A DNA stretch of 64,000 bases. Source: Bifidobacterium catenulatum DSM 16992 = JCM 1194 = LMG 11043 (GTDB taxonomy: Bacteria; Actinomycetota; Actinomycetes; Actinomycetales; Bifidobacteriaceae). The stretch is from the NCBI RefSeq assembly GCF_001025195.1, contig NZ_AP012325.1:372001-436000 (forward strand), read 5' to 3'. Shown in pieces: positions 1 through 64,000 of this stretch; position 1 is the first letter of the stretch, and every line of letters starts with the position of its first letter. The position numbers and the translations under genes are program-made. The notes beneath the pieces are model-generated. The model did not search any database. It had not been told where the DNA came from and saw only the letters and a list, made by a program, of their open reading frames with translations.

Positions 1-1863
1 GAGCGCATCACCTACTGCGGAGCCGAAGGCGAAGCACGGCCGGTTATCAAAGGCTCGGAATGCGTGCAGGGCTGGACGGAATTGGCCGATCATCCGCATG
101 TGTGGACGGTGATGCTTGATAATACGATGTTCGGGGATTTCAATCCATTCGCGACCCCGATTTTCGGCGACTGGCTGGAAATGCCTAAGTTCGGCAAGGA
201 TCCGGACAAACATCTTGGCGATGTGTATCTCAACGGTGTTTCCTTCTTCGAATCGACGACGTTGGAAGGCGTATACGATCCGCAGCCGCGTGATACGGAT
301 GAGGATTTCGTGTTGAAGATTCCCTGCCCCGTGCCGGATGTGGACCGTACACGTTATGTATGGCATGCCGAAGTGGACGAAAATGCCGGCACCACAACGA
401 TCTGGGCGAATTTCCAAGGTGCCGATCCGAATGAGGAACTGGTGGAGGTCAGTGTTCGTCGCACATGCTTCTTCCCTTCCCACAACCATGTCAACTACAT
501 CACCGTGCGTGGCTTTGAAATGGCGCAGGCCACTGGAGATTGGGCGCCGCCTACCTCGCAGCAGTGGGGCATGATCGGCCCGAACTGGTCGTATGGCTGG
601 ATCATCGAAGACAACGTGCTGCATGACGCCAAATTCTCCGCGGTGTCATTGGGCAAGGAAATCTCATCCGGCGACAACGAGTGGGCGAAAACCGAGCGCA
701 AGACCGGTTACCAGTACCAGTTGGAGGCCGTGTTCAAGGCCCGTCGCATCGGCTGGGAAAAGGGGCTGATCGGCGGTCATATCGTACGCAACAACGACAT
801 CTATGAGTGCGGACAGAATGCCATCGTCGGACATATGGGCAGCGCATTCTGCCGTATCGAGCATAACCATGTCCATCACATTGCGTTGAAGCGTGAATTC
901 TTCGGATGGGAGGTCGCTGGCATCAAATTCCATGCCGCATTGGATACGGTCATTGCCAACAACAACATCCACGACTGCTCGCTGGGCATGTGGATGGATT
1001 GGCAGACGCAGGGCACGCGCATCACGCGCAATGTGTTCCACGATAACGTCCGTGACCTCATGATTGAAGTGAGTCATGGGCCGTATCTGGTGGACAATAA
1101 CGTTTTCGCCTCGCCGGTGATGTTCCAGAACTGGTCGCAAGGTGGTGCCTTCGTCAACAATCTGATTTGCGGCGGCATTGAACCGCATACCGTCCCCGAC
1201 CGTTCCACGCCGTATCACTATCCGCACACCACCGAGGTGGCCGGGTGCGCTGTGGTATCCGGCGGCGATGAGCGTTGGCTGAACAATATGTTCGCGCCGC
1301 AACCGGTGAAACCGACCGTCGGTGAATATGGTTTGTCCGCCTACAGCGATTGCCCGATGTCGATGCATGAATACTTGGAACGCCAGCGGGCCATGTGGGC
1401 AGATCCTTCGCAGGGTGGTGGCGAGCGCAATCCTCTGCAGTCTCTATACGCGGGCGGCAACATCTATCTGTCCGGCGCACAGGGGCTGAACAAGCAGGAA
1501 GGTGCGGCCGACGATTCGGAACGCATGCAGGAGGACGCCCCGTTCTTCGGCGGCACCGCCTCCACGAGCGTTGCGTGTGATGAGCCCATGCCGGTGACAT
1601 TGGTCGAAGAACCCGATGGACTGTACCTGCAGTGCACTGTGCCACAGGCCGTCACCGATACCAGAATGCAGGTCGTCACCAGCGATATGCTCGGCGTGCC
1701 TCGCATCGTGGAGGAACGCTATGAACAGCCCGATGGCAGTGACTATGTGCTGGACACCGACTTGCTGGGACAAGCCTTGACGACAACGGAACGCAAGGCC
1801 GGGGCGTTGAATGGTCTTGTCTCCGGAGAGAATCACATCCGAATCTGGGAATGGAACAACTGA
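1..1863 (+). CDS. GH120-type beta-xylosidase (5' end outside window)
   Basis: The reading frame is open at base 1, so the N-terminus is missing; a GTG at 64 is internal. The product is predicted to remove xylose from the non-reducing end of xylo-oligosaccharides in the cytoplasm. The protein is rich in short Asn/His strand repeats (NNDIYECG, NNIHDCS, RNVFHDN) typical of a right-handed parallel beta-helix. An Asp (codon 997, in MWMDWQ) and a Glu (codon 1066, in LMIEVS) lie 23 residues apart, the spacing I recall for the Asp382/Glu405 catalytic pair of the founding GH120 enzyme. No signal peptide can be judged. The next gene starts 1 nt after the stop. A generic beta-helix glycosidase is the alternative, but the catalytic spacing and the Rex neighbour favour GH120. 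Confidence 0.85.
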   Translation, partial: ERITYCGAEGEARPVIKGSECVQGWTELADHPHVWTVMLDNTMFGDFNPFATPIFGDWLEMPKFGKDPDKHLGDVYLNGVSFFESTTLEGVYDPQPRDTDEDFVLKIPCPVPDVDRTRYVWHAEVDENAGTTTIWANFQGADPNEELVEVSVRRTCFFPSHNHVNYITVRGFEMAQATGDWAPPTSQQWGMIGPNWSYGWIIEDNVLHDAKFSAVSLGKEISSGDNEWAKTERKTGYQYQLEAVFKARRIGWEKGLIGGHIVRNNDIYECGQNAIVGHMGSAFCRIEHNHVHHIALKREFFGWEVAGIKFHAALDTVIANNNIHDCSLGMWMDWQTQGTRITRNVFHDNVRDLMIEVSHGPYLVDNNVFASPVMFQNWSQGGAFVNNLICGGIEPHTVPDRSTPYHYPHTTEVAGCAVVSGGDERWLNNMFAPQPVKPTVGEYGLSAYSDCPMSMHEYLERQRAMWADPSQGGGERNPLQSLYAGGNIYLSGAQGLNKQEGAADDSERMQEDAPFFGGTASTSVACDEPMPVTLVEEPDGLYLQCTVPQAVTDTRMQVVTSDMLGVPRIVEERYEQPDGSDYVLDTDLLGQALTTTERKAGALNGLVSGENHIRIWEWNN

Positions 1864-1864
1864 T

Positions 1865-3004
1865 ATGACAAATGCAACCGATACCAACAAGACATTGGGC
1901 GAGTCCATGTTCGCACAGTGCGGATATGCCCAGGACGCCATCGATAAGCGCGTGTCACAGGTCTGGCATGAAATTTTCGAAGGTCCGAACAAATTCTATT
2001 GGGAGAACGACGAAGGTCTTGCCTATGTGATGGACACCGGCAACAACGATGTACGTACCGAGGGTATGAGCTATGCGATGATGATCGCCCTGCAATACGA
2101 CCGTAAGGACGTATTCGACAAGCTGTGGGGCTGGGTAATGCGTCACATGTACATGAAGGACGGTCATCATGCGCATTATTTCGCATGGTCGGTCGCGACG
2201 GACGGTACGCCGAACTCGAATGGTCCTGCACCTGACGGCGAGGAATATTTCGCGATGGACCTGTTCCTCGCCTCCCGTCGCTGGGGTGATGGCGAGGATA
2301 TCTACGAATATTCCGCATGGGGACGCGAGATCTTGAGATATTGCGTCCATAAGGGCGAACGCTACGACGGCGAGCCCATGTGGAATCCCGACAACAAGCT
2401 CATCAAGTTCATTCCGGAAACCGAGTGGAGCGATCCGTCCTACCATCTGCCGCACTTCTATGAAGTATTCGCCGAAGAGGCTGACGAAGAAGACCGTCCA
2501 TTTTGGCATGAGGCAGCCGCCGCAAGCCGTCGCTATCTGCAGGCGGCCTGCGACGAGCAGACCGGCATGAACGCTGAATACGCGGATTATGACGGAAAGC
2601 CGCATGTCGACGAGTCCAATCATTGGCATTTCTATTCCGACGCCTACCGTACCGCGGCGAATATCGGACTGGATGTAGCCTGGAACGGTCCGCAGGAAGT
2701 GCTGTGCGACCGCGTCGCCGCGCTGCAGCGATTCTTCCTGACCCACGACCGTACTAGCGTCTACGCCATCGACGGCACCGCCGTGGACGAGGTCGTGCTT
2801 CATCCGGTCGGATTCCTGGCCGCGACCGCGCAAGGCGCACTTGCGGCGGTGCATTCGGCCCAGCCCGACGCGGAACATAATGCCCGTGAATGGGTGCGCA
2901 TGCTGTGGAATACGCCGATGCGAACCGGAACGCGTCGCTACTATGACAACTTCCTCTATGCTTTCGCCATGCTGGCGTTGAGCGGAAAGTATCGGTATGA
3001 ATGA
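1865..3004 (+). CDS. rexA: GH8 reducing-end xylose-releasing exo-oligoxylanase (Rex)
   Basis: Predicted to release xylose from the reducing end of xylo-oligosaccharides, complementing the non-reducing-end xylosidases on both sides. The product is 379 aa with no signal peptide, so cytoplasmic. Glu66 (RTEGMSY) fits the GH8 general acid and Asp259 (FYSDAYR) the general base. Their 193-residue spacing equals the Glu70/Asp263 spacing recalled for the Bacillus Rex enzyme. A Leu-His-Pro at about 312-314 resembles the loop that closes the distal aglycone subsites in Rex enzymes and makes them exo-acting. The ATG is 1 nt after the upstream stop, and the stop overlaps the next ATG, so translation is probably coupled. 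Confidence 0.9.
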   Translation: MTNATDTNKTLGESMFAQCGYAQDAIDKRVSQVWHEIFEGPNKFYWENDEGLAYVMDTGNNDVRTEGMSYAMMIALQYDRKDVFDKLWGWVMRHMYMKDGHHAHYFAWSVATDGTPNSNGPAPDGEEYFAMDLFLASRRWGDGEDIYEYSAWGREILRYCVHKGERYDGEPMWNPDNKLIKFIPETEWSDPSYHLPHFYEVFAEEADEEDRPFWHEAAAASRRYLQAACDEQTGMNAEYADYDGKPHVDESNHWHFYSDAYRTAANIGLDVAWNGPQEVLCDRVAALQRFFLTHDRTSVYAIDGTAVDEVVLHPVGFLAATAQGALAAVHSAQPDAEHNAREWVRMLWNTPMRTGTRRYYDNFLYAFAMLALSGKYRYE

Positions 3005-4590
3005 TGATTACCTCAACTAATCCTATGGTCTACACGGATTTTCCTGATCCAGACATCATCCGGGTCGGGGGCGTGTATTACATGGCCACTACGACTATGC
3101 ATTTCACACCCGGGTGCGATATTCTGCGCAGCTATGACCTAGTGCATTGGGAATTCATTGCGCACGCATTGAATATCGTGGCGGATACCCCTGAAGAACG
3201 TTTGGAATGTGAAGGTGCCAACGCCTACGGTCGAGGCATGTGGGCGCCGTCACTGCGTTACCATCGGGGCACCTGGTATGTGTTGTTCGCCGCCAACGAT
3301 ACGCATACCAGCTATCTGCTGACGGCGGACGATCCATGCGGCCCATGGCGAAAGCGTGAGCTTGACGGCTTCTATTACGACAGCGGACTGTTCTTTGACG
3401 ACGATGATCGAGCCTATGTCGTACATGGGCAGTCGACATTGCGCATCACGGAGTTGAATCCTGAATTAAGCGGGCCGATGCCGGGTGGGCTCGACCGGGT
3501 CATCGTGCAGGACGATCCGCAGGCTGACCTTGGTTATGAGGGCAGTCACCTGTACAAGCATGATGGACGCTATTACGTCTTCACCTGTCACTTCCCGCAA
3601 GGCAAGGGCAAAACAGAAGCCTGCTTGATGGCCGAATCCTTGGATGGCGCTTTCGAAGTGCGTGAAATTATCGAAGACGACCTGTCCTTCCACGGTTACG
3701 GAGTCGCGCAAGGCGGTATGGTGGACACTCCGGACGGCGACTGGTATGCATTCATGATGCAGGACCGCGGCGGTGTGGGACGCGTGCCGATACTAATGCC
3801 GATGCGGTTCGGCGAGGACGGATTCCCCGTCGTCGGCGAGAACGGCAAAGTGCCGCAGTCGGTCAGCGTGCCGGCTGCAAGCTGTGCCGAACCTGTCACG
3901 CCCATCAACGGCAGCGAATTCATAGCCCGGTATAACGCCGAAGGCGGAGTCGATGCCAACTGTCTGCAGCCATACTGGCAGTTCAATCACATCTCACATA
4001 ACGAATACTGGTCACTGACGGAACGTCCGGGAGCATTCCGCCTGCATTCCGGACGCATCAGCTCGAATCTCAATCATGCATGGAACACGCTGACGCAGCG
4101 CACGATGGGGCCTGTGACGGTGGCCGAAGTCACCGTCGACGCGTCGACATTGCATGATGGCGACTTCGCCGGATTGGCGGCGTTCCAAGGATGCTATTCC
4201 TACATCGCGCTTACGCGAAGGAACGGCCGCACGATGCTGACCGTCCAATACAAGCCGGCGAATGACGATTCCATCTTCTCCGATAATGATTGGGACAGTC
4301 CAGCCGTAACGGATGCGGAAATCATGGCGGATGCGGATTGCATGCGCCTGCGCGCGGTATATGATTTCACCGATTGCAAGGATGAAGTGACGTTCTTCTA
4401 CCGCGATGCGGATACGCCGGAATCCGAATGGTGTCCATTGGGGACAGCGCACCGGATGGTCTTCAAAATGGATCATTTCACAGGTTGCCGTATCGGATTG
4501 TTCCTGTATTCGACAAAAGAGACCGGTGGAATCGCCGATTTTTACGACTTTGCGTATTCGACGCCGGATACGAAGGAAAGAGAGCAATGA
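3001..4590 (+). CDS. GH43 beta-xylosidase / alpha-L-arabinofuranosidase
   Basis: 529 aa without a signal peptide, predicted to hydrolyse xylosyl or arabinosyl ends of imported xylo-oligosaccharides. The N-terminal five-bladed propeller carries the usual GH43 triad: Asp16 in FPDPDI as base, Asp127 in YYDSGLF as pKa modulator and Glu180 in YEGSHLYK as acid. Residues from about 320 to the end look like the beta-sandwich found after the propeller in many GH43 xylosidases. The ATG overlaps the stop of the GH8 gene and the TGA overlaps the esterase ATG. The sequence does not tell xylosidase from arabinofuranosidase activity; the operon favours xylosidase. Confidence 0.88.
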   Translation: MMITSTNPMVYTDFPDPDIIRVGGVYYMATTTMHFTPGCDILRSYDLVHWEFIAHALNIVADTPEERLECEGANAYGRGMWAPSLRYHRGTWYVLFAANDTHTSYLLTADDPCGPWRKRELDGFYYDSGLFFDDDDRAYVVHGQSTLRITELNPELSGPMPGGLDRVIVQDDPQADLGYEGSHLYKHDGRYYVFTCHFPQGKGKTEACLMAESLDGAFEVREIIEDDLSFHGYGVAQGGMVDTPDGDWYAFMMQDRGGVGRVPILMPMRFGEDGFPVVGENGKVPQSVSVPAASCAEPVTPINGSEFIARYNAEGGVDANCLQPYWQFNHISHNEYWSLTERPGAFRLHSGRISSNLNHAWNTLTQRTMGPVTVAEVTVDASTLHDGDFAGLAAFQGCYSYIALTRRNGRTMLTVQYKPANDDSIFSDNDWDSPAVTDAEIMADADCMRLRAVYDFTDCKDEVTFFYRDADTPESEWCPLGTAHRMVFKMDHFTGCRIGLFLYSTKETGGIADFYDFAYSTPDTKEREQ

Positions 4591-6038
4591 AGCGACAGGT
4601 CATAGTGTCGCAAGGAACTGTCGAAGGCTTGGCGGCTGAAGATCAGGGCATCACCGTGTTCCGAGGGGTCCCGTTCGCCCAGCCTCCCGTCGGCGGTCTG
4701 CGCTGGCGTGCGCCGCAGCCGGCCCTGCCATGGGATGGTGTGCTGCAAGCCTTCGATTTCGGGCCTACCGCGATGCAGCCGACGCCGGGTGCCTCCGATG
4801 ATTTCTATGATCGTGAATGGGGCACTGATCCGGCCGTGCCGATGAGCGAGGATTGCCTCTACCTGAATATTTGGACTCCGGCATTACGCGGATATGGCGC
4901 GGATAGCATGGTAGCCTCCGAAAAGCTGCCAGTCATGGTCTGGATCTACGGCGGAGCCTATCAATGTGGCGGCACATTTGAAAAGGAATTCGACGGCACA
5001 CATCTCGCCGCGAACGGCGTCGTTGTGGTCAGTGTGGCCTATCGCCTGAATGCATTTGGGTTTATGACGCACCCTTTGCTTCATGAGGAGGCCGTAGAAC
5101 GCGGCGACGGCGAACCATATGCGAATTTCGGATTCCTGGATCAGCGTGCCGGAATCCAATGGGTGAAGGAAAACATCGCAAAGTTCGGCGGAGATCCGGA
5201 AAACATCACGGTTTTCGGCCAATCGGCCGGTGCCGCCAGCGTCTTGGCCCAGATCTGCTCGCCGATGAATCATGGCCTGTTTCAGAAAGCCATCATGCAA
5301 TCCGGCGCAGGCTTAGGGTATTTCAATGCGCGGCAGGACACGCTGGAGCATGCGCAGGCCAACGGAATCCGTCTGTTCGAAGCATTGGGTGTCTCCACGC
5401 TGGAGCAGGCCCGTGCAATCCCGGCCCGAACGGTATTGGAAGCCGCCGAGTCCCTGCCTGTTCCACCGGACAGTGGACGTGAAGATGACTGGTCGATGAT
5501 CGTCAATTGGGTGCCATGCGTGGACGGCCTGTTCCTTCCCGATCAGGAGGAGCGTATCGTCGAGGGCTGCAAGGCCAACAACGTTGACATGCTGGTCGGC
5601 AACACGACCAATGAGTTCATCGCTTCGACTGAAGATGGGAAGCCTGTGCATGTCGGCCAGCTCGGCAATCTCACGCTGATCCGCAAATGGACCGCAAGCG
5701 GTGGGACCGCGCCATACTACTATCATTTCGATGTCGCTATGCCGGGGGATGATGCCGGAGCCTTCCACTCGTCCGATCTGTGGTTCTCCTTTGGAAGCCT
5801 TGCGAAATGCTGGCGTCCGTTCGTTGGATGGCATTACGATCTGGCAAGGCGAATGGGGCTGTACTGGACCAATTTCGCAGCCAATGGCGATCCCAACGGA
5901 ACGGACCGTGACGGAACGCCGCTTCCTGTATGGGATCCTTGCATCGGTGAGGAATGCCCCGCCATGCATTTGTGCCAAGAACCGGGCATGCGGACGGATT
6001 GGCTTACCGAAACGGATCGAAAAGCATTCGGCCTGTGA
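4587..6038 (+). CDS. Type-B carboxylesterase (alpha/beta hydrolase)
   Basis: 483 aa carboxylesterase/lipase family protein. The nucleophile elbow is FGQSAGAAS with Ser213; an oxyanion-hole segment precedes it (IYGGAYQCGG) and the family motif SEDCLYLNIW is present. HSSDLWFSFG late in the chain fits the catalytic-His region. No signal peptide is visible. The gene is translationally coupled (ATGA) to the GH43 gene and is the last of the operon, so it probably removes acyl decorations (acetyl or phenolic) from xylo-oligosaccharides. That substrate is inferred from context only. I start at ATG 4587 because a longer in-frame extension would run through the end of the GH43 gene. Confidence 0.85.
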   Translation: MKRQVIVSQGTVEGLAAEDQGITVFRGVPFAQPPVGGLRWRAPQPALPWDGVLQAFDFGPTAMQPTPGASDDFYDREWGTDPAVPMSEDCLYLNIWTPALRGYGADSMVASEKLPVMVWIYGGAYQCGGTFEKEFDGTHLAANGVVVVSVAYRLNAFGFMTHPLLHEEAVERGDGEPYANFGFLDQRAGIQWVKENIAKFGGDPENITVFGQSAGAASVLAQICSPMNHGLFQKAIMQSGAGLGYFNARQDTLEHAQANGIRLFEALGVSTLEQARAIPARTVLEAAESLPVPPDSGREDDWSMIVNWVPCVDGLFLPDQEERIVEGCKANNVDMLVGNTTNEFIASTEDGKPVHVGQLGNLTLIRKWTASGGTAPYYYHFDVAMPGDDAGAFHSSDLWFSFGSLAKCWRPFVGWHYDLARRMGLYWTNFAANGDPNGTDRDGTPLPVWDPCIGEECPAMHLCQEPGMRTDWLTETDRKAFGL

Positions 6039-6073
6039 CGGCATGCCGTTGATATATAAATACTGATATGTAA

Positions 6074-6103
6074 ACAGGGACGGTCTTTATGGATCGTCCC
6101 TGT
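6074..6103 (+). terminator. Hairpin after the xylo-oligosaccharide operon
   Basis: A 12-bp stem (ACAGGGACGGTC with GATCGTCCCTGT, one G-U pair) with a 6-nt loop lies 35 nt after the esterase stop. There is no T-run behind it, so it may act as a weak or factor-assisted terminator or as a 3' stabiliser. Confidence 0.6.
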
Positions 6104-6366
6104 CGCATAATGGTTTGCCGTTGCGCGTGCAGGAGGATTTCGAGACTGATTATCCGACTTTTCACCGTTTCCGTCGTCTGGTTCGTCGGTGGCATCTCGC
6201 GGAGGCTCGGGCCGTTAAAGACCCTGTTCGGCGTCGTGCGGATATCACGTAGTCGGTAGGAGCCTTGCCGTTTATCTGCTGTTTGAGCATGTCGGTCATG
6301 GCGTCGCCCATGTGTATCGTCGCGTTGGATGCCTTGAAATCGTTGGTATTCCACCGTTTTGGCATG
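6104..6366. other. Intergenic stretch, no supported gene
   Basis: Open frames exist on both strands. On the plus strand an Arg-rich frame ends at a TAG near 6255; on the minus strand a 67-codon frame spans 6162-6365. Neither has a convincing ribosome-binding site or a family I recognise. Their Arg-rich, truncated look could fit decayed mobile-element genes, but that is a guess. Confidence 0.3.
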
Positions 6367-6398
6367 AAAAAAGGGCTTCCGGATTTCTCCGAAAACCC
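6367..6398 (-). terminator. Intrinsic terminator of tRNA-Ser(GCT)
   Basis: Read on the minus strand, an 11-bp stem (GGGTTTTCGGA with TCCGGAAGCCC, G-U pairs included) with a GAAA loop is followed directly by six T. It lies just downstream of the tRNA 3' end. Confidence 0.85.
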
Positions 6399-6404
6399 TC
6401 AAGG

Positions 6405-6492
6405 CGGAGTCAGAGGGATTCGAACCCTCGAGCCGCTAAAAACGACTAACACCTTAGCAGGGTGCCCCTATCGGCCACTCAGGCATGACTCC
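6405..6492 (-). tRNA. tRNA-Ser (anticodon GCT)
   Basis: Class II tRNA with a long variable arm. Acceptor GGAGTCA pairs with TGACTCC, the T-arm reads GGTTCGAATCC, and the anticodon loop CTGCTAA gives GCT, reading AGC/AGU. The 3' CCA is not fully encoded. Confidence 0.95.
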
Positions 6493-6680
6493 ACTGTTTT
6501 ACCGTTTTCACGGCGCAACAGCATGCAACTATACCATCCATTTGCGGGCAAAACACCATATCTCGAAAAAAAGATGAAAGAACGTTGAAATATCGGGAAA
6601 AATCCGTGCTGTATGCATGTGCGTGCCTTATGAAATCGCAACTGTCGACACGCCGTTTTCATAAGATAAACTGCGATATT

Positions 6681-6694
6681 CGAACATTTGTTTC
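6681..6694 (+). promoter_or_regulatory. Candidate LexA (SOS) box of dinB
   Basis: CGAACATTTGTTTC matches the Gram-positive/actinobacterial SOS consensus CGAAC-N4-GTTCG except at the end of the right half. It sits 34 nt before the dinB start, where LexA would block transcription. Confidence 0.55.
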
Positions 6695-6727
6695 AAAGGA
6701 ACGTGAAAAAACAGCTATCATGGAATC

Positions 6728-8032
6728 ATGAGTACCGCACCGAGAATCGCAGCAGCCAAACGTGACTGGGGCCATGACGAGGCTGGGTGCACGGTGCTGC
6801 ATATCGACATGGATGCTTTCTATGCGTCTTTGGAAGTGGCCCGGCACCCGGAATACCGCGGCAGGCCGGTGATCATCGGCGTGGGCAATCGTTCGGTGGT
6901 GTCCGCGGCCAGCTACGAGGCACGGCAATACGGCATCAACTCGGCCATGGCAAGTTCCAGGGCGCAAAAGCTATGCCCGAACGGCATTTTCCTTCCGGTC
7001 GACATGAGTTACTATCGCGCGATGTCGCATCGCATTTTCAAGGAAGTGCTCAGTCGGATTACCGGCCGCATCGAACAGGTATCGGTTGACGAATGCTATA
7101 TGGACGTTTCCGGAGCATTGCTGCGGTGGGGCAGTCCCAGTGCCATTGGAGCGTGGATACGTGAACAGGTGGCCTTGCGCTACAACATCACCTGTTCCGT
7201 CGGCATCGCGGCGAACAAGCTGGTCGCCAAAATGGCATCCACCAATGCCAAGCCCAACGGCATGTTGATGATTCCCGTGGCGCGGCATGCGCAATTCGTG
7301 CAGATGATGCCATTGCGTGGCATTCCCGGCATCGGACCTTCTCTGGAAAAGCGTCTGAACGCGTGGGGCATCGACTCGGTCGCCGACCTTGCACGCATGA
7401 GTCTCGAATCTCTGGAGCGGGCCACCGGATCTGCTATCTCCGCACACGGCCTGTATCAGGCGTCCCGAGGCCTGGACGATAGGCCCGTCGTGCCATACAC
7501 GCAGGAAAAATCGATTGGTGCGGAACGCACCTTCGAAGCAGACACACAAGACATGCGACAGGTGTGTTCTATGCTTCGCTGGTGTTGCGATGACGTGGCT
7601 ACGTCGTTGCGTAAGCGTGGTTTCCTCGCACGCAAGGTCATGGTCAAACTCCGATTTCCGGACTTGAGTTATGCGACGAAAGGGCGCACGCTGGACTGCC
7701 CTACGGACGCGGCGAGCGTGCTTTACCCGCAATGCGTAGACCTGCTGCTCGCCATGATGGGCATGGTTCCGGAGTCCGTGCATGCCATTTCCCTTGCTCG
7801 ACCCGTGCGTTTGGCGGGAATGAGCACCAGTGGACTTGTGCTTGCCGAAGAGACTGCGATCCAGCCCTCACTGGATGATCTGCTGGAAGAAAACGAAGCC
7901 GAACGGCATGCGGCGGTTCAGGCAAAACCTGCGCAAATGCAGACCCACGCAAAACGTTTGCGTGGTGCGGAAGCGGCACTGGATGCGGTGCGTCAAAAAT
8001 ACGGCAACGACATCGCCAGTTTCGGAGTGTAG
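6728..8032 (+). CDS. dinB: DNA polymerase IV (Y-family translesion polymerase)
   Basis: 434 aa error-prone polymerase that bypasses lesions. Catalytic carboxylates are visible: Asp27 in HIDMDAFYASLE and Asp121-Glu122 in SVDECYMD. The fingers segment YEARQYGINSAM and a helix-hairpin-helix region (GIPGIGPSLEKRL) follow, and the little-finger domain spans about residues 250-365. The C-terminal tail after about 385 is charged and not conserved; no clear clamp-binding motif is seen. The ATG at 6728 is preceded by a candidate SOS box, so damage induction is likely. Confidence 0.95.
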   Translation: MSTAPRIAAAKRDWGHDEAGCTVLHIDMDAFYASLEVARHPEYRGRPVIIGVGNRSVVSAASYEARQYGINSAMASSRAQKLCPNGIFLPVDMSYYRAMSHRIFKEVLSRITGRIEQVSVDECYMDVSGALLRWGSPSAIGAWIREQVALRYNITCSVGIAANKLVAKMASTNAKPNGMLMIPVARHAQFVQMMPLRGIPGIGPSLEKRLNAWGIDSVADLARMSLESLERATGSAISAHGLYQASRGLDDRPVVPYTQEKSIGAERTFEADTQDMRQVCSMLRWCCDDVATSLRKRGFLARKVMVKLRFPDLSYATKGRTLDCPTDAASVLYPQCVDLLLAMMGMVPESVHAISLARPVRLAGMSTSGLVLAEETAIQPSLDDLLEENEAERHAAVQAKPAQMQTHAKRLRGAEAALDAVRQKYGNDIASFGV

Positions 8033-8099
8033 AAACCGTGGTGCGTCCGTTATTCTTGAATTGAAGAGTTGAGAAGGTTTCAGAGGAAGGCGGGGTGCC

Positions 8100-9464
8100 A
8101 TGAAATACAGAAAAGAGGCAGTGCACGCAACCAACACGGAAGTGCTTGCAGCCGGCCGACGCAGGCTCGCGTTCGCGGCGTTGGCCGTGCTTGCCGTCGT
8201 GCTTGTTGCGGGAATATGGCTGCTGGTGCATAGCCTTCAATCAAAGCAGAGTGATGCCGATACGAAGCCGGCAACAACGGTGAGCGAGCCAAAAACGGCT
8301 GAAAAGAAACAAGTGACCGAACCTGCGGAGCATCATGGCAATTCCCCAGATTGCCCCGATACCGATTGCATCGCCATGCTTGTCAACGGTGATCTGCTGT
8401 TCCATGAGGGATTGTGGAACCAGTATGCTAGCGCCAACACCGCGGCCACCGACGGCACCGCATTTGATTTCACCGGTCTGTTCGAACCGATGCGCAAATA
8501 TATCGAAGCTTCCGACATCGCCGTATGTGAATTCGAAACACCTATCGCACAACGTGGCGGTCCATATTCCGCCTATCCGATTTTCAATATTCCTCCAGAA
8601 GTGGCCGATGCCGCGAAAAATGTGGGATATCATGCCTGCACTCATGCTTCGAATCATTCTTGGGATCAAGGTGCCGACGGCATCGCACGTTTGTGGGACA
8701 CGCTTGAACAGGACGGCATAGCGCAAACCGGTTCCTATAAAACCGAAAAGGATTCGTATGAGCCGTTGGTCATCGATTCGCCGACGGGCGGCGGCAAAAT
8801 CGGACTCGTTGCGGGAACCGTATCGTTGAATGCGCAAACGCCTGACTACGACTGGCGTGTGGATCGCCTTCGCGAATCCGGAGATCCGAACCATCAGGCC
8901 GATATAGACAAGGCCGTAGCCAAGGCGAAGGCCGCTCGAGAACAAGGTGCCGACGTGGTGGCCATGGCCATGCATTCCGTGCAGGAATACTTGGACTACG
9001 CCGATTCCTGGCAGCAGGATGAAGCGCACGAGCTAGCTGATACGGGCGCATTTGATGTGATCTATGGTGCCGGTTGCCATTGCGCGCAGCCGATCGAGAA
9101 CTATAACGGCACTTGGATCATCTACGGTTTGGGTAATGCCGTAACCGAATCGGCTAATACGGCAGACACCATTGTAAACAACCAAGGTGTGACCGCGCGC
9201 ATTCAATTCGCAGGCAAAAAAGGCGTGGCAGGCTCGTGGCGCGTCAACCGTATCGACTGGGTGCCCAGCGCCAATGTGACGCAAGGCAAATACCAATGGT
9301 GTTCGCTGGCAAGCGACCATCCGGACGGCCCCTGCTGGGATGAAACGCAAGACGCGAATGTGCGCCAACGCATCTGGGACGTGCTCTATTCCATGGGCGC
9401 CGACCAAAACGTGGTCAAGGAATGGAATATAACCGCAGAGCGGGCGAGTTCATCTGGCGAGTAG
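8100..9464 (+). CDS. CapA-family (poly-gamma-glutamate/capsule) metallophosphatase-like protein
   Basis: 454 aa. A basic N-terminus is followed by one membrane segment at about residues 22-45 and then a low-complexity Lys/Thr/Glu linker, so the bulk is predicted extracellular and membrane-anchored. The catalytic fold carries CapA motifs: NGDLLFHE, a FETPI segment, HASNHSWDQG, and a late GAGCHCAQPIE in place of the usual G(S)HPH. CapA proteins are associated with capsule or polyglutamate export, but no other capsule gene is nearby, so the role is unknown. AGGAAGG-like bases lie upstream of the ATG. Confidence 0.85.
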   Translation: MKYRKEAVHATNTEVLAAGRRRLAFAALAVLAVVLVAGIWLLVHSLQSKQSDADTKPATTVSEPKTAEKKQVTEPAEHHGNSPDCPDTDCIAMLVNGDLLFHEGLWNQYASANTAATDGTAFDFTGLFEPMRKYIEASDIAVCEFETPIAQRGGPYSAYPIFNIPPEVADAAKNVGYHACTHASNHSWDQGADGIARLWDTLEQDGIAQTGSYKTEKDSYEPLVIDSPTGGGKIGLVAGTVSLNAQTPDYDWRVDRLRESGDPNHQADIDKAVAKAKAAREQGADVVAMAMHSVQEYLDYADSWQQDEAHELADTGAFDVIYGAGCHCAQPIENYNGTWIIYGLGNAVTESANTADTIVNNQGVTARIQFAGKKGVAGSWRVNRIDWVPSANVTQGKYQWCSLASDHPDGPCWDETQDANVRQRIWDVLYSMGADQNVVKEWNITAERASSSGE

Positions 9465-9545
9465 TTTTCCATGGCACAATATGCCTCGTACCGTTGGTTG
9501 AAAACGCGGAAGAACCGCTTGAATACACAGTGTGAGGTGAAAGAC

Positions 9546-10535
9546 ATGGATGAAATCTACGAAACCCAGCCGGAACGTACCGATCTGCCGCTGGTGGTTG
9601 TGCCCGTCATCATCGAATCGATGATTGAATCGTTCGAAAAGAACTTCGAGCTGTTCAAAGACATTGCCCGCGTACGCATGTACAAGGATTTCACGCTCGA
9701 TGAAGACACCATCGTCGCGCGTTGCGCCGAAGCCGACGCCATCATAGTGATCGGATTCCACTGCGCCGACTCGATCCTCGATCGTCTGAACGCGAAATGC
9801 TACGCTTTCGGCGGCACCGGCGTGGCCAGCTACATCGATCTAAACAAAGCCAAGGAACGCGGCATCCGCGTATGCAACGTGGTGCACTACGGCGACCATG
9901 CCGTAGCCGAACACACCATCGCACTGCTCATGGAACTCGCCAGGCAGGTCGGCAAACTCGACAGGCAAGTCAAAGAAGGCAATTGGGATGGTGTCGACGG
10001 CTATGAACTGTACGGTAAGAAGCTTGGCATCATCGGCCTTGGCGGCATTGGCCAAACCGTGGCGCGTATCGCCGGAACTCTTGGCATGGACGTGTCCGCA
10101 TGGAACTCCCACGTTCCCGAGCGGGTGCTCACCGACCTGAACGTCACTCCGGTTGACGATATGAACGAACTGATTGCCGGATCCGACGTGGTGTCCATCC
10201 ACTTGCCGTTGCTGGACTCCACAAAAGGCATTGTCACCGCGCAAAATCTTGAGGCTCTGAAACCGGGAACCATGTTCATCAACACGGCCCGCGCGGAAAT
10301 CATCGAGTCAGGCGCGTTGCTCTCCAGACTCCAGCGCGGCGACATTCCTGCGGCGCTTGACGTGTTCGACCATGAGCCGCTCACTGCCGACGATCCGCTG
10401 TGCTCGATTCCAGGCATAATCCTCACCCCACACACCGCCTGGCGCACCGACGGCGCATATGTGGGCATCACCAAGCAGGTTGTTCAATCGGTCGCGGCTT
10501 ACTTTAAAGGCGAGGATTTCAACGTCGTCGTGTGA
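9546..10535 (+). CDS. D-isomer-specific 2-hydroxyacid dehydrogenase
   Basis: 329 aa NAD-dependent oxidoreductase of the D-lactate/glycerate/phosphoglycerate dehydrogenase family. The nucleotide-binding motif is GIIGLGGIGQT. The catalytic triad fits Arg249 (NTARAEI), Glu277 (FDHEPL) and His296 (LTPHTAW). The start is the ATG at 9546 preceded by GAGGTGAAAG; the earlier in-frame ATG lacks a ribosome-binding site. There is no ACT domain, so it is not a classical SerA. The substrate cannot be told from sequence, and the neighbours give no pathway. Confidence 0.88.
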   Translation: MDEIYETQPERTDLPLVVVPVIIESMIESFEKNFELFKDIARVRMYKDFTLDEDTIVARCAEADAIIVIGFHCADSILDRLNAKCYAFGGTGVASYIDLNKAKERGIRVCNVVHYGDHAVAEHTIALLMELARQVGKLDRQVKEGNWDGVDGYELYGKKLGIIGLGGIGQTVARIAGTLGMDVSAWNSHVPERVLTDLNVTPVDDMNELIAGSDVVSIHLPLLDSTKGIVTAQNLEALKPGTMFINTARAEIIESGALLSRLQRGDIPAALDVFDHEPLTADDPLCSIPGIILTPHTAWRTDGAYVGITKQVVQSVAAYFKGEDFNVVV

Positions 10536-10601
10536 GCGATCGCACGAAGCGGTATAAGAAAAACGTACGGACGGTCGGCGTGATTGGGTAGGTTGAAAGA
10601 C

Positions 10602-11240
10602 ATGCAGACCATACTCGATTCCGCTGATCAGCCCGCGCATGATGCGTTCGTCGAGAAGAAATCGGAATTTATCGGCGACGCCTGCCATATCGATTCCTTG
10701 GATGAGGCGCTCGCGTTTGTGCAGATGATTCGTGATCAGCATCCGAAAGCCCGTCATGTTGCCTATGCTGCGGTGTGCGGTGGCTCCGACGGCCGTTTGG
10801 CCGAGCGTATGAGCGATGATGGCGAGCCGTCGGGCACGGCCGGCAAGCCGATTCTCGACGTGCTACGCGCCAATGAGATGACGGATTGCGTGGTTGCCGT
10901 CACCCGGTATTTCGGTGGGATCCTATTGGGTTCTGGCGGTCTGATTCGTGCATATTCCACGGGTGCGTCCATCGCCGTCAAAGCGGCGACCAAAGCGAAA
11001 ATCGTACCGTGTAGCGAATATCAGGTAACGCTCGACTACTCACAATTGGGCAGTTTTCAGAATCTTCTCGCCTCGGTGCAGGGTGAGCAGGCGGACGCGC
11101 AGTACACCGATCGCATCGTATTGGCGGTTGTCGTGCCACAGGAGCAATCGCAGCAATTCGAATCGCGTGTGGTCGAAACGTTCAATGCAACCGTGACTCC
11201 GCAGAAAACGGGAACTTCCAATCGTCCGGTGAAAATGTGA
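10602..11240 (+). CDS. IMPACT/YigZ family protein
   Basis: 212 aa. The N-terminal IMPACT (UPF0029) domain is recognisable by FVEKKSEFIG, HVAYAA, SDDGEPSGTAG and TRYFGGILLGSGGLIRAYS; a small DUF1949-like ferredoxin-fold domain follows from about residue 135. The molecular role is not settled; relatives are linked to translation control. I chose ATG 10602, which gives the normal family N-terminus; an upstream in-frame TTG would add six residues. Confidence 0.88.
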   Translation: MQTILDSADQPAHDAFVEKKSEFIGDACHIDSLDEALAFVQMIRDQHPKARHVAYAAVCGGSDGRLAERMSDDGEPSGTAGKPILDVLRANEMTDCVVAVTRYFGGILLGSGGLIRAYSTGASIAVKAATKAKIVPCSEYQVTLDYSQLGSFQNLLASVQGEQADAQYTDRIVLAVVVPQEQSQQFESRVVETFNATVTPQKTGTSNRPVKM

Positions 11241-11273
11241 ATCCCGGAAGACAATGACGTAAGGTGGAAAACT

Positions 11274-11945
11274 ATGACCGATGCTGAAATCAAGCAAGAC
11301 GGCAATGCCGAGAACGAATCCGCACAATCGCAAGGCCAGGAGATTCCTTCGGATTTCGAGCCTCTGACCGCGACTTACGAGCGTTTGCGGCATTCCGCGG
11401 ATGCCGCTGAACTGAGTGAATTCGCGCGCCGGCCATTGCCTGACCGTTCCGAGCAGGCTGCGTTCTCGCGAGCCACGGCACTGCTGGAGGCTGTCGCGGG
11501 CAATGCGCATACGCCGTTGGAAGATCGCGTTTTCCTCGCGGAAACCATGCCGTTTCCGAATATTCTCGTCAAACTGTCCACTGACGAATCCGTTGAGGTG
11601 CGCAAAGCCGTTGCCGGCAATTCCAATGATAAGAATTGGCTGGTGGGGCGTCTCACCAAGGATGAGTCCCCCGAAGTGCGCGATGTCGCATTGCGTAATA
11701 AGCGGACATCTTGGAAGATGAGGCTCGAAGGCGCGCAGGATCCGGATATGGATTCGCAAACCCTTGATTTTTTGGGATCCTTGGGAACCGAGATCGAACC
11801 GAACGCTCCGGCGGTGCTCGCTTCCATGGTGCGCAGGGCCGTTGCAGTGAACCCGAACACATCCGATCAGATGCTGGAAAAACTTGCGCAGGATGCGTCG
11901 GGAGAAGTAAAAAGGGCCGCTGAAAAGCGTCTTTCGGAAAAATAG
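11274..11945 (+). CDS. Leucine-rich-repeat-variant/HEAT-like repeat protein
   Basis: 223 aa, acidic, without signal peptide or membrane segment. The middle and C-terminal parts contain alpha-helical repeat units of the form LTKDESPEVRDVALRN, with related copies at STDESVEVRKAVAGN and AQDASGEVKRAAEKR. These resemble leucine-rich-repeat-variant or HEAT repeats, which form binding scaffolds. AAGGTGG precedes the ATG. It lies 33 nt after the YigZ gene on the same strand and may be cotranscribed. No partner or function can be assigned. Confidence 0.8.
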   Translation: MTDAEIKQDGNAENESAQSQGQEIPSDFEPLTATYERLRHSADAAELSEFARRPLPDRSEQAAFSRATALLEAVAGNAHTPLEDRVFLAETMPFPNILVKLSTDESVEVRKAVAGNSNDKNWLVGRLTKDESPEVRDVALRNKRTSWKMRLEGAQDPDMDSQTLDFLGSLGTEIEPNAPAVLASMVRRAVAVNPNTSDQMLEKLAQDASGEVKRAAEKRLSEK

Positions 11946-12014
11946 TTGCATACGTTGTCATTTTTATGAGATTTTTGCGCGTGGTGCATGTGATTGGGGC
12001 ATAGACTGTTGCTT

Positions 12015-14177
12015 ATGACAGAACAGACCGAAAATGCAACGCGTCTAGCCCGTCCGCTCATTCGTCTGGCAAAGTTGGCGGGTATCGCCACCAGTTATGT
12101 CGGTATGAGCCGTGACTACCACGAAATCGAAGACGATGTTCTTGTGGCGGTGCTCAAGGCACTTGGAATCGACGCTTCCAACGATGATGCGATCGAACAG
12201 TCCATCACCACCATTCAGCGTGAACGCAACACCCGAATCGTTCCTCCGACCGTGCTGCATATTGTCGGTAAGAAGAGCAAGGTCGAGGTCCATGGCGGCG
12301 CGCTTGACGTTCCCGCAGCTTCCATCACGTTGGAAGATGGCGAGACGTATGCCGGCAAAATCGAGCATGAGGGCGGCAGCGGTGCCGCGGTCGAGGTCGA
12401 TGGCGGATTTGTGTGCACGTCGTACCTGGTGCTTCCGGAAGATCTTCCCGAAGGGTATCACACCCTTGAAGTCACCGTGGGTGGCAAGACGGAGTCTGCA
12501 ACCGTTATCAGTGCTCCGGAGAAGATCGAACTGCTTGACGAGATGAAGAAAGGCTCCCTGTGGGGTTGGATGAGCCAGCTCTATTCCATCCGTTCCAGCG
12601 GCTCTTGGGGAATCGGCGATTATGAGGATCTGAAGACCCTGCTCGTCGAATCCAAGAAGAAGACCGGTGCCGACTTCATGCTGATCAACCCGCTGCATGC
12701 CGCCGAGCCGGTGCCACCGATCGAGCCGTCGCCGTATCTGCCGATTTCGCGCCGTTTCATCAACTTCAGCTATATTCGTCCGGAATCCATGCCGGAATAT
12801 GCCGCGCTTTCGCCGGAAGACAAGGCGAAGGTCGACGCACTGCACGAGCAGGTCGAACCCCTCAACGGCGATGCGCAGGTTTTGGACCGCGAAACGATGT
12901 GGCGCACCAAGATGCAGGCGTTGTGGATCATCTACAAAGCAGGTCTTTCCGCACAGCGTCAAGCTGAGTTCGACCAGTATCTCGCCGAAGTGGGCGATGA
13001 GATCGAATCCTATGCCACGTGGTGCCTGTGCTACGACAAGTGGGGCGCCTCCAATGGCGGCGACAACGATTGGGTGCGTAAGTACAATCGTGATTCCGAA
13101 GAGGTCGCGCAGCTTCGCGCGCAGTATCCTGACACGCTCGAATTCTACCGTTGGCTCGAATGGGTCGCCACCGAGCAGCTGCATGCGGCCCAGCAGGCGG
13201 CGCGTGACGCCGGCATGAAGATTGGCATCGTCGCCGACATGGCGGTGGGTGTGCACCCGGCCGGTTCCGACGTGTGGTGGAATCCTGAGCGTTTCGCCAA
13301 GGGTGCCACGGTCGGCGCCCCGCCAGACATGTTCAACCAGCAGGGTCAGGATTGGAGCCAGCCGCCGCTGAACCCGATTGCCCTTGATCAGACCGGTTAC
13401 AAGGTGTACCGAGACATGGTGCATGGCATGTTCTCCAATGCGGGCGCGGTGCGTATAGACCATATTCTTGGCTTGTTCCGCTTGTGGTGGATTCCGGAAG
13501 GCAGGAAGGCCATGGACGGCACCTACGTGCATTACGATTCTGACATTATGCTCGGCATTCTCGCGCTGGAAGCGTCTCGCGCCGGTGGCGTGGTCGTGGG
13601 CGAGGATCTTGGCGTGGTTCCGGCTTATGTGTCCAAATCGTTGTCCGAGCACGGCATTCTCGGTTGCGCAGTGGAATGGTTCGAACAGTTCGACGGTGTG
13701 TTCCGTGCACCGAAGGATTGGCGTCCGTATGCGCTGGCTTCCGTCAACACGCACGATTTGCCTCCGGCGGCAGGCTACTTGGAGTATGGGCATGTCAAGC
13801 TGCGCGAGCAGTTGGGATTGTTGTCCGGTCCGGTCGAGGAATTCAAGAAGTCCGCGGAAGCCGAGCATAACGCCATGCTGAACATGCTTGTCAAGGAAGG
13901 CTATCTTGACGCTGACGTGCTGGAAGATGAGCTTGCCAACGAAAACGAGATCATCGACGCCCTGTACCGCGGTCTTAAGGGATCACCATGCAAGCTGATG
14001 GCAGCATCCATTGTCGATGCGGTCGGTGAAAAGCGCACGCAGAACCAGCCGGGAACCTGCAACGAGTACCCGAATTGGCGTATTCCTTTGGCTGACGGCG
14101 ATGGCAATGTCGTGCCTCTGGAAGAGTTGTTCGGCAATACTCGACTGCAGGAGATCGCGGCGATTATGCGCGGCTGA
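12015..14177 (+). CDS. malQ: 4-alpha-glucanotransferase (amylomaltase, GH77)
   Basis: 720 aa. Transfers alpha-1,4-glucan segments between maltodextrins in cytoplasmic maltose/glycogen metabolism. The first 150 or so residues are the extra N-terminal part seen in bacterial MalQ. The GH77 core shows GSWGIGDY, NPLHA, ADMAVGVHPAGSDVWW, a catalytic-Asp strand in AVRIDHILGLFRLWW, a Glu strand in VVGEDLGVVP and NTHDLPPAAGYLEYG. The start is ATG 12015; the longer frame would begin at a TTG. glgX lies about 1.4 kb downstream on the other strand and pgm elsewhere in the window. Confidence 0.95.
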   Translation: MTEQTENATRLARPLIRLAKLAGIATSYVGMSRDYHEIEDDVLVAVLKALGIDASNDDAIEQSITTIQRERNTRIVPPTVLHIVGKKSKVEVHGGALDVPAASITLEDGETYAGKIEHEGGSGAAVEVDGGFVCTSYLVLPEDLPEGYHTLEVTVGGKTESATVISAPEKIELLDEMKKGSLWGWMSQLYSIRSSGSWGIGDYEDLKTLLVESKKKTGADFMLINPLHAAEPVPPIEPSPYLPISRRFINFSYIRPESMPEYAALSPEDKAKVDALHEQVEPLNGDAQVLDRETMWRTKMQALWIIYKAGLSAQRQAEFDQYLAEVGDEIESYATWCLCYDKWGASNGGDNDWVRKYNRDSEEVAQLRAQYPDTLEFYRWLEWVATEQLHAAQQAARDAGMKIGIVADMAVGVHPAGSDVWWNPERFAKGATVGAPPDMFNQQGQDWSQPPLNPIALDQTGYKVYRDMVHGMFSNAGAVRIDHILGLFRLWWIPEGRKAMDGTYVHYDSDIMLGILALEASRAGGVVVGEDLGVVPAYVSKSLSEHGILGCAVEWFEQFDGVFRAPKDWRPYALASVNTHDLPPAAGYLEYGHVKLREQLGLLSGPVEEFKKSAEAEHNAMLNMLVKEGYLDADVLEDELANENEIIDALYRGLKGSPCKLMAASIVDAVGEKRTQNQPGTCNEYPNWRIPLADGDGNVVPLEELFGNTRLQEIAAIMRG

Positions 14178-14206
14178 TCGCGTTTGGCATCAGATATTAG
14201 ATATAT

Positions 14207-14255
14207 AAAACCGGTGATATGAAACGGAACGTCCGTTTGCGTATCGCCGGTTTTT
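14207..14255 (+). terminator. Intrinsic terminator after malQ
   Basis: AAACCGGTGATA pairs with TATCGCCGGTTT (one G-U). The long loop holds a second small stem (AACGGAC-like), and TTTTTG follows. It is 29 nt after the malQ stop. Confidence 0.8.
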
Positions 14256-14325
14256 GTTGCTGTGAAAAAGAGTTATTTTACGTTGATTTCGCTATACGAT
14301 GTGTCGCAAATGTCAAGGCTGGCGA

Positions 14326-14504
14326 TATACTAGTAGATTGTTGTGTTTCCCTACGGGGTCCTTCAAAGCGCTTTTCCCACTCGCCATCGAGGACTTTCAG
14401 GGAGCCCACGGATAATGAGACCTGAAAACGGCATCATTCCGCGCCTAACCAACGCATTGATGTTGATGGAAGGTCCGGAACACAATATATAGAAAAGGTA
14501 CATC
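14326..14504 (+). promoter_or_regulatory. Promoter element and structured 5' leader of rplM-rpsI
   Basis: A good -10 hexamer (TATACT, 14326-14331) without a clear -35 precedes a leader of about 165 nt. In it TCCCT (14348-14352) can pair with AGGGA (14399-14403), and GTCCT (14358-14362) with AGGAC (14390-14394), giving two stacked helices around an internal loop. L13 autoregulates through its leader in other bacteria, so an autoregulatory element is plausible here. The fold was found by eye only. Confidence 0.45.
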
Positions 14505-14954
14505 GTGAAAACTTTCACTCCGAAGCCAGCTGATCTGACTCACGACTGGTACGTCATCGACGCCACCGACGTGGTGCTCGGCCGTCTCGCTTCCCAGGCA
14601 GCCATCCTGCTGCGTGGCAAGAACAAGCCGACCTACGCTCCGCACGCCGATTCCGGCAACCACGTGATCATTCTCAACGCCGATAAGATCGCTCTGACCG
14701 GCAACAAGTTGGGTAAGGAACTGTACATGCACTCCGGTCGTCCGGGTGGCCTGCGTCGCGATAGCTACGGCAAGCTGCTCAAGACCAACCCTGAGCGCAT
14801 CATCAAGTCCGCTATCAAGGGCATGCTGCCGAAGAATCGTCTGGCCAAGGTCCAGCTGGATCGCCTCCACATCATCTGTGGCACCGAGCATCCGTACGCT
14901 GGCCAGAAGCCGCAGGTTTTCGAGATCGCTCAGGTCTCGCAGCAGGCTAAGTGA
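14505..14954 (+). CDS. rplM: 50S ribosomal protein L13 (uL13)
   Basis: 149 aa early-assembly large-subunit protein. Typical motifs are [36 protein letters not shown] and GMLPKNRL. The start is GTG 14505, which gives the standard N-terminus. rpsI follows 20 nt later, the usual rplM-rpsI pair. Confidence 0.98.
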
Positions 14955-14974
14955 ACCGAAGGGAGATAAGAAAC

Positions 14975-15466
14975 ATGGCTGAAAACACCAACAACTCCGC
15001 GGTTCTCGAGACCGAAGAGGAGCTCACCTCGTACACCACCGAAACCAACGCTGGCGCTGGCACCGGTACTTCCGCTATCGCTCCGGGCTACGGCACCGGT
15101 CGTCGCAAGGAAGCCGTCGCTCGTGTTCGTCTGGTTCCGGGCACCGGCAAGTGGACCATCAACGGTCGCACCCTGGAAGAGTACTTCCCGGCCAAGCTGC
15201 TGCAGCGTGAGGTCAACTCCCCGATCGTGCTTCTCAAGCTCGAAGGCAAGTTCGACGCTATCGTCCTCGTTGACGGTGGCGGCACCACCGGCCAGGCTGG
15301 CGCAATCCGTCTGGGCGTTGCCCGCGCTCTGAACGCCATCGATCGTGATGCGAACCGCGCAGCCCTGAAGAAGGCTGGCTTCCTGACCCGCGACGCTCGC
15401 GTCGTGGAACGCAAGAAGGCCGGTCTGCACAAGGCTCGTCGCGCTCCGCAGTTCTCGAAGCGCTAA
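14975..15466 (+). CDS. rpsI: 30S ribosomal protein S9 (uS9)
   Basis: 163 aa. The C-terminal two thirds are canonical S9 ([37 protein letters not shown]) and end in [11 protein letters not shown], the basic tail that reaches the P-site tRNA. The first 35 or so residues are an acidic actinobacterial extension. ATG 14975 follows GGGAGAT. Confidence 0.98.
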
Positions 15467-15484
15467 AGCTTTACAGCTTATACG

Positions 15485-15517
15485 AAACCCCTCGGAAATT
15501 CGTTTTCCGAGGGGTTT
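15485..15517. terminator. Bidirectional terminator between rpsI and glgX
   Basis: AAACCCCTCGGAAA and TTTCCGAGGGGTTT form a near-perfect stem with a short TTCGT-like loop. It lies between two convergent genes, with T on the plus side and A on the minus side. Confidence 0.9.
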
Positions 15518-15554
15518 CTTGGTATTCGAACGATTCAGGCAGCGCTTGATGGAA

Positions 15555-18002
15555 TCAGGCGGTCGGCATCTGCCTCATCGCACTGATGCTCAACGCCGGG
15601 AGCGTCCACAATGTCGGATCGTCTTCCGACAATCCATCGTCGGCAGATTGCAGATTTGCTTCATTGTCTTGCATCTGCCAGTACATCATATTGATGCGGT
15701 GCAGATGATTGCGCAGTCTACCTGCCGGCTTGTTTTCCGACTCTGCGTCGAATTCTGATACCCGTTCGATGGACGTTCCCAAACCGGGATATTCGCCGAC
15801 GATCTCTGATGAAGACCAGACCATCTCCCATTCAATGCCTTTCGGAAGATGGAAACGTGTGACTTCGTCGGAACCATTAATCAGAATTAGCAGGCTAGGC
15901 TCGTCGGGGGAGAGCAGTTGCATGGCGAACGAGCGTACGGCAGGATTCGTCCAATCCGAATCGTCCGGCATCTGCCCGTTCGGAAGATACCAATGCACGC
16001 GATCGGATTTCTTCAGCAAACCGATTTTGCTCAGGCGCGTGAAGAAATCCTCATGACTGTACAAATCGTGGGATTTTCGCAACGTGATTAAACGTGACGT
16101 TAGATTGAATTGCTTCAATTCCGGCGTTTGCTCGGTGCTGTACAGCCAATCCCAATCAAGCCATGTAATGTCATTGTCTTGCGTGTAGGCGTTGTTGTTG
16201 CCGTTTTGCGAATTGCCGAATTCGTCGCCGGCGAGCAGCATTGGTGTACCCAACGACAGTAAGAGCGTGCCCAGCAGGTTCATGGTGGCACGCTGGCGCT
16301 GCTGCACGATGATTTGGTCGCTGCTGGGGCCCTCATGCCCGAAATTGACGGAATAGTTGTCGTTTGTTCCGTCGTGGTTGTTTTCGCCGTTGGCTTCGTT
16401 GTGTTTGCTCTTGTACATGGTCAGGTCGGCGGTGGTGAAGCCGTCGTGGCAGGCCACATAGTTCACGGAGGCGGTTGAACCGCGGCCGGGGTCGGTGGCG
16501 AACAGGTCGGAAGATCCGCATAGGCGTGTGGCCATGTCTTGCATGGTCATTTCGCCGTATTCGCCGCTGCGTGTGCGATCCACGTCGGTCAGCCAGAATT
16601 TGCGCGTGCAATCGCGGAAACGGTCGTTCCATTCCGCGAAAGGAATGCCGAATTCGCCGGTGCGCCAGCCGTTCGGGCCGCAATCCCATGGTTCCATGAT
16701 CATTTTGAGATTGCCGAGCAGTATGTCGGAGCGCAAAGCGTACAGGAATGGGTGGTAGCGGGTGAATTCACCGTCGAGACGTGCCAGCGTCGCCGCAAGA
16801 TCGAATCGGAATCCGTCGATACCAATGCGTTTGGCCCAATAGCGCAACGAATCCACGGCGAACGTGGTGACGTGCGTGTTGGTGAAATCAAGCGTGTTGC
16901 CGCAACCGGTGGTGTCGTACAGGCGGCTGATCTTGTCTTTGGTGCGTCGGTAGTACGAGAGATTGTCAAGGCCTCGCCAGCAAATGGTCGGGCCTTCGGG
17001 GCCCGATTCGCAGGTGTGGTTGTAAACCACATCCATAATCACTTCAAAGCCGGCCTCGTGCAATGCACGCACCATGTCGATGACTTCTTGCTGTACTGCG
17101 GCCGCTCCTGCCTCTTGCGAGCGTTTGGTGGCATATGAGGATTCGGGGGCGAAATATCCGAGCGTGGAGTATCCCCAGTAGTTGGTGCGTCCTCGTTCCT
17201 GCAGGAAGAGTTCCGATTGTTTGGCCTGAATCGGCAGCAGTTCGATGGAGGTGACGCCCAGATCCTGCAGGTATGAGAGCGTGGCCGGATGTGCGAGGCC
17301 CGCGTAGGTGCCGCGAAGTTCTTTGGGCAGCCATGGCGCGTTGGCGGTGAAGCCTTTGACATGCAGCTCGTAGATAACCGTTTTGCTCCACGGAACGTGT
17401 GGATGCGAGGGTTCTCCTGCGTGTTTGTCGATGGCGCGGTCGTCTATGGCTACGGAAACGGGCATGCGCCCTACCGAGTCGATGGTGCTCATCGGTCCGA
17501 AGGGGGAGCCCTTGACCTTGCCGTTGACGATTTCGCATTCGTAGGCGAATGCGCCTGGATCGAGTTTCATCGATCCTTCGATGCCTTTGGAGTATGGGTC
17601 AAGCAGCAGCTTGTAGGGGTTGAAACTCACGCCATGATCGGGATCCCATGGGCCGTTGACGCGGTATCCGTATTGCATGCCGTCCCATGCTTGCGGCACG
17701 TGCACGTACCACAGTCCGTAGTTGGGGCCGTCCATGCGGAACAGTGTTTCGCGAAGATTGAGCGAGGGAATGCGTCTGGTGCAGATGCGCTGTTTTTTGG
17801 CCTGATCGATGAACGTGAGTCCGGGCTCGTTGAACAGCCGTGTGGCGTCGGCATAGAAGGCGCTCGGTTGGTCAAGTGGTTCAAGTACGCAAAACCACAC
17901 TTGGTCTGCTGTTTCTGAGCGGACAACGGCGTCCGCGCCACCATCATCGGTGAAATAGAGACCTGGTCGGGTCGCGTAGCGGTGCAAAGGTGGGTTCTTC
18001 AT
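15555..18002 (-). CDS. glgX: Glycogen debranching enzyme GlgX (GH13 isoamylase type)
   Basis: 815 aa; hydrolyses alpha-1,6 branches of glycogen or limit dextrins. An N-terminal isoamylase CBM48-type domain (MQYGYRVNGPWDPDHG) precedes the GH13 barrel. Conserved regions are VVYNHTCE, GFRFDLAATL (nucleophile Asp), MEPWDCGPNGW (acid Glu in the equivalent strand) and CHDGFTTADL. Convergent with rpsI. The C-terminus is somewhat longer than in enteric GlgX. With malQ and pgm it would feed glycogen and maltodextrin into glucose phosphates. Confidence 0.95.
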   Translation of the reverse strand: MKNPPLHRYATRPGLYFTDDGGADAVVRSETADQVWFCVLEPLDQPSAFYADATRLFNEPGLTFIDQAKKQRICTRRIPSLNLRETLFRMDGPNYGLWYVHVPQAWDGMQYGYRVNGPWDPDHGVSFNPYKLLLDPYSKGIEGSMKLDPGAFAYECEIVNGKVKGSPFGPMSTIDSVGRMPVSVAIDDRAIDKHAGEPSHPHVPWSKTVIYELHVKGFTANAPWLPKELRGTYAGLAHPATLSYLQDLGVTSIELLPIQAKQSELFLQERGRTNYWGYSTLGYFAPESSYATKRSQEAGAAAVQQEVIDMVRALHEAGFEVIMDVVYNHTCESGPEGPTICWRGLDNLSYYRRTKDKISRLYDTTGCGNTLDFTNTHVTTFAVDSLRYWAKRIGIDGFRFDLAATLARLDGEFTRYHPFLYALRSDILLGNLKMIMEPWDCGPNGWRTGEFGIPFAEWNDRFRDCTRKFWLTDVDRTRSGEYGEMTMQDMATRLCGSSDLFATDPGRGSTASVNYVACHDGFTTADLTMYKSKHNEANGENNHDGTNDNYSVNFGHEGPSSDQIIVQQRQRATMNLLGTLLLSLGTPMLLAGDEFGNSQNGNNNAYTQDNDITWLDWDWLYSTEQTPELKQFNLTSRLITLRKSHDLYSHEDFFTRLSKIGLLKKSDRVHWYLPNGQMPDDSDWTNPAVRSFAMQLLSPDEPSLLILINGSDEVTRFHLPKGIEWEMVWSSSEIVGEYPGLGTSIERVSEFDAESENKPAGRLRNHLHRINMMYWQMQDNEANLQSADDGLSEDDPTLWTLPALSISAMRQMPTA

Positions 18003-18045
18003 AACCTCATTCTAAACACTTTGAAATTATCTGTTGACTTGCTAT

Positions 18046-18168
18046 GTCGAGGCTGTCGACGCTTGTGCCGGTCTGATCAGCCACGAGCTTGAACTCGAGC
18101 AGGTGCAAGACTTCCTTGACGGCAAGATCACTGGCGTTTCCAAGGCTGTCGTCAAGATTGGTGCCTGA
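18046..18168 (+). pseudogene. Remnant of the 3' end of an unidentified gene
   Basis: A frame of about 40 codons with strong Bifidobacterium codon preference (AAG, GTC, GGT, GCC) ends at TGA 18166. It reads like a genuine C-terminus (ELELEQVQDFLDGKITG, then SKAVVKIGA) but has no start or ribosome-binding site, and stops interrupt the frame upstream at 18013 and 18022. I cannot assign the family. It looks like the leftover end of a deleted, well-expressed gene. Confidence 0.45.
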
Positions 18169-18316
18169 CGTTGTTTATTCGTCCCGAACAGCCTGGAATT
18201 AGCGAAAAAGTATCACGACATGACGGCAAATGCACAGCCGACATCGCCGCATAGCGCATATCCTAATCACAAAAGGGAAAAATCAGTCGTATTCATCGTT
18301 ATCAGGAGGTAATTTT

Positions 18317-18718
18317 ATGGTGAAAGCAATGTCTGAATTCACTACCGATCTGCAGCATTCCGGTATGCCGGCGAAGGATCTCGACGAAACCATCGAATTC
18401 TATACGAAGAAGCTTGGTTTCGAACTGGCCGGACTGTTTCATAACGGCGAAAATCGTTGTGCATTCCTGCGTTACGGCCATCTGACCATCGAAACGTGGG
18501 AGGGTGATCCGGCTCCGCTGACCACTGGTGCCATCAATCATTGGGCATTCGACACTCCCGACATCGAAGCCGCATTCGAAAACGCGAAGGAACTCGGGCT
18601 GAATTTCAAAGATAACGAAATCCAGCATATCGACAGCTTCTGGGAGCATGGCATCCGCTACTTCAACGTGTACGGACCGAACGGCGAAACCATTGAATTC
18701 TGTCAGATTGTCAAATAA
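18317..18718 (+). CDS. VOC-family (glyoxalase/dioxygenase-like) protein
   Basis: 133 aa single-domain vicinal-oxygen-chelate fold. The order is beta-alpha-beta3: ETIEFYTKKLGFE at the start, IRYFNVYGPNGETIEFCQIV at the end. Candidate metal residues include His20 near the start, the Glu of LTIETWEG and the last Glu of ETIEFCQ. AGGAGGT lies 7 nt before ATG 18317, which fixes the start. The family covers glyoxalase I, resistance proteins and epimerases; nothing in the surroundings chooses among them. Confidence 0.8.
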   Translation: MVKAMSEFTTDLQHSGMPAKDLDETIEFYTKKLGFELAGLFHNGENRCAFLRYGHLTIETWEGDPAPLTTGAINHWAFDTPDIEAAFENAKELGLNFKDNEIQHIDSFWEHGIRYFNVYGPNGETIEFCQIVK

Positions 18719-18790
18719 CTATCGTTAGATGATTGCTGTCAAATAATCGTTGAAAACAAATACAACAGGCGAAACAGACGGAAGCAAACA

Positions 18791-18841
18791 AAGAAGCGTG
18801 CGCTGAACTTATATACGGGTTCGGAACATGCTTCTTTTTGT
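18791..18841 (+). terminator. Hairpin between the VOC gene and the ROK gene
   Basis: AAGAAGCGTG (18791) pairs with CATGCTTCTT (18828) with one G-U and is followed by TTT. The two flanking genes are convergent and it may serve both. Confidence 0.6.
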
Positions 18842-18878
18842 TATGCAATCGATGCGATTAGTATGTGCGCAAAAGCGG

Positions 18879-20009
18879 TCACATATCGCATAGTTCGCGT
18901 ACGTACGGCTCCACAAAACGCAGGGCCGCGCCGATAATGTCTTGATGGTCGAGCGCCATTCCCTTGCGCAGGGTGAAATCCGTGGTGCCGAATGGCGTAT
19001 GTTCCACCACGCGTTCGCGTAGTCCGGCCATATCGTCATCATCGAGATATTGTGCTGCCTCACCGCTGATGATCACGTCACCGGCCAGTACCGAGCGAAT
19101 ATTCGTTACCGCCAGCGCCACATAATCCAGCCATTGCGAGAATCGTTTGCGATGCTCCTGCTCGCCTTGTTCCAACACCGAGAAGAAGCCGGGCAGGCTT
19201 TCGCCGTCTTCCATCAGCGTTTCCGGTGAGCAATACGTATCCATGCAGCCCTGTTGCCCGCAGTAGCAGGTGTTGCCTCCTGGAATCAGCGTCATATGTT
19301 CGATTGAGCCATTGCATTGGTTTGGCCCTTGGTAAAGCGATCCGTCTACGATGATCGCGCCTCCGGGGCGTCGCTCGAGGTAGATGCAGACGGCATCCTT
19401 CAGATTGTGGTCGAACCAGAGTTCCGCCATGGCAGAAGCGTCGGAATCGTGAATCATCAGCGACGGATAGTTGAGGCCGTGGCTGAGTTCGTTGAGTTTC
19501 AGGCCGGTGTTGTTCATGATTTTGCCGAAGGTGATCGACTGCCCGTCTGCCGATACGATGCCTTGCATGCAGAAGGCCACGCCTAGCACCGTGCTGCCTT
19601 GTTTCGCCAGTTCCTGCGCGAAACCGTTGATGATGTCGTTCATGCGCTGGTAGTAGGCGTCGTTGTTGCGATAGGGGAGTGTGCGCTGTCTGGTGGCCAC
19701 GGATTTGCCGTTCAGATCAATGGCGATGGCCGTGATTCGTGTGGTTTGGATTCGCACGCCGATAGCCACGCTGGAGTGTGCCGCGAATTCGTAGATTTGC
19801 GCTTTGCGTCCACCGGTGGATTGCTGCATCTCGCCTTTGACGATGAGCCCGTCGGCCTCCATGGCGCGCAGATTCTGCGTGATGGTTGGCAGGCTGAGCC
19901 CTAATTCGTGTTCGAACATCTGCTTGGTGGCTGAACCTTGAGTGTAGATGAACGCGGTCATGGCCTTGAGATTGGCTTCTTTGACTGATAGGGCGGATTG
20001 GGCTTTCAC
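18879..20009 (-). CDS. ROK-family transcriptional repressor
   Basis: 376 aa. The N-terminal winged helix-turn-helix covers residues 1-65 (SATKQMFEHELGLSLPTITQNLRAM). The ROK domain follows, with the zinc-binding CYCGQQGCMDTYC. The classical ROK catalytic/sugar motif is diverged (MIHDSDASAMAELW instead of the E-N-D-A-N pattern), as in pure regulators. I start at GTG 20009 because AGGAAGG lies about 7 nt upstream; a TTG at 20042 would add 11 residues. It is divergent from the polyol-type permease and is the likely local repressor. Confidence 0.88.
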   Translation of the reverse strand: MKAQSALSVKEANLKAMTAFIYTQGSATKQMFEHELGLSLPTITQNLRAMEADGLIVKGEMQQSTGGRKAQIYEFAAHSSVAIGVRIQTTRITAIAIDLNGKSVATRQRTLPYRNNDAYYQRMNDIINGFAQELAKQGSTVLGVAFCMQGIVSADGQSITFGKIMNNTGLKLNELSHGLNYPSLMIHDSDASAMAELWFDHNLKDAVCIYLERRPGGAIIVDGSLYQGPNQCNGSIEHMTLIPGGNTCYCGQQGCMDTYCSPETLMEDGESLPGFFSVLEQGEQEHRKRFSQWLDYVALAVTNIRSVLAGDVIISGEAAQYLDDDDMAGLRERVVEHTPFGTTDFTLRKGMALDHQDIIGAALRFVEPYVRELCDM

Positions 20010-20170
20010 TGGTTGATCCTTCCTGCGCAACTTCTTTTCCAAGATTACTTCATAAAAGTCCTTTCCTTATGTCTCGTGTTGGTCTGAGATATCAGGTATT
20101 GCAAAAAAGTATCAAAAACAGCTGTGCATAAAGGATTTTCTGCCACTTTTCTGCGTCGAAAATATATTTA

Positions 20171-20186
20171 TCAACAAAAAAGTTGA
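20171..20186 (+). promoter_or_regulatory. Candidate ROK operator upstream of the permease
   Basis: TCAAC-AAAAAA-GTTGA is a perfect 5+5 inverted repeat with a 6-nt spacer, 40 nt before the permease start, in the divergent promoter region. Its layout resembles operators of xylose-type ROK repressors. Binding by the adjacent repressor is an inference. Confidence 0.45.
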
Positions 20187-20226
20187 GACGGTGACAACGA
20201 CGTTCTACCAAGAAAAGAGACATGTT

Positions 20227-21495
20227 ATGAAGATAGGTCTGCCGCGCACGCTATTGGCCGGCTTGGTCGCCATAGCGGTGTTCATGACCGGCGATGGCTT
20301 TGAATTGACTTTTTTGTCCAAATACATCGTGGACCAGGGATTCAGCTCTTCGCAATCGTCGCTGATGTTCACCATGTACGGGCTGGTGGCTGCGCTTGCC
20401 GGCTGGGCGTCCGGTGTGCTAGCTGAAATGTTCGGTGCCAAACGCATCATGCTTATCGGCGCGAGCGCCTGGGTCGTTTTGCACCTGCTGTTCGTTGGTG
20501 TGGCGCTGCCGAGCGGCGTCTATCCGCTGATGTTAGGCGTGTATGCGTTGCGGGGTGTTGGTTACCCGCTGTTCATCTACTCGTTCGTGGTGTTGATGGC
20601 GCAAACCATCGATCCTGCCAAGCTCGCGTCGGCCATGGGGTGGTTTTGGGCCGCCTACTCGTTCGGCATCGGCGTGTTTGGCGCATATTTGCCGAGTTTC
20701 ACCATTCCGATGGTGGGCGAGTACTATTCGCTGTGGCTTTCGTTGCCGTTTTCTATAGCTGGACTGCTGATTTGCCTGCTGATGGTGCCGAAAAGCAAGG
20801 GTTCTGGCAACTCTTCCATGAGCAATGCAGACAAGCTGCGCGAGCTTAGTCGAGGAGTCACCATTCTGGTGCATAATCGCCAAATCGCTTTGGCTGCGGT
20901 GGTGCGTGTGATCTGCAATCTGACGTTGTATGGCTTTCCCGTCATCATGCCACTCTACTTGGCCACTACCAACAATGGCGGCGGTGCTTGGTTTAAGGTT
21001 TCGCAATGGAGTCAGATTTGGGGATTCCAGTTTGTGGTCACCATTTTCGGCAATGTGTTCTGGGGTCGTATGGGCGATTCGCATGGTTGGATGCGGCAAA
21101 TGCGCTGGTTTGGCTGCTGGTTCTGTGTGATCGGCACGCTGGGCATGTATTACATTCCGCAGTTTTTCGGGGCGAATATGGTGCTTATGTGTGCTGATGC
21201 GGTTGTTCTTGGATTGGGAATTTCCGCTTTCGTTCCTATGGGAGCCGTGTTTCCCGCGTTGGCGTTGGAACATAAGGGTGCTGCGATTTCCGCGCATAAT
21301 TTCGCTTCCGGCCTGGCTACGTTTTTCGGTCCGCTGATTGCGACGGTGCTGGTTTCCACTATCGGATTCGGCGGCGTGTGCTGGACGTATGCAATCTGCT
21401 ATGCGATCGGATCGTTGGTCACGTTCGGCGTTCATCCTCATCAACCCGGATTTGACGATCGCGGCCATCGCATTGCCGCGATCGAGCGTAACTAA
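20227..21495 (+). CDS. MFS permease, polyol (ribitol/arabitol-type) family
   Basis: 422 aa with about 12 hydrophobic segments. The start region ([19 protein letters not shown]), the G-x-L-A-E-x-x-G-A-K-R loop between helices 2 and 3 and [15 protein letters not shown] resemble the RbtT/DalT/CsbX polyol permeases. It is followed by a sorbitol/xylitol-type dehydrogenase, which supports sugar-alcohol import. ATG 20227 begins the conserved sequence; a GTG at 20191 would add 12 residues and disturb the leader. Confidence 0.82.
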
Positions 21496-21567
21496 TCGCA
21501 ATTGAATATCAATTGCTCGATCATCATTTTTCTCAAAAAACATCATTATCCACAAAGGAGAATAATC

Positions 21568-22608
21568 ATGAAGGCAGTCGTTCTCGAAGAGCAGGGCGTC
21601 ATCAATGTGCGTGAGGTGCCTGACGTCCCCGCACCTGGTCTAGGCGAGCTGAAGATCGCGCCGCATACCGTTGGTGTGTGCGGTTCCGACCTGCACTATT
21701 ACACTCATGGTCGTGTGGGCAAATATGTGGTGGAGCAGCCGATGATTCTCGGTCATGAGGCTTCCGGCACGGTGGTTGAGGTCGGTCCTGGCGTCGAAGG
21801 CTTCAAAGTGGGCGATCGTGTGGCCATGGAGCCCGGCATTCCGGATATGAGTTCGCGTGCCAGCAAACTGGGCATGTATAACGTCGATCCTGCGGTGCGT
21901 TTCTTTGCCACTCCGCCGATTGATGGCTGCCTGTGCGAAACGGTGAACCATCCTGCGGCGTTCACCTACAAGCTGCCCGACAATGTGAGCTTCGGTGAGG
22001 GTGCGCTGCTTGAACCGTTGGCTGTGGGCATGTGGTCCGCCACCAAGGCTCGTATCAAGCCGGGCGATGTCTGCGTGGTCACCGGATCGGGTACGGTCGG
22101 CATGCTGACCGCGTCGTGCGCGTTGGCAGGTGGCGCTTCCAAGGTGCTGATTTCTGATGTGTCGGCAATCAAACTGGCGATTGCGGCTCAGATTCCAGGT
22201 ATTATTCCGGTGGATCTCACCAAAGAGGATCTGGTGGAGCGCGTCCGTGAGGAAACGGGGGGTTGGGGTGCTGATGTGGCTTTCGAGTGCTCGGGCTCGC
22301 CGAAGTCATACGAGACATTCTGGAAGCTGATTGCTCCCGGTGGCGCTGCCGTTATCGTTGGCATTCCGGTCAATCCGGTGGCTATCGACATTACGGAACT
22401 GCAGGCTACCGAGGTGCGCATCGAAAATATCTTCCGTTATGCCAATGTGTATCAGAAGGCCATTGACCTCGTGGCTAACGGTAAACTGAATCTGAAGCCA
22501 TTCATCACCGACACCTATGCGATGGAGGATACCAAGGCGGCGTTCGATCGCATGGCCGAGGGGCGTCCTGGAGACATTAAGCTGCAGATTACCGTGAATA
22601 ACGACTGA
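21568..22608 (+). CDS. Zinc-dependent polyol (sorbitol/xylitol-type) dehydrogenase
   Basis: 346 aa medium-chain dehydrogenase predicted to oxidise a polyol to a ketose with NAD. Catalytic zinc ligands are Cys38 ([10 protein letters not shown]) and His63-Glu64 (LGHEASG). The Rossmann motif is VTGSGTVGM, and the Asp after the second strand (LISDVS) fits NAD over NADP. The four-Cys structural zinc lobe common in the family is absent: the segment at about 92-108 ([18 protein letters not shown]) has no Cys. AAAGGAG precedes ATG 21568. It shares an operon with the permease and the AraC gene. Confidence 0.88.
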
Positions 22609-22647
22609 CGTTACGCACGTTACGGAACGACGAAAGGGGTCTAGGCC

Positions 22648-23619
22648 ATGGGTGCTGTTGTACAAGTCAACGATAATCGGCATGGGAAGGCGGCTTTGGC
22701 TCAGACCTCTTTTGGTGGATTCGTGCCGAAAGGTGGAAGTTCGAACGATTCCGGCGTATTGGAGATCATTGTGCCGGACGCGCAGGCTTCGGTGCGTTGG
22801 GTGAAGCATGGCTACCCAAGCTCGTTGGCGAAATGGCATCATCATCCTCATATTGAAATTCATCTGATTCGGGAAGGTACCGGATTGATGATGGCGGGCA
22901 ATGCCGTTGTTCCGTATGAGGCCGGGCAGGTTGCGCTGATTGGTTCGAATCTTCCGCATAATTGGGTGTCCGACATCGCTCCGGGGGAGCGGCTTCGTCA
23001 GCGTGATGTGGTGTGCCATGTGCGTCCGGAAACCATACGTCTGCTGATGTCTGGATTTCCGGAAACGTCTGGTTTTGCAATGGTGTTGAGGCGTGCGGGG
23101 CAGGCGTTGGTGCTGAGCGGTGAATCCGCTCGTCAGGCCGGTTCGATTCTGGAAAGCATGGAGGAACATAGTCTTGCTTGCCGTGTTAGTGATCTGATTC
23201 GTGTGTTGGACGTGTTCGCGCATGCCCCCGCAGATGAATCCTATACAGTGGTTGCGTCCGGATACGATCCGGCTGTATGCAGTGGTGCGGAAAGTGTGGT
23301 CAACGATGCCATTGAGTACATTTCATCGCATCTGAGCGGTGAAATTAGCCTGGATTTGGCCGCTCATCAGGCTGGAATGAGTGTGTCGGCTTTCTCTCGT
23401 CTGTTCAAAAGGGCCGCAGGAATAAGGTTTTCGGATTTTGTTCGACGATTGCGTATCGGGCATGCGTGCAGATTGCTGACGACCACGAATCAAAGCGTCG
23501 CGTCGATTCGTCGTGCTTGCGGATATGGAAACGCTTCGAATTTCAATCGTCGCTTCTTTGAAGAAACGGGCGAAACTCCTACTGCCTGGCGGAAAAAATA
23601 CATTGGACGGACAAGATAA
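22648..23619 (+). CDS. AraC-family regulator with cupin sensor domain
   Basis: 323 aa. The N-terminal cupin (about 50-120) has the His-rich WHHHPHIEIHLI strand and a PYEAGQVALIGSNLPHNW segment. The C-terminal AraC DNA-binding domain with two helix-turn-helices covers about 225-320 (LDLAAHQAGMSVSAFSRLFKR and SIRRACGYGNASNFNRRF). AAGGGG lies upstream of the ATG. The polyol locus therefore has two regulators, a ROK protein and this probable activator. Confidence 0.88.
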   Translation: MGAVVQVNDNRHGKAALAQTSFGGFVPKGGSSNDSGVLEIIVPDAQASVRWVKHGYPSSLAKWHHHPHIEIHLIREGTGLMMAGNAVVPYEAGQVALIGSNLPHNWVSDIAPGERLRQRDVVCHVRPETIRLLMSGFPETSGFAMVLRRAGQALVLSGESARQAGSILESMEEHSLACRVSDLIRVLDVFAHAPADESYTVVASGYDPAVCSGAESVVNDAIEYISSHLSGEISLDLAAHQAGMSVSAFSRLFKRAAGIRFSDFVRRLRIGHACRLLTTTNQSVASIRRACGYGNASNFNRRFFEETGETPTAWRKKYIGRTR

Positions 23620-23649
23620 GTAAATAAACTTTGTAAAAGTTTGATATGA

Positions 23650-23678
23650 TTGACATCATATAGAAAATACTTTTATAA
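23650..23678 (+). promoter_or_regulatory. Candidate distal adhE promoter
   Basis: TTGACA (23650) and TTATAA (23673) are separated by exactly 17 nt. A second -10-like TATAAT (23809) lacks a good -35. The adhE start is 295 nt downstream of the first, giving a long leader. Confidence 0.5.
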
Positions 23679-23683
23679 AAGAT

Positions 23684-23714
23684 GAGGAGGTGAGACTTGA
23701 GAAAGTGTGTGTGA
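23684..23714 (+). promoter_or_regulatory. Strong ribosome-binding sequence with a five-codon ORF in the adhE leader
   Basis: GAGGAGGTGA matches the 16S 3' end over at least eight bases. It is followed 3 nt later by TTG 23697 and a five-codon frame (MRKCV, stop 23712-23714). No longer gene starts at the right distance. It may be a leader peptide or a 30S standby site; otherwise it is fortuitous. Confidence 0.35.
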
Positions 23715-23867
23715 TTTATGATAAAAAGCAACAAAAACGCTCAAAATGATGTTTTTAAAGCTTTTTCTCTTCACAAAAGAACGCAATCTAAACATTAAAT
23801 GAACAGAATATAATATTTCTCTTGCGACACGACGCAGTGGAAAATCATATTGCATACTCACTAAAGT

Positions 23868-23881
23868 GTGTCCTAGGTCAC
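23868..23881 (+). promoter_or_regulatory. Candidate operator upstream of adhE
   Basis: GTGTCCTAGGTCAC is an inverted repeat, GTG-N-CCTAGG-N-CAC, with perfect arms apart from a central T/T pair. A redox or NADH-responsive regulator such as Rex would fit an adhE gene, but the sequence is not a clear Rex site. Confidence 0.35.
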
Positions 23882-23972
23882 AAAAGACCAGCAACGCGTC
23901 CATCCGCTTCGAGGTGGGTGGAATAACGGGAAACTACTTTGCAAACCCCCAAAGAATCGAGGAGGACTTCAA

Positions 23973-26702
23973 GTGGCAGACGCAAAGAAGGAAGAGCCGA
24001 CCAAGCCGACTCCGGAAGAGAAGCTCGCCGCAGCCGAGGCTGAGGTCGACGCTCTGGTCAAGAAGGGCCTGAAGGCTCTTGACGATTTCGAAAAGCTCGA
24101 TCAGAAGCAGGTTGACCGTATCGTCGCCAAGGCTTCCGTCGCAGCGCTGAACAAGCATCTGGTGCTCGCCAAGATGGCCGTTGAGGAAACCGGCCGTGGT
24201 CTGGTGGAAGACAAAGCCACTAAGAACATTTTCGCCTGCGAACACGTCACCAACTATCTGGCCGGACAGAAGACCGTCGGCATCATTCGCGAAGACGATG
24301 TCATGGGCATCGATGAGATCGCCGAACCGGTCGGCGTCGTCGCCGGCGTGACCCCGGTCACCAACCCGACCTCCACCGCCATCTTCAAGTCGCTAATCGC
24401 ACTGAAGACCCGTTGTCCGATCATCTTCGGCTTCCACCCGGGCGCGCAGAAGTGCTCCGTAGAAGCCGCCAAGATCGTGCGTGACGCGGCCATCGAGGCA
24501 GGCGCTCCCGAGAACTGTATCCAGTGGATCGAGCACCCGTCCATCGAAGCCACCGGCGCCCTGATGAAGCATGACGGTATCGCCACCATCCTCGCCACCG
24601 GTGGTCCGGGCATGGTCAAGGCCGCATACTCCTCCGGCAAGCCGGCCCTCGGCGTCGGCGCTGGCAACGCTCCGGCATATGTCGACAAGAACGTTGACAT
24701 CGTGCGCGCCGCCAACGATCTGGTGCTCTCCAAGCACTTCGATTACGGCATGATCTGCGCCACCGAGCAGGCCATCATCGCCGACAAGGAAGTCTACGCT
24801 CCGCTGATCAAGGAACTCAAGCGTCGCAAGGCCTACTTCGTGAACGACGAAGAGAAGGCCAAGCTTGAGCAGTACATGTTCGGCTGCACCGCATACTCCG
24901 GCCAGACCCCGAAGCTCAACTCTGTGGTGCCGGGCAAGTCCCCGCAGTACATCGCCAAGGCCGCAGGCTTTGAGATTCCGGAAGACGCCACCATTCTTGC
25001 CGCCGAGTGCAAGGAAATCGGCGAAAACGAGCCGCTGACCATGGAGAAGCTCGCTCCGGTCCAGGCCGTGTTGAAGTCCGACAACAAGGAACAGGCCTTC
25101 GAAATGTGCGAAGCCATGCTCAAGCATGGTGCAGGCCACACCGCAGCCATCCATACCAACGATCAGGCTCTGGTCCGCGAATACGGCCAGCGCATGCACG
25201 CATGCCGCATCATCTGGAACTCTCCGAGCTCCCTCGGCGGCGTGGGTGATATCTACAATGCCATCGCACCGTCGCTGACCCTCGGCTGCGGCTCCTACGG
25301 TGGCAACTCCGTGTCCGGCAACGTCCAGGCAGTCAACCTTCTCAACATCAAGCGCATCGCTCGGAGGAACAACAACATGCAGTGGTTCAAGATTCCGGCC
25401 AAGACTTACTTCGAGCCGAACGCCATCAAGTACCTGCGCGACATGTACGGCATCGAAAAGGCCGTCATCGTGTGCGATAAGGTCATGGAGCAGCTCGGCG
25501 TGGTCGACAAGATCATCGACCAGCTGCGTGCACGTTCCAACCGCGTGACCTTCCGTATCATCGACTACGTCGAGCCGGAGCCGAGCGTCGAGACCGTCGA
25601 GCGCGGCGCCACCATGATGCGCGAGGAGTTCGAGCCGGACACCATCATCGCAGTCGGCGGTGGTTCTCCGATGGACGCATCCAAGATCATGTGGCTGCTG
25701 TACGAGCACCCGGAAATCTCCTTCTCCGATGTGCGTGAGAAGTTCTTCGATATCCGCAAGCGCGCCTTCAAGATCCCGCCGCTGGGCAAGAAGGCCAAGC
25801 TCGTGTGCATCCCGACCTCTTCCGGCACTGGTTCCGAAGTCACGCCGTTTGCTGTGATCACCGACCATAAGACCGGCTACAAGTACCCGATCACCGATTA
25901 CGCGCTGACACCGTCCGTCGCCATCGTCGATCCGGTGCTGGCACGCACCCAGCCGCGCAAGCTCGCGTCCGATGCCGGTTTCGACGCCCTGACCCACTCC
26001 TTCGAGGCATACGTCTCCGTCTACGCCAACGATTTCACCGATGGCATGGCGCTGCACGCGGCCAAGCTGATTTGGGACAACCTCGCCGAGTCCGTCAACG
26101 GCGAGCCGGGCGAAGACAAGATCAAGGCCCAGGAGAAGATGCATAACGCCGCCACCATGGCCGGCATGGCATTCGGCTCCGCATTCCTTGGCATGTGCCA
26201 CGGCATGGCCCACACCATCGGTGCTCTGTGCCACGTTGCCCACGGTCGTACCAACTCCATCCTGCTGCCGTACGTCATCCGCTACAACGGCTCCATCCCG
26301 GAGGAACCAACCAGCTGGCCGAAGTATAACAAGTACGTCGCTCCGGAACGCTACCAGGAGATCGCCAAGAACCTTGGCGTGAACCCGGGCAAGACTCCGG
26401 AAGAGGGTGTCGAAAACCTGGCCAAGGCCGTCGAGGACTACCGTGACAACAAGCTCGGCATGAACAAGAGCTTCCAGGAGTGCGGTGTGGACGAGGACTA
26501 TTTCTGGTCCGTCCTTGACCAGATCGGCATGCGTGCCTACGAAGATCAGTGCGCTCCGGCAAATCCGCGTATCCCGCAGATCGAGGATATGAAGGATATC
26601 GCCATTGCCGCCTACTACGGCGTCAGCCAGGCGGAAGGCCACAAGCTGCGCGTCCAGCGTCAGGGTGAGGCCGCCACGGAAGAGGCTTCCGAGCGCGCAT
26701 GA
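23973..26702 (+). CDS. adhE: Bifunctional acetaldehyde-CoA/alcohol dehydrogenase
   Basis: 909 aa. Converts acetyl-CoA to acetaldehyde and then ethanol, re-oxidising two NADH during fermentation; AdhE forms spirosomes in other bacteria. The N-terminal aldehyde dehydrogenase half has catalytic Cys262 (YGMICATEQ). The C-terminal iron alcohol dehydrogenase half, from about 470, has GGGSPMDASK and the His-rich metal region GMCHGMAHTIGALCHVAHG. GTG 23973 follows GAGGAGG. Codon use is strongly biased, suggesting very high expression. Confidence 0.97.
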   Translation: MADAKKEEPTKPTPEEKLAAAEAEVDALVKKGLKALDDFEKLDQKQVDRIVAKASVAALNKHLVLAKMAVEETGRGLVEDKATKNIFACEHVTNYLAGQKTVGIIREDDVMGIDEIAEPVGVVAGVTPVTNPTSTAIFKSLIALKTRCPIIFGFHPGAQKCSVEAAKIVRDAAIEAGAPENCIQWIEHPSIEATGALMKHDGIATILATGGPGMVKAAYSSGKPALGVGAGNAPAYVDKNVDIVRAANDLVLSKHFDYGMICATEQAIIADKEVYAPLIKELKRRKAYFVNDEEKAKLEQYMFGCTAYSGQTPKLNSVVPGKSPQYIAKAAGFEIPEDATILAAECKEIGENEPLTMEKLAPVQAVLKSDNKEQAFEMCEAMLKHGAGHTAAIHTNDQALVREYGQRMHACRIIWNSPSSLGGVGDIYNAIAPSLTLGCGSYGGNSVSGNVQAVNLLNIKRIARRNNNMQWFKIPAKTYFEPNAIKYLRDMYGIEKAVIVCDKVMEQLGVVDKIIDQLRARSNRVTFRIIDYVEPEPSVETVERGATMMREEFEPDTIIAVGGGSPMDASKIMWLLYEHPEISFSDVREKFFDIRKRAFKIPPLGKKAKLVCIPTSSGTGSEVTPFAVITDHKTGYKYPITDYALTPSVAIVDPVLARTQPRKLASDAGFDALTHSFEAYVSVYANDFTDGMALHAAKLIWDNLAESVNGEPGEDKIKAQEKMHNAATMAGMAFGSAFLGMCHGMAHTIGALCHVAHGRTNSILLPYVIRYNGSIPEEPTSWPKYNKYVAPERYQEIAKNLGVNPGKTPEEGVENLAKAVEDYRDNKLGMNKSFQECGVDEDYFWSVLDQIGMRAYEDQCAPANPRIPQIEDMKDIAIAAYYGVSQAEGHKLRVQRQGEAATEEASERA

Positions 26703-26778
26703 GTCACCTCGCATATATAGGTCATCGATATTGATCTATATATAAGGTACTTGCGTTACATCGACAGATGCTATCGAT

Positions 26779-26820
26779 AACGAGGAATTCGGTTGGATTT
26801 GTTCAATCGAATTCCTCGTT
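26779..26820 (+). terminator. Intrinsic terminator after adhE
   Basis: AACGAGGAATTCG pairs perfectly with CGAATTCCTCGTT and the stem extends through GTTG/CAAT. TTTC follows. A weaker AT-rich hairpin (ATATATAGGTCA with TGATCTATATAT) precedes it near 26711. Confidence 0.8.
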
Positions 26821-27179
26821 TCTATATATAGAACAGCATGTTCGGATGATGCTGCATCATGATCGCAGCCGACGATCAGCAATGTGCATCGCATTCGTTT
26901 TCAAGGACTTGAAAACAGGACTTGAGACTGCGACACGCGAGGATTTCTTAAGACTACCCCTGATGCTTAAATAAAGAAGTTGCCTGATTTTAGGGCTCGC
27001 AAATTGGAATTAAAAAAGCGAGCGTGGCACAGTGATCACGAGAGTGAAAACTGCATAGCTGCGCACTGATGTGGTATGGCCACGGAACTTCCACGGTTCC
27101 GGGGGCTTCTACGCCGGTGCCCTTTGAGAAGCAGGCTGGTAAACAGTAACTAACGAATCGCTAGAAAGGGCGGAAGGCA
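26821..27179 (+). promoter_or_regulatory. Leader region of the S10 operon
   Basis: About 360 nt without a supported gene. A 30-codon frame (26882-26974) lacks a ribosome-binding site. Hairpins visible are GCTCGC/GCGAGC (26995-27023) and CGGAAC/GTTCCG near 27100. S10 leaders are autoregulated by L4 in some bacteria; whether that holds here cannot be read from the sequence. GAAAGGGCGG just before 27180 is the rpsJ ribosome-binding site. Confidence 0.4.
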
Positions 27180-27488
27180 ATGGCGGGACAGAAAATCCGC
27201 ATCAGGCTTAAGTCCTATGACCATGAGGTCATCGACCAATCGGCGAAGAAGATCGTCGAAACGGTGACGAACGCGGGCGCAACTGTGGTTGGCCCGGTTC
27301 CGCTCCCGACCGAGAAGAACGTGTTCGTCGTTATCCGTTCTCCTCACAAGTACAAGGATTCTCGCGAGCATTTCGAGATGCGCACTCATAAGCGTCTCAT
27401 CGACATTGTGGACCCGACCCCGAAGGCCGTGGATTCCCTTATGCACATTGATCTGCCCGCAGACGTGAACATCGAGATCAAGCTGTAA
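27180..27488 (+). CDS. rpsJ: 30S ribosomal protein S10 (uS10)
   Basis: 102 aa, full length, first gene of the S10 cluster. Canonical [25 protein letters not shown] and the loop residues [19 protein letters not shown] that bind 16S rRNA near the A site; S10 is also the NusE partner of NusB in antitermination. Confidence 0.99.
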
Positions 27489-27505
27489 GGGAGGAGGGAA
27501 CCATT

Positions 27506-28147
27506 ATGTCTAATCGCACCGCACTGCTGGGCAAGAAGCTCGGCATGTCTCAGGTCTGGGACGAGAACGGTTTCTTCGTTCCTGTGACCCTTGTTGATGT
27601 CTCCACTAACGTGGTGACCGCTGTCAAGTCCGAAGAGTCCGACGGCTACAAGGCTGTTCAGCTTGGCTACGGCCAGGTTGACCCGACCAAGGTGACTAAG
27701 CCGCTCGCCGGTCACTTCGCCAAGGCTGGCGTCACCCCGCGTCGTCACCTCGCTGAGGTCCGTACTGATAACGCCGAAGAGTTCGAGCCGGGTCAGGAGC
27801 TGACCGCTGAGCTGTTCCCGGAGGGTACCTTGGTCGACGTGACCGGTACCACCAAGGGCAAGGGCTTCGCAGGCACCATCAAGCGCTGGGGCTTCAAGTC
27901 CTATCGTCGTACCCACGGCTCTCACAAGAACGAGCGCCGTCCTGGTTCTGTTGGCGCATGCGCTACCCCGAGCCGTATCCTCAAGGGCAAGCGTATGGCT
28001 GGCCGCATGGGTCATGTAACTAACACCACGCTGAACCTCACCATCGTTTCGTCGGATGTTGAGAACGGCGTGCTCGCCATCAAGGGTGCCATCCCGGGCC
28101 CGAAGGGCAGCATCGTTCTCGTCCGTTCGGCAGTGAAGGGAGCCTGA
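27506..28147 (+). CDS. rplC: 50S ribosomal protein L3 (uL3)
   Basis: 213 aa, normal bacterial length. GKKLGMSQVWDENG at the start, then the conserved GTTKGKGFAGTIKRWGFK and HGSHKNERRPGSVG loop, the arm that reaches toward the peptidyl transferase centre. GGAGG precedes the ATG, 17 nt after rpsJ. Confidence 0.99.
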   Translation: MSNRTALLGKKLGMSQVWDENGFFVPVTLVDVSTNVVTAVKSEESDGYKAVQLGYGQVDPTKVTKPLAGHFAKAGVTPRRHLAEVRTDNAEEFEPGQELTAELFPEGTLVDVTGTTKGKGFAGTIKRWGFKSYRRTHGSHKNERRPGSVGACATPSRILKGKRMAGRMGHVTNTTLNLTIVSSDVENGVLAIKGAIPGPKGSIVLVRSAVKGA

Positions 28148-28153
28148 TAAATC

Positions 28154-28819
28154 ATGGCAAACGTTACTCTGAACGTTACCGATAACCAGGGCAATGCAAC
28201 CGGAACCGTCGAGGCTCCGGCTGAGATCTTCGGCTTCTCTGCCGAAGAAGTCCAGTCCCGTATTCCGCTGATCCACCAGGTTGTGGTGGCCCAGCGCGCC
28301 GCTGCTCGCCAGGGCACCCATGCCACCAAGACTCGTGGCATGGTTTCCGGTGGTGGCCGCAAGCCGTGGAAGCAGAAGGGCACCGGTCGTGCTCGTCAGG
28401 GCTCCATCCGCGCACCGCAGTGGTACCACGGTGGCACCGTGTTCGGTCCGCAGCCGCGTGACTACTCCCAGCGCACCCCGAAGAAGATGAAGGCCGCTGC
28501 TCTCAAGTACGTGCTTTCCGATCGCGCCAACGCAGGTCACGTGGCAGTCGTGGACTTCGGCGTTTCCGAAGCCCCGTCCACCAAGGCCGCTGTTGCCGCT
28601 CTTACCCCGGTGACCGAGAACAAGTTCACCACCGTGGTGCTCTCTCGCGAGAATGTGAACGAATGGCTTTCCGTTCGTAACATCCCGACCGTTCACCCGA
28701 TCTTCGCCGATCAGCTCAACACGTACGACGTGGTCACCGCTCAGTACGTGGTCTTCTCCAAGGAAGGCTTCGACGCTTTCCTCGCTGCGAAGGCTGAGCC
28801 GGCTGCAAAGGAGGCCTGA
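28154..28819 (+). CDS. rplD: 50S ribosomal protein L4 (uL4)
   Basis: 221 aa. The tunnel-lining loop is conserved ([20 protein letters not shown], then [15 protein letters not shown]). L4 represses the S10 operon in enteric bacteria. Six nt separate it from rplC. Confidence 0.99.
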
Positions 28820-28824
28820 TTTTC

Positions 28825-29121
28825 ATGGTCGCTATTCACAAGCCCGCACACGACATCATCCTCAAGCCTGTTGTTTCTGAGAAGAGCTACGCTCTGTCCG
28901 ATCGCGGTCAGTACACCTTCGTGGTGGCTCCGAACGCGAACAAGGTTCAGATCAAGCAGGCAATCGAAGAGATCTTCAATGTCAAGGTGACGAACGTCAA
29001 CACCCTCAACCGCGCCGGCAAGCGTCAGCGCACCCGCAACGGTTTCGGCCAGCGCGTCAATCAGAAGCGCGCCATCGTGACCGTCGCCGAGGGCCAGACG
29101 ATCGACATCTTCGGTAACTGA
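28825..29121 (+). CDS. rplW: 50S ribosomal protein L23 (uL23)
   Basis: 98 aa; sits at the tunnel exit and docks trigger factor and the signal recognition particle. Motifs are [27 protein letters not shown] and [17 protein letters not shown] in the rplD end provides the ribosome-binding site. Confidence 0.98.
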
Positions 29122-29157
29122 AGGCTAGCCGAGAAAAGTTAAAGGAAGAACTAGATT

Positions 29158-29988
29158 ATGGCTATCCGCGTTTATAAGCCGACGACTGCAGGCCGCCGTA
29201 ACGCGTCCGTCTCGGACTTCTCCGAGCTTACGCGTTCCACGCCTGAGAAGTCGCTGGTTCGCAAACTCAGCAAGACTGGCGGTCGTAACTCCTACGGCCG
29301 TATGACCTCCCGTCATCGTGGCGGCGGTCACAAGCGCCAGTACCGTCTCATCGACTTCAAGCGTTGGGACAAGGACGGCGTGCCGGCAACGGTCGCTCAC
29401 ATTGAGTACGACCCGAACCGTTCCGCTCGCATCGCACTGCTGCACTACGCAGATGGTGAGAAGCGTTACATCATCGCTCCGGAAGGCATCAAGCAGGGTG
29501 ACGTCATCGAGACCGGCGCCCAGGCTGATATCAAGCCGGGCAACAACCTGCCGCTGCGCAACATCCCGACTGGTACCGTGGTGCACGCGATTGAGCTCCG
29601 CCCGCTGGGTGGCGCCAAGATCGCTCGTTCCGCAGGTGCTTCCGTACAGCTCGTCGCCAAGGATGGCGCTTACGCCCAGCTGCGTATGCCGTCCGGCGAA
29701 ATCCGCAACGTGGATGCTCGCTGCCGCGCAACCGTTGGTGAGGTCGGCAACTCTGATCACGCCAACATCCAGCTCGGTAAGGCAGGTCGTGCACGTTGGA
29801 TGGGCAAGCGCCCGATCACCCGTGGTGAATCCATGAACCCTGTCGATCACCCGCACGGCGGTCGTACCCGCGGTGGCAAGCCGCCGGTTTCTCCGTGGGG
29901 CAAGGGCGAGGTTCGTACCCGCCGTCCGAAGAAGGCTTCGAACAAGATGATTGTTCGTCGTCGCCCGAATGGTAAGAACCGTAAGTAA
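29158..29988 (+). CDS. rplB: 50S ribosomal protein L2 (uL2)
   Basis: 276 aa, full length. The OB and SH3 domains carry GGGHKRQYR and [14 protein letters not shown]. The C-terminal [17 protein letters not shown] contains the conserved His next to the peptidyl transferase centre. Confidence 0.99.
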
Positions 29989-30003
29989 GGGAGTGTCGAG
30001 TAG

Positions 30004-30282
30004 ATGACTCGTAGCATCAAGAAGGGCCCCTTCGTCGACGCCCACCTGCAGAAGAAAGTCGACGAGCAGAACGAGAAGGGTACGCACAACGTCATCAAGA
30101 CGTGGTCCCGTCGTTCGATGATCACCCCTGATTTCATCGGACACACCTTCGCCGTTCACGATGGCCGCAAGCACGTTCCGGTGTTCGTCACCGAATCCAT
30201 GGTTGGCCACAAGCTCGGTGAGTTCGCCCCGACCAAGACCTTCAAGGGTCATGTGAAGGACGACAAGAAGGCACGCCGCTAA
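30004..30282 (+). CDS. rpsS: 30S ribosomal protein S19 (uS19)
   Basis: 92 aa small-subunit head protein. [35 protein letters not shown] and [18 protein letters not shown] are canonical. It lies 15 nt after rplB. Confidence 0.99.
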
Positions 30283-30298
30283 AGGAGAGTAAGGACAC

Positions 30299-30658
30299 AT
30301 GGAAGCTAAAGCAATCGCTCGTCACGTCCGCGTGACGCCGCGCAAGGCTCGCCGTATGGTCGACCTCATCCGAGGCAAGAAGGCGACCGAAGCCATCACC
30401 ATTCTGAAGTTCGCTCCGCAGGACGCATCCCTTCCGGTGCGTAAGGTCCTAGAGAGCGCCATCGCGAACGCTCGCGTGAAGGCCGACAAGGCCGGCGAAC
30501 CGTTCCGTGAGAACGACCTGGTCGTGAAGGAGACCTATGTGGACGAAGGCGTGACGCTCAAGCGTTTCCGCGCTCGTGCACAGGGCCGTGCCGCTCGTAT
30601 CAACAAGCGCACCAGCCACATCACGGTCGTCGTCGCTAACAAGGAAGGAAACCGCTAA
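30299..30658 (+). CDS. rplV: 50S ribosomal protein L22 (uL22)
   Basis: 119 aa; its beta-hairpin lines the exit tunnel and is a site of macrolide-resistance mutations in other bacteria. [20 protein letters not shown] and [20 protein letters not shown] are visible. AAAGGAGAG precedes the ATG. Confidence 0.99.
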
Positions 30659-30660
30659 AG

Positions 30661-31464
30661 ATGGGTCAGAAGATCAATCCGTTTGGCTACCGCCTGGGAA
30701 TCACTGAGAGCCATCGTTCCAAGTGGTTCTCCGATTCCAACAAGGTCGGCGAACGCTACCGCGACTTCGTTCTCGAAGATGACGTCATCCGCAAGGCCAT
30801 GAGCAAGGATCTCGAGCGTGCGGGCGTGTCCCGTATCGTCATCGAGCGTACCCGCGACCGCGTGCGTGTGGACATCCACACCGCTCGCCCGGGCATCGTC
30901 ATCGGCCGCCGTGGTGCTGAAGCTGAGCGCGTTCGCGCCAAGCTTGAGAAGCTCACCGGCAAGCAGGTCCAGCTCAACATCTTCGAAGTGAAGAACGCAG
31001 CACTGGACGCCCAGCTCGTCGCACAGGGCATCGCTGAGCAGCTCACCAACCGCGTGACCTTCCGTCGCGCGATGCGTAAGGCCCAGCAGGATGCCATGCG
31101 TGCAGGCGCCAAGGGTATTCGTATCAAGCTCTCCGGCCGCCTTGGTGGCGCCGAAATGAGCCGTTCCGAGTTCTATCGCGAGGGTCGCGTTCCGCTGCAG
31201 ACCCTGCGCGCCCTCATCGATTACGGCTTCTTCGAAGCCAAGACCACTTACGGCCGTATCGGCGTGAAGGTCTGGATCTACAAGGGTGACATGACCGAGC
31301 GTGAGTTCGAAGAGCAGCAGGCACAGCAGAGCAACAACCGCCAGGGTCGCCGCGGCGATCGCCGTCCGCGTCGTGGCCAGCGCAATGCTGCCCCGCAGCA
31401 GAACGCAGCAGCAGAGGCTCCGGCCGCAGCTGAGGCACCTGCCGCAACGGAAACGAAGGAGTGA
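30661..31464 (+). CDS. rpsC: 30S ribosomal protein S3 (uS3)
   Basis: 267 aa. KH domain ([20 protein letters not shown]) and C-terminal domain ([23 protein letters not shown]) form the mRNA entry helicase region. After about 215 there is an actinobacterial low-complexity tail rich in Gln/Arg and then Ala/Glu. Two nt after rplV. Confidence 0.99.
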
Positions 31465-31472
31465 GCTGAGAA

Positions 31473-31892
31473 ATGCTTATCCCAAAGAGAACCAAGTATC
31501 GTAAGCAGCACCGTCCGGTCCGCCGTGGCATGTCCAAGGGCGGAAACGAGATCGCATTCGGCGATTTCGGTATCCAGGCTCTGGCTCCAGCTTATGTGAC
31601 CAACCGCCAGATCGAGGCCGCTCGTATTGCCATGACCCGCTACATCAAGCGTGGTGGCCGCGTGTGGATCACGATCTTCCCGGATCGTCCGCTGACCAAG
31701 AAGCCGCTTGGCACCCGAATGGGTTCCGGTAAGGGTACTCCGGAATTCTGGATCGCTAACGTCCACCCGGGTCGCGTTATGTTCGAGATCGGTGGCGTGT
31801 CCGAGGATGTCGCTCGCGAGGCTCTGCGCCGCGCAATCGACAAGCTCCCTATGAAGTGCCGTGTTATTGCTCGTGAAGGCGGTGACATCTGA
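31473..31892 (+). CDS. rplP: 50S ribosomal protein L16 (uL16)
   Basis: 139 aa. [14 protein letters not shown] start and the conserved [12 protein letters not shown] and [13 protein letters not shown] segments near the A-site tRNA. The TGA overlaps the rpmC ATG by one base. Confidence 0.99.
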
Positions 31893-32149
31893 TGGCAGTC
31901 GGAACTGCAGACTACACCATGAAGAATCTGAACGAGAAGACCAACGAGGAGATCGAGGGCTTCCTCAAGAAGTCCAAGGAAGAGCTGTTCAACCTGCGCT
32001 TCCAGTCCGCGACCGGTCAGCTCGAAAACACCGCCCGCCTCAAGGCGGTCAAGCACGACATCGCCAGGATGTACACCGTCCTGCGCGAGCGTGAGCTCGG
32101 CATCAGCCAGGCCCCCGAGGCGACCGAAACGAAAGCTGAGGAGAAGTAA
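31892..32149 (+). CDS. rpmC: 50S ribosomal protein L29 (uL29)
   Basis: 85 aa, slightly longer than the usual 65 because of short acidic ends. [21 protein letters not shown] is the L29 signature; I give the two halves as one conserved helix pair. It sits at the tunnel exit beside L23. Stop and start overlap with both neighbours. Confidence 0.98.
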
Positions 32150-32409
32150 TGGCTGAAGAGCGTAACTTCCGCAAGGTTCGTCGCGGTTACGTCGTGTCCG
32201 ATAAGATGGACAAGACGATTTCCGTCGAGCTCGAGCAGCGTTCGACCCACCCGCTGTACGGCAAGGTCGTGCGTTCCACTCGTACGGTCAAGGTCCATGA
32301 TGAACACAACGAGGCTCACATTGGCGACCTCGTGAGTATTATGGAGACTCGGCCCCTGAGCAAGACCAAGCGTTGGCGTCTCGATAGCATCATCGAGCGC
32401 GCTAAGTAA
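32149..32409 (+). CDS. rpsQ: 30S ribosomal protein S17 (uS17)
   Basis: 86 aa OB-fold primary binder of 16S r[22 protein letters not shown] and [18 protein letters not shown] are canonical. Last gene of the S10 block; a strong hairpin separates it from rplN. Confidence 0.99.
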
Positions 32410-32434
32410 ATAAGTTCGGCAAGGCTCCGTGAGT

Positions 32435-32467
32435 CACCCCGCCTGCTTCAAGCAGGCAGGCGGGGTG
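32435..32467 (+). terminator. GC-rich hairpin between the S10 and spc clusters
   Basis: CACCCCGCCTGC can pair over 12 bp with GCAGGCGGGGTG, with a 9-nt loop that itself contains GCAG. No T-run follows (CTTGGGG), so it is more likely an attenuator, processing site or stabiliser than a full terminator. Confidence 0.5.
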
Positions 32468-32500
32468 CTTGGGGAGAACCAGCTCGGCTAAGGAGAATCA

Positions 32501-32869
32501 ATGATTCAGCAGGAAACGCGGCTTCATGTCGCCGACAACACGGGTGCGAAGGAACTCCTCGCCATCCGAGTGCTCGGCGGATCGAAGCGACGCTATGCCG
32601 GCATCGGCGACGTGATCGTCGCCTCCGTCAAGGACGCCATCCCTGGCGGGTCGGTCAAGAAGGGCGACGTCGTCAAGGCTGTCGTCGTCCGCACTGTCAA
32701 GGAGCACCGTCGTGTGGACGGCTCCTACATCAAGTTCGACGAGAACGCCGCCGTCATTCTCGGCTCTGGCCGTGAACCGAAGGGCACTCGTATCTTCGGA
32801 CCGGTCGGTCGTGAACTGCGCGACAAGCGCTTCATGAAGATCGTGTCCCTCGCCCCGGAGGTGATCTGA
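32501..32869 (+). CDS. rplN: 50S ribosomal protein L14 (uL14)
   Basis: 122 aa. [20 protein letters not shown] and [20 protein letters not shown] are canonical; L14 forms part of the intersubunit bridge and the RsfS docking site. AAGGAGAAT precedes the ATG. Confidence 0.99.
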
Positions 32870-32870
32870 C

Positions 32871-33206
32871 ATGGCAGCCAAGATTAAGAGCGGCGACCTG
32901 GTCAAGGTCATCCGCGGCAAGGATCGCGGCAAGGAAGGCACCGTCAAGCAGGTGCTCAAGGACGATCGTCTGATCGTTGAAGGCGTGCAGATCGTCAAGA
33001 AGCACGTTCGCGCTACGCAGCAGGGCCAGCAGGCCGGCATCGTGGCTGTCGAGGCTCCGATTCATCGCTCCAACGTGATGGTCATCGATCCGGAGACCAA
33101 GCAGCCGACCCGCGTGCGCATCGTCGAAAAGGAAGAGGCTCGCGACGGCAAGGTGAAGACCGTGCGTGTGCGTGTTGCCAAGAAGTCCGGAAAGGAGCTG
33201 GCATGA
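32871..33206 (+). CDS. rplX: 50S ribosomal protein L24 (uL24)
   Basis: 111 aa. KOW motif [20 protein letters not shown] at the start and [10 protein letters not shown] after it. Assembly initiator protein. The end overlaps the rplE start (ATGA). Confidence 0.99.
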
Positions 33207-33775
33207 CCGATACCACTGTCGAAGCGCCGGCAACTCCGCGCTTGAAGCAAAAGTATAACGAGCAGATCGTGCCGGAGCTGGAGAAGGAATTCCACTACTC
33301 CAACCCGATGCAGGTTGCTCGCGTCCAGAAGGTCGTTGTCTCCATGGGCGTTGGCGCCGCTGCTCGCGACTCCAAGCTCATCGAAGGCGCCGTCAAGGAC
33401 CTCACCCTGATCACCGGCCAGAAGCCGAAGATCACCAAGGCCAAGAAGTCCGTCGCACAGTTCCACCTGCGTGAAGGCCAGGCCATCGGCGCTTACGTCA
33501 CCCTGCGTGGCGAGCGCATGTGGGAGTTCCTGGATCGCCTTCTGACCATGGCTCTGCCGCGTATCCGCGATTTCCGTGGCATCAACGGCAACCAGTTCGA
33601 CGGTCAGGGCAACTACAACTTTGGTCTCACCGAGCAGTCCATGTTCCACGAGATCGATCCGGATTCGATCGATCACCAGCGCGGTATGGACATCACCGTG
33701 GTGACCAGCACCAAGGACGACAAGGAAGCTCGCGTGCTCCTGAAGCATCTCGGCTTCCCCTTCAAGGAGAACTGA
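33203..33775 (+). CDS. rplE: 50S ribosomal protein L5 (uL5)
   Basis: 190 aa; contacts 5S rRNA and P-site t[39 protein letters not shown] and [20 protein letters not shown] are canonical. A short Thr/Glu/Ala N-terminal extension is present. Confidence 0.99.
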
Positions 33776-33776
33776 T

Positions 33777-33962
33777 ATGGCAAAAACCGCTCTTAAGAAC
33801 AAGGCGGCCGCTAAGCCGAAGTTCAAGGTGCGCGCTTACACGCGTTGCCAGGTCTGCGGTCGTCCTCACTCCGTCTACCGCAAGTTCGGCCTTTGCCGCA
33901 TCTGCCTTCGTGAGAAGGCCCACCGCGGCGAGCTGCCCGGCGTTACGAAGTCCAGTTGGTAA
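33777..33962 (+). CDS. rpsZ: 30S ribosomal protein S14, zinc (type Z) form (uS14)
   Basis: 61 aa. Four zinc ligands Cys24, Cys27, Cys40 and Cys43 (CQVCG and CRICLRE) mark the short zinc-containing S14, as opposed to the long Cys-free form some actinobacteria keep for zinc starvation. It ends in the conserved KSSW. Confidence 0.98.
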
Positions 33963-34046
33963 ATAACGACGCTGAAGGTCCGCGGCCCAATCGCTGAAAA
34001 GCGTGCGGGCGGCGGAAACCACGGCGAGAAAGGGCAATAAGCCCAA

Positions 34047-34445
34047 ATGACAATGACAGATCCGATCGCAGACATGCTTACGCGTCTGCGTAATGCGAGC
34101 GCGGCAAAGCACGAAACCGTGGATATGCCGTACTCCAAGTTCAAGGCGAACATCGCCGAGATTCTGAAGCGCGAAGGCTACATCAAGGACTTCACCGCTA
34201 AGGAAGCCAAGGTCGGCCAGACTCTCGAGGTCACCCTCAAGTATGGTCCGAACGGCGAGCGTTCCATCCAGGGCATCAAGCGCATCTCCAAGCCGGGCCT
34301 GCGTCGTTACGCAAAGTCCGATGCTCTGCCGATGCCGCTCGGTGGCCTTGGCATCGCAATCATCTCGACTAGCTCGGGACTGCTGACCCAGAAGGAATGC
34401 CTCGACCGAGGCATCGGCGGCGAAATCGTCGCTTTCGTTTGGTGA
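34047..34445 (+). CDS. rpsH: 30S ribosomal protein S8 (uS8)
   Basis: 132 aa. [16 protein letters not shown] start and the C-terminal [26 protein letters not shown] are canonical. S8 represses the spc operon in enteric bacteria. The 84-nt gap before it carries only the AGAAAGGGC ribosome-binding region. Confidence 0.99.
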
Positions 34446-34462
34446 GAAAGGAGAGCTGAAAC

Positions 34463-35002
34463 ATGGCATCGCATATTGGTAAGCTCCCCGTCACCATTCC
34501 TGCTGGCGTGGAAGTTAAGATCGACGGTCAGTCCTTCACCGCCAAGGGCGTTAAGGGCACTGACTCCTACGAGATTCCGGAAGGCATCACCGCTCAGGTC
34601 GAAGGCAACGAGATCATCCTCGTCCCGGCTGACGATCTGCGCCCGACCCGTGCAAAGCACGGCCTGGCTCGTTCCATTGTGGCGAGCATGGTCAAGGGCG
34701 TGCACGAGGGCTATGCCAAGACCCTGGATATCGTCGGCACCGGTTACCGTGCTCAGGCGAAGGGTAAGGGTATCGAGTTCTCCCTCGGTTATTCCCACAC
34801 CATCACCGTTGAGCCGCCGGAAGGCATCGAGTTCGAACTGCCGAACCCGAATCAGGTGATCGTCAAGGGTATCGACAAGCAGGCTGTCGGCCAGTGCGCC
34901 GCTAACATCCGCAAGCTTCGCGCTCCGGAACCCTACAAGGGCAAGGGCGTCAAGTACTCGGATGAACGCATCCTGCGCAAGGCTGGAAAGGCTGGTAAGT
35001 AA
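34463..35002 (+). CDS. rplF: 50S ribosomal protein L6 (uL6)
   Basis: 179 aa with two homologous alpha/beta repeats. [16 protein letters not shown] and the C-terminal [16 protein letters not shown] are canonical; it sits next to the sarcin-ricin loop. Stop overlaps the rplR ATG by one base. Confidence 0.99.
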
Positions 35003-35373
35003 TGAGCGTCCAGATTTTCGGTAAGGGCAAGAAGGTCGCGCTCCAGCGCCGTCACGCTCGTCTGCGCAAGCGTATCAGCGGTACCCCGGAGCTCCCGCGT
35101 CTGGTGGTTACCCGTTCCAACCGTCACATGGTTGCCCAGATCATCGACGACACCAAGGGCATTACTTTGGTGAGCGAATCCACTCTGATGAGCGATTTCG
35201 CTGGTTTTGAGGGCACCAAGACCGAAGCCGCCAAGAAGGTCGGCGAACTGATTGCCAAGAAGGCTCAGGACGCAGGCATCACCGCGGTTGTGTTCGATCG
35301 TGGCGGCAACAAGTATCATGGCCGCGTCGCAGCTGTCGCTGAAGGCGCCCGCGAGGGAGGTCTGGCACTGTGA
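35002..35373 (+). CDS. rplR: 50S ribosomal protein L18 (uL18)
   Basis: 123 aa 5S rRNA binder. [33 protein letters not shown] and [11 protein letters not shown] are canonical. Its end overlaps the rpsE GTG start. Confidence 0.99.
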
Positions 35374-36095
35374 GCGACAACGAAAAGGAAACCCAAGTGG
35401 CTGAAGAAACTCAGAACACTCAGGCTGCTGCTGAGGCTACCAACGAGGATCGCAAGTCCCGTCGTGGCCAGCGTGGTGAGGGTCGTCGTGGCGAGCGTCG
35501 CAACCGTCGTGAGGAATCTCACGAGAACGAGATGCTCGATCGCGTGGTGACCATCAACCGTGTGTCCAAGACCCACAAGGGTGGTCGTACGTTCAGCTTC
35601 GCCGCCCTCGTGGTGGTTGGCGACGGCAACGGCACCGTGGGCGTCGGCTACGGCAAGTCCCGTGAGGTCCCGGCTGCAATCGCCAAGGGCCAGCTGGATG
35701 CCAAGAAGCACATGTTCACTGTTCCGCGCGTCAAGGGCACCGTCACCCACCCGGTGATCGGTCATGATGCCGCAGGTACCGTGCTCCTGCGCCCGGCTGC
35801 TCCGGGTACCGGCGTTATCGCCGGCGGTGCAGTCCGTGCTGTCATGGAATGCGCTGGCATCACCGACGTCCTGACCAAGTCGATGGGCTCCGCCACCGCC
35901 GTCAACGTGGTGCGTGCGACTGTCGACGCTCTCAAGAAGCTCGAAGAGCCGGAAGAGATCGCAGCTCGTCGTGGCATGTCCCTCGAAGAGGTGGCTCCTG
36001 ACTCCCTGCTGCGTGCTCGCGCCGAAGGCATCGCCGAGGCTCGCAAGGCCCGTGAAGAAGCACAGGCCAAGGCCGCTCAGAAGGACGGTGAGTGA
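35370..36095 (+). CDS. rpsE: 30S ribosomal protein S5 (uS5)
   Basis: 241 aa, longer than the usual 165 or so. Residues 1-50 are a charged extension (acidic then Arg-rich, [19 protein letters not shown]) and there is an Ala/Glu/Lys C-terminal tail. The S5 core has [25 protein letters not shown] and [16 protein letters not shown]. The GTG start overlaps the rplR stop. Confidence 0.98.
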
Positions 36096-36277
36096 TGACT
36101 AACCTGAACATCAAGCTGCACCACGGTCTGGTGAACTCCACTCCGAAGCAGCGTGCTGCGGCTCAGACTCTGGGCCTGAACAAGATTGGCAAGACCGTGA
36201 CTCGTGAGGACACCCCGGCCCTTCGTGGCCAGCTGCTGGTTCTCCGTCACCTGGTCACCGTTGAGGAGGCTGACTGA
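36095..36277 (+). CDS. rpmD: 50S ribosomal protein L30 (uL30)
   Basis: 60 aa. [22 protein letters not shown] and the typical [14 protein letters not shown] are seen. I start at ATG 36095, overlapping the rpsE stop (TGATG); a GTG one codon earlier is possible. Confidence 0.97.
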
Positions 36278-36279
36278 TT

Positions 36280-36726
36280 ATGGCAGATATTCTGCAGATG
36301 CATGACCTGAAGCCGGCTCCGGGCGCCAAGAAGGATCGCATTCGCGTCGGTCGTGGTGAAGGCTCCAAGGGTAAGACCTCGGGCCGTGGCGACAAGGGTA
36401 CCAAGAAGCGCTATCAGGTTCGCCCGGGCTTCGAAGGTGGCCAGCTGCCGCTGTACATGCGCCTTCCGAAGCTGCGTGGCTTCAAGAGCCCGTTCAAGAA
36501 GGAATATCAGGTCGTCAACGTCGCAGCTCTTGCGGAACTGTTCCCGCAGGGTGGCGAGATTACCGTTGCCGATTTGGTTGCCAAGGGTGCCGTGCGTGAC
36601 GGCTACCCGGTCAAGGTCCTGGGCGACGGCGAGGTTTCGGCTGCCTACACCATCAAGGGTGTCAAGGCTTCCGCTTCTGCCAAGTCCAAGATTGAGGCTG
36701 CCGGCGGCTCCATCTCCGAGGACTGA
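36280..36726 (+). CDS. rplO: 50S ribosomal protein L15 (uL15)
   Basis: 148 aa. [21 protein letters not shown] and [20 protein letters not shown] are canonical. Two nt after rpmD; last gene before the secY terminator region. Confidence 0.99.
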
Positions 36727-36756
36727 TTCCACGGAATGTAGCTGACTTAAGCTCGT

Positions 36757-36804
36757 AAGTGAGGCTTCTCCCGCTGGGGCGGGGGAGGCCTCACTTCGTT
36801 TTTT
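36757..36804 (+). terminator. Intrinsic terminator after rplO
   Basis: AAGTGAGGC and GCCTCACTT with an inner CTCCCGC/GCGGGGG helix form a long stem, followed by CGTTTTTT. secY is therefore probably also transcribed from its own promoter in the 158 nt that follow. Confidence 0.88.
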
Positions 36805-36962
36805 CGGTCCAGTACGGGGATCGAAAAACAGTGCCCAGAGATCTAATGAAAACCGACAATGGAACACTCCATGTGTAGGTAGACGCCGTACGCTAGACTC
36901 GACCGGTAGAGTCTGTTTTTGCACGGGTGCGCCGGCGCGCACGTCGATGGAAGGAATCCCAG

Positions 36963-38300
36963 GTGAGGACGTTAATCCAGGCCTTGAAAACCAAGGAGTT
37001 GAGGAACAAGATCCTCTTCACTCTTGGTATCATCATCATTTATCGTATTGGTTCGTTCATTCCGACCCCAGGTGTCGACTACAAGGTGGTCCAGCAGTGC
37101 GTCGGCTCGATGAACAGCACCTCCGAGAACTTCATTGGTCTGGTGAACCTCTTCTCTGGCGGCGCAATGTTGCAGCTGTCGATCTTCGCGCTAGGCGTCA
37201 TGCCGTACATCACGGCATCTATCGTCATCCAGCTGCTCCGCGTGGTCATTCCCCGCTTTGAGGCGCTGCATAAGGAAGGCCAGTCTGGTGAAGCCAAGCT
37301 GACCCAGTACACCCGTTACCTGACCATTGGCCTCGCTGTGCTGCAGTCCACCACCATTCTGGTGACCGCCCGCTCCGGTGCCCTGTTCAACTATCAGTGC
37401 TCCCAGGTCGTGCCTGACGGTTCCGTCTGGAACCTCGTGGTCATGGTGCTGATCATGACCGGTGGTACGGGCCTGATCATGTGGATGGCCGAATTGATCA
37501 CCGATAAGGGTCTTGGCCAGGGTATGTCCATCCTTATCTTCATGTCCATCTGTTCCGGCTTCCTGCCGCAGTTGTGGGAGATCGGTTGGGGCACCAAAGG
37601 CACCGATGGCAATTGGGCGAAGTTCGCCGCGGTCGTCGGCGTGCTGTTGGTTATCATGATCCTCGTCATCTACGTCGAGCTTTCCCAGCGTCGTATTCCG
37701 GTGCAGTACACCCGTCGTATGATTGGCCGTAAGATGTACGGCGGATCCTCTACCTATCTGCCGCTGAAGATCAATATGAGCGGCGTTATTCCGCCGATCT
37801 TCGCGTCCTCCATTCTGGCCATCCCGACCCTGATCGCACAGTTCGGCAAATCCGACCAGTCCTGGGTCAAGTGGATTAACTCCAACCTGGCCAATACCAC
37901 TTCCGTGTGGTACATCGCACTGTACGCGTTGATGATCGTGTTCTTCTGCTTCTTCTACACGGAAATCACCTTCAACCCGGACGAGACCGCAGACAACATG
38001 AAGCAGTACGGCGGCTTCATTCCGGGAATCCGTGCAGGCAGCGCCACCAGCCGTTATCTGAGCTACGTGATGAACAGGCTCAACACCGTCGGTGCCGTGT
38101 ATCTGCTATTCGTGGCGCTTATTCCGACCGTGCTCATCATGGCGCTTGACCTCAACACCAAGTTGCCGTTCGGCGGCACCACCATCCTGATCATCGCAGG
38201 CGTCGGCCTCGACACCCTGCGCCAGGCCAAGGCCCAGACCGAACAGTTCCAGTACGCTGGATTCCTGTTCGAGGGCACTGACCACAAGGAAGGCAAGTAA
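36963..38300 (+). CDS. secY: Preprotein translocase subunit SecY
   Basis: 445 aa, ten membrane helices; forms the protein-conducting channel with SecE and SecG. TLIQALKTKELRNKILFTLG start, GVMPYITASIVIQLL plug/TM2 region, and the C-terminal GAVYLLFVALIPTVL and MKQYGGFIPGIRAG are canonical. GTG 36963 gives the normal N-terminus and follows GGAAGGA; an upstream frame would add an Arg-rich stretch without support. Confidence 0.98.
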   Translation: MRTLIQALKTKELRNKILFTLGIIIIYRIGSFIPTPGVDYKVVQQCVGSMNSTSENFIGLVNLFSGGAMLQLSIFALGVMPYITASIVIQLLRVVIPRFEALHKEGQSGEAKLTQYTRYLTIGLAVLQSTTILVTARSGALFNYQCSQVVPDGSVWNLVVMVLIMTGGTGLIMWMAELITDKGLGQGMSILIFMSICSGFLPQLWEIGWGTKGTDGNWAKFAAVVGVLLVIMILVIYVELSQRRIPVQYTRRMIGRKMYGGSSTYLPLKINMSGVIPPIFASSILAIPTLIAQFGKSDQSWVKWINSNLANTTSVWYIALYALMIVFFCFFYTEITFNPDETADNMKQYGGFIPGIRAGSATSRYLSYVMNRLNTVGAVYLLFVALIPTVLIMALDLNTKLPFGGTTILIIAGVGLDTLRQAKAQTEQFQYAGFLFEGTDHKEGK

Positions 38301-38306
38301 AGCCTC

Positions 38307-38349
38307 AAAATCGTGATACCGTTTCGACGTGAGGCGGTATCACGATTTT
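38307..38349 (+). terminator. Intrinsic terminator after secY
   Basis: AAAATCGTGATACCG and CGGTATCACGATTTT form a perfect 15-bp stem whose 3' arm ends in TTTT. Confidence 0.85.
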
Positions 38350-38408
38350 CATGTAACCAATCGAAAATCAGAAAGCCTTGAAAGAGGCCAAATGAAACGG
38401 AGAATAAC

Positions 38409-38969
38409 ATGCGACTGCTGATCATGGGACCTCAGGGCGTCGGCAAGGGCACCCAGGCTGCTCTGCTGAGCGAGCACTACGGTATTCCGGCAATCTCCAC
38501 CGGCGATATCTTCCGCTACAACATTAAGAACAAGACCGAACTTGGCGTTGAAGCACTGAAATACATCGATAAAGGCGAACTGGTTCCTGACGAGCTGACC
38601 AACAAGATCGTCAAGGATCGCTTGGCCATGGACGATGCCAAGAACGGTTGGATTCTTGACGGCTACCCGCGCAACGCCTCCCAGGTCGAAGCACTGGACG
38701 CCATCCTCACCGATCTGAACACTCCGCTGGACGCAGTGGTGGCTCTCGACGCCGATCATGACGTGCTTATGGAGCGCATGAAGAAGCGCGCCGAGATCGA
38801 AGGTCGCTCCGACGACACTCCGGAAGCAATTGCCAAGCGTCTCGACGTATACGCCAAGGAAACCGCTCCGTTGCTGACAACCTACGAAGAGCGTGGCCTG
38901 CTGAAGACCTTCAACGGCGTCGGTTCCGTCGAAGAGATCCAGTCCACCATCGTGGCTGAACTCGGCTGA
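38409..38969 (+). CDS. adk: Adenylate kinase
   Basis: 186 aa; interconverts ATP + AMP and 2 ADP. P-loop MGPQGVGKGTQ at 7-17, AMP-binding AISTGDIFR and LDGYPRNASQ. It is the short form lacking the extended LID/zinc domain (direct KKRAEIEGRSDDTPE). secY-adk order is typical, but here a terminator stands between. Confidence 0.98.
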   Translation: MRLLIMGPQGVGKGTQAALLSEHYGIPAISTGDIFRYNIKNKTELGVEALKYIDKGELVPDELTNKIVKDRLAMDDAKNGWILDGYPRNASQVEALDAILTDLNTPLDAVVALDADHDVLMERMKKRAEIEGRSDDTPEAIAKRLDVYAKETAPLLTTYEERGLLKTFNGVGSVEEIQSTIVAELG

Positions 38970-39041
38970 AATAGCTGAGGATTGGGCTGATTCGAAGCAT
39001 ATGCATAGATAAGAAAGCCCAATAAAATACCACAAATCAAT

Positions 39042-39090
39042 CGAAAACGGGAATTGCGACACGCCGAATGTGCCGTAATTCCCGTTTTCG
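39042..39090 (+). terminator. Intrinsic terminator after adk
   Basis: CGAAAACGGGAATT pairs with AATTCCCGTTTTCG over 14 bp, with a 21-nt loop. The TTTT lies within the 3' arm. Confidence 0.75.
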
Positions 39091-39156
39091 TGTATTCTTG
39101 CAAGTTGGTGTGTCTTCGGGCACGCATAGTAATCGCCAAAGAACGGAACGAGGCTC

Positions 39157-39375
39157 ATGGCTAAAGACGGTGTGATTGAAGTCGAAGGACAGGTAGTGGA
39201 AGCACTGCCGAACGCGATGTTCCGCGTTGAACTCGAGAACAAGCATATCGTGCTCGCAACCATCTCGGGCAAGATGAGGAAGAACTACATCCGCATTCTG
39301 CCGCAGGATCGTGTTGTGCTTGAAATGAGCCCTTATGATCTGAACCGCGGCCGTATTACGTACCGTTACAAGTAA
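39157..39375 (+). CDS. infA: Translation initiation factor IF-1
   Basis: 72 aa S1/OB-fold protein. [39 protein letters not shown] and [13 protein letters not shown] are canonical. It heads the alpha-cluster genes rpmJ-rpsM-rpsK-rpoA-rplQ; AACGAGGC precedes the ATG. Confidence 0.99.
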
Positions 39376-39397
39376 GGTACATAAGCAAAGGAAAACC

Positions 39398-39511
39398 ATG
39401 AAGGTCAGCCCTAGTGTGAAGAGGATCTGCGAGAATTGCCGCGTGATCCGTCGTCACGGCCGCGTCATGGTGATCTGCGTCAACCCGCGCCACAAGCAGC
39501 GTCAGGGCTGA
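39398..39511 (+). CDS. rpmJ: 50S ribosomal protein L36, zinc form (bL36)
   Basis: 37 aa. [14 protein letters not shown] begins the protein; zinc ligands are Cys11, Cys14, Cys27 and His32, and it ends in RHKQRQG. AAAGGAAA precedes ATG 39398, 22 nt after infA. Confidence 0.98.
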
Positions 39512-39647
39512 GAGTAGATCCAGCGGCACAATAAGTACAGGCGCTGAGTCACAGATCGCGCAAGCGATATGAACCCCGGGTACGCAGGCCCGGGCCGGGA
39601 AACCGGACGACTCGGTGCAAGACCTGCGGAAAACAGAAGGAATCGCA

Positions 39648-40025
39648 ATGGCACGTCTTGCCGGAGTCGACATCCCCAATGAGAAGCGCATCGAGATCGC
39701 CCTCACCTACATCTTTGGTGTGGGTCGTACTCGTGCCAAGGAAACGCTTGCCGCGACCGGTATCAACCCGGATATTCGCGTCAAGGATCTGACGGATGAG
39801 CAGCTGATTACGCTGCGTGACTACCTCGAGGGTAACTATAAGATCGAGGGTGATCTGCGTCGTGAAATCGATGCGGATATCCGTCGTAAGATTCAGATCA
39901 ACTGCTACCAAGGCCAGCGTCACCGTAAGGGACTTCCTGTGCGCGGTCAGCGCACCAAGACCAATGCACGTACCCGCAAGGGTCCGAAGCGTACGGTCGC
40001 CGGAAAGAAGAAGGCCACCAAGTAA
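39648..40025 (+). CDS. rpsM: 30S ribosomal protein S13 (uS13)
   Basis: 125 aa. [20 protein letters not shown] and the C-terminal [21 protein letters not shown] are canonical. ATG 39648 follows AGAAGGAA. The 136-nt gap before it holds GC-rich inverted segments around 39574-39605 (CCCGGG repeated, CCGG pairs). Confidence 0.99.
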
Positions 40026-40109
40026 TCGGTGGCTGTCAGTTCAGACCACGAGACGTAAGTTTCATCGCCTGAACAACAAAGCAAATTCGTTATTAGGAAA
40101 CGAGGGTCA

Positions 40110-40508
40110 ATGGCAGCTCAAAAGCAAGCCGCGCGCAAGCCGCGTCGCCGCGACCGTAAGTCGGTCCCGGTTGGGCAGGCGCACATCAAGTCCACTTTCA
40201 ACAACACCATCATTTCGATCACCGACCCGTCCGGCGCAGTTGTGTCCTGGGCGTCCGGTGGCGATGTCGGCTTCAAGGGCTCCCGCAAGTCCACGCCGTA
40301 CGCCGCTGGCATGGCCGCTGAATCCGCAGCCCGCAAGGCTATGGAGCACGGTCTGAAGAAGGTCGACGTGTTCGTGAAGGGTCCGGGTTCCGGTCGTGAA
40401 ACCGCTATCCGTTCCCTGCAGTCCGCCGGACTCGAAGTCGGTTCCATCACCGACGTCACCCCGCAGGCACACAACGGCGTTCGTCCTCCGAAGCGCCGTC
40501 GCGTCTGA
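40110..40508 (+). CDS. rpsK: 30S ribosomal protein S11 (uS11)
   Basis: 132 aa platform protein. [21 protein letters not shown] and the C-terminal [18 protein letters not shown] are canonical. rpsD, which follows rpsK in many bacteria, is not here; rpoA comes next. Confidence 0.99.
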
Positions 40509-40588
40509 GCACTAGAAGAAATCATCAATCCAACGCCGCTTATGGCCGGTGAGTGCACCACCGGCCTGAAGCTGAAAGGATAACCACA

Positions 40589-41587
40589 GTGCTTATCGCA
40601 CAGCGTCCGACACTTACCGAGGAATCTCTCAACCCTCAGCGTTCCCGCTTCACCATCGAGCCTCTCGAGCCTGGTTTCGGTTACACGCTTGGCAACTCGC
40701 TGCGCCGCACCCTCCTGAGCTCCATCCCTGGAGCGGCTGTGACTTCGGTGCGTATCTCCGGCGTCCCGCACGAGTTCACCACTCTGCCGGGTGTTGAAGA
40801 GGACGTTACCGAGATCCTGCTGAACATCAAGGGCATCGTGCTCACCAGCGAATACGATGAGCCGGTTGTCATGTATCTGCGCAAGAGCGGCAAGGGCGAG
40901 GCCACCGCGGGTGACATCACCCCTCCGGCCGGCGTCACCATCGCCAACCCGGATATGCATATCGCAACCCTCGCAGAAGATGGCGAACTCGAAATCGAGT
41001 TCACCGTCGAGCGTGGTCGCGGCTATGTGCCTGCCCAGATGAACAAGCAGGATAACGCCGAGATCGGTCGTATTCCGGTCGACTCGATTTACTCCCCGGT
41101 GCTCAAGGTGAGCTATCGTGTGGAAGCCACCCGCGTTGAACAGCGCACTGACTTCGACAAGCTCATCCTGGACGTGGAGACCAAGCCGGCAATCTCCCCG
41201 CGCGATGCAGTCGCATCCGCAGGCTCCACCCTGGTGGAACTCTTCGGTCTGTGCCGTGAGCTTAACACCCAGGCTGAGGGCGTCGAGGTTGGACCTGCCC
41301 CGGTGGCAGAGGAAACCAACCCGGAGATGGCTGTTCCGATCGAGGATCTCAACCTCACCCAGCGCAGCTACAACTGCCTGAAGCGTGAAGGCATCCACAC
41401 GATTGGCGAGCTGGTCGCCCACACTGAGCAGGATCTGCTCGACATCCGCAATTTCGGTATGAAGTCCATCGATGAAGTCAAGGAAAAGCTCCAGTCCTTG
41501 GGTCTGGCTCTCAAGGCTTCCCCGCTGGGCAACTTCGATACCAACAACCTCGAAGGCGGCACCTTCTTCTCGCCGGAAGACGAGTGA
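40589..41587 (+). CDS. rpoA: RNA polymerase subunit alpha
   Basis: 332 aa. The N-terminal dimerisation domain shows [25 protein letters not shown]; the C-terminal DNA/UP-element-binding domain from about 255 shows [19 protein letters not shown] and [20 protein letters not shown] 40589 follows GAAAGGA; the longer frame starts in the intergenic region and is rejected. Confidence 0.98.
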
Positions 41588-41675
41588 TTCGCTGCCTTTG
41601 ACCTAACCGCTTCGTTGGATTCGGATGTTCGGGCGATTGCCCACCTGAATCCAACGGGGCTTTCAAGGAGAAACA

Positions 41676-42158
41676 ATGCCTACACCAAAGAAGGGTCCGC
41701 GTCTGGCCTCCAGCCCGGCTCATGAGCGTCTTATGCTCGCGAACATGGCTACCAGCCTGTTCCAGCGCGGCCGCATCACCACCACCCTGCCGAAGGCTAA
41801 GCGCCTTCGTCCGCTGGCTGAGCGCCTGATCACGCTCGCCAAGCGTGGTGATCTGCACAGCCGTCGTCGCGTGATGCGTGTCATCCGCAACAAGTCCGTT
41901 GTGCACAAGCTGTTCACCGAGATCGCCGAGCAGATGGAGCAGCGTGAGGGTGGCTACACCCGCATCGTCAAGATCGCTCCGCGTCGTGGCGACGCCGCTC
42001 CGGCAGCCATCATCGAGCTCGTCACCGAGCCGGTGAGCCCGAAGCAGGCCGTGGTCAAGGAAGCCGAAGCTGCAACCAAGGTTGCCGCTGAAGAAGCTCC
42101 GGTTGTCGAAGAGGCACCGGTTGAGGCTCCGGAAGCCACCGCAGAGAACGCCGAGTGA
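41676..42158 (+). CDS. rplQ: 50S ribosomal protein L17 (bL17)
   Basis: 160 aa. The L17 core ([39 protein letters not shown]) covers 1-120. A 40-residue Ala/Glu/Pro-rich acidic tail follows, an actinobacterial feature. AAGGAGAAA precedes the ATG. Confidence 0.98.
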
Positions 42159-42188
42159 TTGGCATCAAGCAGGCTTGACTAGCTGATG

Positions 42189-42224
42189 AAAAGGCTGGGA
42201 ATCGAAAGGTTCCCAGCCTTTTTT
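42189..42224 (+). terminator. Intrinsic terminator of the alpha cluster
   Basis: AAGGCTGGGAA pairs with TTCCCAGCCTT with an 8-nt loop and is followed by TTTTTT. Confidence 0.92.
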
Positions 42225-42273
42225 GTTATGCGTTGTCATGTGTTGTTATGCGCCTTTTGTTATGCTCATTGCC

Positions 42274-43182
42274 GTGAGATTACGTATCGACTTGGCATAT
42301 GACGGCACCGATTTTTACGGATGGGCGAAACAGCCTGACATGCGCACCGTGCAGGGGGAAATCGAACGTGTGCTGCATACCATTCTGCGCGTGCCGGAAG
42401 GCGACGACAATGAGCCGCTGCGCCTGACCGTCGCAGGTCGTACTGATACCGGCGTGCACGCGTCGCACCAAGTTTGCCATCTCGACATCAATGAGGAGAC
42501 GCTTGCACGTTGCGTCGGGCATATGCAGGTCGAACCGGTGATGGCGTTGACGCGACGACTGCAACGCATGCTGCCGAACGATATCGCCATTCATTCCATC
42601 AAAGAGGCTCCTGAAGGATTCGACGCACGCTTCTCCGCGTTGGAACGCACTTACGTATATCGCATTGCCGACCGATCAAGCGAAATCGATCCACGTACCA
42701 GAAATAGCGTGCTGCATATAGACGATAATCTTGACATCGCCGTCATGAACAAGGCTGCTGAAATGACAATCGGTCTGCATGATTTCGGCTCGTTCGCAAC
42801 TCCCAATCCAGGAGGAACCACCATACGCGAGGTCAAAACCGCGTATTGGAGGCGCATACCGCAGCATCCGCTTATCGACGACGGAACCACCATGGGGGAG
42901 CGGTACCGAACGCCCGCCTTGGAGTCGGGACTGCTCTGCTTCACCATCGTCGCCGACGCTTTCGCACGCAATATGGTGCGTTCGTTGGTTAACGGTTGCG
43001 TACAGGTTGGTATTGGCAAACGTTCCTTGGATTGGTTCGCCGGAAAAATGGCGACGCCGTTGCGTGAAGGCAGCACTGGCCCGATCGCTCCGCAAGGATT
43101 GACGCTCGAACATATCGAATATCCGGAAGACGACCAGTTGGCGATTCGTGCCGAAGCGATTCGTGCGAAACGTACTTTGTAA
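42274..43182 (+). CDS. truA: tRNA pseudouridine38-40 synthase TruA
   Basis: 302 aa. Modifies U38-40 in the tRNA anticodon stem. RIDLAYDGTDFYGWAKQP and the catalytic-Asp motif VAGRTDTGVHA are canonical, with a C-terminal FARNMVRSLVNGCVQVG. I chose GTG 42274, which gives the family N-terminus; ATG 42262 is also in frame and would add four residues. Neither has a clear ribosome-binding site. It sits after rplQ as in many bacteria. Confidence 0.93.
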   Translation: MRLRIDLAYDGTDFYGWAKQPDMRTVQGEIERVLHTILRVPEGDDNEPLRLTVAGRTDTGVHASHQVCHLDINEETLARCVGHMQVEPVMALTRRLQRMLPNDIAIHSIKEAPEGFDARFSALERTYVYRIADRSSEIDPRTRNSVLHIDDNLDIAVMNKAAEMTIGLHDFGSFATPNPGGTTIREVKTAYWRRIPQHPLIDDGTTMGERYRTPALESGLLCFTIVADAFARNMVRSLVNGCVQVGIGKRSLDWFAGKMATPLREGSTGPIAPQGLTLEHIEYPEDDQLAIRAEAIRAKRTL

Positions 43183-43201
43183 GAGCACATACTGTACAGT
43201 T

Positions 43202-43395
43202 GCACGCAAACTGGCGACGGAACTGGTGAACCGCCGGGAGTCGATCAACCGCGAGTTGAGCCGTAATGGTGTGCGTTTCGGTATTTGATTATGCGGGCAA
43301 AAGACATCGTGTGGGCGTGGTCTACCGTCGCTTGTCGGACGAATATCTCGATCCGTTCGCATTCAATCCGGATTCCGTAATCGGTGTGCCGCCAT
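43202..43395 (+). pseudogene. Fragments of a circularly permuted ATP-grasp gene
   Basis: Two separate coding remnants in different frames. At 43202-43288, TELVNRRESINRELSRNG then VRFGI resembles the N-terminal helix of circularly permuted ATP-grasp type-2 proteins. At 43311-43393, VVYRRLSDEYLDPFAFNPD then SVIGVP resembles a core motif that normally lies hundreds of residues later. A stop and an internal deletion separate them. In other bacteria this family is encoded with an alpha-E protein and a transglutaminase, and a transglutaminase remnant follows directly. Confidence 0.65.
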
Positions 43396-43650
43396 GTTGG
43401 TCTCACCGCGCGTTATATCGCCGGATTGTTGGGTGGAGAGGGTGCCACGCACGCTTGGGTGGAGGTGTATCATGACGAGCGTTGGATTGGGCTTGTTCCG
43501 ACACACAACCGTATGGTCGACGACAACTACATCACCATCGCGCACGGCCGTGATTACCGTGACTGCATGCTCGACATTGGTATTTTCTCCGGTTGCAATG
43601 TGCAACAGCATCAGTGGGTGAACGCTTCCGTGCACGAACAGGAGCTGTAG
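43384..43650 (+). pseudogene. C-terminal remnant of a transglutaminase-like protein
   Basis: About 88 codons resembling the core and tail of bacterial transglutaminase-like proteins: VCRHVGLTARYIAGLL with the catalytic-Cys position, ATHAWVEVYHDERWIGL with the His, then VPTHNRMVDDNYI where the family has Asp-Pro-Thr, and the HGRDYRDCMLDIGIFSG motif. The first two thirds of a normal gene are missing and the catalytic Asp is replaced by Val. The frame begins inside the ATP-grasp remnant, so a deletion fused the two ends. Confidence 0.7.
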
Positions 43651-43655
43651 GCAAT

Positions 43656-43686
43656 AAAAAACCGAAGCGCCGTTGCTCCGGTTTTT
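43656..43686. terminator. Terminator between the remnant and tRNA-Ser(CGA)
   Basis: AAAAACCG and CGGTTTTT flank a 14-nt loop with extra partial pairing. It has A and T ends on both sides, so it can serve the convergent tRNA on the minus strand. Confidence 0.75.
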
Positions 43687-43693
43687 CTACTTG

Positions 43694-43779
43694 CGGATAA
43701 GGCGAGATTCGAACTCGCGGAGGGGTTTGCCCTCACACGCTTTCGAGGCGTGCTCCTTAGACCGCTCGGACACTTATCC
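43694..43779 (-). tRNA. tRNA-Ser (anticodon CGA)
   Basis: Class II tRNA. Acceptor GGATAAG pairs with CTTATCC, the anticodon loop CTCGAAA gives CGA (reads UCG), the variable arm is long (GTGAGGGCAAACCCCTC region) and the T-arm reads AGTTCGAATCT. CCA is not fully encoded. Confidence 0.95.
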
Positions 43780-43986
43780 ATTGCGCCGCTTGAAAACAAG
43801 CAACTTGATTATTTTGCCACAGCTTTGTCGATTGTCAAATCCAGCTATGAGATTTTTGCGATGTCCGCGATTGTTCGGCGTGTCTTATCTGCATGGATGA
43901 TGCGTCGCGTTGTCAGGCTCGCGGTTGCGCAGGTATCGCGTAGGTTGTTGTATGAACTGGCATGTGCTGGCGTGTGTTGGTGTGCG

Positions 43987-44871
43987 CTATTCGAACAATG
44001 CTTCGTCGAATGATGGATAGCCCCAAGTGAGAGCCAGGTCCACACGGTCGGCGATCATGCTGGTAAGTATGCCCAGAGACTGTTGCCTTGAATCATCTGA
44101 AGAGTTTTCTGCGGTCGTGCGGGATTGCGCCGAGTCGCTTGTCGAATTCGAACTTGATTCGACGGCTGCGATTTCGCTGCGTGCGCAATTCATTTCAATG
44201 ACGGCGTCGGTCGGTGCGAACAATCCAGTTGCGGAATCCACAATAGTATCGGGATGGGCGAGCAATTGCGCGACATCATAGGTTTTCGCACGGGTATCTT
44301 CAGCTCCAGAGAAGGAAATCAGCCGCTGCGAAGTTGTTTTATGACGATCGCTGATATCGAGCGTCGCATGTCCGATGGAACGTGCCGCGAAAACCTCCAT
44401 TGCGAATCCGGCCTGATCTTCCGCAACGGACATGGCGGAAAGCGAATCCGCGTCAATATCAAACGAATCGATGCCGTCGCAACGTGACAGCGTGGGCTGT
44501 GCGATGTTGATCGTAAGTCGCGCCGCCATCAAACGGGCGGTGTGACGGGCCTGCGCGCTACGCAACGTGCCGTCGGCGAACCGTGCAGGGCAGTAGGCCG
44601 CGGTGTTTGCCCAATCTGAAACCGCTTCCTGCGCGGCAAGATAGCGCATAATGATATGGCGTGACCTGTCTGCCATGATGTCGGCGTTGGCGGTCGCGTC
44701 GGCATACGCCTTCTCGCAAGGACTTGGCTGCATTTCAGCCTCGGCGCGGCCCGCGATTCGGGGTGCGGAGCAAGCAGTCAGAGACGCTACAAGCACGCCT
44801 ATGCATGCCAAGACGCAGACGCGTCTTGAGGTCGACGAGACCGAGGGGAAAAGAGGGGAACGTGTCTGCAT
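43987..44871 (-). CDS. Putative lipoprotein of unknown function
   Basis: 294 aa. A signal peptide with lipobox LTAC predicts lipid attachment at Cys34, so it is exported and membrane-anchored. The mature part is Ala/Asp/Ser-rich and helical, with four further Cys at about 52, 94, 154 and 228 that could form disulphides outside the cell. A Ser/Thr-rich stretch near 235-265 precedes the C-terminal ILTSMIADRVDLALTWGYPSFDE. No family is recognised. It is divergent from nusA. Confidence 0.75.
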   Translation of the reverse strand: MQTRSPLFPSVSSTSRRVCVLACIGVLVASLTACSAPRIAGRAEAEMQPSPCEKAYADATANADIMADRSRHIIMRYLAAQEAVSDWANTAAYCPARFADGTLRSAQARHTARLMAARLTINIAQPTLSRCDGIDSFDIDADSLSAMSVAEDQAGFAMEVFAARSIGHATLDISDRHKTTSQRLISFSGAEDTRAKTYDVAQLLAHPDTIVDSATGLFAPTDAVIEMNCARSEIAAVESSSNSTSDSAQSRTTAENSSDDSRQQSLGILTSMIADRVDLALTWGYPSFDEALFE

Positions 44872-44948
44872 GAAACATTAGACTAATAGTTGACTGTGAC
44901 CATTGGGCCGAGCGCTCGGAATAACTTCATATAGGAGGTCTTGGAAGT

Positions 44949-46001
44949 ATGGAACTGGACCTGGCAGGAATGCACCAGCTCGCAGCTGGGCAGGGAATCG
45001 ATCCCGAGACGCTGGATGCCGCACTCTCGGAAGCATTACGACTGGCATATCTGAAAACGCCGCACGCGGCGAAGCATGCTCGTGTGGAGCTTGATCCGCG
45101 TGCCGGAAGCTTTACCGTTTGGGCTCAGGATGAGATTCCGGTCGAACCGACCGAGGATAATCCGCACCCTGCGCCGACTTTGGGCGAGGAATACGATGAC
45201 ACTCCGCGTGACTTTGGCCGCTTGGCCGCAGCCACCGCACGTCAGGTCATCAGCCAGCTGTTCCGCAAGGCCGAGGACGACAAGGTGTTCGGCGCGTTCT
45301 CAGGGCAGAAAGGCAAGCTGATCACCGGTATCGTGCAGCAGGACGTGAAGGACACCTCCAATGTGCACGTGGCCGTTGGCGATGTCGAGGCGTTGCTTCC
45401 CCGTCGTGAGCAGGTGCCGGGAGAACGCTACCGCCACGGTGAGCGCATCCGCGTATATGTGGTGAATGTTGCACGCGGTCTCAAGGGCCCGGAAATCGTA
45501 GTGTCCCGCTCCCATCCGGAGCTTGTTCGCCGCCTGTTCGAGCGTGAGGTTCCGGAACTGGTTTCCGGCGCCGTGTCGATTATGGCCATTGCGCGTGAGG
45601 CCGGTGCCCGCACCAAGATCGCGGTGCGAGCCAACACCGAAGGCGTTAATCCGAAGGGTGCCCTGATCGGTCCCGGCGGCGCTCGCGTGCGTGCGGTGAT
45701 GGAGAATCTCGGACCGGAAAAGATCGATATCGTCGACTGGTCTGCCGATCCGGCGAAGTTCGTCGCCGCGGCGCTGTCTCCGGCGGTCGCCACCGGTGTG
45801 CAGGTGATCAGCGAGAAGAACCAGACCGCAATCGCCTTCATCCATGATGATCAGCTGTCTCTTGCCATCGGCAAGGAAGGCCAGAACGCACGCTTGGCCG
45901 CCAAGCTGACCGGTTGGAAGATTGGTATCGAATCCGCCGAGGCACACGCCAAGAAGATGGCAGAAGCGCAGGCTTCGACCAGTGAGGAAACTGCCGAATA
46001 A
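44949..46001 (+). CDS. nusA: Transcription termination/antitermination factor NusA
   Basis: 350 aa. The N-terminal RNA-polymerase-binding part (1-120) is followed by an S1 domain and two KH domains: GEKI-type regions ERYRHGERIRVYVVNV, VREAGARTKIAVRAN-like and VSEKNQTAIAFIHDDQLSLAIGKEGQNARLAAKLTGW are seen in sequence. It is a short form without the C-terminal acidic repeats. AGGAGGT lies 7-14 nt before ATG 44949. Confidence 0.97.
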   Translation: MELDLAGMHQLAAGQGIDPETLDAALSEALRLAYLKTPHAAKHARVELDPRAGSFTVWAQDEIPVEPTEDNPHPAPTLGEEYDDTPRDFGRLAAATARQVISQLFRKAEDDKVFGAFSGQKGKLITGIVQQDVKDTSNVHVAVGDVEALLPRREQVPGERYRHGERIRVYVVNVARGLKGPEIVVSRSHPELVRRLFEREVPELVSGAVSIMAIAREAGARTKIAVRANTEGVNPKGALIGPGGARVRAVMENLGPEKIDIVDWSADPAKFVAAALSPAVATGVQVISEKNQTAIAFIHDDQLSLAIGKEGQNARLAAKLTGWKIGIESAEAHAKKMAEAQASTSEETAE

Positions 46002-46020
46002 CCAACGCTTTCAGCAACGG

Positions 46021-46051
46021 CAAGCCCGTGGGCGTTCAATCCACGGGCTTG
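46021..46051 (+). terminator. Hairpin between nusA and infB
   Basis: CAAGCCCGTGG pairs perfectly with CCACGGGCTTG (11 bp, 9-nt loop) 20 nt after the nusA stop. AGTATGC follows rather than a T-run, so termination would be partial. Confidence 0.5.
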
Positions 46052-46214
46052 AGTATGCTGGACTCGATAATCCAAAGCGTGGGGGTTCATGCCGTCATGC
46101 CCAGGGAAAAGACGAGGTATCACGAACATGGTTGCACGATGAGAAGGAACAAGCTCGCCGTGAATCAGTAGCGGTCGCGCTCGTATGCGCGCGGCCCAAG
46201 ATAGGAGAAATTGA

Positions 46215-49055
46215 GTGCCGAAAGCACGCGTATATGAACTTGCCAAGGAACTTGGCGTTGACAGCAAGACTGTTTTGAACAAACTTGAGGCGATGGGCGA
46301 ATTCGTGAAGTCTGCATCGTCTACCGTTGAACCTCCGGTTGCCCGTAAGCTGAGGAATGCTTTCGCTTCCAACGCGCAGAGCAACGCATCTGAATCCAAG
46401 AAGCCTGCGGCCCCGGCCAAGAAGCCGGCTGCCCCCGCGGCTTCGCCCACTCCTGCGCCTCGCGCCACTCCTGCTGCTCCCGCGGCATCCGCGGCAAAGC
46501 CTGCCGCTCCAAAGCCGGCACGTCCTGCAGCATCCAAGTCCGAAGCCCCGAAGCCCGGCCAGCGCATGCCTCGTCCGGGTGATTCCCGCCAGCATGGCAA
46601 TCGCGCCAACGGTAACACTCCGCGTCCGCAGGGCGAACGCCGTCAGGGCGGCAAGTCGGCTCCGGTTCCGGGACCTCGCGCACAGCGCAACAATACCAAT
46701 GCTCCGCAGGGCGGCAATGGCAACAATGCCGCCAATGGTGCGAAGCCGCACACTCCGGGTCCGCGTCCGGGCAACAATCCGTTCAGCCGCAAGCAGGGCA
46801 TGCGTACCCCGACACCGGGTGACATTCCGCGTCCGCATCCGATGAACCGTCCGAGCGCCAACAACAATGGCGAAGGCCGTCGTGGCGGCCGCCCGGGTCA
46901 GGGTGGCGGCCAGCGTGGTGGTTTCCGCGGTCGTCCGGGTCAGGGTGGCGGCGCGAAGCCGGGCCAGTGGGGCCAGCATCGTCCGGGTCAGGGTGGCGGT
47001 CAGCGCCCTGCAGGCGGTGGCAACCGTTTCGGTGGCGGCTCCAATACCAACGGCGGCGGTTTCCAGGGTGGCAATAGCGCTCCGGGCAACGGTCCGGCAC
47101 GCGGCGGCGGTCGCGGTCGCGGCGGTGCTGCAGGCGCATTCGGACGTCAGGGCGGCAAGTCCTCGAAGGCCCGTAAGAATCGTCTGGCAAAGCGTCAGGA
47201 ATTCCAGGAGATGAAGGCCCCGGTCATCGGCGGTGTGCGCATTCCTACCGGCAACGGCCAGACCGTTCGCCTGCGTCAGGGTGCATCCCTCGCCGATTTG
47301 GCCGAAAAGATCAATGTCAATCCGGCTGCTTTGGTCACTGTGCTCTTCCATCTTGGTGAGATGGCCACGGCAACCCAGTCCTTGGACGAGTCCACCTTCC
47401 AGATTCTCGGCGAGGAAATCGGCTGGGATATCAAGATCGTGTCTGCCGAAGAGGAAGACAAGGAGCTGTTGCAGCAGTTCGACATCGACTTGGATGAGGA
47501 AGAGCTGCAGGAGGATGAGGACCTGAAGCCGCGTCCGCCGGTCGTTACCGTGATGGGCCATGTCGATCACGGTAAGACCCGACTGCTCGACACCATTCGC
47601 CGTACCAACGTCATCGCACGTGAAGCCGGTGGCATCACCCAGCGTATCGGTGCATATCAGGTGACCGTCGATCTTGAGGGCGAACCGCGTAAGATCACGT
47701 TCCTTGATACCCCAGGCCATGAAGCCTTCACCGCCATGCGTGCCCGTGGCGCCGAGCTCACCGACGTCGCGATTCTCGTGGTCGCGGCAGATGACGGCGT
47801 GATGCCACAGACCGTGGAAGCCATCAACCACGCGCAGGCAGCCAACGTGCCGATCGTGGTGGCCGTCAATAAGATCGATAAGCAGGGAGCGAACCCCGAC
47901 AAGGTCCGCGGCCAGCTCACCGAATACGGTCTCGTGCCGGAAGAATACGGTGGCAGCACCATGTTCGTTGACATTTCCGCCAAGCAGGGCACCAATGTCG
48001 ACAAGCTGCTCGAAGCCGTGCTTCTTACCGCCGATGCTGAGCTTGATCTGCGTGCTAACCCGGATATGGACGCTCGCGGTGCCACCGTGGAAGCTCGACT
48101 TGACAAGGGCCGTGGTGCCGTGGCGACCGTGCTTGTTCAGTCCGGTACGCTGCACATCGGCGACTCCATCGTCGCTGGCACTTCCTACGGACGTGTCCGC
48201 GCCATGCTTGACGAGAACGGCAACCACATGAAGGAAGCCGCACCGTCCACTCCGGTGCAGGTGCTTGGCTTGACCTCCGTGCCGACCGCAGGCGACCTGT
48301 TCCTGGTGGCCTCCGACGACCGTACCGCACGCCAGATCGCCGAGAAGCGTCAGGCCACTGAGCGTGCCGCCCAGCTGGCCAAACGTCGTAAGGTCGTGTC
48401 TCTGGAAAGCCTCAAGGAGCAGTTCGCCAAGTCCGAAGTCGACATGCTCAACATCGTCATCAAGGGCGATTCCTCCGGTTCTGTCGAAGCGCTGGAAGAT
48501 TCCTTGATGAAGATCGAAGTGTCCGACGAGGTCGGCATCCAGGTGATCCACCGTGGCGTCGGCGCCATCACCCAGAATGACGTCAACCTGGCTACCGTCG
48601 ACAAGGCCGTCATCATCGGCTTCAACGTTCGCCCGAACCGTCAGGTGGCGGATCTGGCCGAACGCGAAGGCGTGGAAATCAAGTACTACTCGATCATCTA
48701 CAAGGCCATCGAAGACATCGAGGCATCCCTCAAGGGCATGCTCAAGCCGGAATTCGAAGAGGTCGTTACTTCCCACTCCGAGATCCGCGAGATCTTCCGT
48801 TCCTCCAAGTTCGGCAACATCGCGGGTGTCATGGTGCAAGACGGCGAAGTCAAGCGCGGTACGAAGTGCCGTATTCTGCGCAACGGTATCGCAACCGTCA
48901 ACGATCTCGAGATTTCCTCGCTGCGTCGTTTCAAGGACGACGTCACTTCCGTCAAGGAAGGTTACGAAGCGGGTATCAACCTCGGTTCGTTCAACGATAT
49001 CGAGCTTGGCGATATTATCGAGACCTTCGAGATGCGGGAAATCGAACGTAAGTAG
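46215..49055 (+). CDS. infB: Translation initiation factor IF-2
   Basis: 946 aa. Residues 1-55 form the small IF2-N-type domain ([21 protein letters not shown]). Residues 60-320 are low-complexity, Ala/Pro-rich then Gly/Arg/Gln-rich (repeats of RPGQGGGQR). The GTPase domain starts near 435 with [16 protein letters not shown] and NKID. The rest is the IF2-specific C-terminus that binds fMet-tRNA. GTG 46215 follows TAGGAGAAA. The ylxR (DUF448) gene often found between nusA and infB is not seen. Confidence 0.98.
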
Positions 49056-49090
49056 TCGATTGATTCGAACCAGCGATCGATAACAGGAAA

Positions 49091-49127
49091 GGAACGCCCA
49101 CAGCTGACATACGGCTGCGGGCGTTCC
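49091..49127 (+). terminator. Hairpin between infB and rbfA
   Basis: GGAACGCCC pairs with GGGCGTTCC, with an inner CAGC/GCTG helix, about 36 nt after infB. No T-run follows, so readthrough into rbfA is likely. Confidence 0.55.
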
Positions 49128-49190
49128 GCGATACAACAAGAACTTATTTCAAAAACTAAGCTGATACATTCATCTGATTGAAGGACGATA

Positions 49191-49694
49191 ATGGCAGGAA
49201 CCAATCCTCGCGCCGCACGTATCGCGGCATTGATCCAACGTGTGATCGCATCCTCCATGGAGGCGCAGCTGCACGACAAGCGTCTCGCAAACGTGACCAT
49301 CACCGAAGTGCGTGTGACCAACGATCTGCAGATAGCCAAGGTCTACTGGACCCAGCTTGGCCGTGAAGGCCACGAGCAGGGCGAGCGTCGCCGCGCACAG
49401 CAGGCGTTGAACCAAGCCAAGGGCCGTCTGCGTTCCCTCGTGGGCACTAAAGCCGGCCTGCGCCTGACTCCGCAGCTCGAATTCGTGTTTGACGAGGTGC
49501 CGGGCGAAGCGCATGAAATCGAAGATATTCTCGCCATCGCGCGCAAGCGTGACGAAGAGCTCGCCAAAACCCGCAAAACCGCGCAGTATGCGGGCGAAGC
49601 CGATCCGTACAAGCATCCGGAAGAGGAAGACGACGATGATTTCGACGATGACGACGTCGAAGTCGAAGATTGGGACGATGACGAAGAAGCCTGA
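49191..49694 (+). CDS. rbfA: Ribosome-binding factor A
   Basis: 167 aa KH-like small-subunit maturation factor. ARIAALIQRVIASSMEAQLHD and VTITEVRVTNDLQIAKVYWT are canonical. After about 120 there is an acidic Glu/Asp tail (EEEDDDDFDDDDVEVEDWDDD). AAGGACGATA precedes the ATG. The end overlaps truB by 17 nt. Confidence 0.96.
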   Translation: MAGTNPRAARIAALIQRVIASSMEAQLHDKRLANVTITEVRVTNDLQIAKVYWTQLGREGHEQGERRRAQQALNQAKGRLRSLVGTKAGLRLTPQLEFVFDEVPGEAHEIEDILAIARKRDEELAKTRKTAQYAGEADPYKHPEEEDDDDFDDDDVEVEDWDDDEEA

Positions 49695-50742
49695 ACATTC
49701 CGGTCTGCTGGTCATCGACAAGCCGCAGGGCGTCACCAGCCATGACGTGGTCGCGGCCGTACGCGGCGCCCTGCATATGAAACGAGTCGGGCATGCGGGC
49801 ACGCTCGATCCGATGGCCACCGGCGTGCTGGTGGTCGGATTCGGCAATGCCACGCGACTGCTCAACTACATTGTCGACCATAACAAAACGTATGAGGCCA
49901 CCATTCGCCTTGGGCAGCGCACTACCACGGACGATGCCGAAGGCGAGTTGCTGCCGGGGGAGTGGGCAGCGAGCTTTCCCTCGCGTCAAGCTGTGGAACA
50001 GCTGATTGCAGAACGGTTTACCGGGCGCATCGAACAGGTACCGAACGTCTACTCCGCCATTAAGGTCAACGGCCAGCGCGCCTATGATCTGGCGCGTGAA
50101 GGTAAGGATGTGGAACTTAAGGCACGTCCTGTGACCATCGAAGAATTCAACGTACGGCAGGTACGTTACGGCTACACGCATAGCGATCGTGCCGGCGTGG
50201 AACTTGTTGGCGCAGTCGTGGCCGAGAAGGCAAGCGATGGATGGATTGCCAACATTGCACCGCATGAAGACATGCAGCCCGTTATGGAACTCGACGTGAC
50301 CGTGACCTGTTCCGCAGGCACCTACATTCGCGCGCTCGCACGCGATCTGGGCGAGGAACTCGGGTTAGGAGGCCACCTGACGATGTTGCGGCGCACGCGC
50401 GTCGGCAGATTCTCAGTGAATATGCCCAACGTCATGAGCGCCCACGCTGAATCCAAAACATTCACCAATCGTGAAGGCATGGAAGTGACGCGCAATCGTG
50501 CGGTGCTTGACGATGCCGATCATGCGCTCGATCATGCGCTCGATCCCGTGGCCAGCGCCGCGGCTTCCATGAGTATGCTGGCCGTCAGCGAGCAAGAGGC
50601 GGCCGACTTGCGTTTCGGACGCAGAATCGCGCATGACATATGTACGACCACGGCGGCGTACGTTGAGGAAACCAACGATTTGGTCGCTATCCTCGAACGT
50701 GCGAAACGCGGTGAGGCCAAACCGGTCGCGGTATTCAACTGA
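49678..50742 (+). CDS. truB: tRNA pseudouridine55 synthase TruB
   Basis: 354 aa. GLLVIDKPQGVTSHDVV and the catalytic-Asp motif GHAGTLDPMATGVLVVGFG are canonical; CSAGTYIRALARDLGEELG follows. ATG 49678 lies inside the end of rbfA and gives the family N-terminus; the longer frame back to 49489 would lie within rbfA. The C-terminal part, about 230 onward, contains a His/Asp-rich insert (DDADHALDHALD) before the PUA-like end. Confidence 0.96.
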   Translation: MTKKPEHSGLLVIDKPQGVTSHDVVAAVRGALHMKRVGHAGTLDPMATGVLVVGFGNATRLLNYIVDHNKTYEATIRLGQRTTTDDAEGELLPGEWAASFPSRQAVEQLIAERFTGRIEQVPNVYSAIKVNGQRAYDLAREGKDVELKARPVTIEEFNVRQVRYGYTHSDRAGVELVGAVVAEKASDGWIANIAPHEDMQPVMELDVTVTCSAGTYIRALARDLGEELGLGGHLTMLRRTRVGRFSVNMPNVMSAHAESKTFTNREGMEVTRNRAVLDDADHALDHALDPVASAAASMSMLAVSEQEAADLRFGRRIAHDICTTTAAYVEETNDLVAILERAKRGEAKPVAVFN

Positions 50743-50787
50743 ACCATCCAATCAGACTACAGATACGAATTCATACACAAGAAGGAC

Positions 50788-52017
50788 ATGATGAAGACAA
50801 TCACACTCACGCCTGATGCCAGTGGCATGGTGGATTGGCCTACGCTGAGCAACGATAAGAAATCCGTGGTGACCATCGGTTCGTTCGATGGCATGCATCA
50901 GGGCCATCAGGCGGTGATTCGCCGCGTGGTGGAACTCGCCAAGAAGGAGCAGTCCTTCTCCGTGGTGGTGCTATTCGATCCGCGCCCTGCATTGGTACAC
51001 GGTTACGCAGCGAAGAACGGCGGTCAGGAGCCGCCGGCCGACATGGTTGATACGCAAGCGCTCACCAGCATGCAGGAACGTCTTCGCGCCATCGACAAGC
51101 TGGGAGTGGATTACACGCTCATCGTGCACTACACACTGGCATTCGCGGCGAAATCATACCGATTCTTCCTCGGCCAGATGGTCGGCAAGCTGGGTATGCG
51201 CACTTTGACGCTCGGCTCCGACGCGGCCATGGGGGCAAATCGCGCCGGAGACGTAAAAGCCATCGAGAATCTAGCGCTCGCTACTGGCGTGTTCCAGCTT
51301 GAAGTGGTTGATGATCGAGGTCCCGGAGAGACCCGAGTGCCAGCCAATGCCCAACCGGTTATGCCGACCGGCCACGGCGAGCCAACAGACCCGCTGGAAG
51401 GCGCTTCCAAGGCGGAACGCCGCGCATGGAGCAAGAAGAACCAAGCCAAGCCCGTGCGTGTGTGGAGTTCCACGAACGTGCGCTACCTGCTAGGCCAGGG
51501 ACGCATCAAAGACGCCGACGCGATTCTGGGGCACTCGCACGCTGTGGAAGGCATTGTGGTGCACGGCGAGGAACGTGGACGCACCATTGGATTCCCGACG
51601 GCGAATTTGAGTGACAATGTGGCCGGTTATCTGCCGGTTGACGGCGTGTATGCGGGTTGGCTCGTTGACTTGGGATCGAAAACTGTAGAGAGCGATCATG
51701 CGGGAGCAGCGTCCGATGGTATTTCGCAACAGTTTGACTCGTCTTCCGTTGACGCCCGCCTTGCCGATCATTCGCCGTATCGTTGGCCCGCTGCGATTTC
51801 CATCGGCACCAAGCCGACCTTCAACGAGGCGACCGGAATGAACGATCGCGTGGTCGAAGCTTACGCCATCACCGACGATTGGCTTGATTTGTACGATCAT
51901 CAGGTGCGCGTGGAATTTACAGGATTCCTGCGTCCGCAAATCAAGTTCGATTCCGCACAGGATCTGATCGACGAGCTGAAGCGCAATGTCGAGGAAACCA
52001 AGCGAATTACTGCCTGA
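50788..52017 (+). CDS. ribF: Bifunctional riboflavin kinase / FAD synthetase
   Basis: 409 aa, longer than the usual 310-330. The N-terminal FMN adenylyltransferase has TIGSFDGMHQGHQAVI. The C-terminal riboflavin kinase begins near 250 with GRTIGFPTANL and continues with an insert, then PAAISIGTKPTFN and VEFTGFLRPQIKF. Two insertions are visible: residues about 175-225 (Pro/Lys/Arg-rich) between the domains, and about 290-330 (Ser/Asp-rich) inside the kinase. Makes FMN and FAD. Confidence 0.95.
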   Translation: MMKTITLTPDASGMVDWPTLSNDKKSVVTIGSFDGMHQGHQAVIRRVVELAKKEQSFSVVVLFDPRPALVHGYAAKNGGQEPPADMVDTQALTSMQERLRAIDKLGVDYTLIVHYTLAFAAKSYRFFLGQMVGKLGMRTLTLGSDAAMGANRAGDVKAIENLALATGVFQLEVVDDRGPGETRVPANAQPVMPTGHGEPTDPLEGASKAERRAWSKKNQAKPVRVWSSTNVRYLLGQGRIKDADAILGHSHAVEGIVVHGEERGRTIGFPTANLSDNVAGYLPVDGVYAGWLVDLGSKTVESDHAGAASDGISQQFDSSSVDARLADHSPYRWPAAISIGTKPTFNEATGMNDRVVEAYAITDDWLDLYDHQVRVEFTGFLRPQIKFDSAQDLIDELKRNVEETKRITA

Positions 52018-52057
52018 TTCTAATCGCAATAATAATTACGATAATGACAGTGATTAA

Positions 52058-52144
52058 TGAATGCTGATATTTTCGATAAAAACGTATCAGCATTCAAAAA
52101 AATAGTGGGGCTCTTACGTAAGAATCTACGTAAGAGCCCCACTA
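52058..52144. terminator. Tandem bidirectional terminators between ribF and radA
   Basis: Two stems: TGAATGCTGATA with TATCAGCATTCA (52058-52096), then a perfect 18-bp stem TAGTGGGGCTCTTACGTA with its complement (52103-52144) around a 6-nt loop. An A-run between them gives the T-run for radA on the minus strand. Confidence 0.9.
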
Positions 52145-52216
52145 GTATAGGTTAAAAAACAACATAATGTATATGCTTCGCGTGCATACATGCGAAAACG
52201 GTATGTAGGGTGTGTA

Positions 52217-53635
52217 TTATCGCAACATGGCGCCAAGCGCATCCTGCAATGTGTCGACCTGAACGATCGACAATCCGGGAATTGCGATTTCTCTACGTAA
52301 TGTCGGCACTACAGCGGTGGTGAAGCCAAGACGGGCAGCCTCGCGCAACCGGTATTCCAGTCGCGGCACCGGGCGCACCTGCCCGGTCAACGAAATCTCG
52401 CCGATCGCACACGTGGTGCGGCCAATCGCCTTCGACTTCGCGGCGCTCGCCAACGCGCCCACAATCGCCAGATCGCAGCCCGGCTCACGTGCCTGACCTC
52501 CAGCAATTGTGGAAATATAGAGATCGTTTGCCAGAAGATTGACGTTGCCATGCCTGTATAGCACCGCCACCAGCATGGCGATGCGGTTCGCATCCACGCC
52601 ATTCGCCGCACGGCGAGGCGTCGGCAATACCGATTTGGTGACCAACGACTGCACTTCGATGGGCAGGCTGCGGTGGCCGTCTAAGGTGAACGTCACGCAC
52701 GTGCCCTCCACCGGAGCGGAACTGGCGGAATTGGATGATGAAAGAAAAAGCCCAGACGGGTCCGTCACCTCTTCGATGCCTTCGCCGCTCATATCGAAAC
52801 AGCCGACCTCATCGGTGGGACCGAAACGATTCTTCACCGCGCGCAGCATGCGAAGCGCGGTTTCAGCATCCCCTTCGAATTGGCAGACCACATCAACGAG
52901 ATGCTCCAACGTGCGCGGACCGGCAATCGAGCCGTCTTTGGTGACATGACCGACCAGTAATACTGGAATATCAAGCGTTTTTGCAGTGTCGATCAGGGCG
53001 CTCGCCACTTCGCGCACCTGCGTCGACCCTCCGGAAATTCCGTCGACTTCCTGCGAGACGATGGTCTGTGCGGAATCGACGATGGCCAGCGCAGGCTTGC
53101 TTTGCTCGATCAGTCCGAGCACGGTCGACAGGTCGGTGGTGGCGGACAGTAGCAGATTCGGCTCGACCGCGCCTATGCGTGATGCTCGCATACGCACCTG
53201 CGCCTGCGATTCCTCGCCGGAAATATACAGTACCGTGTTGCGTTCCGGTTGCGCCGCGCAAAGACGGGCCACGTTGCCGGCGGTTTCCAGCAGCAGTGTC
53301 GATTTGCCGATGCCCGGCTCGCCTGCGATGAGCGTTACGGAGCCGGGTACGATGCCGCCGCCGAGTATGCGGTTGAATTCCGTGAAACCCGTGCTGATTC
53401 TGGAAATGTTTTCCGTGCCGATTTCCGTGATGGGCTTTGCGGCGGAAGCGGGCACCGTATGCGATTGCGTGCGCGATGTGCGCCCGGGGGCCGCGGTGCG
53501 TTTCGAAGCGGCGGGACGGGCCTCGTGAAATTCCTCGATGGTGCCCCACTGGCCGCATTCGGGGCAGCGGCCCAACCATTTCGGGCCATTCCAGCCGCAT
53601 TCGGAACATACAAATTGTGAGGACGTCTTTGCCAT
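52217..53635 (-). CDS. radA: DNA repair protein RadA
   Basis: 472 aa branch-migration ATPase. The N-terminal zinc finger has CSECGW and CPECGQW. Walker A is GEPGIGKST, the RadA-specific KNRFG motif (KNRFGPTDEVGCF) is present and the Lon-like C-terminal domain follows from about 290. I start at ATG 53635 (MAKTSSQFVCSECG), the family N-terminus; a TTG at 53665 would add ten residues. Confidence 0.97.
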   Translation of the reverse strand: MAKTSSQFVCSECGWNGPKWLGRCPECGQWGTIEEFHEARPAASKRTAAPGRTSRTQSHTVPASAAKPITEIGTENISRISTGFTEFNRILGGGIVPGSVTLIAGEPGIGKSTLLLETAGNVARLCAAQPERNTVLYISGEESQAQVRMRASRIGAVEPNLLLSATTDLSTVLGLIEQSKPALAIVDSAQTIVSQEVDGISGGSTQVREVASALIDTAKTLDIPVLLVGHVTKDGSIAGPRTLEHLVDVVCQFEGDAETALRMLRAVKNRFGPTDEVGCFDMSGEGIEEVTDPSGLFLSSSNSASSAPVEGTCVTFTLDGHRSLPIEVQSLVTKSVLPTPRRAANGVDANRIAMLVAVLYRHGNVNLLANDLYISTIAGGQAREPGCDLAIVGALASAAKSKAIGRTTCAIGEISLTGQVRPVPRLEYRLREAARLGFTTAVVPTLRREIAIPGLSIVQVDTLQDALGAMLR

Positions 53636-53762
53636 ACCGCCGACAATACGGATATTTTGAGACAAGTGTTCGCCGCGATGTTAAGGGGGTACTGATGTGA
53701 GGGTGCTGCGCGATTGTGTCGTCCGGATTTGAGCGTCTTGCGGATGTGAAAGAATAACAGCC

Positions 53763-54389
53763 ATGTCTAATACGCAAACTTCCTCTTCTCACGGCAAGCT
53801 GATTGTGGCTGTCGTTGCCGCCGCCTTGGTAGTTGTACTCGCTTTGGTATCCGCTTTTATTTGGCCCGGCTGGGCGTTGAACAAGGGTGACGAGGCGAAC
53901 TCCCAAGGCACCACTTCTCAGGGCGCGTCGCAGGATGCCTCCGAGCCGACCACGCCGTCCATAGACGCGGTGGCTTTGCCGGATGATGCCAGCGAACTGC
54001 TGAAGGCCATGCCTGATTCCGTGCTGAATTTCGCACGTACCAAGGCCGATGCCAGCACTTCCTGGAGTGGTGCGTCTCCGGTTGAGGAGTACACGTTGAC
54101 GTATTCAACCGGTAAGGACGGTCAGGAAGTCACTCTTGAAGTGGCTCAGTGGTCCCAGGATGAGGATGCGCAAAGCCAGTACGACAATCTGACTGGCGCC
54201 ATGACCGGCAAGGAGCTGGGCAGTGGCAATGTGAAGGTTTCCGGCGAGGCTACCGGCGCCTACAGCGCTAAAACCGATCCGAACGATGAGACCAAGGCCA
54301 TCGCCGTTTGGCGTAACGATACCGTAGTGTTCCAGGCTACTGGTGCCAAGGATTCGGTGCAGCGCTTCTACCAGCAGTTCCCGCTGTGA
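53763..54389 (+). CDS. Membrane-anchored protein of unknown function
   Basis: 208 aa. One transmembrane helix at about 13-35 after a short Ser-rich cytoplasmic end, then a Ser/Gly/Gln linker. A compact domain of about 140 residues (KAMPDSVLNFARTKADASTSW, EVTLEVAQWSQDEDAQSQYDN) is predicted outside the cell. No enzyme motif is seen. It is divergent from radA. Confidence 0.8.
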   Translation: MSNTQTSSSHGKLIVAVVAAALVVVLALVSAFIWPGWALNKGDEANSQGTTSQGASQDASEPTTPSIDAVALPDDASELLKAMPDSVLNFARTKADASTSWSGASPVEEYTLTYSTGKDGQEVTLEVAQWSQDEDAQSQYDNLTGAMTGKELGSGNVKVSGEATGAYSAKTDPNDETKAIAVWRNDTVVFQATGAKDSVQRFYQQFPL

Positions 54390-54592
54390 CATTTGGTGGT
54401 CGGATACTAGATTCGCATGATGCACGCATGATTCAGTCGTGGCTTATGAGGGTTGTGGTTTAATCTGATTTTCCAATAAAAAGGTGTGTGCTTCCACCAT
54501 ATGAATGCGGTTGTGCGCGTTCGTCCCCGAAGCAGTGTAGTATTGGGCAAGTTGCAAACTTTTACCCTTTGAGTTTAAGAACGGAGGCTGAG

Positions 54593-54682
54593 ATGGGCTC
54601 GGTCATCAAGAAGCGCCGCAAGCGCATGAGCAAGAAGAAGCACCGCAAACTGCTTCGTAAGACTCGCCACCAGCGCAAGTAG
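54593..54682 (+). CDS. bS22-type mini ribosomal protein (AURKAIP1/COX24 domain)
   Basis: 29 aa and extremely basic: MGSVIKKRRKRMSKKKHRK then LLRKTRHQRK. It matches the bS22 protein of mycobacterial small subunits except for a shorter C-terminus. ACGGAGG lies 5-6 nt before ATG 54593 and a terminator follows, so the gene is a complete transcription unit. The missing tail relative to the 33-residue mycobacterial form is from memory. Confidence 0.85.
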   Translation: MGSVIKKRRKRMSKKKHRKLLRKTRHQRK

Positions 54683-54713
54683 TCTTCAGGCGCGGTTGAA
54701 GCGTCGCTTAAAC

Positions 54714-54749
54714 AAAATCCCGTATATCTTTTTGATATGCGGGATTTTT
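54714..54749 (+). terminator. Intrinsic terminator after the bS22 gene
   Basis: AAAATCCCGTATATC pairs with GATATGCGGGATTTT (one G-U) and is followed by T. Confidence 0.88.
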
Positions 54750-54828
54750 GCATATCTCAAGGAAATAAACGAAAATCATGAAAACGAAATCATAAGCAAA
54801 ATGTAACATTAACGTCAATAGATGCAAA

Positions 54829-54863
54829 TGAGGCTGTGCGCTCGATGTGAACGCACAGCCTCA
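54829..54863 (-). terminator. Terminator of rpiA
   Basis: TGAGGCTGTGCG pairs perfectly with CGCACAGCCTCA (12 bp, 11-nt loop). On the minus strand it lies 36 nt after the rpiA stop and is followed by TTTG. Confidence 0.75.
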
Positions 54864-54898
54864 TAAGGATTCGCGGAACTTCCGCTACTGCTCTAATC

Positions 54899-55597
54899 TC
54901 ACTTGTTGGAGTTGGTGAGCACGCGTGGGCCGTTCGGGTCGCCCACGATGACCTGATCCACCATGTGCAGGAACAGGCCGTGCTCCACCACGCCGACGGT
55001 GTTGATGAGGTCATCGGCCAGAGCTTCCGGATGTTCGATGCGCTCGAGGTGCAGGTCGACCACATAGTTGTTTTCGTCGGTACGCACCGGCTTACCTTCG
55101 GCGTCGAGGCGCAGCACTGGCTTGTATCCGCGTGCTTCGAACCTCTTGACGACCTGGCCTGCGCCGAACGGAATCACCTCGACCGGCAGCGGGAACTTGC
55201 CAATGGTGTCAACGACCTTGGATTCGTCCACGATCCACACGATCTTGTTGGAGTTGGTGGCCACGATCTTCTCCCACAGCAGGGCAGCGCCGCCGCCCTT
55301 GATGCCGTTGAAGTTCTTGTCGACTTCGTCGGCGCCGTCAATGGTCACGTCGATGTGATCAACATCATCGATGTCGACGATTTTGATGCCGTAGCCTTCG
55401 GCCTGCTCCTGGGTGCGGCGAGAAGTGGTCACGCCGGTGAACTCCAGGCCTTCCTCCTGTACGCGGCGGCCGAGCTCGTCGACTAGGAAACGCACGGTCG
55501 AGCCGGTGCCCAGACCTGCGATCATGCCGTTCTGAATCAGCTTGGCAGCTTCGATGCCGGCTGCTTTCTTCAATGCGTCCTGCTGTGCCTTGTCCAT
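54899..55597 (-). CDS. rpiA: Ribose-5-phosphate isomerase A
   Basis: 232 aa. Interconverts ribose-5-P and ribulose-5-P, feeding the bifid shunt and nucleotide synthesis. [16 protein letters not shown], the active-site [20 protein letters not shown] (catalytic Asp/Lys/Glu residues) and VVEHGLFL are canonical. ATG 55597 follows GGAGG at 4-8 nt. A longer frame upstream is not supported. Confidence 0.97.
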
Positions 55598-55688
55598 GAT
55601 CCTCCTTCGATATGGGGTTAAGACCGTCTCCATATTATCGGATGTGTTGATTTTTGTGCGTTTGTCGACATGTCTTGACCGATGATGT

Positions 55689-55700
55689 GCAATTAATTGC
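55689..55700. promoter_or_regulatory. Perfect 12-bp palindrome upstream of rpiA
   Basis: GCAATTAATTGC lies 92 nt before the rpiA start, between rnhA and rpiA. It could be an operator, but no regulator is suggested by context. Confidence 0.3.
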
Positions 55701-55772
55701 CGATAAATGTTTTCACGAGATGTTTCACGTGCTTTTTTGGATGGGGGATATGGGCTCCGATGCACGATTCCA

Positions 55773-57053
55773 TTAATTGTGTTTGACTGCGAACGGCGCG
55801 TCCTCCAATACCAGTGTGCCATCGCCCTGCACATACCCTTCCACCGCGATGTAGCCGCGAATACGGCGGAGCCTGCCGTCGAACGTAGGACTGGAATTTG
55901 GCGGGGGCGTGAAACGAATGGTACCCGACACTGACAGTCCCGAAGGGCTTTTCCGGCGTGGTTGCTGGGATTGTTGCGGTTGCATCGCCGATTGCGGTGC
56001 GTCTGCCAGCGATTCCTGTGTTTCTGGTGATTGCAGGGAGTCGGCGGTTTCATCGGACCGCGTCGCCGATTGCTCGGACTGTGTTGGCTGCAGCGTTCCG
56101 TCGGATGCGTTTTCCGCGTCTTCACGCGGGAAATAATCCGTTTTGATCAGCATTTCCGCATACGATTTGCGTGGTGCGGTGGTATCGGATTGCGTAGAGT
56201 CAGACGTCGTGGTATCCGATGGCGTGGAGTCGGATATCGCCGTGGCAAGCACTGTGGTCGGTTCCGGCATTTCGTCGGATTCTGCCGGCATTCCGTTGGG
56301 AGGCAGCGGCAACGTCGCCTCGTCGGGCGTGGGGTAGCCTTCGGGCTCCACCAGCATGTCCGCTATGGAACGTGGCCGCGGTTCCGGATCGGACACACCT
56401 ATCAGATCGTCGGCCAGAGAGCCGCCGGCAGATTCGCCCTGCCCGCGTCCGATATGGTATTCGTCCGAAGTGATCTTGCCGTCGAGCAGCATCTGGGCGT
56501 CGTCGGGAACATCGATGCCTTGCGAGTATTCGGAAGCCAGCAGCGACTGCCAACCCTCCAAGGGAAGATATCCTTCGCGAACCTTCGAACGGCAATCGCC
56601 AGCATAAGTGCGCGCAAGCTCATCCACCTTTTCATTGCCCGCATTGCCGGCATGGCCCTTGACCCATACGAATTTTACCGATCCAGGACGTTTGGAAATC
56701 TCGGCGTCGATCGCGCGAATCAAATCCGCGTTCTTCACTGGCTTCTTCTGCGAGTTCTTCCAGCCGTTCTTCTTCCAGCCATGCACCCACGTGGTGGAAC
56801 AGTTGATCGCATACTGCGAATCGGTTTCGATCACCAACGGTTCGGAACCGGGATGCGCGCGCAGCGCCTCTAACACCGCGCACAGTTCGCCGATCTGGTT
56901 GGTGCCGTTCGTTGCTCCGCCGGCGTCGCAATCGCCCTCATGGTGGTGCCCCGGCTTGCCGCCTGTCGCGAGTTCGTGATCGGCCCAACCCCAACCCATC
57001 GGACCATTCGGATTACCCAAAGCGGAACCGTCTGTAGAAACCGTAATCGTCAT
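55773..57053 (-). CDS. rnhA: Ribonuclease HI with long C-terminal extension
   Basis: 426 aa. Residues 1-150 are RNase HI with all active-site residues: Asp8, Glu56, Asp78, His134 and Asp144. It removes the RNA strand of RNA-DNA hybrids. Residues 150-375 have a charged, Thr/Ser/Pro/Gln-rich and probably disordered character. A short ordered C-terminal patch ([34 protein letters not shown]) ends the protein. The ordinary enzyme is about 155 aa, so the tail is unusual. Confidence 0.9.
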
Positions 57054-57292
57054 GCCTCTACCCTACGAAAGCCATGCGACTCGCTCCACGTCTGTTCGCA
57101 AAGGGAAAGGGCATCCATGCGGGGTGCTAATCGTCCAGACAGAGCATGACCGAAGCCTGGAACGCGCCATCGCCATAATCGAATGGGCTGTGCCATGGTT
57201 CCGTTCGCCCGTCCCTCGTATGGTTTCGCTGCCCAGGCCGGTGCCACCGTGCTTCGTTGAGACGGGGCACGGTCGCATTTCCCAATAGACGA
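57054..57292. other. Intergenic stretch, no supported gene
   Basis: Several overlapping frames of 60-80 codons are open on both strands. None has a ribosome-binding site or recognisable domain. It may hold decayed sequence; nothing further can be supported. Confidence 0.3.
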
Positions 57293-57329
57293 CAAAAGGT
57301 CCGTCCCATTTTATGGAACGGACCTTTTG
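57293..57329. terminator. Bidirectional terminator 3' of pgm
   Basis: CAAAAGGTCCGT pairs with ACGGACCTTTTG and the helix extends through CCAT/ATGG. It lies downstream of pgm on the minus strand. Confidence 0.85.
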
Positions 57330-57384
57330 CTTGCGTCACGGTCACATATCGACCGCGATTATTGTATGGCGATTAATCCGAATG

Positions 57385-59061
57385 TCACTCGGCCAGGGCC
57401 TTGTCTACGACTTCGGTGGCTTCGGCGAGCACCTTGTCGAGGGCCTCCGGGGATTCGAAGGACTCGGCATACACCTTGTAGATGTTTTCGGTGCCGGATG
57501 GGCGTGCCGCGAACCAGTTGTTCTTGGTGGTGACTTTCAGGCCGCCGATCTTGGCGTTGTTGCCCGGAGCCTCGGTGAGTTTGGCGGTGATGTCTTCGCC
57601 GGCCAGCGTGGTGGCAGCAACGTCGTCGCCGGAAAGCTTGGCGAACTTCTGCTTCTGCTCCAACGTGGTCGGGGTATCGATGCGCTTGTACCAGCTTTCG
57701 CCGAAGCGTTCCACCTGCTCCTGATGCAGCTGTGCCGGGTTCTTGCCGGTCTTGGCGGTGATTTCCGCAGCCAGCAGATCCGGGATCAGACCGTCCTTGT
57801 CGGTGGTCCACACACGGCCGTCCTTGCGCAGGAAGCTCATGCCGGAGCTCTCTTCGCCGCCGAAGGCGACTTCGCCCTTGAACAGCGGGTCGACGAACCA
57901 CTTGAAGCCGACCGGAACCTCAACGAGCTTGGCGTCGATGGAAGCGGCCACGCGGTCGATCAGGGAGGAGGAGACCAGCGTCTTGCCGATGCCGGCGCCT
58001 TCCGGCCAACCCGGGCGATTGCCGCCGAACAGATACTCCACGCACACGGCGATGTAGTGGTTCGGGTTCATGACGCCCCAGTTCGGGCATACGATGCCGT
58101 GGCGGTCGGCATCCGGATCAGTGCCGCCGACCAGGTCGTACTTGTCCCAAGCGCCGTTGTTGAGGGAATCGACCAGACCCTTCATGGCGTACGGGGAGCT
58201 CGGATCCATGCGGATCTTGCCGTCGTGGTCGATGGTCATGAAGCTCCAGGTCGGGTCGACCTGCGGGCGCACCACGTCGATGGTCAGGTTGAACTTCTCG
58301 TTCATCAGCGGCCAGTAGTTGACGGAAGCGCCGCCGAGCGGGTCGATGCCCAGACGCACGCCGGAGGAACGGATCACGTCGAAGTCGATGACGTTCTCCA
58401 GATCTGCGACGTAGTGCTCACGGAAGTCGAAGCGCTCGACCAGATCGGACTTGACGGCCTGTTCGAACGGAACACGCTTGATGTTCTTGAAATCGCCGAG
58501 CAGCTCGTTGGCGCGGTCGGCGATGGCGTTGGTGACGTCAGCCGGAGCCGGGCCGCCGGTGACCGGATCGTACTTGAAGCCGCCATCGGTCGGCGGGTTG
58601 TGCGACGGGGTCACGACGATGCCGTCGGCCAGGCCTTCGCCGGTGAAACGCTGTGTGCCGTCCGCTGCGCGGTTATGGGTCAGGATGGCCTGAGACACAA
58701 CCGGGGTCGGAGTGAAGTCGTCTCGGGAGTCGATGCGCACGGTCACGCCGTTGGCGACGAGCACTTCGATGGCGGTTTTCCAAGCCGGCTCGGACAGGGC
58801 GTGGGTGTCGCGGCCGATATACAGCGGGCCGGTCACGCCGGCCTTCTTGCGGTATTCGGCGATGGCCTGGGTGATGGCCACGATGTGGGCCTCGTTAAAC
58901 GAGGTTTTCAGGGACGAGCCACGATGTCCGGAGGTGCCGAAGGAGACACGCTGCTCGGGAACGTTGGGATCGGGGACGACGTCATAGTACTTGCCGATGA
59001 CCTCGTCGACATTGATCAGATCTGCTGGGGTGGCGGGCATTCCCGCATTGTTTGCAACCAT
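57385..59061 (-). CDS. pgm: Phosphoglucomutase (alpha-D-glucose phosphate-specific)
   Basis: 558 aa; interconverts glucose-1-P and glucose-6-P. The phosphoserine loop is VVTPSHNPP, metal loop DPDADRHG, sugar-binding GEESSGMSF and phosphate-binding RPSGTENIYK. ATG 59061 begins the conserved protein; a GTG two codons upstream is also possible. It links glycogen/maltodextrin breakdown (glgX, malQ) to the central pathway. Confidence 0.97.
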   Translation of the reverse strand: MVANNAGMPATPADLINVDEVIGKYYDVVPDPNVPEQRVSFGTSGHRGSSLKTSFNEAHIVAITQAIAEYRKKAGVTGPLYIGRDTHALSEPAWKTAIEVLVANGVTVRIDSRDDFTPTPVVSQAILTHNRAADGTQRFTGEGLADGIVVTPSHNPPTDGGFKYDPVTGGPAPADVTNAIADRANELLGDFKNIKRVPFEQAVKSDLVERFDFREHYVADLENVIDFDVIRSSGVRLGIDPLGGASVNYWPLMNEKFNLTIDVVRPQVDPTWSFMTIDHDGKIRMDPSSPYAMKGLVDSLNNGAWDKYDLVGGTDPDADRHGIVCPNWGVMNPNHYIAVCVEYLFGGNRPGWPEGAGIGKTLVSSSLIDRVAASIDAKLVEVPVGFKWFVDPLFKGEVAFGGEESSGMSFLRKDGRVWTTDKDGLIPDLLAAEITAKTGKNPAQLHQEQVERFGESWYKRIDTPTTLEQKQKFAKLSGDDVAATTLAGEDITAKLTEAPGNNAKIGGLKVTTKNNWFAARPSGTENIYKVYAESFESPEALDKVLAEATEVVDKALAE

Positions 59062-59199
59062 AGCCACTATTCTGCCACGCTTTTGCTGCGAATGTGCGTA
59101 ATTGTCCCATTACGTGCGATGAATACGTTATCTGTTTATTGCATGTTTGGATATAAATATAAGAATTTTCGCTAGTGATGGATTGTGTTCTCGGTTGAT

Positions 59200-59228
59200 T
59201 TGCGCAATGTCAGATGATGGTGTATAGT
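59200..59228 (+). promoter_or_regulatory. Candidate promoter of the PTS operon
   Basis: TTGCGC (59200) and TATAGT (59223) are spaced by 17 nt, about 22 nt upstream of the antiterminator element. Confidence 0.45.
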
Positions 59229-59249
59229 TCTGTGCTATTCGACTGAAGC

Positions 59250-59283
59250 AGGGTTGCTAGTCAACATAATGACGCAAGACCTG
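59250..59283 (+). promoter_or_regulatory. Ribonucleic antiterminator (RAT) element
   Basis: The segment GGGTTGCTAGTC...GACGCAAGACCT resembles the RAT hairpins bound by BglG/LicT/SacT proteins: a basal AGG/CCT pairing, an internal asymmetric loop, and an apical GTC/GAC helix. Its 3' part (59276-59283) is also the 5' arm of the following terminator, so the two structures exclude each other. Confidence 0.75.
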
Positions 59284-59322
59284 AGATATGGCTTAACCAT
59301 AGCCATATCTCAGGTCTTTTTT
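59276..59322 (+). terminator. Regulated terminator in the PTS leader
   Basis: AAGACCTGAGATATGGCT pairs perfectly over 18 bp with AGCCATATCTCAGGTCTT, with a 7-nt loop and TTTTTT. It stops transcription 60 nt before the PTS gene unless the RAT hairpin is stabilised. Confidence 0.92.
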
Positions 59323-59382
59323 GTTGCCCGAAGCAGTGTTGCTTGGATCGAATCGGTTGTAAGGGAAAGAAAGGAAAACAGG

Positions 59383-61470
59383 ATGGCTGGCTCACTTGCA
59401 TCGCAGATCATCACTGCAATCGGTGGTCCTGAAAACGTTCGCAGCCTGACGCATTGTGCCACTCGACTGCGCTTTGAATTGGTTGACGCATCCAAGGTCG
59501 ATCAGAACGGTCTCGAGCACATGCAAGGCGTGCTCGGTGCGGTGCCGCAGAGCGGTGACCGTTTCCAGGTCGTCATCGGCGGTGGCGTTGCCACCGTGTA
59601 CGAAAACATCATGCATCTGCCTGAAATGGCCGGTGTCGGTGGTGCCTCCGCGTCTGGCGATGGTCAAAAGAGCAATGCCGACGTCAAGGCCGAAGCCCGT
59701 TCCAAGGCTCGCGGCAAGGTGGCCTGGCTGGACTCCTTCTTCGAGTATCTCGCCGATTCCTTCCGCCCGATTCTGGGCGTGCTGCTCGGCGCTTCCATCA
59801 TCATCGCGCTGGTCAATCTGCTTATTTCGCTGAACGTTATTCCGAATGACGAGGCCTCCGCAGGCTGGGTGTTCGTGAAGGCCATCTGGAAGGGTGTGTT
59901 CTACTTCCTGCCGATCATGGTCGCCTACAACGCAGCCAAGAAGCTTAAGGTCGACCCATGGCTGGGTGGTGCCATCATGGCCATCCTCATGACCCCGCAG
60001 TTCACCGGCCTGATGGATGCCAAGACCACCACGTGCGTGGAGAACGCCGCTCTGGGCACCAAGTCTTGCACGGCCAACATATTCGGTCTGCCGATGGCGT
60101 TGAGCGACTATTCCGGCAACGTATTCGTGCCGCTGCTCATGGCCGCCGTACTTGCTCTCGTCTACCACGGACTGAAGAGGATCATCCCCGAAAGCGTCCA
60201 GCTGGTCTTCGTGCCGTTCTTCTGCATGATCATCGTTGGCGCGCTGACAGCCTTCATCATCGGTCCTATCGGCGTGTGGGTCGGCAACGGCCTCGGCGTC
60301 GGCTTGGCTTGGATGAACACCCATGCCCCGTTCATCTTCGCCATCATCATTCCGATGCTGTACCCGTTCCTCGTGCCGCTCGGTTTGCACTGGCCGCTCA
60401 ACGCCCTGATGCTCATGAACATCCGGACTCTCGGCTACGACTTCATCCAAGGCCCGATGGGCGTGTGGAACTTCGCCTGCTTCGGCACTACCGCTGGCGT
60501 GCTCTTCCTTGCTGTGCGTGACAAGGACAAGGCCATGCGCCAGACCGCTCTGGGTGCGCTCGCGGCCGGCCTGCTCGGTGGCGTTTCCGAACCGTCCCTG
60601 TACGGTATCCATCTGCGTTACAAGCTCATCTACAAGCGCATGCTGGTGGGCTGCGGTCTCGGTGGCGTCGTCATCGCTATTCTTGGTTGGCTTTTCCCGT
60701 CCGTCACCGCCGCCGGCCAGACCGTGCACGGCGTGACCACTACCACCTTCGCATTCACCTCGCTGCTGACCATTCCGGTCTTCAACCAGATGTGGGTGTA
60801 TGCAGTGTCCATCGCCGTGTCCTTCCTCACCACCTTCCTTCTGATCATCACTTTCGATTACCGCACTCCGGAACAGAAGGCTGAAGTGCTGGCCCGCGCG
60901 GCCGCCGATCAGAAAGCCGCTGTCTCGTCTGTCGAAGCCGAGGGAGCCGCTCCAGCTGTTGCCACCGCGACTGCCACTGCTGCTGCCACCAAGACCGAAG
61001 CCTCGGTTGCTGCCACCACCACCGTGGTGAACGCGCCGGTCGCCGGTCATGTGATCTCCTTGGACGAAACTGGCGATCCGGTGTTCGCATCCCGCGCGCT
61101 TGGCGAGGGCGTCGGCATCCAGCCGGCCGATAGCGAAGTCGTGGCCCCGGTATCCGGCGTGCTGCAGACCGTCGCCGAAACCGGTCACGCATTCGGCATC
61201 AAAACCGATGATGGCGTGGAGGTGCTCGTGCACGTCGGTATCGACACGGTGAAGATGAACGGCGAAGGCTTCAATGTGAAGGTCAAGGCCAACGAACATG
61301 TGAACGCGGGGGACACCCTCGTTGTCGTCGACTTTGATAAGGTTAAGGAAGCTGGATACAGCACCACCACGTTGATGACGGTGCTGAACACAGTGGCCTT
61401 CGCGTCCGTCGCGCCAAAGACCGGCGTCGACGTTAAGGCCGGTGAGTCGGTGATCGACATTCAGCACTGA
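59383..61470 (+). CDS. PTS sugar transporter EIIBCA (glucose/beta-glucoside family)
   Basis: 695 aa fused phosphotransferase permease. The EIIB domain (1-90) has the phosphorylated Cys25 in THCATRLRF. EIIC, about 115-490, has about ten hydrophobic segments and the GGVSEPSLYGIHLRYK motif. An Ala/Thr-rich linker at about 500-545 leads to EIIA with phosphorylated His617 in LVHVGIDTVKMNGEGF. The B-C-A order is that of beta-glucoside-type permeases, but the protein could carry glucose. ATG 59383 follows AAGGAAAACAGG. Control is through the leader RAT and terminator. Confidence 0.95.
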   Translation: MAGSLASQIITAIGGPENVRSLTHCATRLRFELVDASKVDQNGLEHMQGVLGAVPQSGDRFQVVIGGGVATVYENIMHLPEMAGVGGASASGDGQKSNADVKAEARSKARGKVAWLDSFFEYLADSFRPILGVLLGASIIIALVNLLISLNVIPNDEASAGWVFVKAIWKGVFYFLPIMVAYNAAKKLKVDPWLGGAIMAILMTPQFTGLMDAKTTTCVENAALGTKSCTANIFGLPMALSDYSGNVFVPLLMAAVLALVYHGLKRIIPESVQLVFVPFFCMIIVGALTAFIIGPIGVWVGNGLGVGLAWMNTHAPFIFAIIIPMLYPFLVPLGLHWPLNALMLMNIRTLGYDFIQGPMGVWNFACFGTTAGVLFLAVRDKDKAMRQTALGALAAGLLGGVSEPSLYGIHLRYKLIYKRMLVGCGLGGVVIAILGWLFPSVTAAGQTVHGVTTTTFAFTSLLTIPVFNQMWVYAVSIAVSFLTTFLLIITFDYRTPEQKAEVLARAAADQKAAVSSVEAEGAAPAVATATATAAATKTEASVAATTTVVNAPVAGHVISLDETGDPVFASRALGEGVGIQPADSEVVAPVSGVLQTVAETGHAFGIKTDDGVEVLVHVGIDTVKMNGEGFNVKVKANEHVNAGDTLVVVDFDKVKEAGYSTTTLMTVLNTVAFASVAPKTGVDVKAGESVIDIQH

Positions 61471-61497
61471 CCAATCGCATAGTCGGAAAGGGCCGAC

Positions 61498-62364
61498 GTG
61501 GACGTTCTTCGCGTATTCAACAATAATGTCGTACTGGCAAAAGACGGCAATAGTGAGGTGATTCTCACCGGTCGAGGCATAGGCTTCCAAGCCAAGCCCG
61601 GACAGCATGTCGATGACGCGAAGATCGTCCGTCGGTTCATTCCCGCAGATGGCAAGGATCCCGACCATATGGCCCAACAGGTGGCCGGGATCCCACCCGA
61701 AATCATTCGTCTCGTTACGGACGCCATGAACCGTGCAGGCCTGAAGGAACAGGCCGACCGGCAGCCTGCATTGGTGCTGGCATTATCCGACCATATTTGC
61801 GGTGCGATTCGCCGATCGCAAAACAAACAGACCATCGAATATCCACTGGAAGCCGAAGTGCGTTCGCTCTACGCGAGCGAATATGCCAAAGGCAAAGCTC
61901 TGGTCGATGCGATGAACACGTATCTGGGCGGCGCCCTGCCGGACTGCGAAGCCGTGGCTTTGGCCCTGCACTTGGTCAATGCGGGCTTCTCCACCGGCGA
62001 CCTTTCCGCCACATACACCATGACCGGCGTCATCCAGCAAATACTGACGGTCATCGAAGGCTATTACGGCATCAACCTTGACCAGAATAGCGTCAATGTG
62101 GCGCGTTTCATCACGCATCTGCGCTATCTTTTCGTGCGCATTCACCAACATGAACAGCTTGATGACGAGCCTGAACCAATCGTGGAATCCATCAAAACCT
62201 CGTATCCGAAAGCATCGGATTGCGCAAACAAACTCGCGATCATCATCAAAATGCGATTGAATGCAAGTCTTTCGCAAGCGGAAATCGCCTATCTTACCTT
62301 GCATGTCGCACGAGTGACTTCTTATGCGGCTGGATCGCATAAGAATGACAATATCAATGCATAA
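61498..62364 (+). CDS. BglG/LicT-type transcription antiterminator
   Basis: 288 aa. The N-terminal RNA-binding domain (1-55, FNNNVVLAKDGNSEVILTGRG, IGFQAKPGQ) is followed by two PTS-regulation domains (about 65-170 and 170-280) with conserved His at, for example, LALSDHI, ALALHL, RFITHLRYL and LTLHVARV. Phosphorylation by the PTS usually switches it. GTG 61498 follows GGAAAGGG. It lies 27 nt after the permease gene whose leader carries its presumptive target. Confidence 0.93.
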   Translation: MDVLRVFNNNVVLAKDGNSEVILTGRGIGFQAKPGQHVDDAKIVRRFIPADGKDPDHMAQQVAGIPPEIIRLVTDAMNRAGLKEQADRQPALVLALSDHICGAIRRSQNKQTIEYPLEAEVRSLYASEYAKGKALVDAMNTYLGGALPDCEAVALALHLVNAGFSTGDLSATYTMTGVIQQILTVIEGYYGINLDQNSVNVARFITHLRYLFVRIHQHEQLDDEPEPIVESIKTSYPKASDCANKLAIIIKMRLNASLSQAEIAYLTLHVARVTSYAAGSHKNDNINA

Positions 62365-62385
62365 CCTGCATAAAATGCATAATCG

Positions 62386-62414
62386 TCGTAATAAATAATT
62401 ATTGATAATTACGA
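62386..62414. terminator. AT-rich hairpin between convergent genes
   Basis: TCGTAAT and ATTACGA form a 7-bp stem around a 15-nt AT-rich loop, between the antiterminator and the kinase gene. Confidence 0.35.
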
Positions 62415-62421
62415 TTAATAG

Positions 62422-63528
62422 TTACTGATTTACACTGGTAGTATTGGCTTCGGGTGCTTCCGGCACACGCACGCACAACGACTTACGCTCCACACTGAAA
62501 CGAATATGCTGCGTTTCGGGAAGCATATCGCCGTCAACCTGCGCCAAAACAGGCTTCTCCAACTTGATTTCCGCGCTGACGCCCTGAATCTGGTCAACCG
62601 TGGAATTCGTGGAGAACGGACTCTGCTGTGCCTTGCCGGTGATGGTCTGATGCAGTACATCACCAAACAGATTCGCCCAACCGATCAAACCGCCGGACGT
62701 GTCAATAATCTCATAATCGAGGATGCCATCATCGTATACGGCGTCAGGCATGAGTGAAAACACCGGAATCTGTCCGCAATTGCCGGCCATGAACGTGCGG
62801 AACGTCAGTCCGTGCGTTGTATGCGTGCTGCCATCCGCGCTGGTAATGGTCACGTCGCCCTTGTACTTCGGGGCGAACAGGTTCTTCACGCCCGACACGA
62901 AATAGGCGAGCCAGCTGATGTTCTTCTTCAACTCAGGATCGGTGTCGTCGATCATCACCGCATCGAAACCGATGCCTGCGATAATGAGGAACGCATGACC
63001 ATGATCGGCGGTTTCATCATCGAGCAACGTCAAACGGCCGACATCCACCAAACGCGAGCCGTGAGACGTGGCAACGGTCAACGCAGCATCGATATCATCT
63101 ACGGGAATGCCCATATTGCGGGCAAACAGATTGCCGGTGCCAATAGGGATGATGCCCAGCGCGTGACCGGTTCCCGACAGCGCGCTCGCCACCGTGCGCA
63201 CCGTGCCGTCGCCTCCAACCGCGACCACCACATCGGCGCCATGCTCCAACGCCTCCAACGCACAGGCGCGACCATCCTTATCAAGCTGTGTTTCGATATA
63301 TTCGATCTGCGTAAGATGCTTCGCCTCGCAGAACTCCTGAATATGCTGCTTGCGCTGTTCCGCCTGGGGCTTCGACGGATTGATCACGAACGCATAGTGC
63401 ACCTGATCGTCGTCGCGTTTGTCGAGCTGCTCGGCAAACCTACGGTGCTTATATGCACGCACCGCGAAAAAGGCGGCCGCGCACACCGCTGCAACCGCAA
63501 GAACGACAATCACAATGATAACTGGCAT
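62422..63528 (-). CDS. Diacylglycerol kinase-like lipid kinase
   Basis: 368 aa. One N-terminal membrane segment (about 2-24), then the DAGK catalytic domain with FVINPSKPQAE, VVAVGGDGTVRTVAS and PIGTGNLFARN. A C-terminal all-beta part follows. It phosphorylates a lipid or a sphingosine-like substrate; the true substrate is unknown. I start at ATG 63528 because TAGGTGA lies at 7-13 nt; the ATG at 63534 would be too close to it. Divergent from serS. Confidence 0.88.
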   Translation of the reverse strand: MPVIIVIVVLAVAAVCAAAFFAVRAYKHRRFAEQLDKRDDDQVHYAFVINPSKPQAEQRKQHIQEFCEAKHLTQIEYIETQLDKDGRACALEALEHGADVVVAVGGDGTVRTVASALSGTGHALGIIPIGTGNLFARNMGIPVDDIDAALTVATSHGSRLVDVGRLTLLDDETADHGHAFLIIAGIGFDAVMIDDTDPELKKNISWLAYFVSGVKNLFAPKYKGDVTITSADGSTHTTHGLTFRTFMAGNCGQIPVFSLMPDAVYDDGILDYEIIDTSGGLIGWANLFGDVLHQTITGKAQQSPFSTNSTVDQIQGVSAEIKLEKPVLAQVDGDMLPETQHIRFSVERKSLCVRVPEAPEANTTSVNQ

Positions 63529-63542
63529 AGGCATGTCACCTA

Positions 63543-63565
63543 TTTTTCACGTAAGACGTGAAAAA
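63543..63565. promoter_or_regulatory. Perfect inverted repeat between the kinase gene and serS
   Basis: TTTTTCACGT-AAG-ACGTGAAAAA is a perfect 10+10 repeat with a 3-nt spacer. It lies 14 nt before the kinase start and about 100 nt upstream of serS. It could be an operator or an RNA hairpin ahead of the kinase ribosome-binding site. Confidence 0.45.
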
Positions 63566-63663
63566 AGCGAATCAAGCACGATTTATTCGACGATTCCTGC
63601 ACGTTGTATACAAAAATGGAAGGTTTGCGGCGAGTGTCGGCTTTCAGCACTAGTCTAGAAAAC

Positions 63664-64000
63664 ATGCTTGATATCCAATTCATTCGTGAACATGCTGACG
63701 TTGTTAAGGAATCCCAGCGCAAGCGTGGCGAATCGGTCGAACTGGTCGACGAGGTGCTGCGCTCCGACGAGGTTCGTCGTTCCTCTCTGAAGGAATTTGA
63801 GGCTGCACGTGCGCAGCAGAAAGAAATCGGCAAGAAGGTCGCCGCGGCTCCGGCCGACGAAAAGGCCAAGCTGATTGCCGAAACCAAGGAACTCTCCCAG
63901 AAGGTTTCCGAATACAAGGCCGCAGCGGACGCCGCAGCCGAAGAGTACACCACCGCCATGTGGAAGCTCTCCAACGTGGTTGAGCCGGAAGCTCCGGAAG
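63664..64000 (+). CDS. serS: Seryl-tRNA synthetase (3' end outside window)
   Basis: The first 112 residues are present: MLDIQFIREHADVVKESQRKRG begins the N-terminal coiled-coil arm that recognises the long variable arm of tRNA-Ser (both helices seen, up to KLSNVVEPEAPE). The class II catalytic domain lies beyond the window. No Shine-Dalgarno sequence precedes the ATG (TAGTCTAGAAAAC), so a short-leader or leaderless mRNA is possible. Confidence 0.95.
   Translation, partial: MLDIQFIREHADVVKESQRKRGESVELVDEVLRSDEVRRSSLKEFEAARAQQKEIGKKVAAAPADEKAKLIAETKELSQKVSEYKAAADAAAEEYTTAMWKLSNVVEPEAPE

Follow-up and report, generated by a model that had tools for sequence, protein, structure and literature searches.

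Between truA and tRNA-Ser(CGA) in the genome of Bifidobacterium catenulatum studied here (G000) lie about 450 bases of remnant sequence (positions 43201-43650 of the window, the whole 64,000-nucleotide stretch of DNA that was analysed), with three readable pieces in different frames (Table 1). The left neighbour, truA, has a match in all 112 genomes of the genus. A first-pass annotation made from the sequence alone had proposed a decayed ATP-grasp/transglutaminase operon at 43202-43650, in pieces of differing frame spanning about 450 bp. The coordinates are right to within a base, and the identification is borne out by Pfam matches and by the presence of the operon at this place in relatives.

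Table 1. Features of the truA-tRNA-Ser(CGA) region, in window coordinates
Feature	Position	Strand	Basis or detail
truA, intact left neighbour	42277..43182	+	stop TAA 43180-43182
Junction D0	43201..43205	+	TGCAC overlap; alignment to G040 and junction sequences
Piece A, codons 6-33 of the CP-ATP-grasp/alpha-E gene	43202..43285	+	DNA alignment to G040
Junction D1	43285..43286	+	2 bp overlap (TT); alignment coordinates and junction sequences
Piece B, ATP-grasp piece	43287..43391	+	PF04174 and DNA alignment to G040
Piece C, 3' end of the transglutaminase-like gene (last 88 codons, stop)	43384..43650	+	PF01841 and alignment
Junction D2	43386..43391	+	GTGCCG, 6 bp at both ends in G040
tRNA-Ser(CGA), intact right neighbour	43693..43779	-	ARAGORN; Rfam tRNA match 43694-43779

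The two ATP-grasp pieces were recognized by different means. Piece A translates as ARKLATELVNRRESINRELSRNGVRFGI and is terminated by a TGA (43286-43288) created at junction D1. It has no Pfam match at E<=10 and was identified by DNA alignment only, with 91% identity over 43201-43286 to the start of the intact gene in G040, the nearest operon-bearing relative. Piece B (DYAGKRHRVGVVYRRLSDEYLDPFAFNPDSVIGVP) is 95% identical to G040 in DNA over 43285-43391 and covers positions 189-223 of the 332 in the CP_ATPgrasp_1 profile (PF04174; frame 43266-43475, E 1.8e-11, 44.1 bits against a cut-off of 23.1), so that the domain is present in the remnant as a partial match. Downstream, the open reading frame of piece C likewise gives a partial match to a transglutaminase-like core (PF01841, Transglut_core; E 1.2e-7, 32.4 bits against a cut-off of 23, profile positions 64-104 of 108), as the first-pass annotation had read it. 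Transglutaminases use a Cys-His-Asp triad. Only His is retained in the remnant; the part with the catalytic Cys was removed by deletion D2, and Asp is replaced by Val. A search of NCBIfam with the three pieces returned zero matches at E<=10; this collection is uninformative for the intact genes of G040 too, which give a single weak match far below its cut-off. A second Transglut_core match in the genome (G000:C1:1631150) lies in a 919-aa frame that may be tgm, a gene of the PFNA cluster reported from bifidobacteria (PMC8430577).

The intact operon and its probable ancestral place

A search for PF04174 in 112 genomes of the genus gave matches in 63, of which 58 have the whole profile free of internal stops. 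The other five are G000, G060 (which we take to be B. pseudocatenulatum), G019 (B. catenulatum subsp. kashiwanohense JCM 15439, classed in the same species as G000), G006 (presumably B. angulatum) and G007, where the match is below the Pfam cut-off and lies ~0.49 Mb from truA, and was not counted as a remnant. A DNA search with window positions 43183-43692 also found 63 of the 112 genomes; G037 and G101 were among these, and G006 and G007 were not. In 54 of the 58 full-profile genomes the operon is within the fetched truA neighbourhood, and in the remaining four (G038, G048, G049 and G062) it lies elsewhere. Both genes align as uninterrupted single frames in 56/58, and in 58/58 the transglutaminase has its Cys, His and Asp motifs.

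The closest known systems include other bifidobacterial operons, for example those of G040 (L133), B. moukalabense (L053) and B. ruminantium (L079). The operon of G040 consists of two genes: one frame of 726 aa, matching CP_ATPgrasp_1 (8.8e-147) and Alpha-E (2e-17), is followed by one of 266 aa, matching Bact_transglu_N and Transglut_core. It occupies the interval between truA and tRNA-Ser(CGA), as the remnant does in G000, where ~2.9 kb are deleted relative to G040 and zero complete domains are left. In both G040 and G001 (the latter presumably B. adolescentis), the operon at this place aligns with the three pieces of the remnant in their order. In G040, G001 and G027 (taken here as B. dentium), the ATP-grasp frame carries alpha-E as its C-terminal part. 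Among eight genomes searched, PF04168 was found in those three and was absent from G000, G060, G019, G037 and G006; in G000 it has no match anywhere in the genome at E<=0.001. The first-pass annotation was thus right that alpha-E is gone, but it had spoken of a lost gene; since alpha-E is fused in G040, what is missing from B. catenulatum is a domain.

In Pseudoscardovia radai (L090), which belongs to a different genus within the family, the order is rpoA, rplQ, truA, ATP-grasp frame, transglutaminase and tRNA-Ser(CGA), with the transglutaminase identified by a search match and the other frames recognized by eye from their translations. This order matches that of bifidobacteria, except that the tRNA is on the opposite strand. 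The shared gene order suggests that the interval between truA and tRNA-Ser is probably the ancestral place of the operon in the Bifidobacteriaceae.

Several genomes depart from this arrangement. In G038 (L251 3892-7163) and G062 (L252 5357-8621) the sole full ATP-grasp match is away from truA, and the operon adjoins tRNA-Ala/tRNA-Ile at this second site, perhaps reacquired by transfer. The copies away from truA in G048 (L254 6267-7063; transglutaminase split over two frames) and G049 (L253 5700-7871; one stop in the ATP-grasp/alpha-E frame) may be decaying or may carry sequencing errors. An inverted truA separates rplQ from the operon in L159-L166 (G070, G031, G020, G016, G073, G054, G052 and G053) and in others, and in G032 the operon (L193 9052-12060) is found on the opposite flank of truA, in the rplQ-truA interval. 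G059 (L175) has the operon and tRNA-Ser twice, in inverted orientation; the contamination of this genome is 8%, and the doubling is possibly an assembly artefact.

Three deletions and their probable order

Aligned to the operon of G040 (L133), the remnant corresponds to segments 2087-2172, 2770-2876 and 4920 onward, and the difference is explained by three deletions with junction overlaps of 2-6 bp. The first-pass annotation described the operon as shortened; it has indeed shrunk, but by discrete deletions. D0 joins the sequence following truA to the ATP-grasp gene at its codons 5-6, with removal of ~0.28 kb of the intergenic stretch of G040, the start codon and the first five codons. D1 removed 599 bp of the ATP-grasp gene relative to G040. 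D2, the largest, removed 2,054 bp, which comprised the rest of the ATP-grasp part, the alpha-E part and the first two thirds of the transglutaminase gene, and the frame changes at the junction. The overlap at D2 would have been longer than 6 bp in the ancestor if the ancestor differed by one base.

Comparison with relatives allows these events to be ordered. The D2 junction is identical in G000, G060 and G019. G060 has all three junctions. G019 lacks D1 and has a different deletion before D2, so that its remaining ATP-grasp piece is longer (CP_ATPgrasp_1 142-223, 2.6e-32, in a 121-aa frame of L056). In G037 the genes were lost by another route: upstream sequence is retained to near the start codon, and the alignment resumes close to the 3' end of the transglutaminase gene. 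Flanking sequence totalling 10.8 kb gives a tree of the form G037,(G040,(G019,(G000,G060))), with all four inner branches starred and supports from 100/97 to 100/100. Trees from the left or the right flank agree with it, each having one branch below the star. The deletions nest on this tree, D2 occurring once, D0 and D1 then following in the line of G000 and G060, and a separate deletion in G019. The flank tree (window 42277-45998 flanks) pairs G000 with G060, which is not classed in its species, and not with G019, which is; this pairing may reflect local recombination.

Flank divergence is 2.6-3.9% for the split from G040 and 0.8-1.3% for the split from kashiwanohense. Given that D2 is common to the three remnant genomes, these sequence comparisons place it after the former split and before the latter, and it is in this sense that the loss, which the first-pass annotation had thought fairly recent, can be called so.

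Taken with the domain matches, the comparison makes it very probable that the stretch is a dead remnant (a pseudogene) of a two-gene operon that was itself probably ancestral at this place in the Bifidobacteriaceae. The first gene would have encoded a circularly permuted ATP-grasp protein with a C-terminal alpha-E part, and the second a transglutaminase-like enzyme. The 2.05-kb deletion fused the middle of the first gene to the last third of the second, out of frame. From the flank tree, D2 would have come first and D0 and D1 later, in the line of G000 and G060. The deletions probably arose by illegitimate recombination at the 2-6 bp matches, once selection on the operon had lapsed, and the remnant most likely has no activity.

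Constraint on the remnant and alternative explanations

Changes were counted over the 267-bp C-terminal piece in the three remnants and five intact copies. Fifteen changes are private to one of the three remnants, and they fall 5, 4 and 6 on codon positions 1, 2 and 3. Pairs of intact copies give 9-5-43 (G040-G001), 9-3-37 (G040-G027), 9-6-37 (G001-G069) and 1-2-27 (G027-G051). In a Fisher test of the remnant changes against two of these pairs, p was 0.013 (G040-G001) and 0.0008 (G027-G051), the sites being taken as independent and the numbers being small. For seven of the 15 private changes, the base is also found in at least one of the five intact copies and the placing is unsure; the other eight fall 3, 4 and 1. 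Taken by themselves, G000 and G019 give a less clear pattern (2, 2 and 5). Changes common to the three remnants and absent from the five intact copies fall 1, 0 and 4, the pattern of a working gene, and may at least partly predate D2. Judged from these small numbers, the pieces look free of coding constraint.

Divergence points the same way. Between G000 and G060, the remnant differs at 11/450 positions (0.024), or at 11/366 (0.030) over 43285-43650, slightly above the synonymous divergence of five flanking genes (0.014-0.023). For G019, the value of 9/365 (0.025) is inside the synonymous range of 0.016-0.078.

One could argue that the 88-codon C-terminal piece has been retained as a small non-catalytic protein, given that its frame is open in all three remnants and that its last 23 residues are identical in G000, G060, G019 and G040. 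An open frame is unsurprising with so few changes, and the part with the catalytic Cys is absent in all three. Moreover, conserved residues have changed differently in each line: D to V in G000; R to C, I to T, P to L and D to N in G060; and A to T and I to T in G019. The Asp-to-Val replacement singled out by the first-pass annotation is real, with D in G040 and four other intact copies, but it is confined to G000 and is not a shared inactivation; G060 retains this Asp with Pro-to-Leu following it, and G019 retains LDPT with Ala-to-Thr adjoining the His. The region preceding the operon is deleted in G000/G060, a promoter scan of 42900-44000 gave a single minus-strand site, ahead of the tRNA, as compared to 0.9 in shuffles, and a partial transglutaminase piece is found among 111 truA regions in G000, G060 and G019 only. 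With a pattern of change across codon positions that differs from that of a working gene, and with the divergence described above, a kept short gene was rejected, and this reading is very improbable.

Retention of the remnant as an RNA or as a regulatory element for truA or the tRNA is even less probable. The remnant is 97-98% identical between G000 and both G060 and G019, a figure that carries little weight either way, but its divergence resembles that of flanking synonymous sites and it is absent from G037. In the 54 genomes lacking a full ATP-grasp profile, the truA-tRNA interval ranges from 46 to 3746 bases and is below 510 in 46 of them. A conserved RNA was rejected because the tRNA alone reaches its Rfam gathering score over 43100-44100, the two other matches being far below theirs. 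It is hardly credible that the pieces arrived as a fragment by gene transfer, rather than through decay of a resident operon: the operon can evidently move, as four genomes carry it away from truA and two of these have it beside tRNA-Ala/tRNA-Ile, yet the pieces are in the usual place, order and orientation, and G040 is the nearest operon bearer for both pieces and flanks. A phage origin was also rejected, with zero matches in a phage collection. Decay of the resident operon is thus the preferred explanation.

Probable repeated loss and the proposed function of the operon

Loss of the operon has probably occurred repeatedly in the genus. A quick tree was built from four proteins (rpoA, 108; rplQ, 108; truA, 113; and nusA, 84 of 113 rows) for 112 genomes and Pseudoscardovia, using 111 regions with G038 added separately; 32/110 of its inner branches are open, and it carries a long-branch warning. 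By parsimony, presence of the operon changes at least 12 times on this tree. Parsimony cannot separate gain from loss, and the changes were read as losses on the basis of the common location and of the gene order in Pseudoscardovia. So counted, there are 13 losses at the truA place, or 11 with branches under support 80 collapsed; counting presence anywhere in the genome gives 17, or 16 after the same collapsing. Presence was defined by a full ATP-grasp profile, with G048 and G049 not counted at the truA place; the genomes scored as losses include some incomplete drafts, and the simple polytomy rule may over- or undercount losses. On this rough tree, the loss in B. catenulatum is one of roughly 11-13 estimated losses at the locus. 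G006 has an independent remnant, also between truA and tRNA-Ser, in which a different deletion has cut the ATP-grasp gene down to its first 116 codons (L177 7473-7820).

It is unlikely that the operon was lost under selection and not through mere neglect. Selective loss would be read from the ~11-13 losses and from two different losses, D2 and the excision in G037, in a single small species group. If it were true, the product would be a burden in some habitats, for example by modifying a surface or signal peptide seen by the host, a phage or a competitor.

The original proposal on the operon was reportedly made by Iyer et al. in 2009. The function of the intact bifidobacterial operon is unproven, but the protein families suggest that the ATP-grasp part, with alpha-E as its partner, would form an amide bond between an amino acid and a peptide or protein, and that the transglutaminase-like enzyme would trim or exchange amide bonds. 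Such a function accords with published tagging or peptide-synthesis proposals for a related system, the Anbu operon, which comprises ATP-grasp, alpha-E, transglutaminase-like and Anbu genes (PMC6376114, PMC5666114) and has three domain families in common with the bifidobacterial operon. One difference is that ATP-grasp and alpha-E are fused in G040. In addition, the proteasome-fold family PF00227 is absent in 6/6 bifidobacterial genomes, including the operon bearers G040, G001 and G027, and was matched in 10/14 controls, which indicates that the bifidobacterial operon is an Anbu-less version. A 2017 report describes the function of the ATP-grasp/alpha-E/transglutaminase system as lacking experimental confirmation (PMC6376114). 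A second describes the same gene association and a proposed peptide-synthesis system, with operon proteins dispensable for growth without stress (PMC5666114). A third lists Burkholderia cenocepacia I35_5080-83, with DUF404/DUF407, DUF403 and transglutaminase-like proteins, among common sigma-54/NtrC targets; this is the same domain set, but in separate genes and in a distant species (PMC5491218).

A literature search found nothing on the operon or its loss in Bifidobacterium, which is weak evidence given that most subscription journals were outside its coverage; as far as found, the remnant is previously undescribed, and it is a pseudogene of known type. Such relics of operon loss are commonplace, and this one is ordinary. 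Its value is mainly that of a well-resolved example of recurrent gene loss, in which the steps can be read in order, from the intact operon of G040 through D2 to different further deletions in sister lines. Genomes that lost the operon and genomes that kept it stand side by side in one genus, and are natural partners for finding the function of the system.
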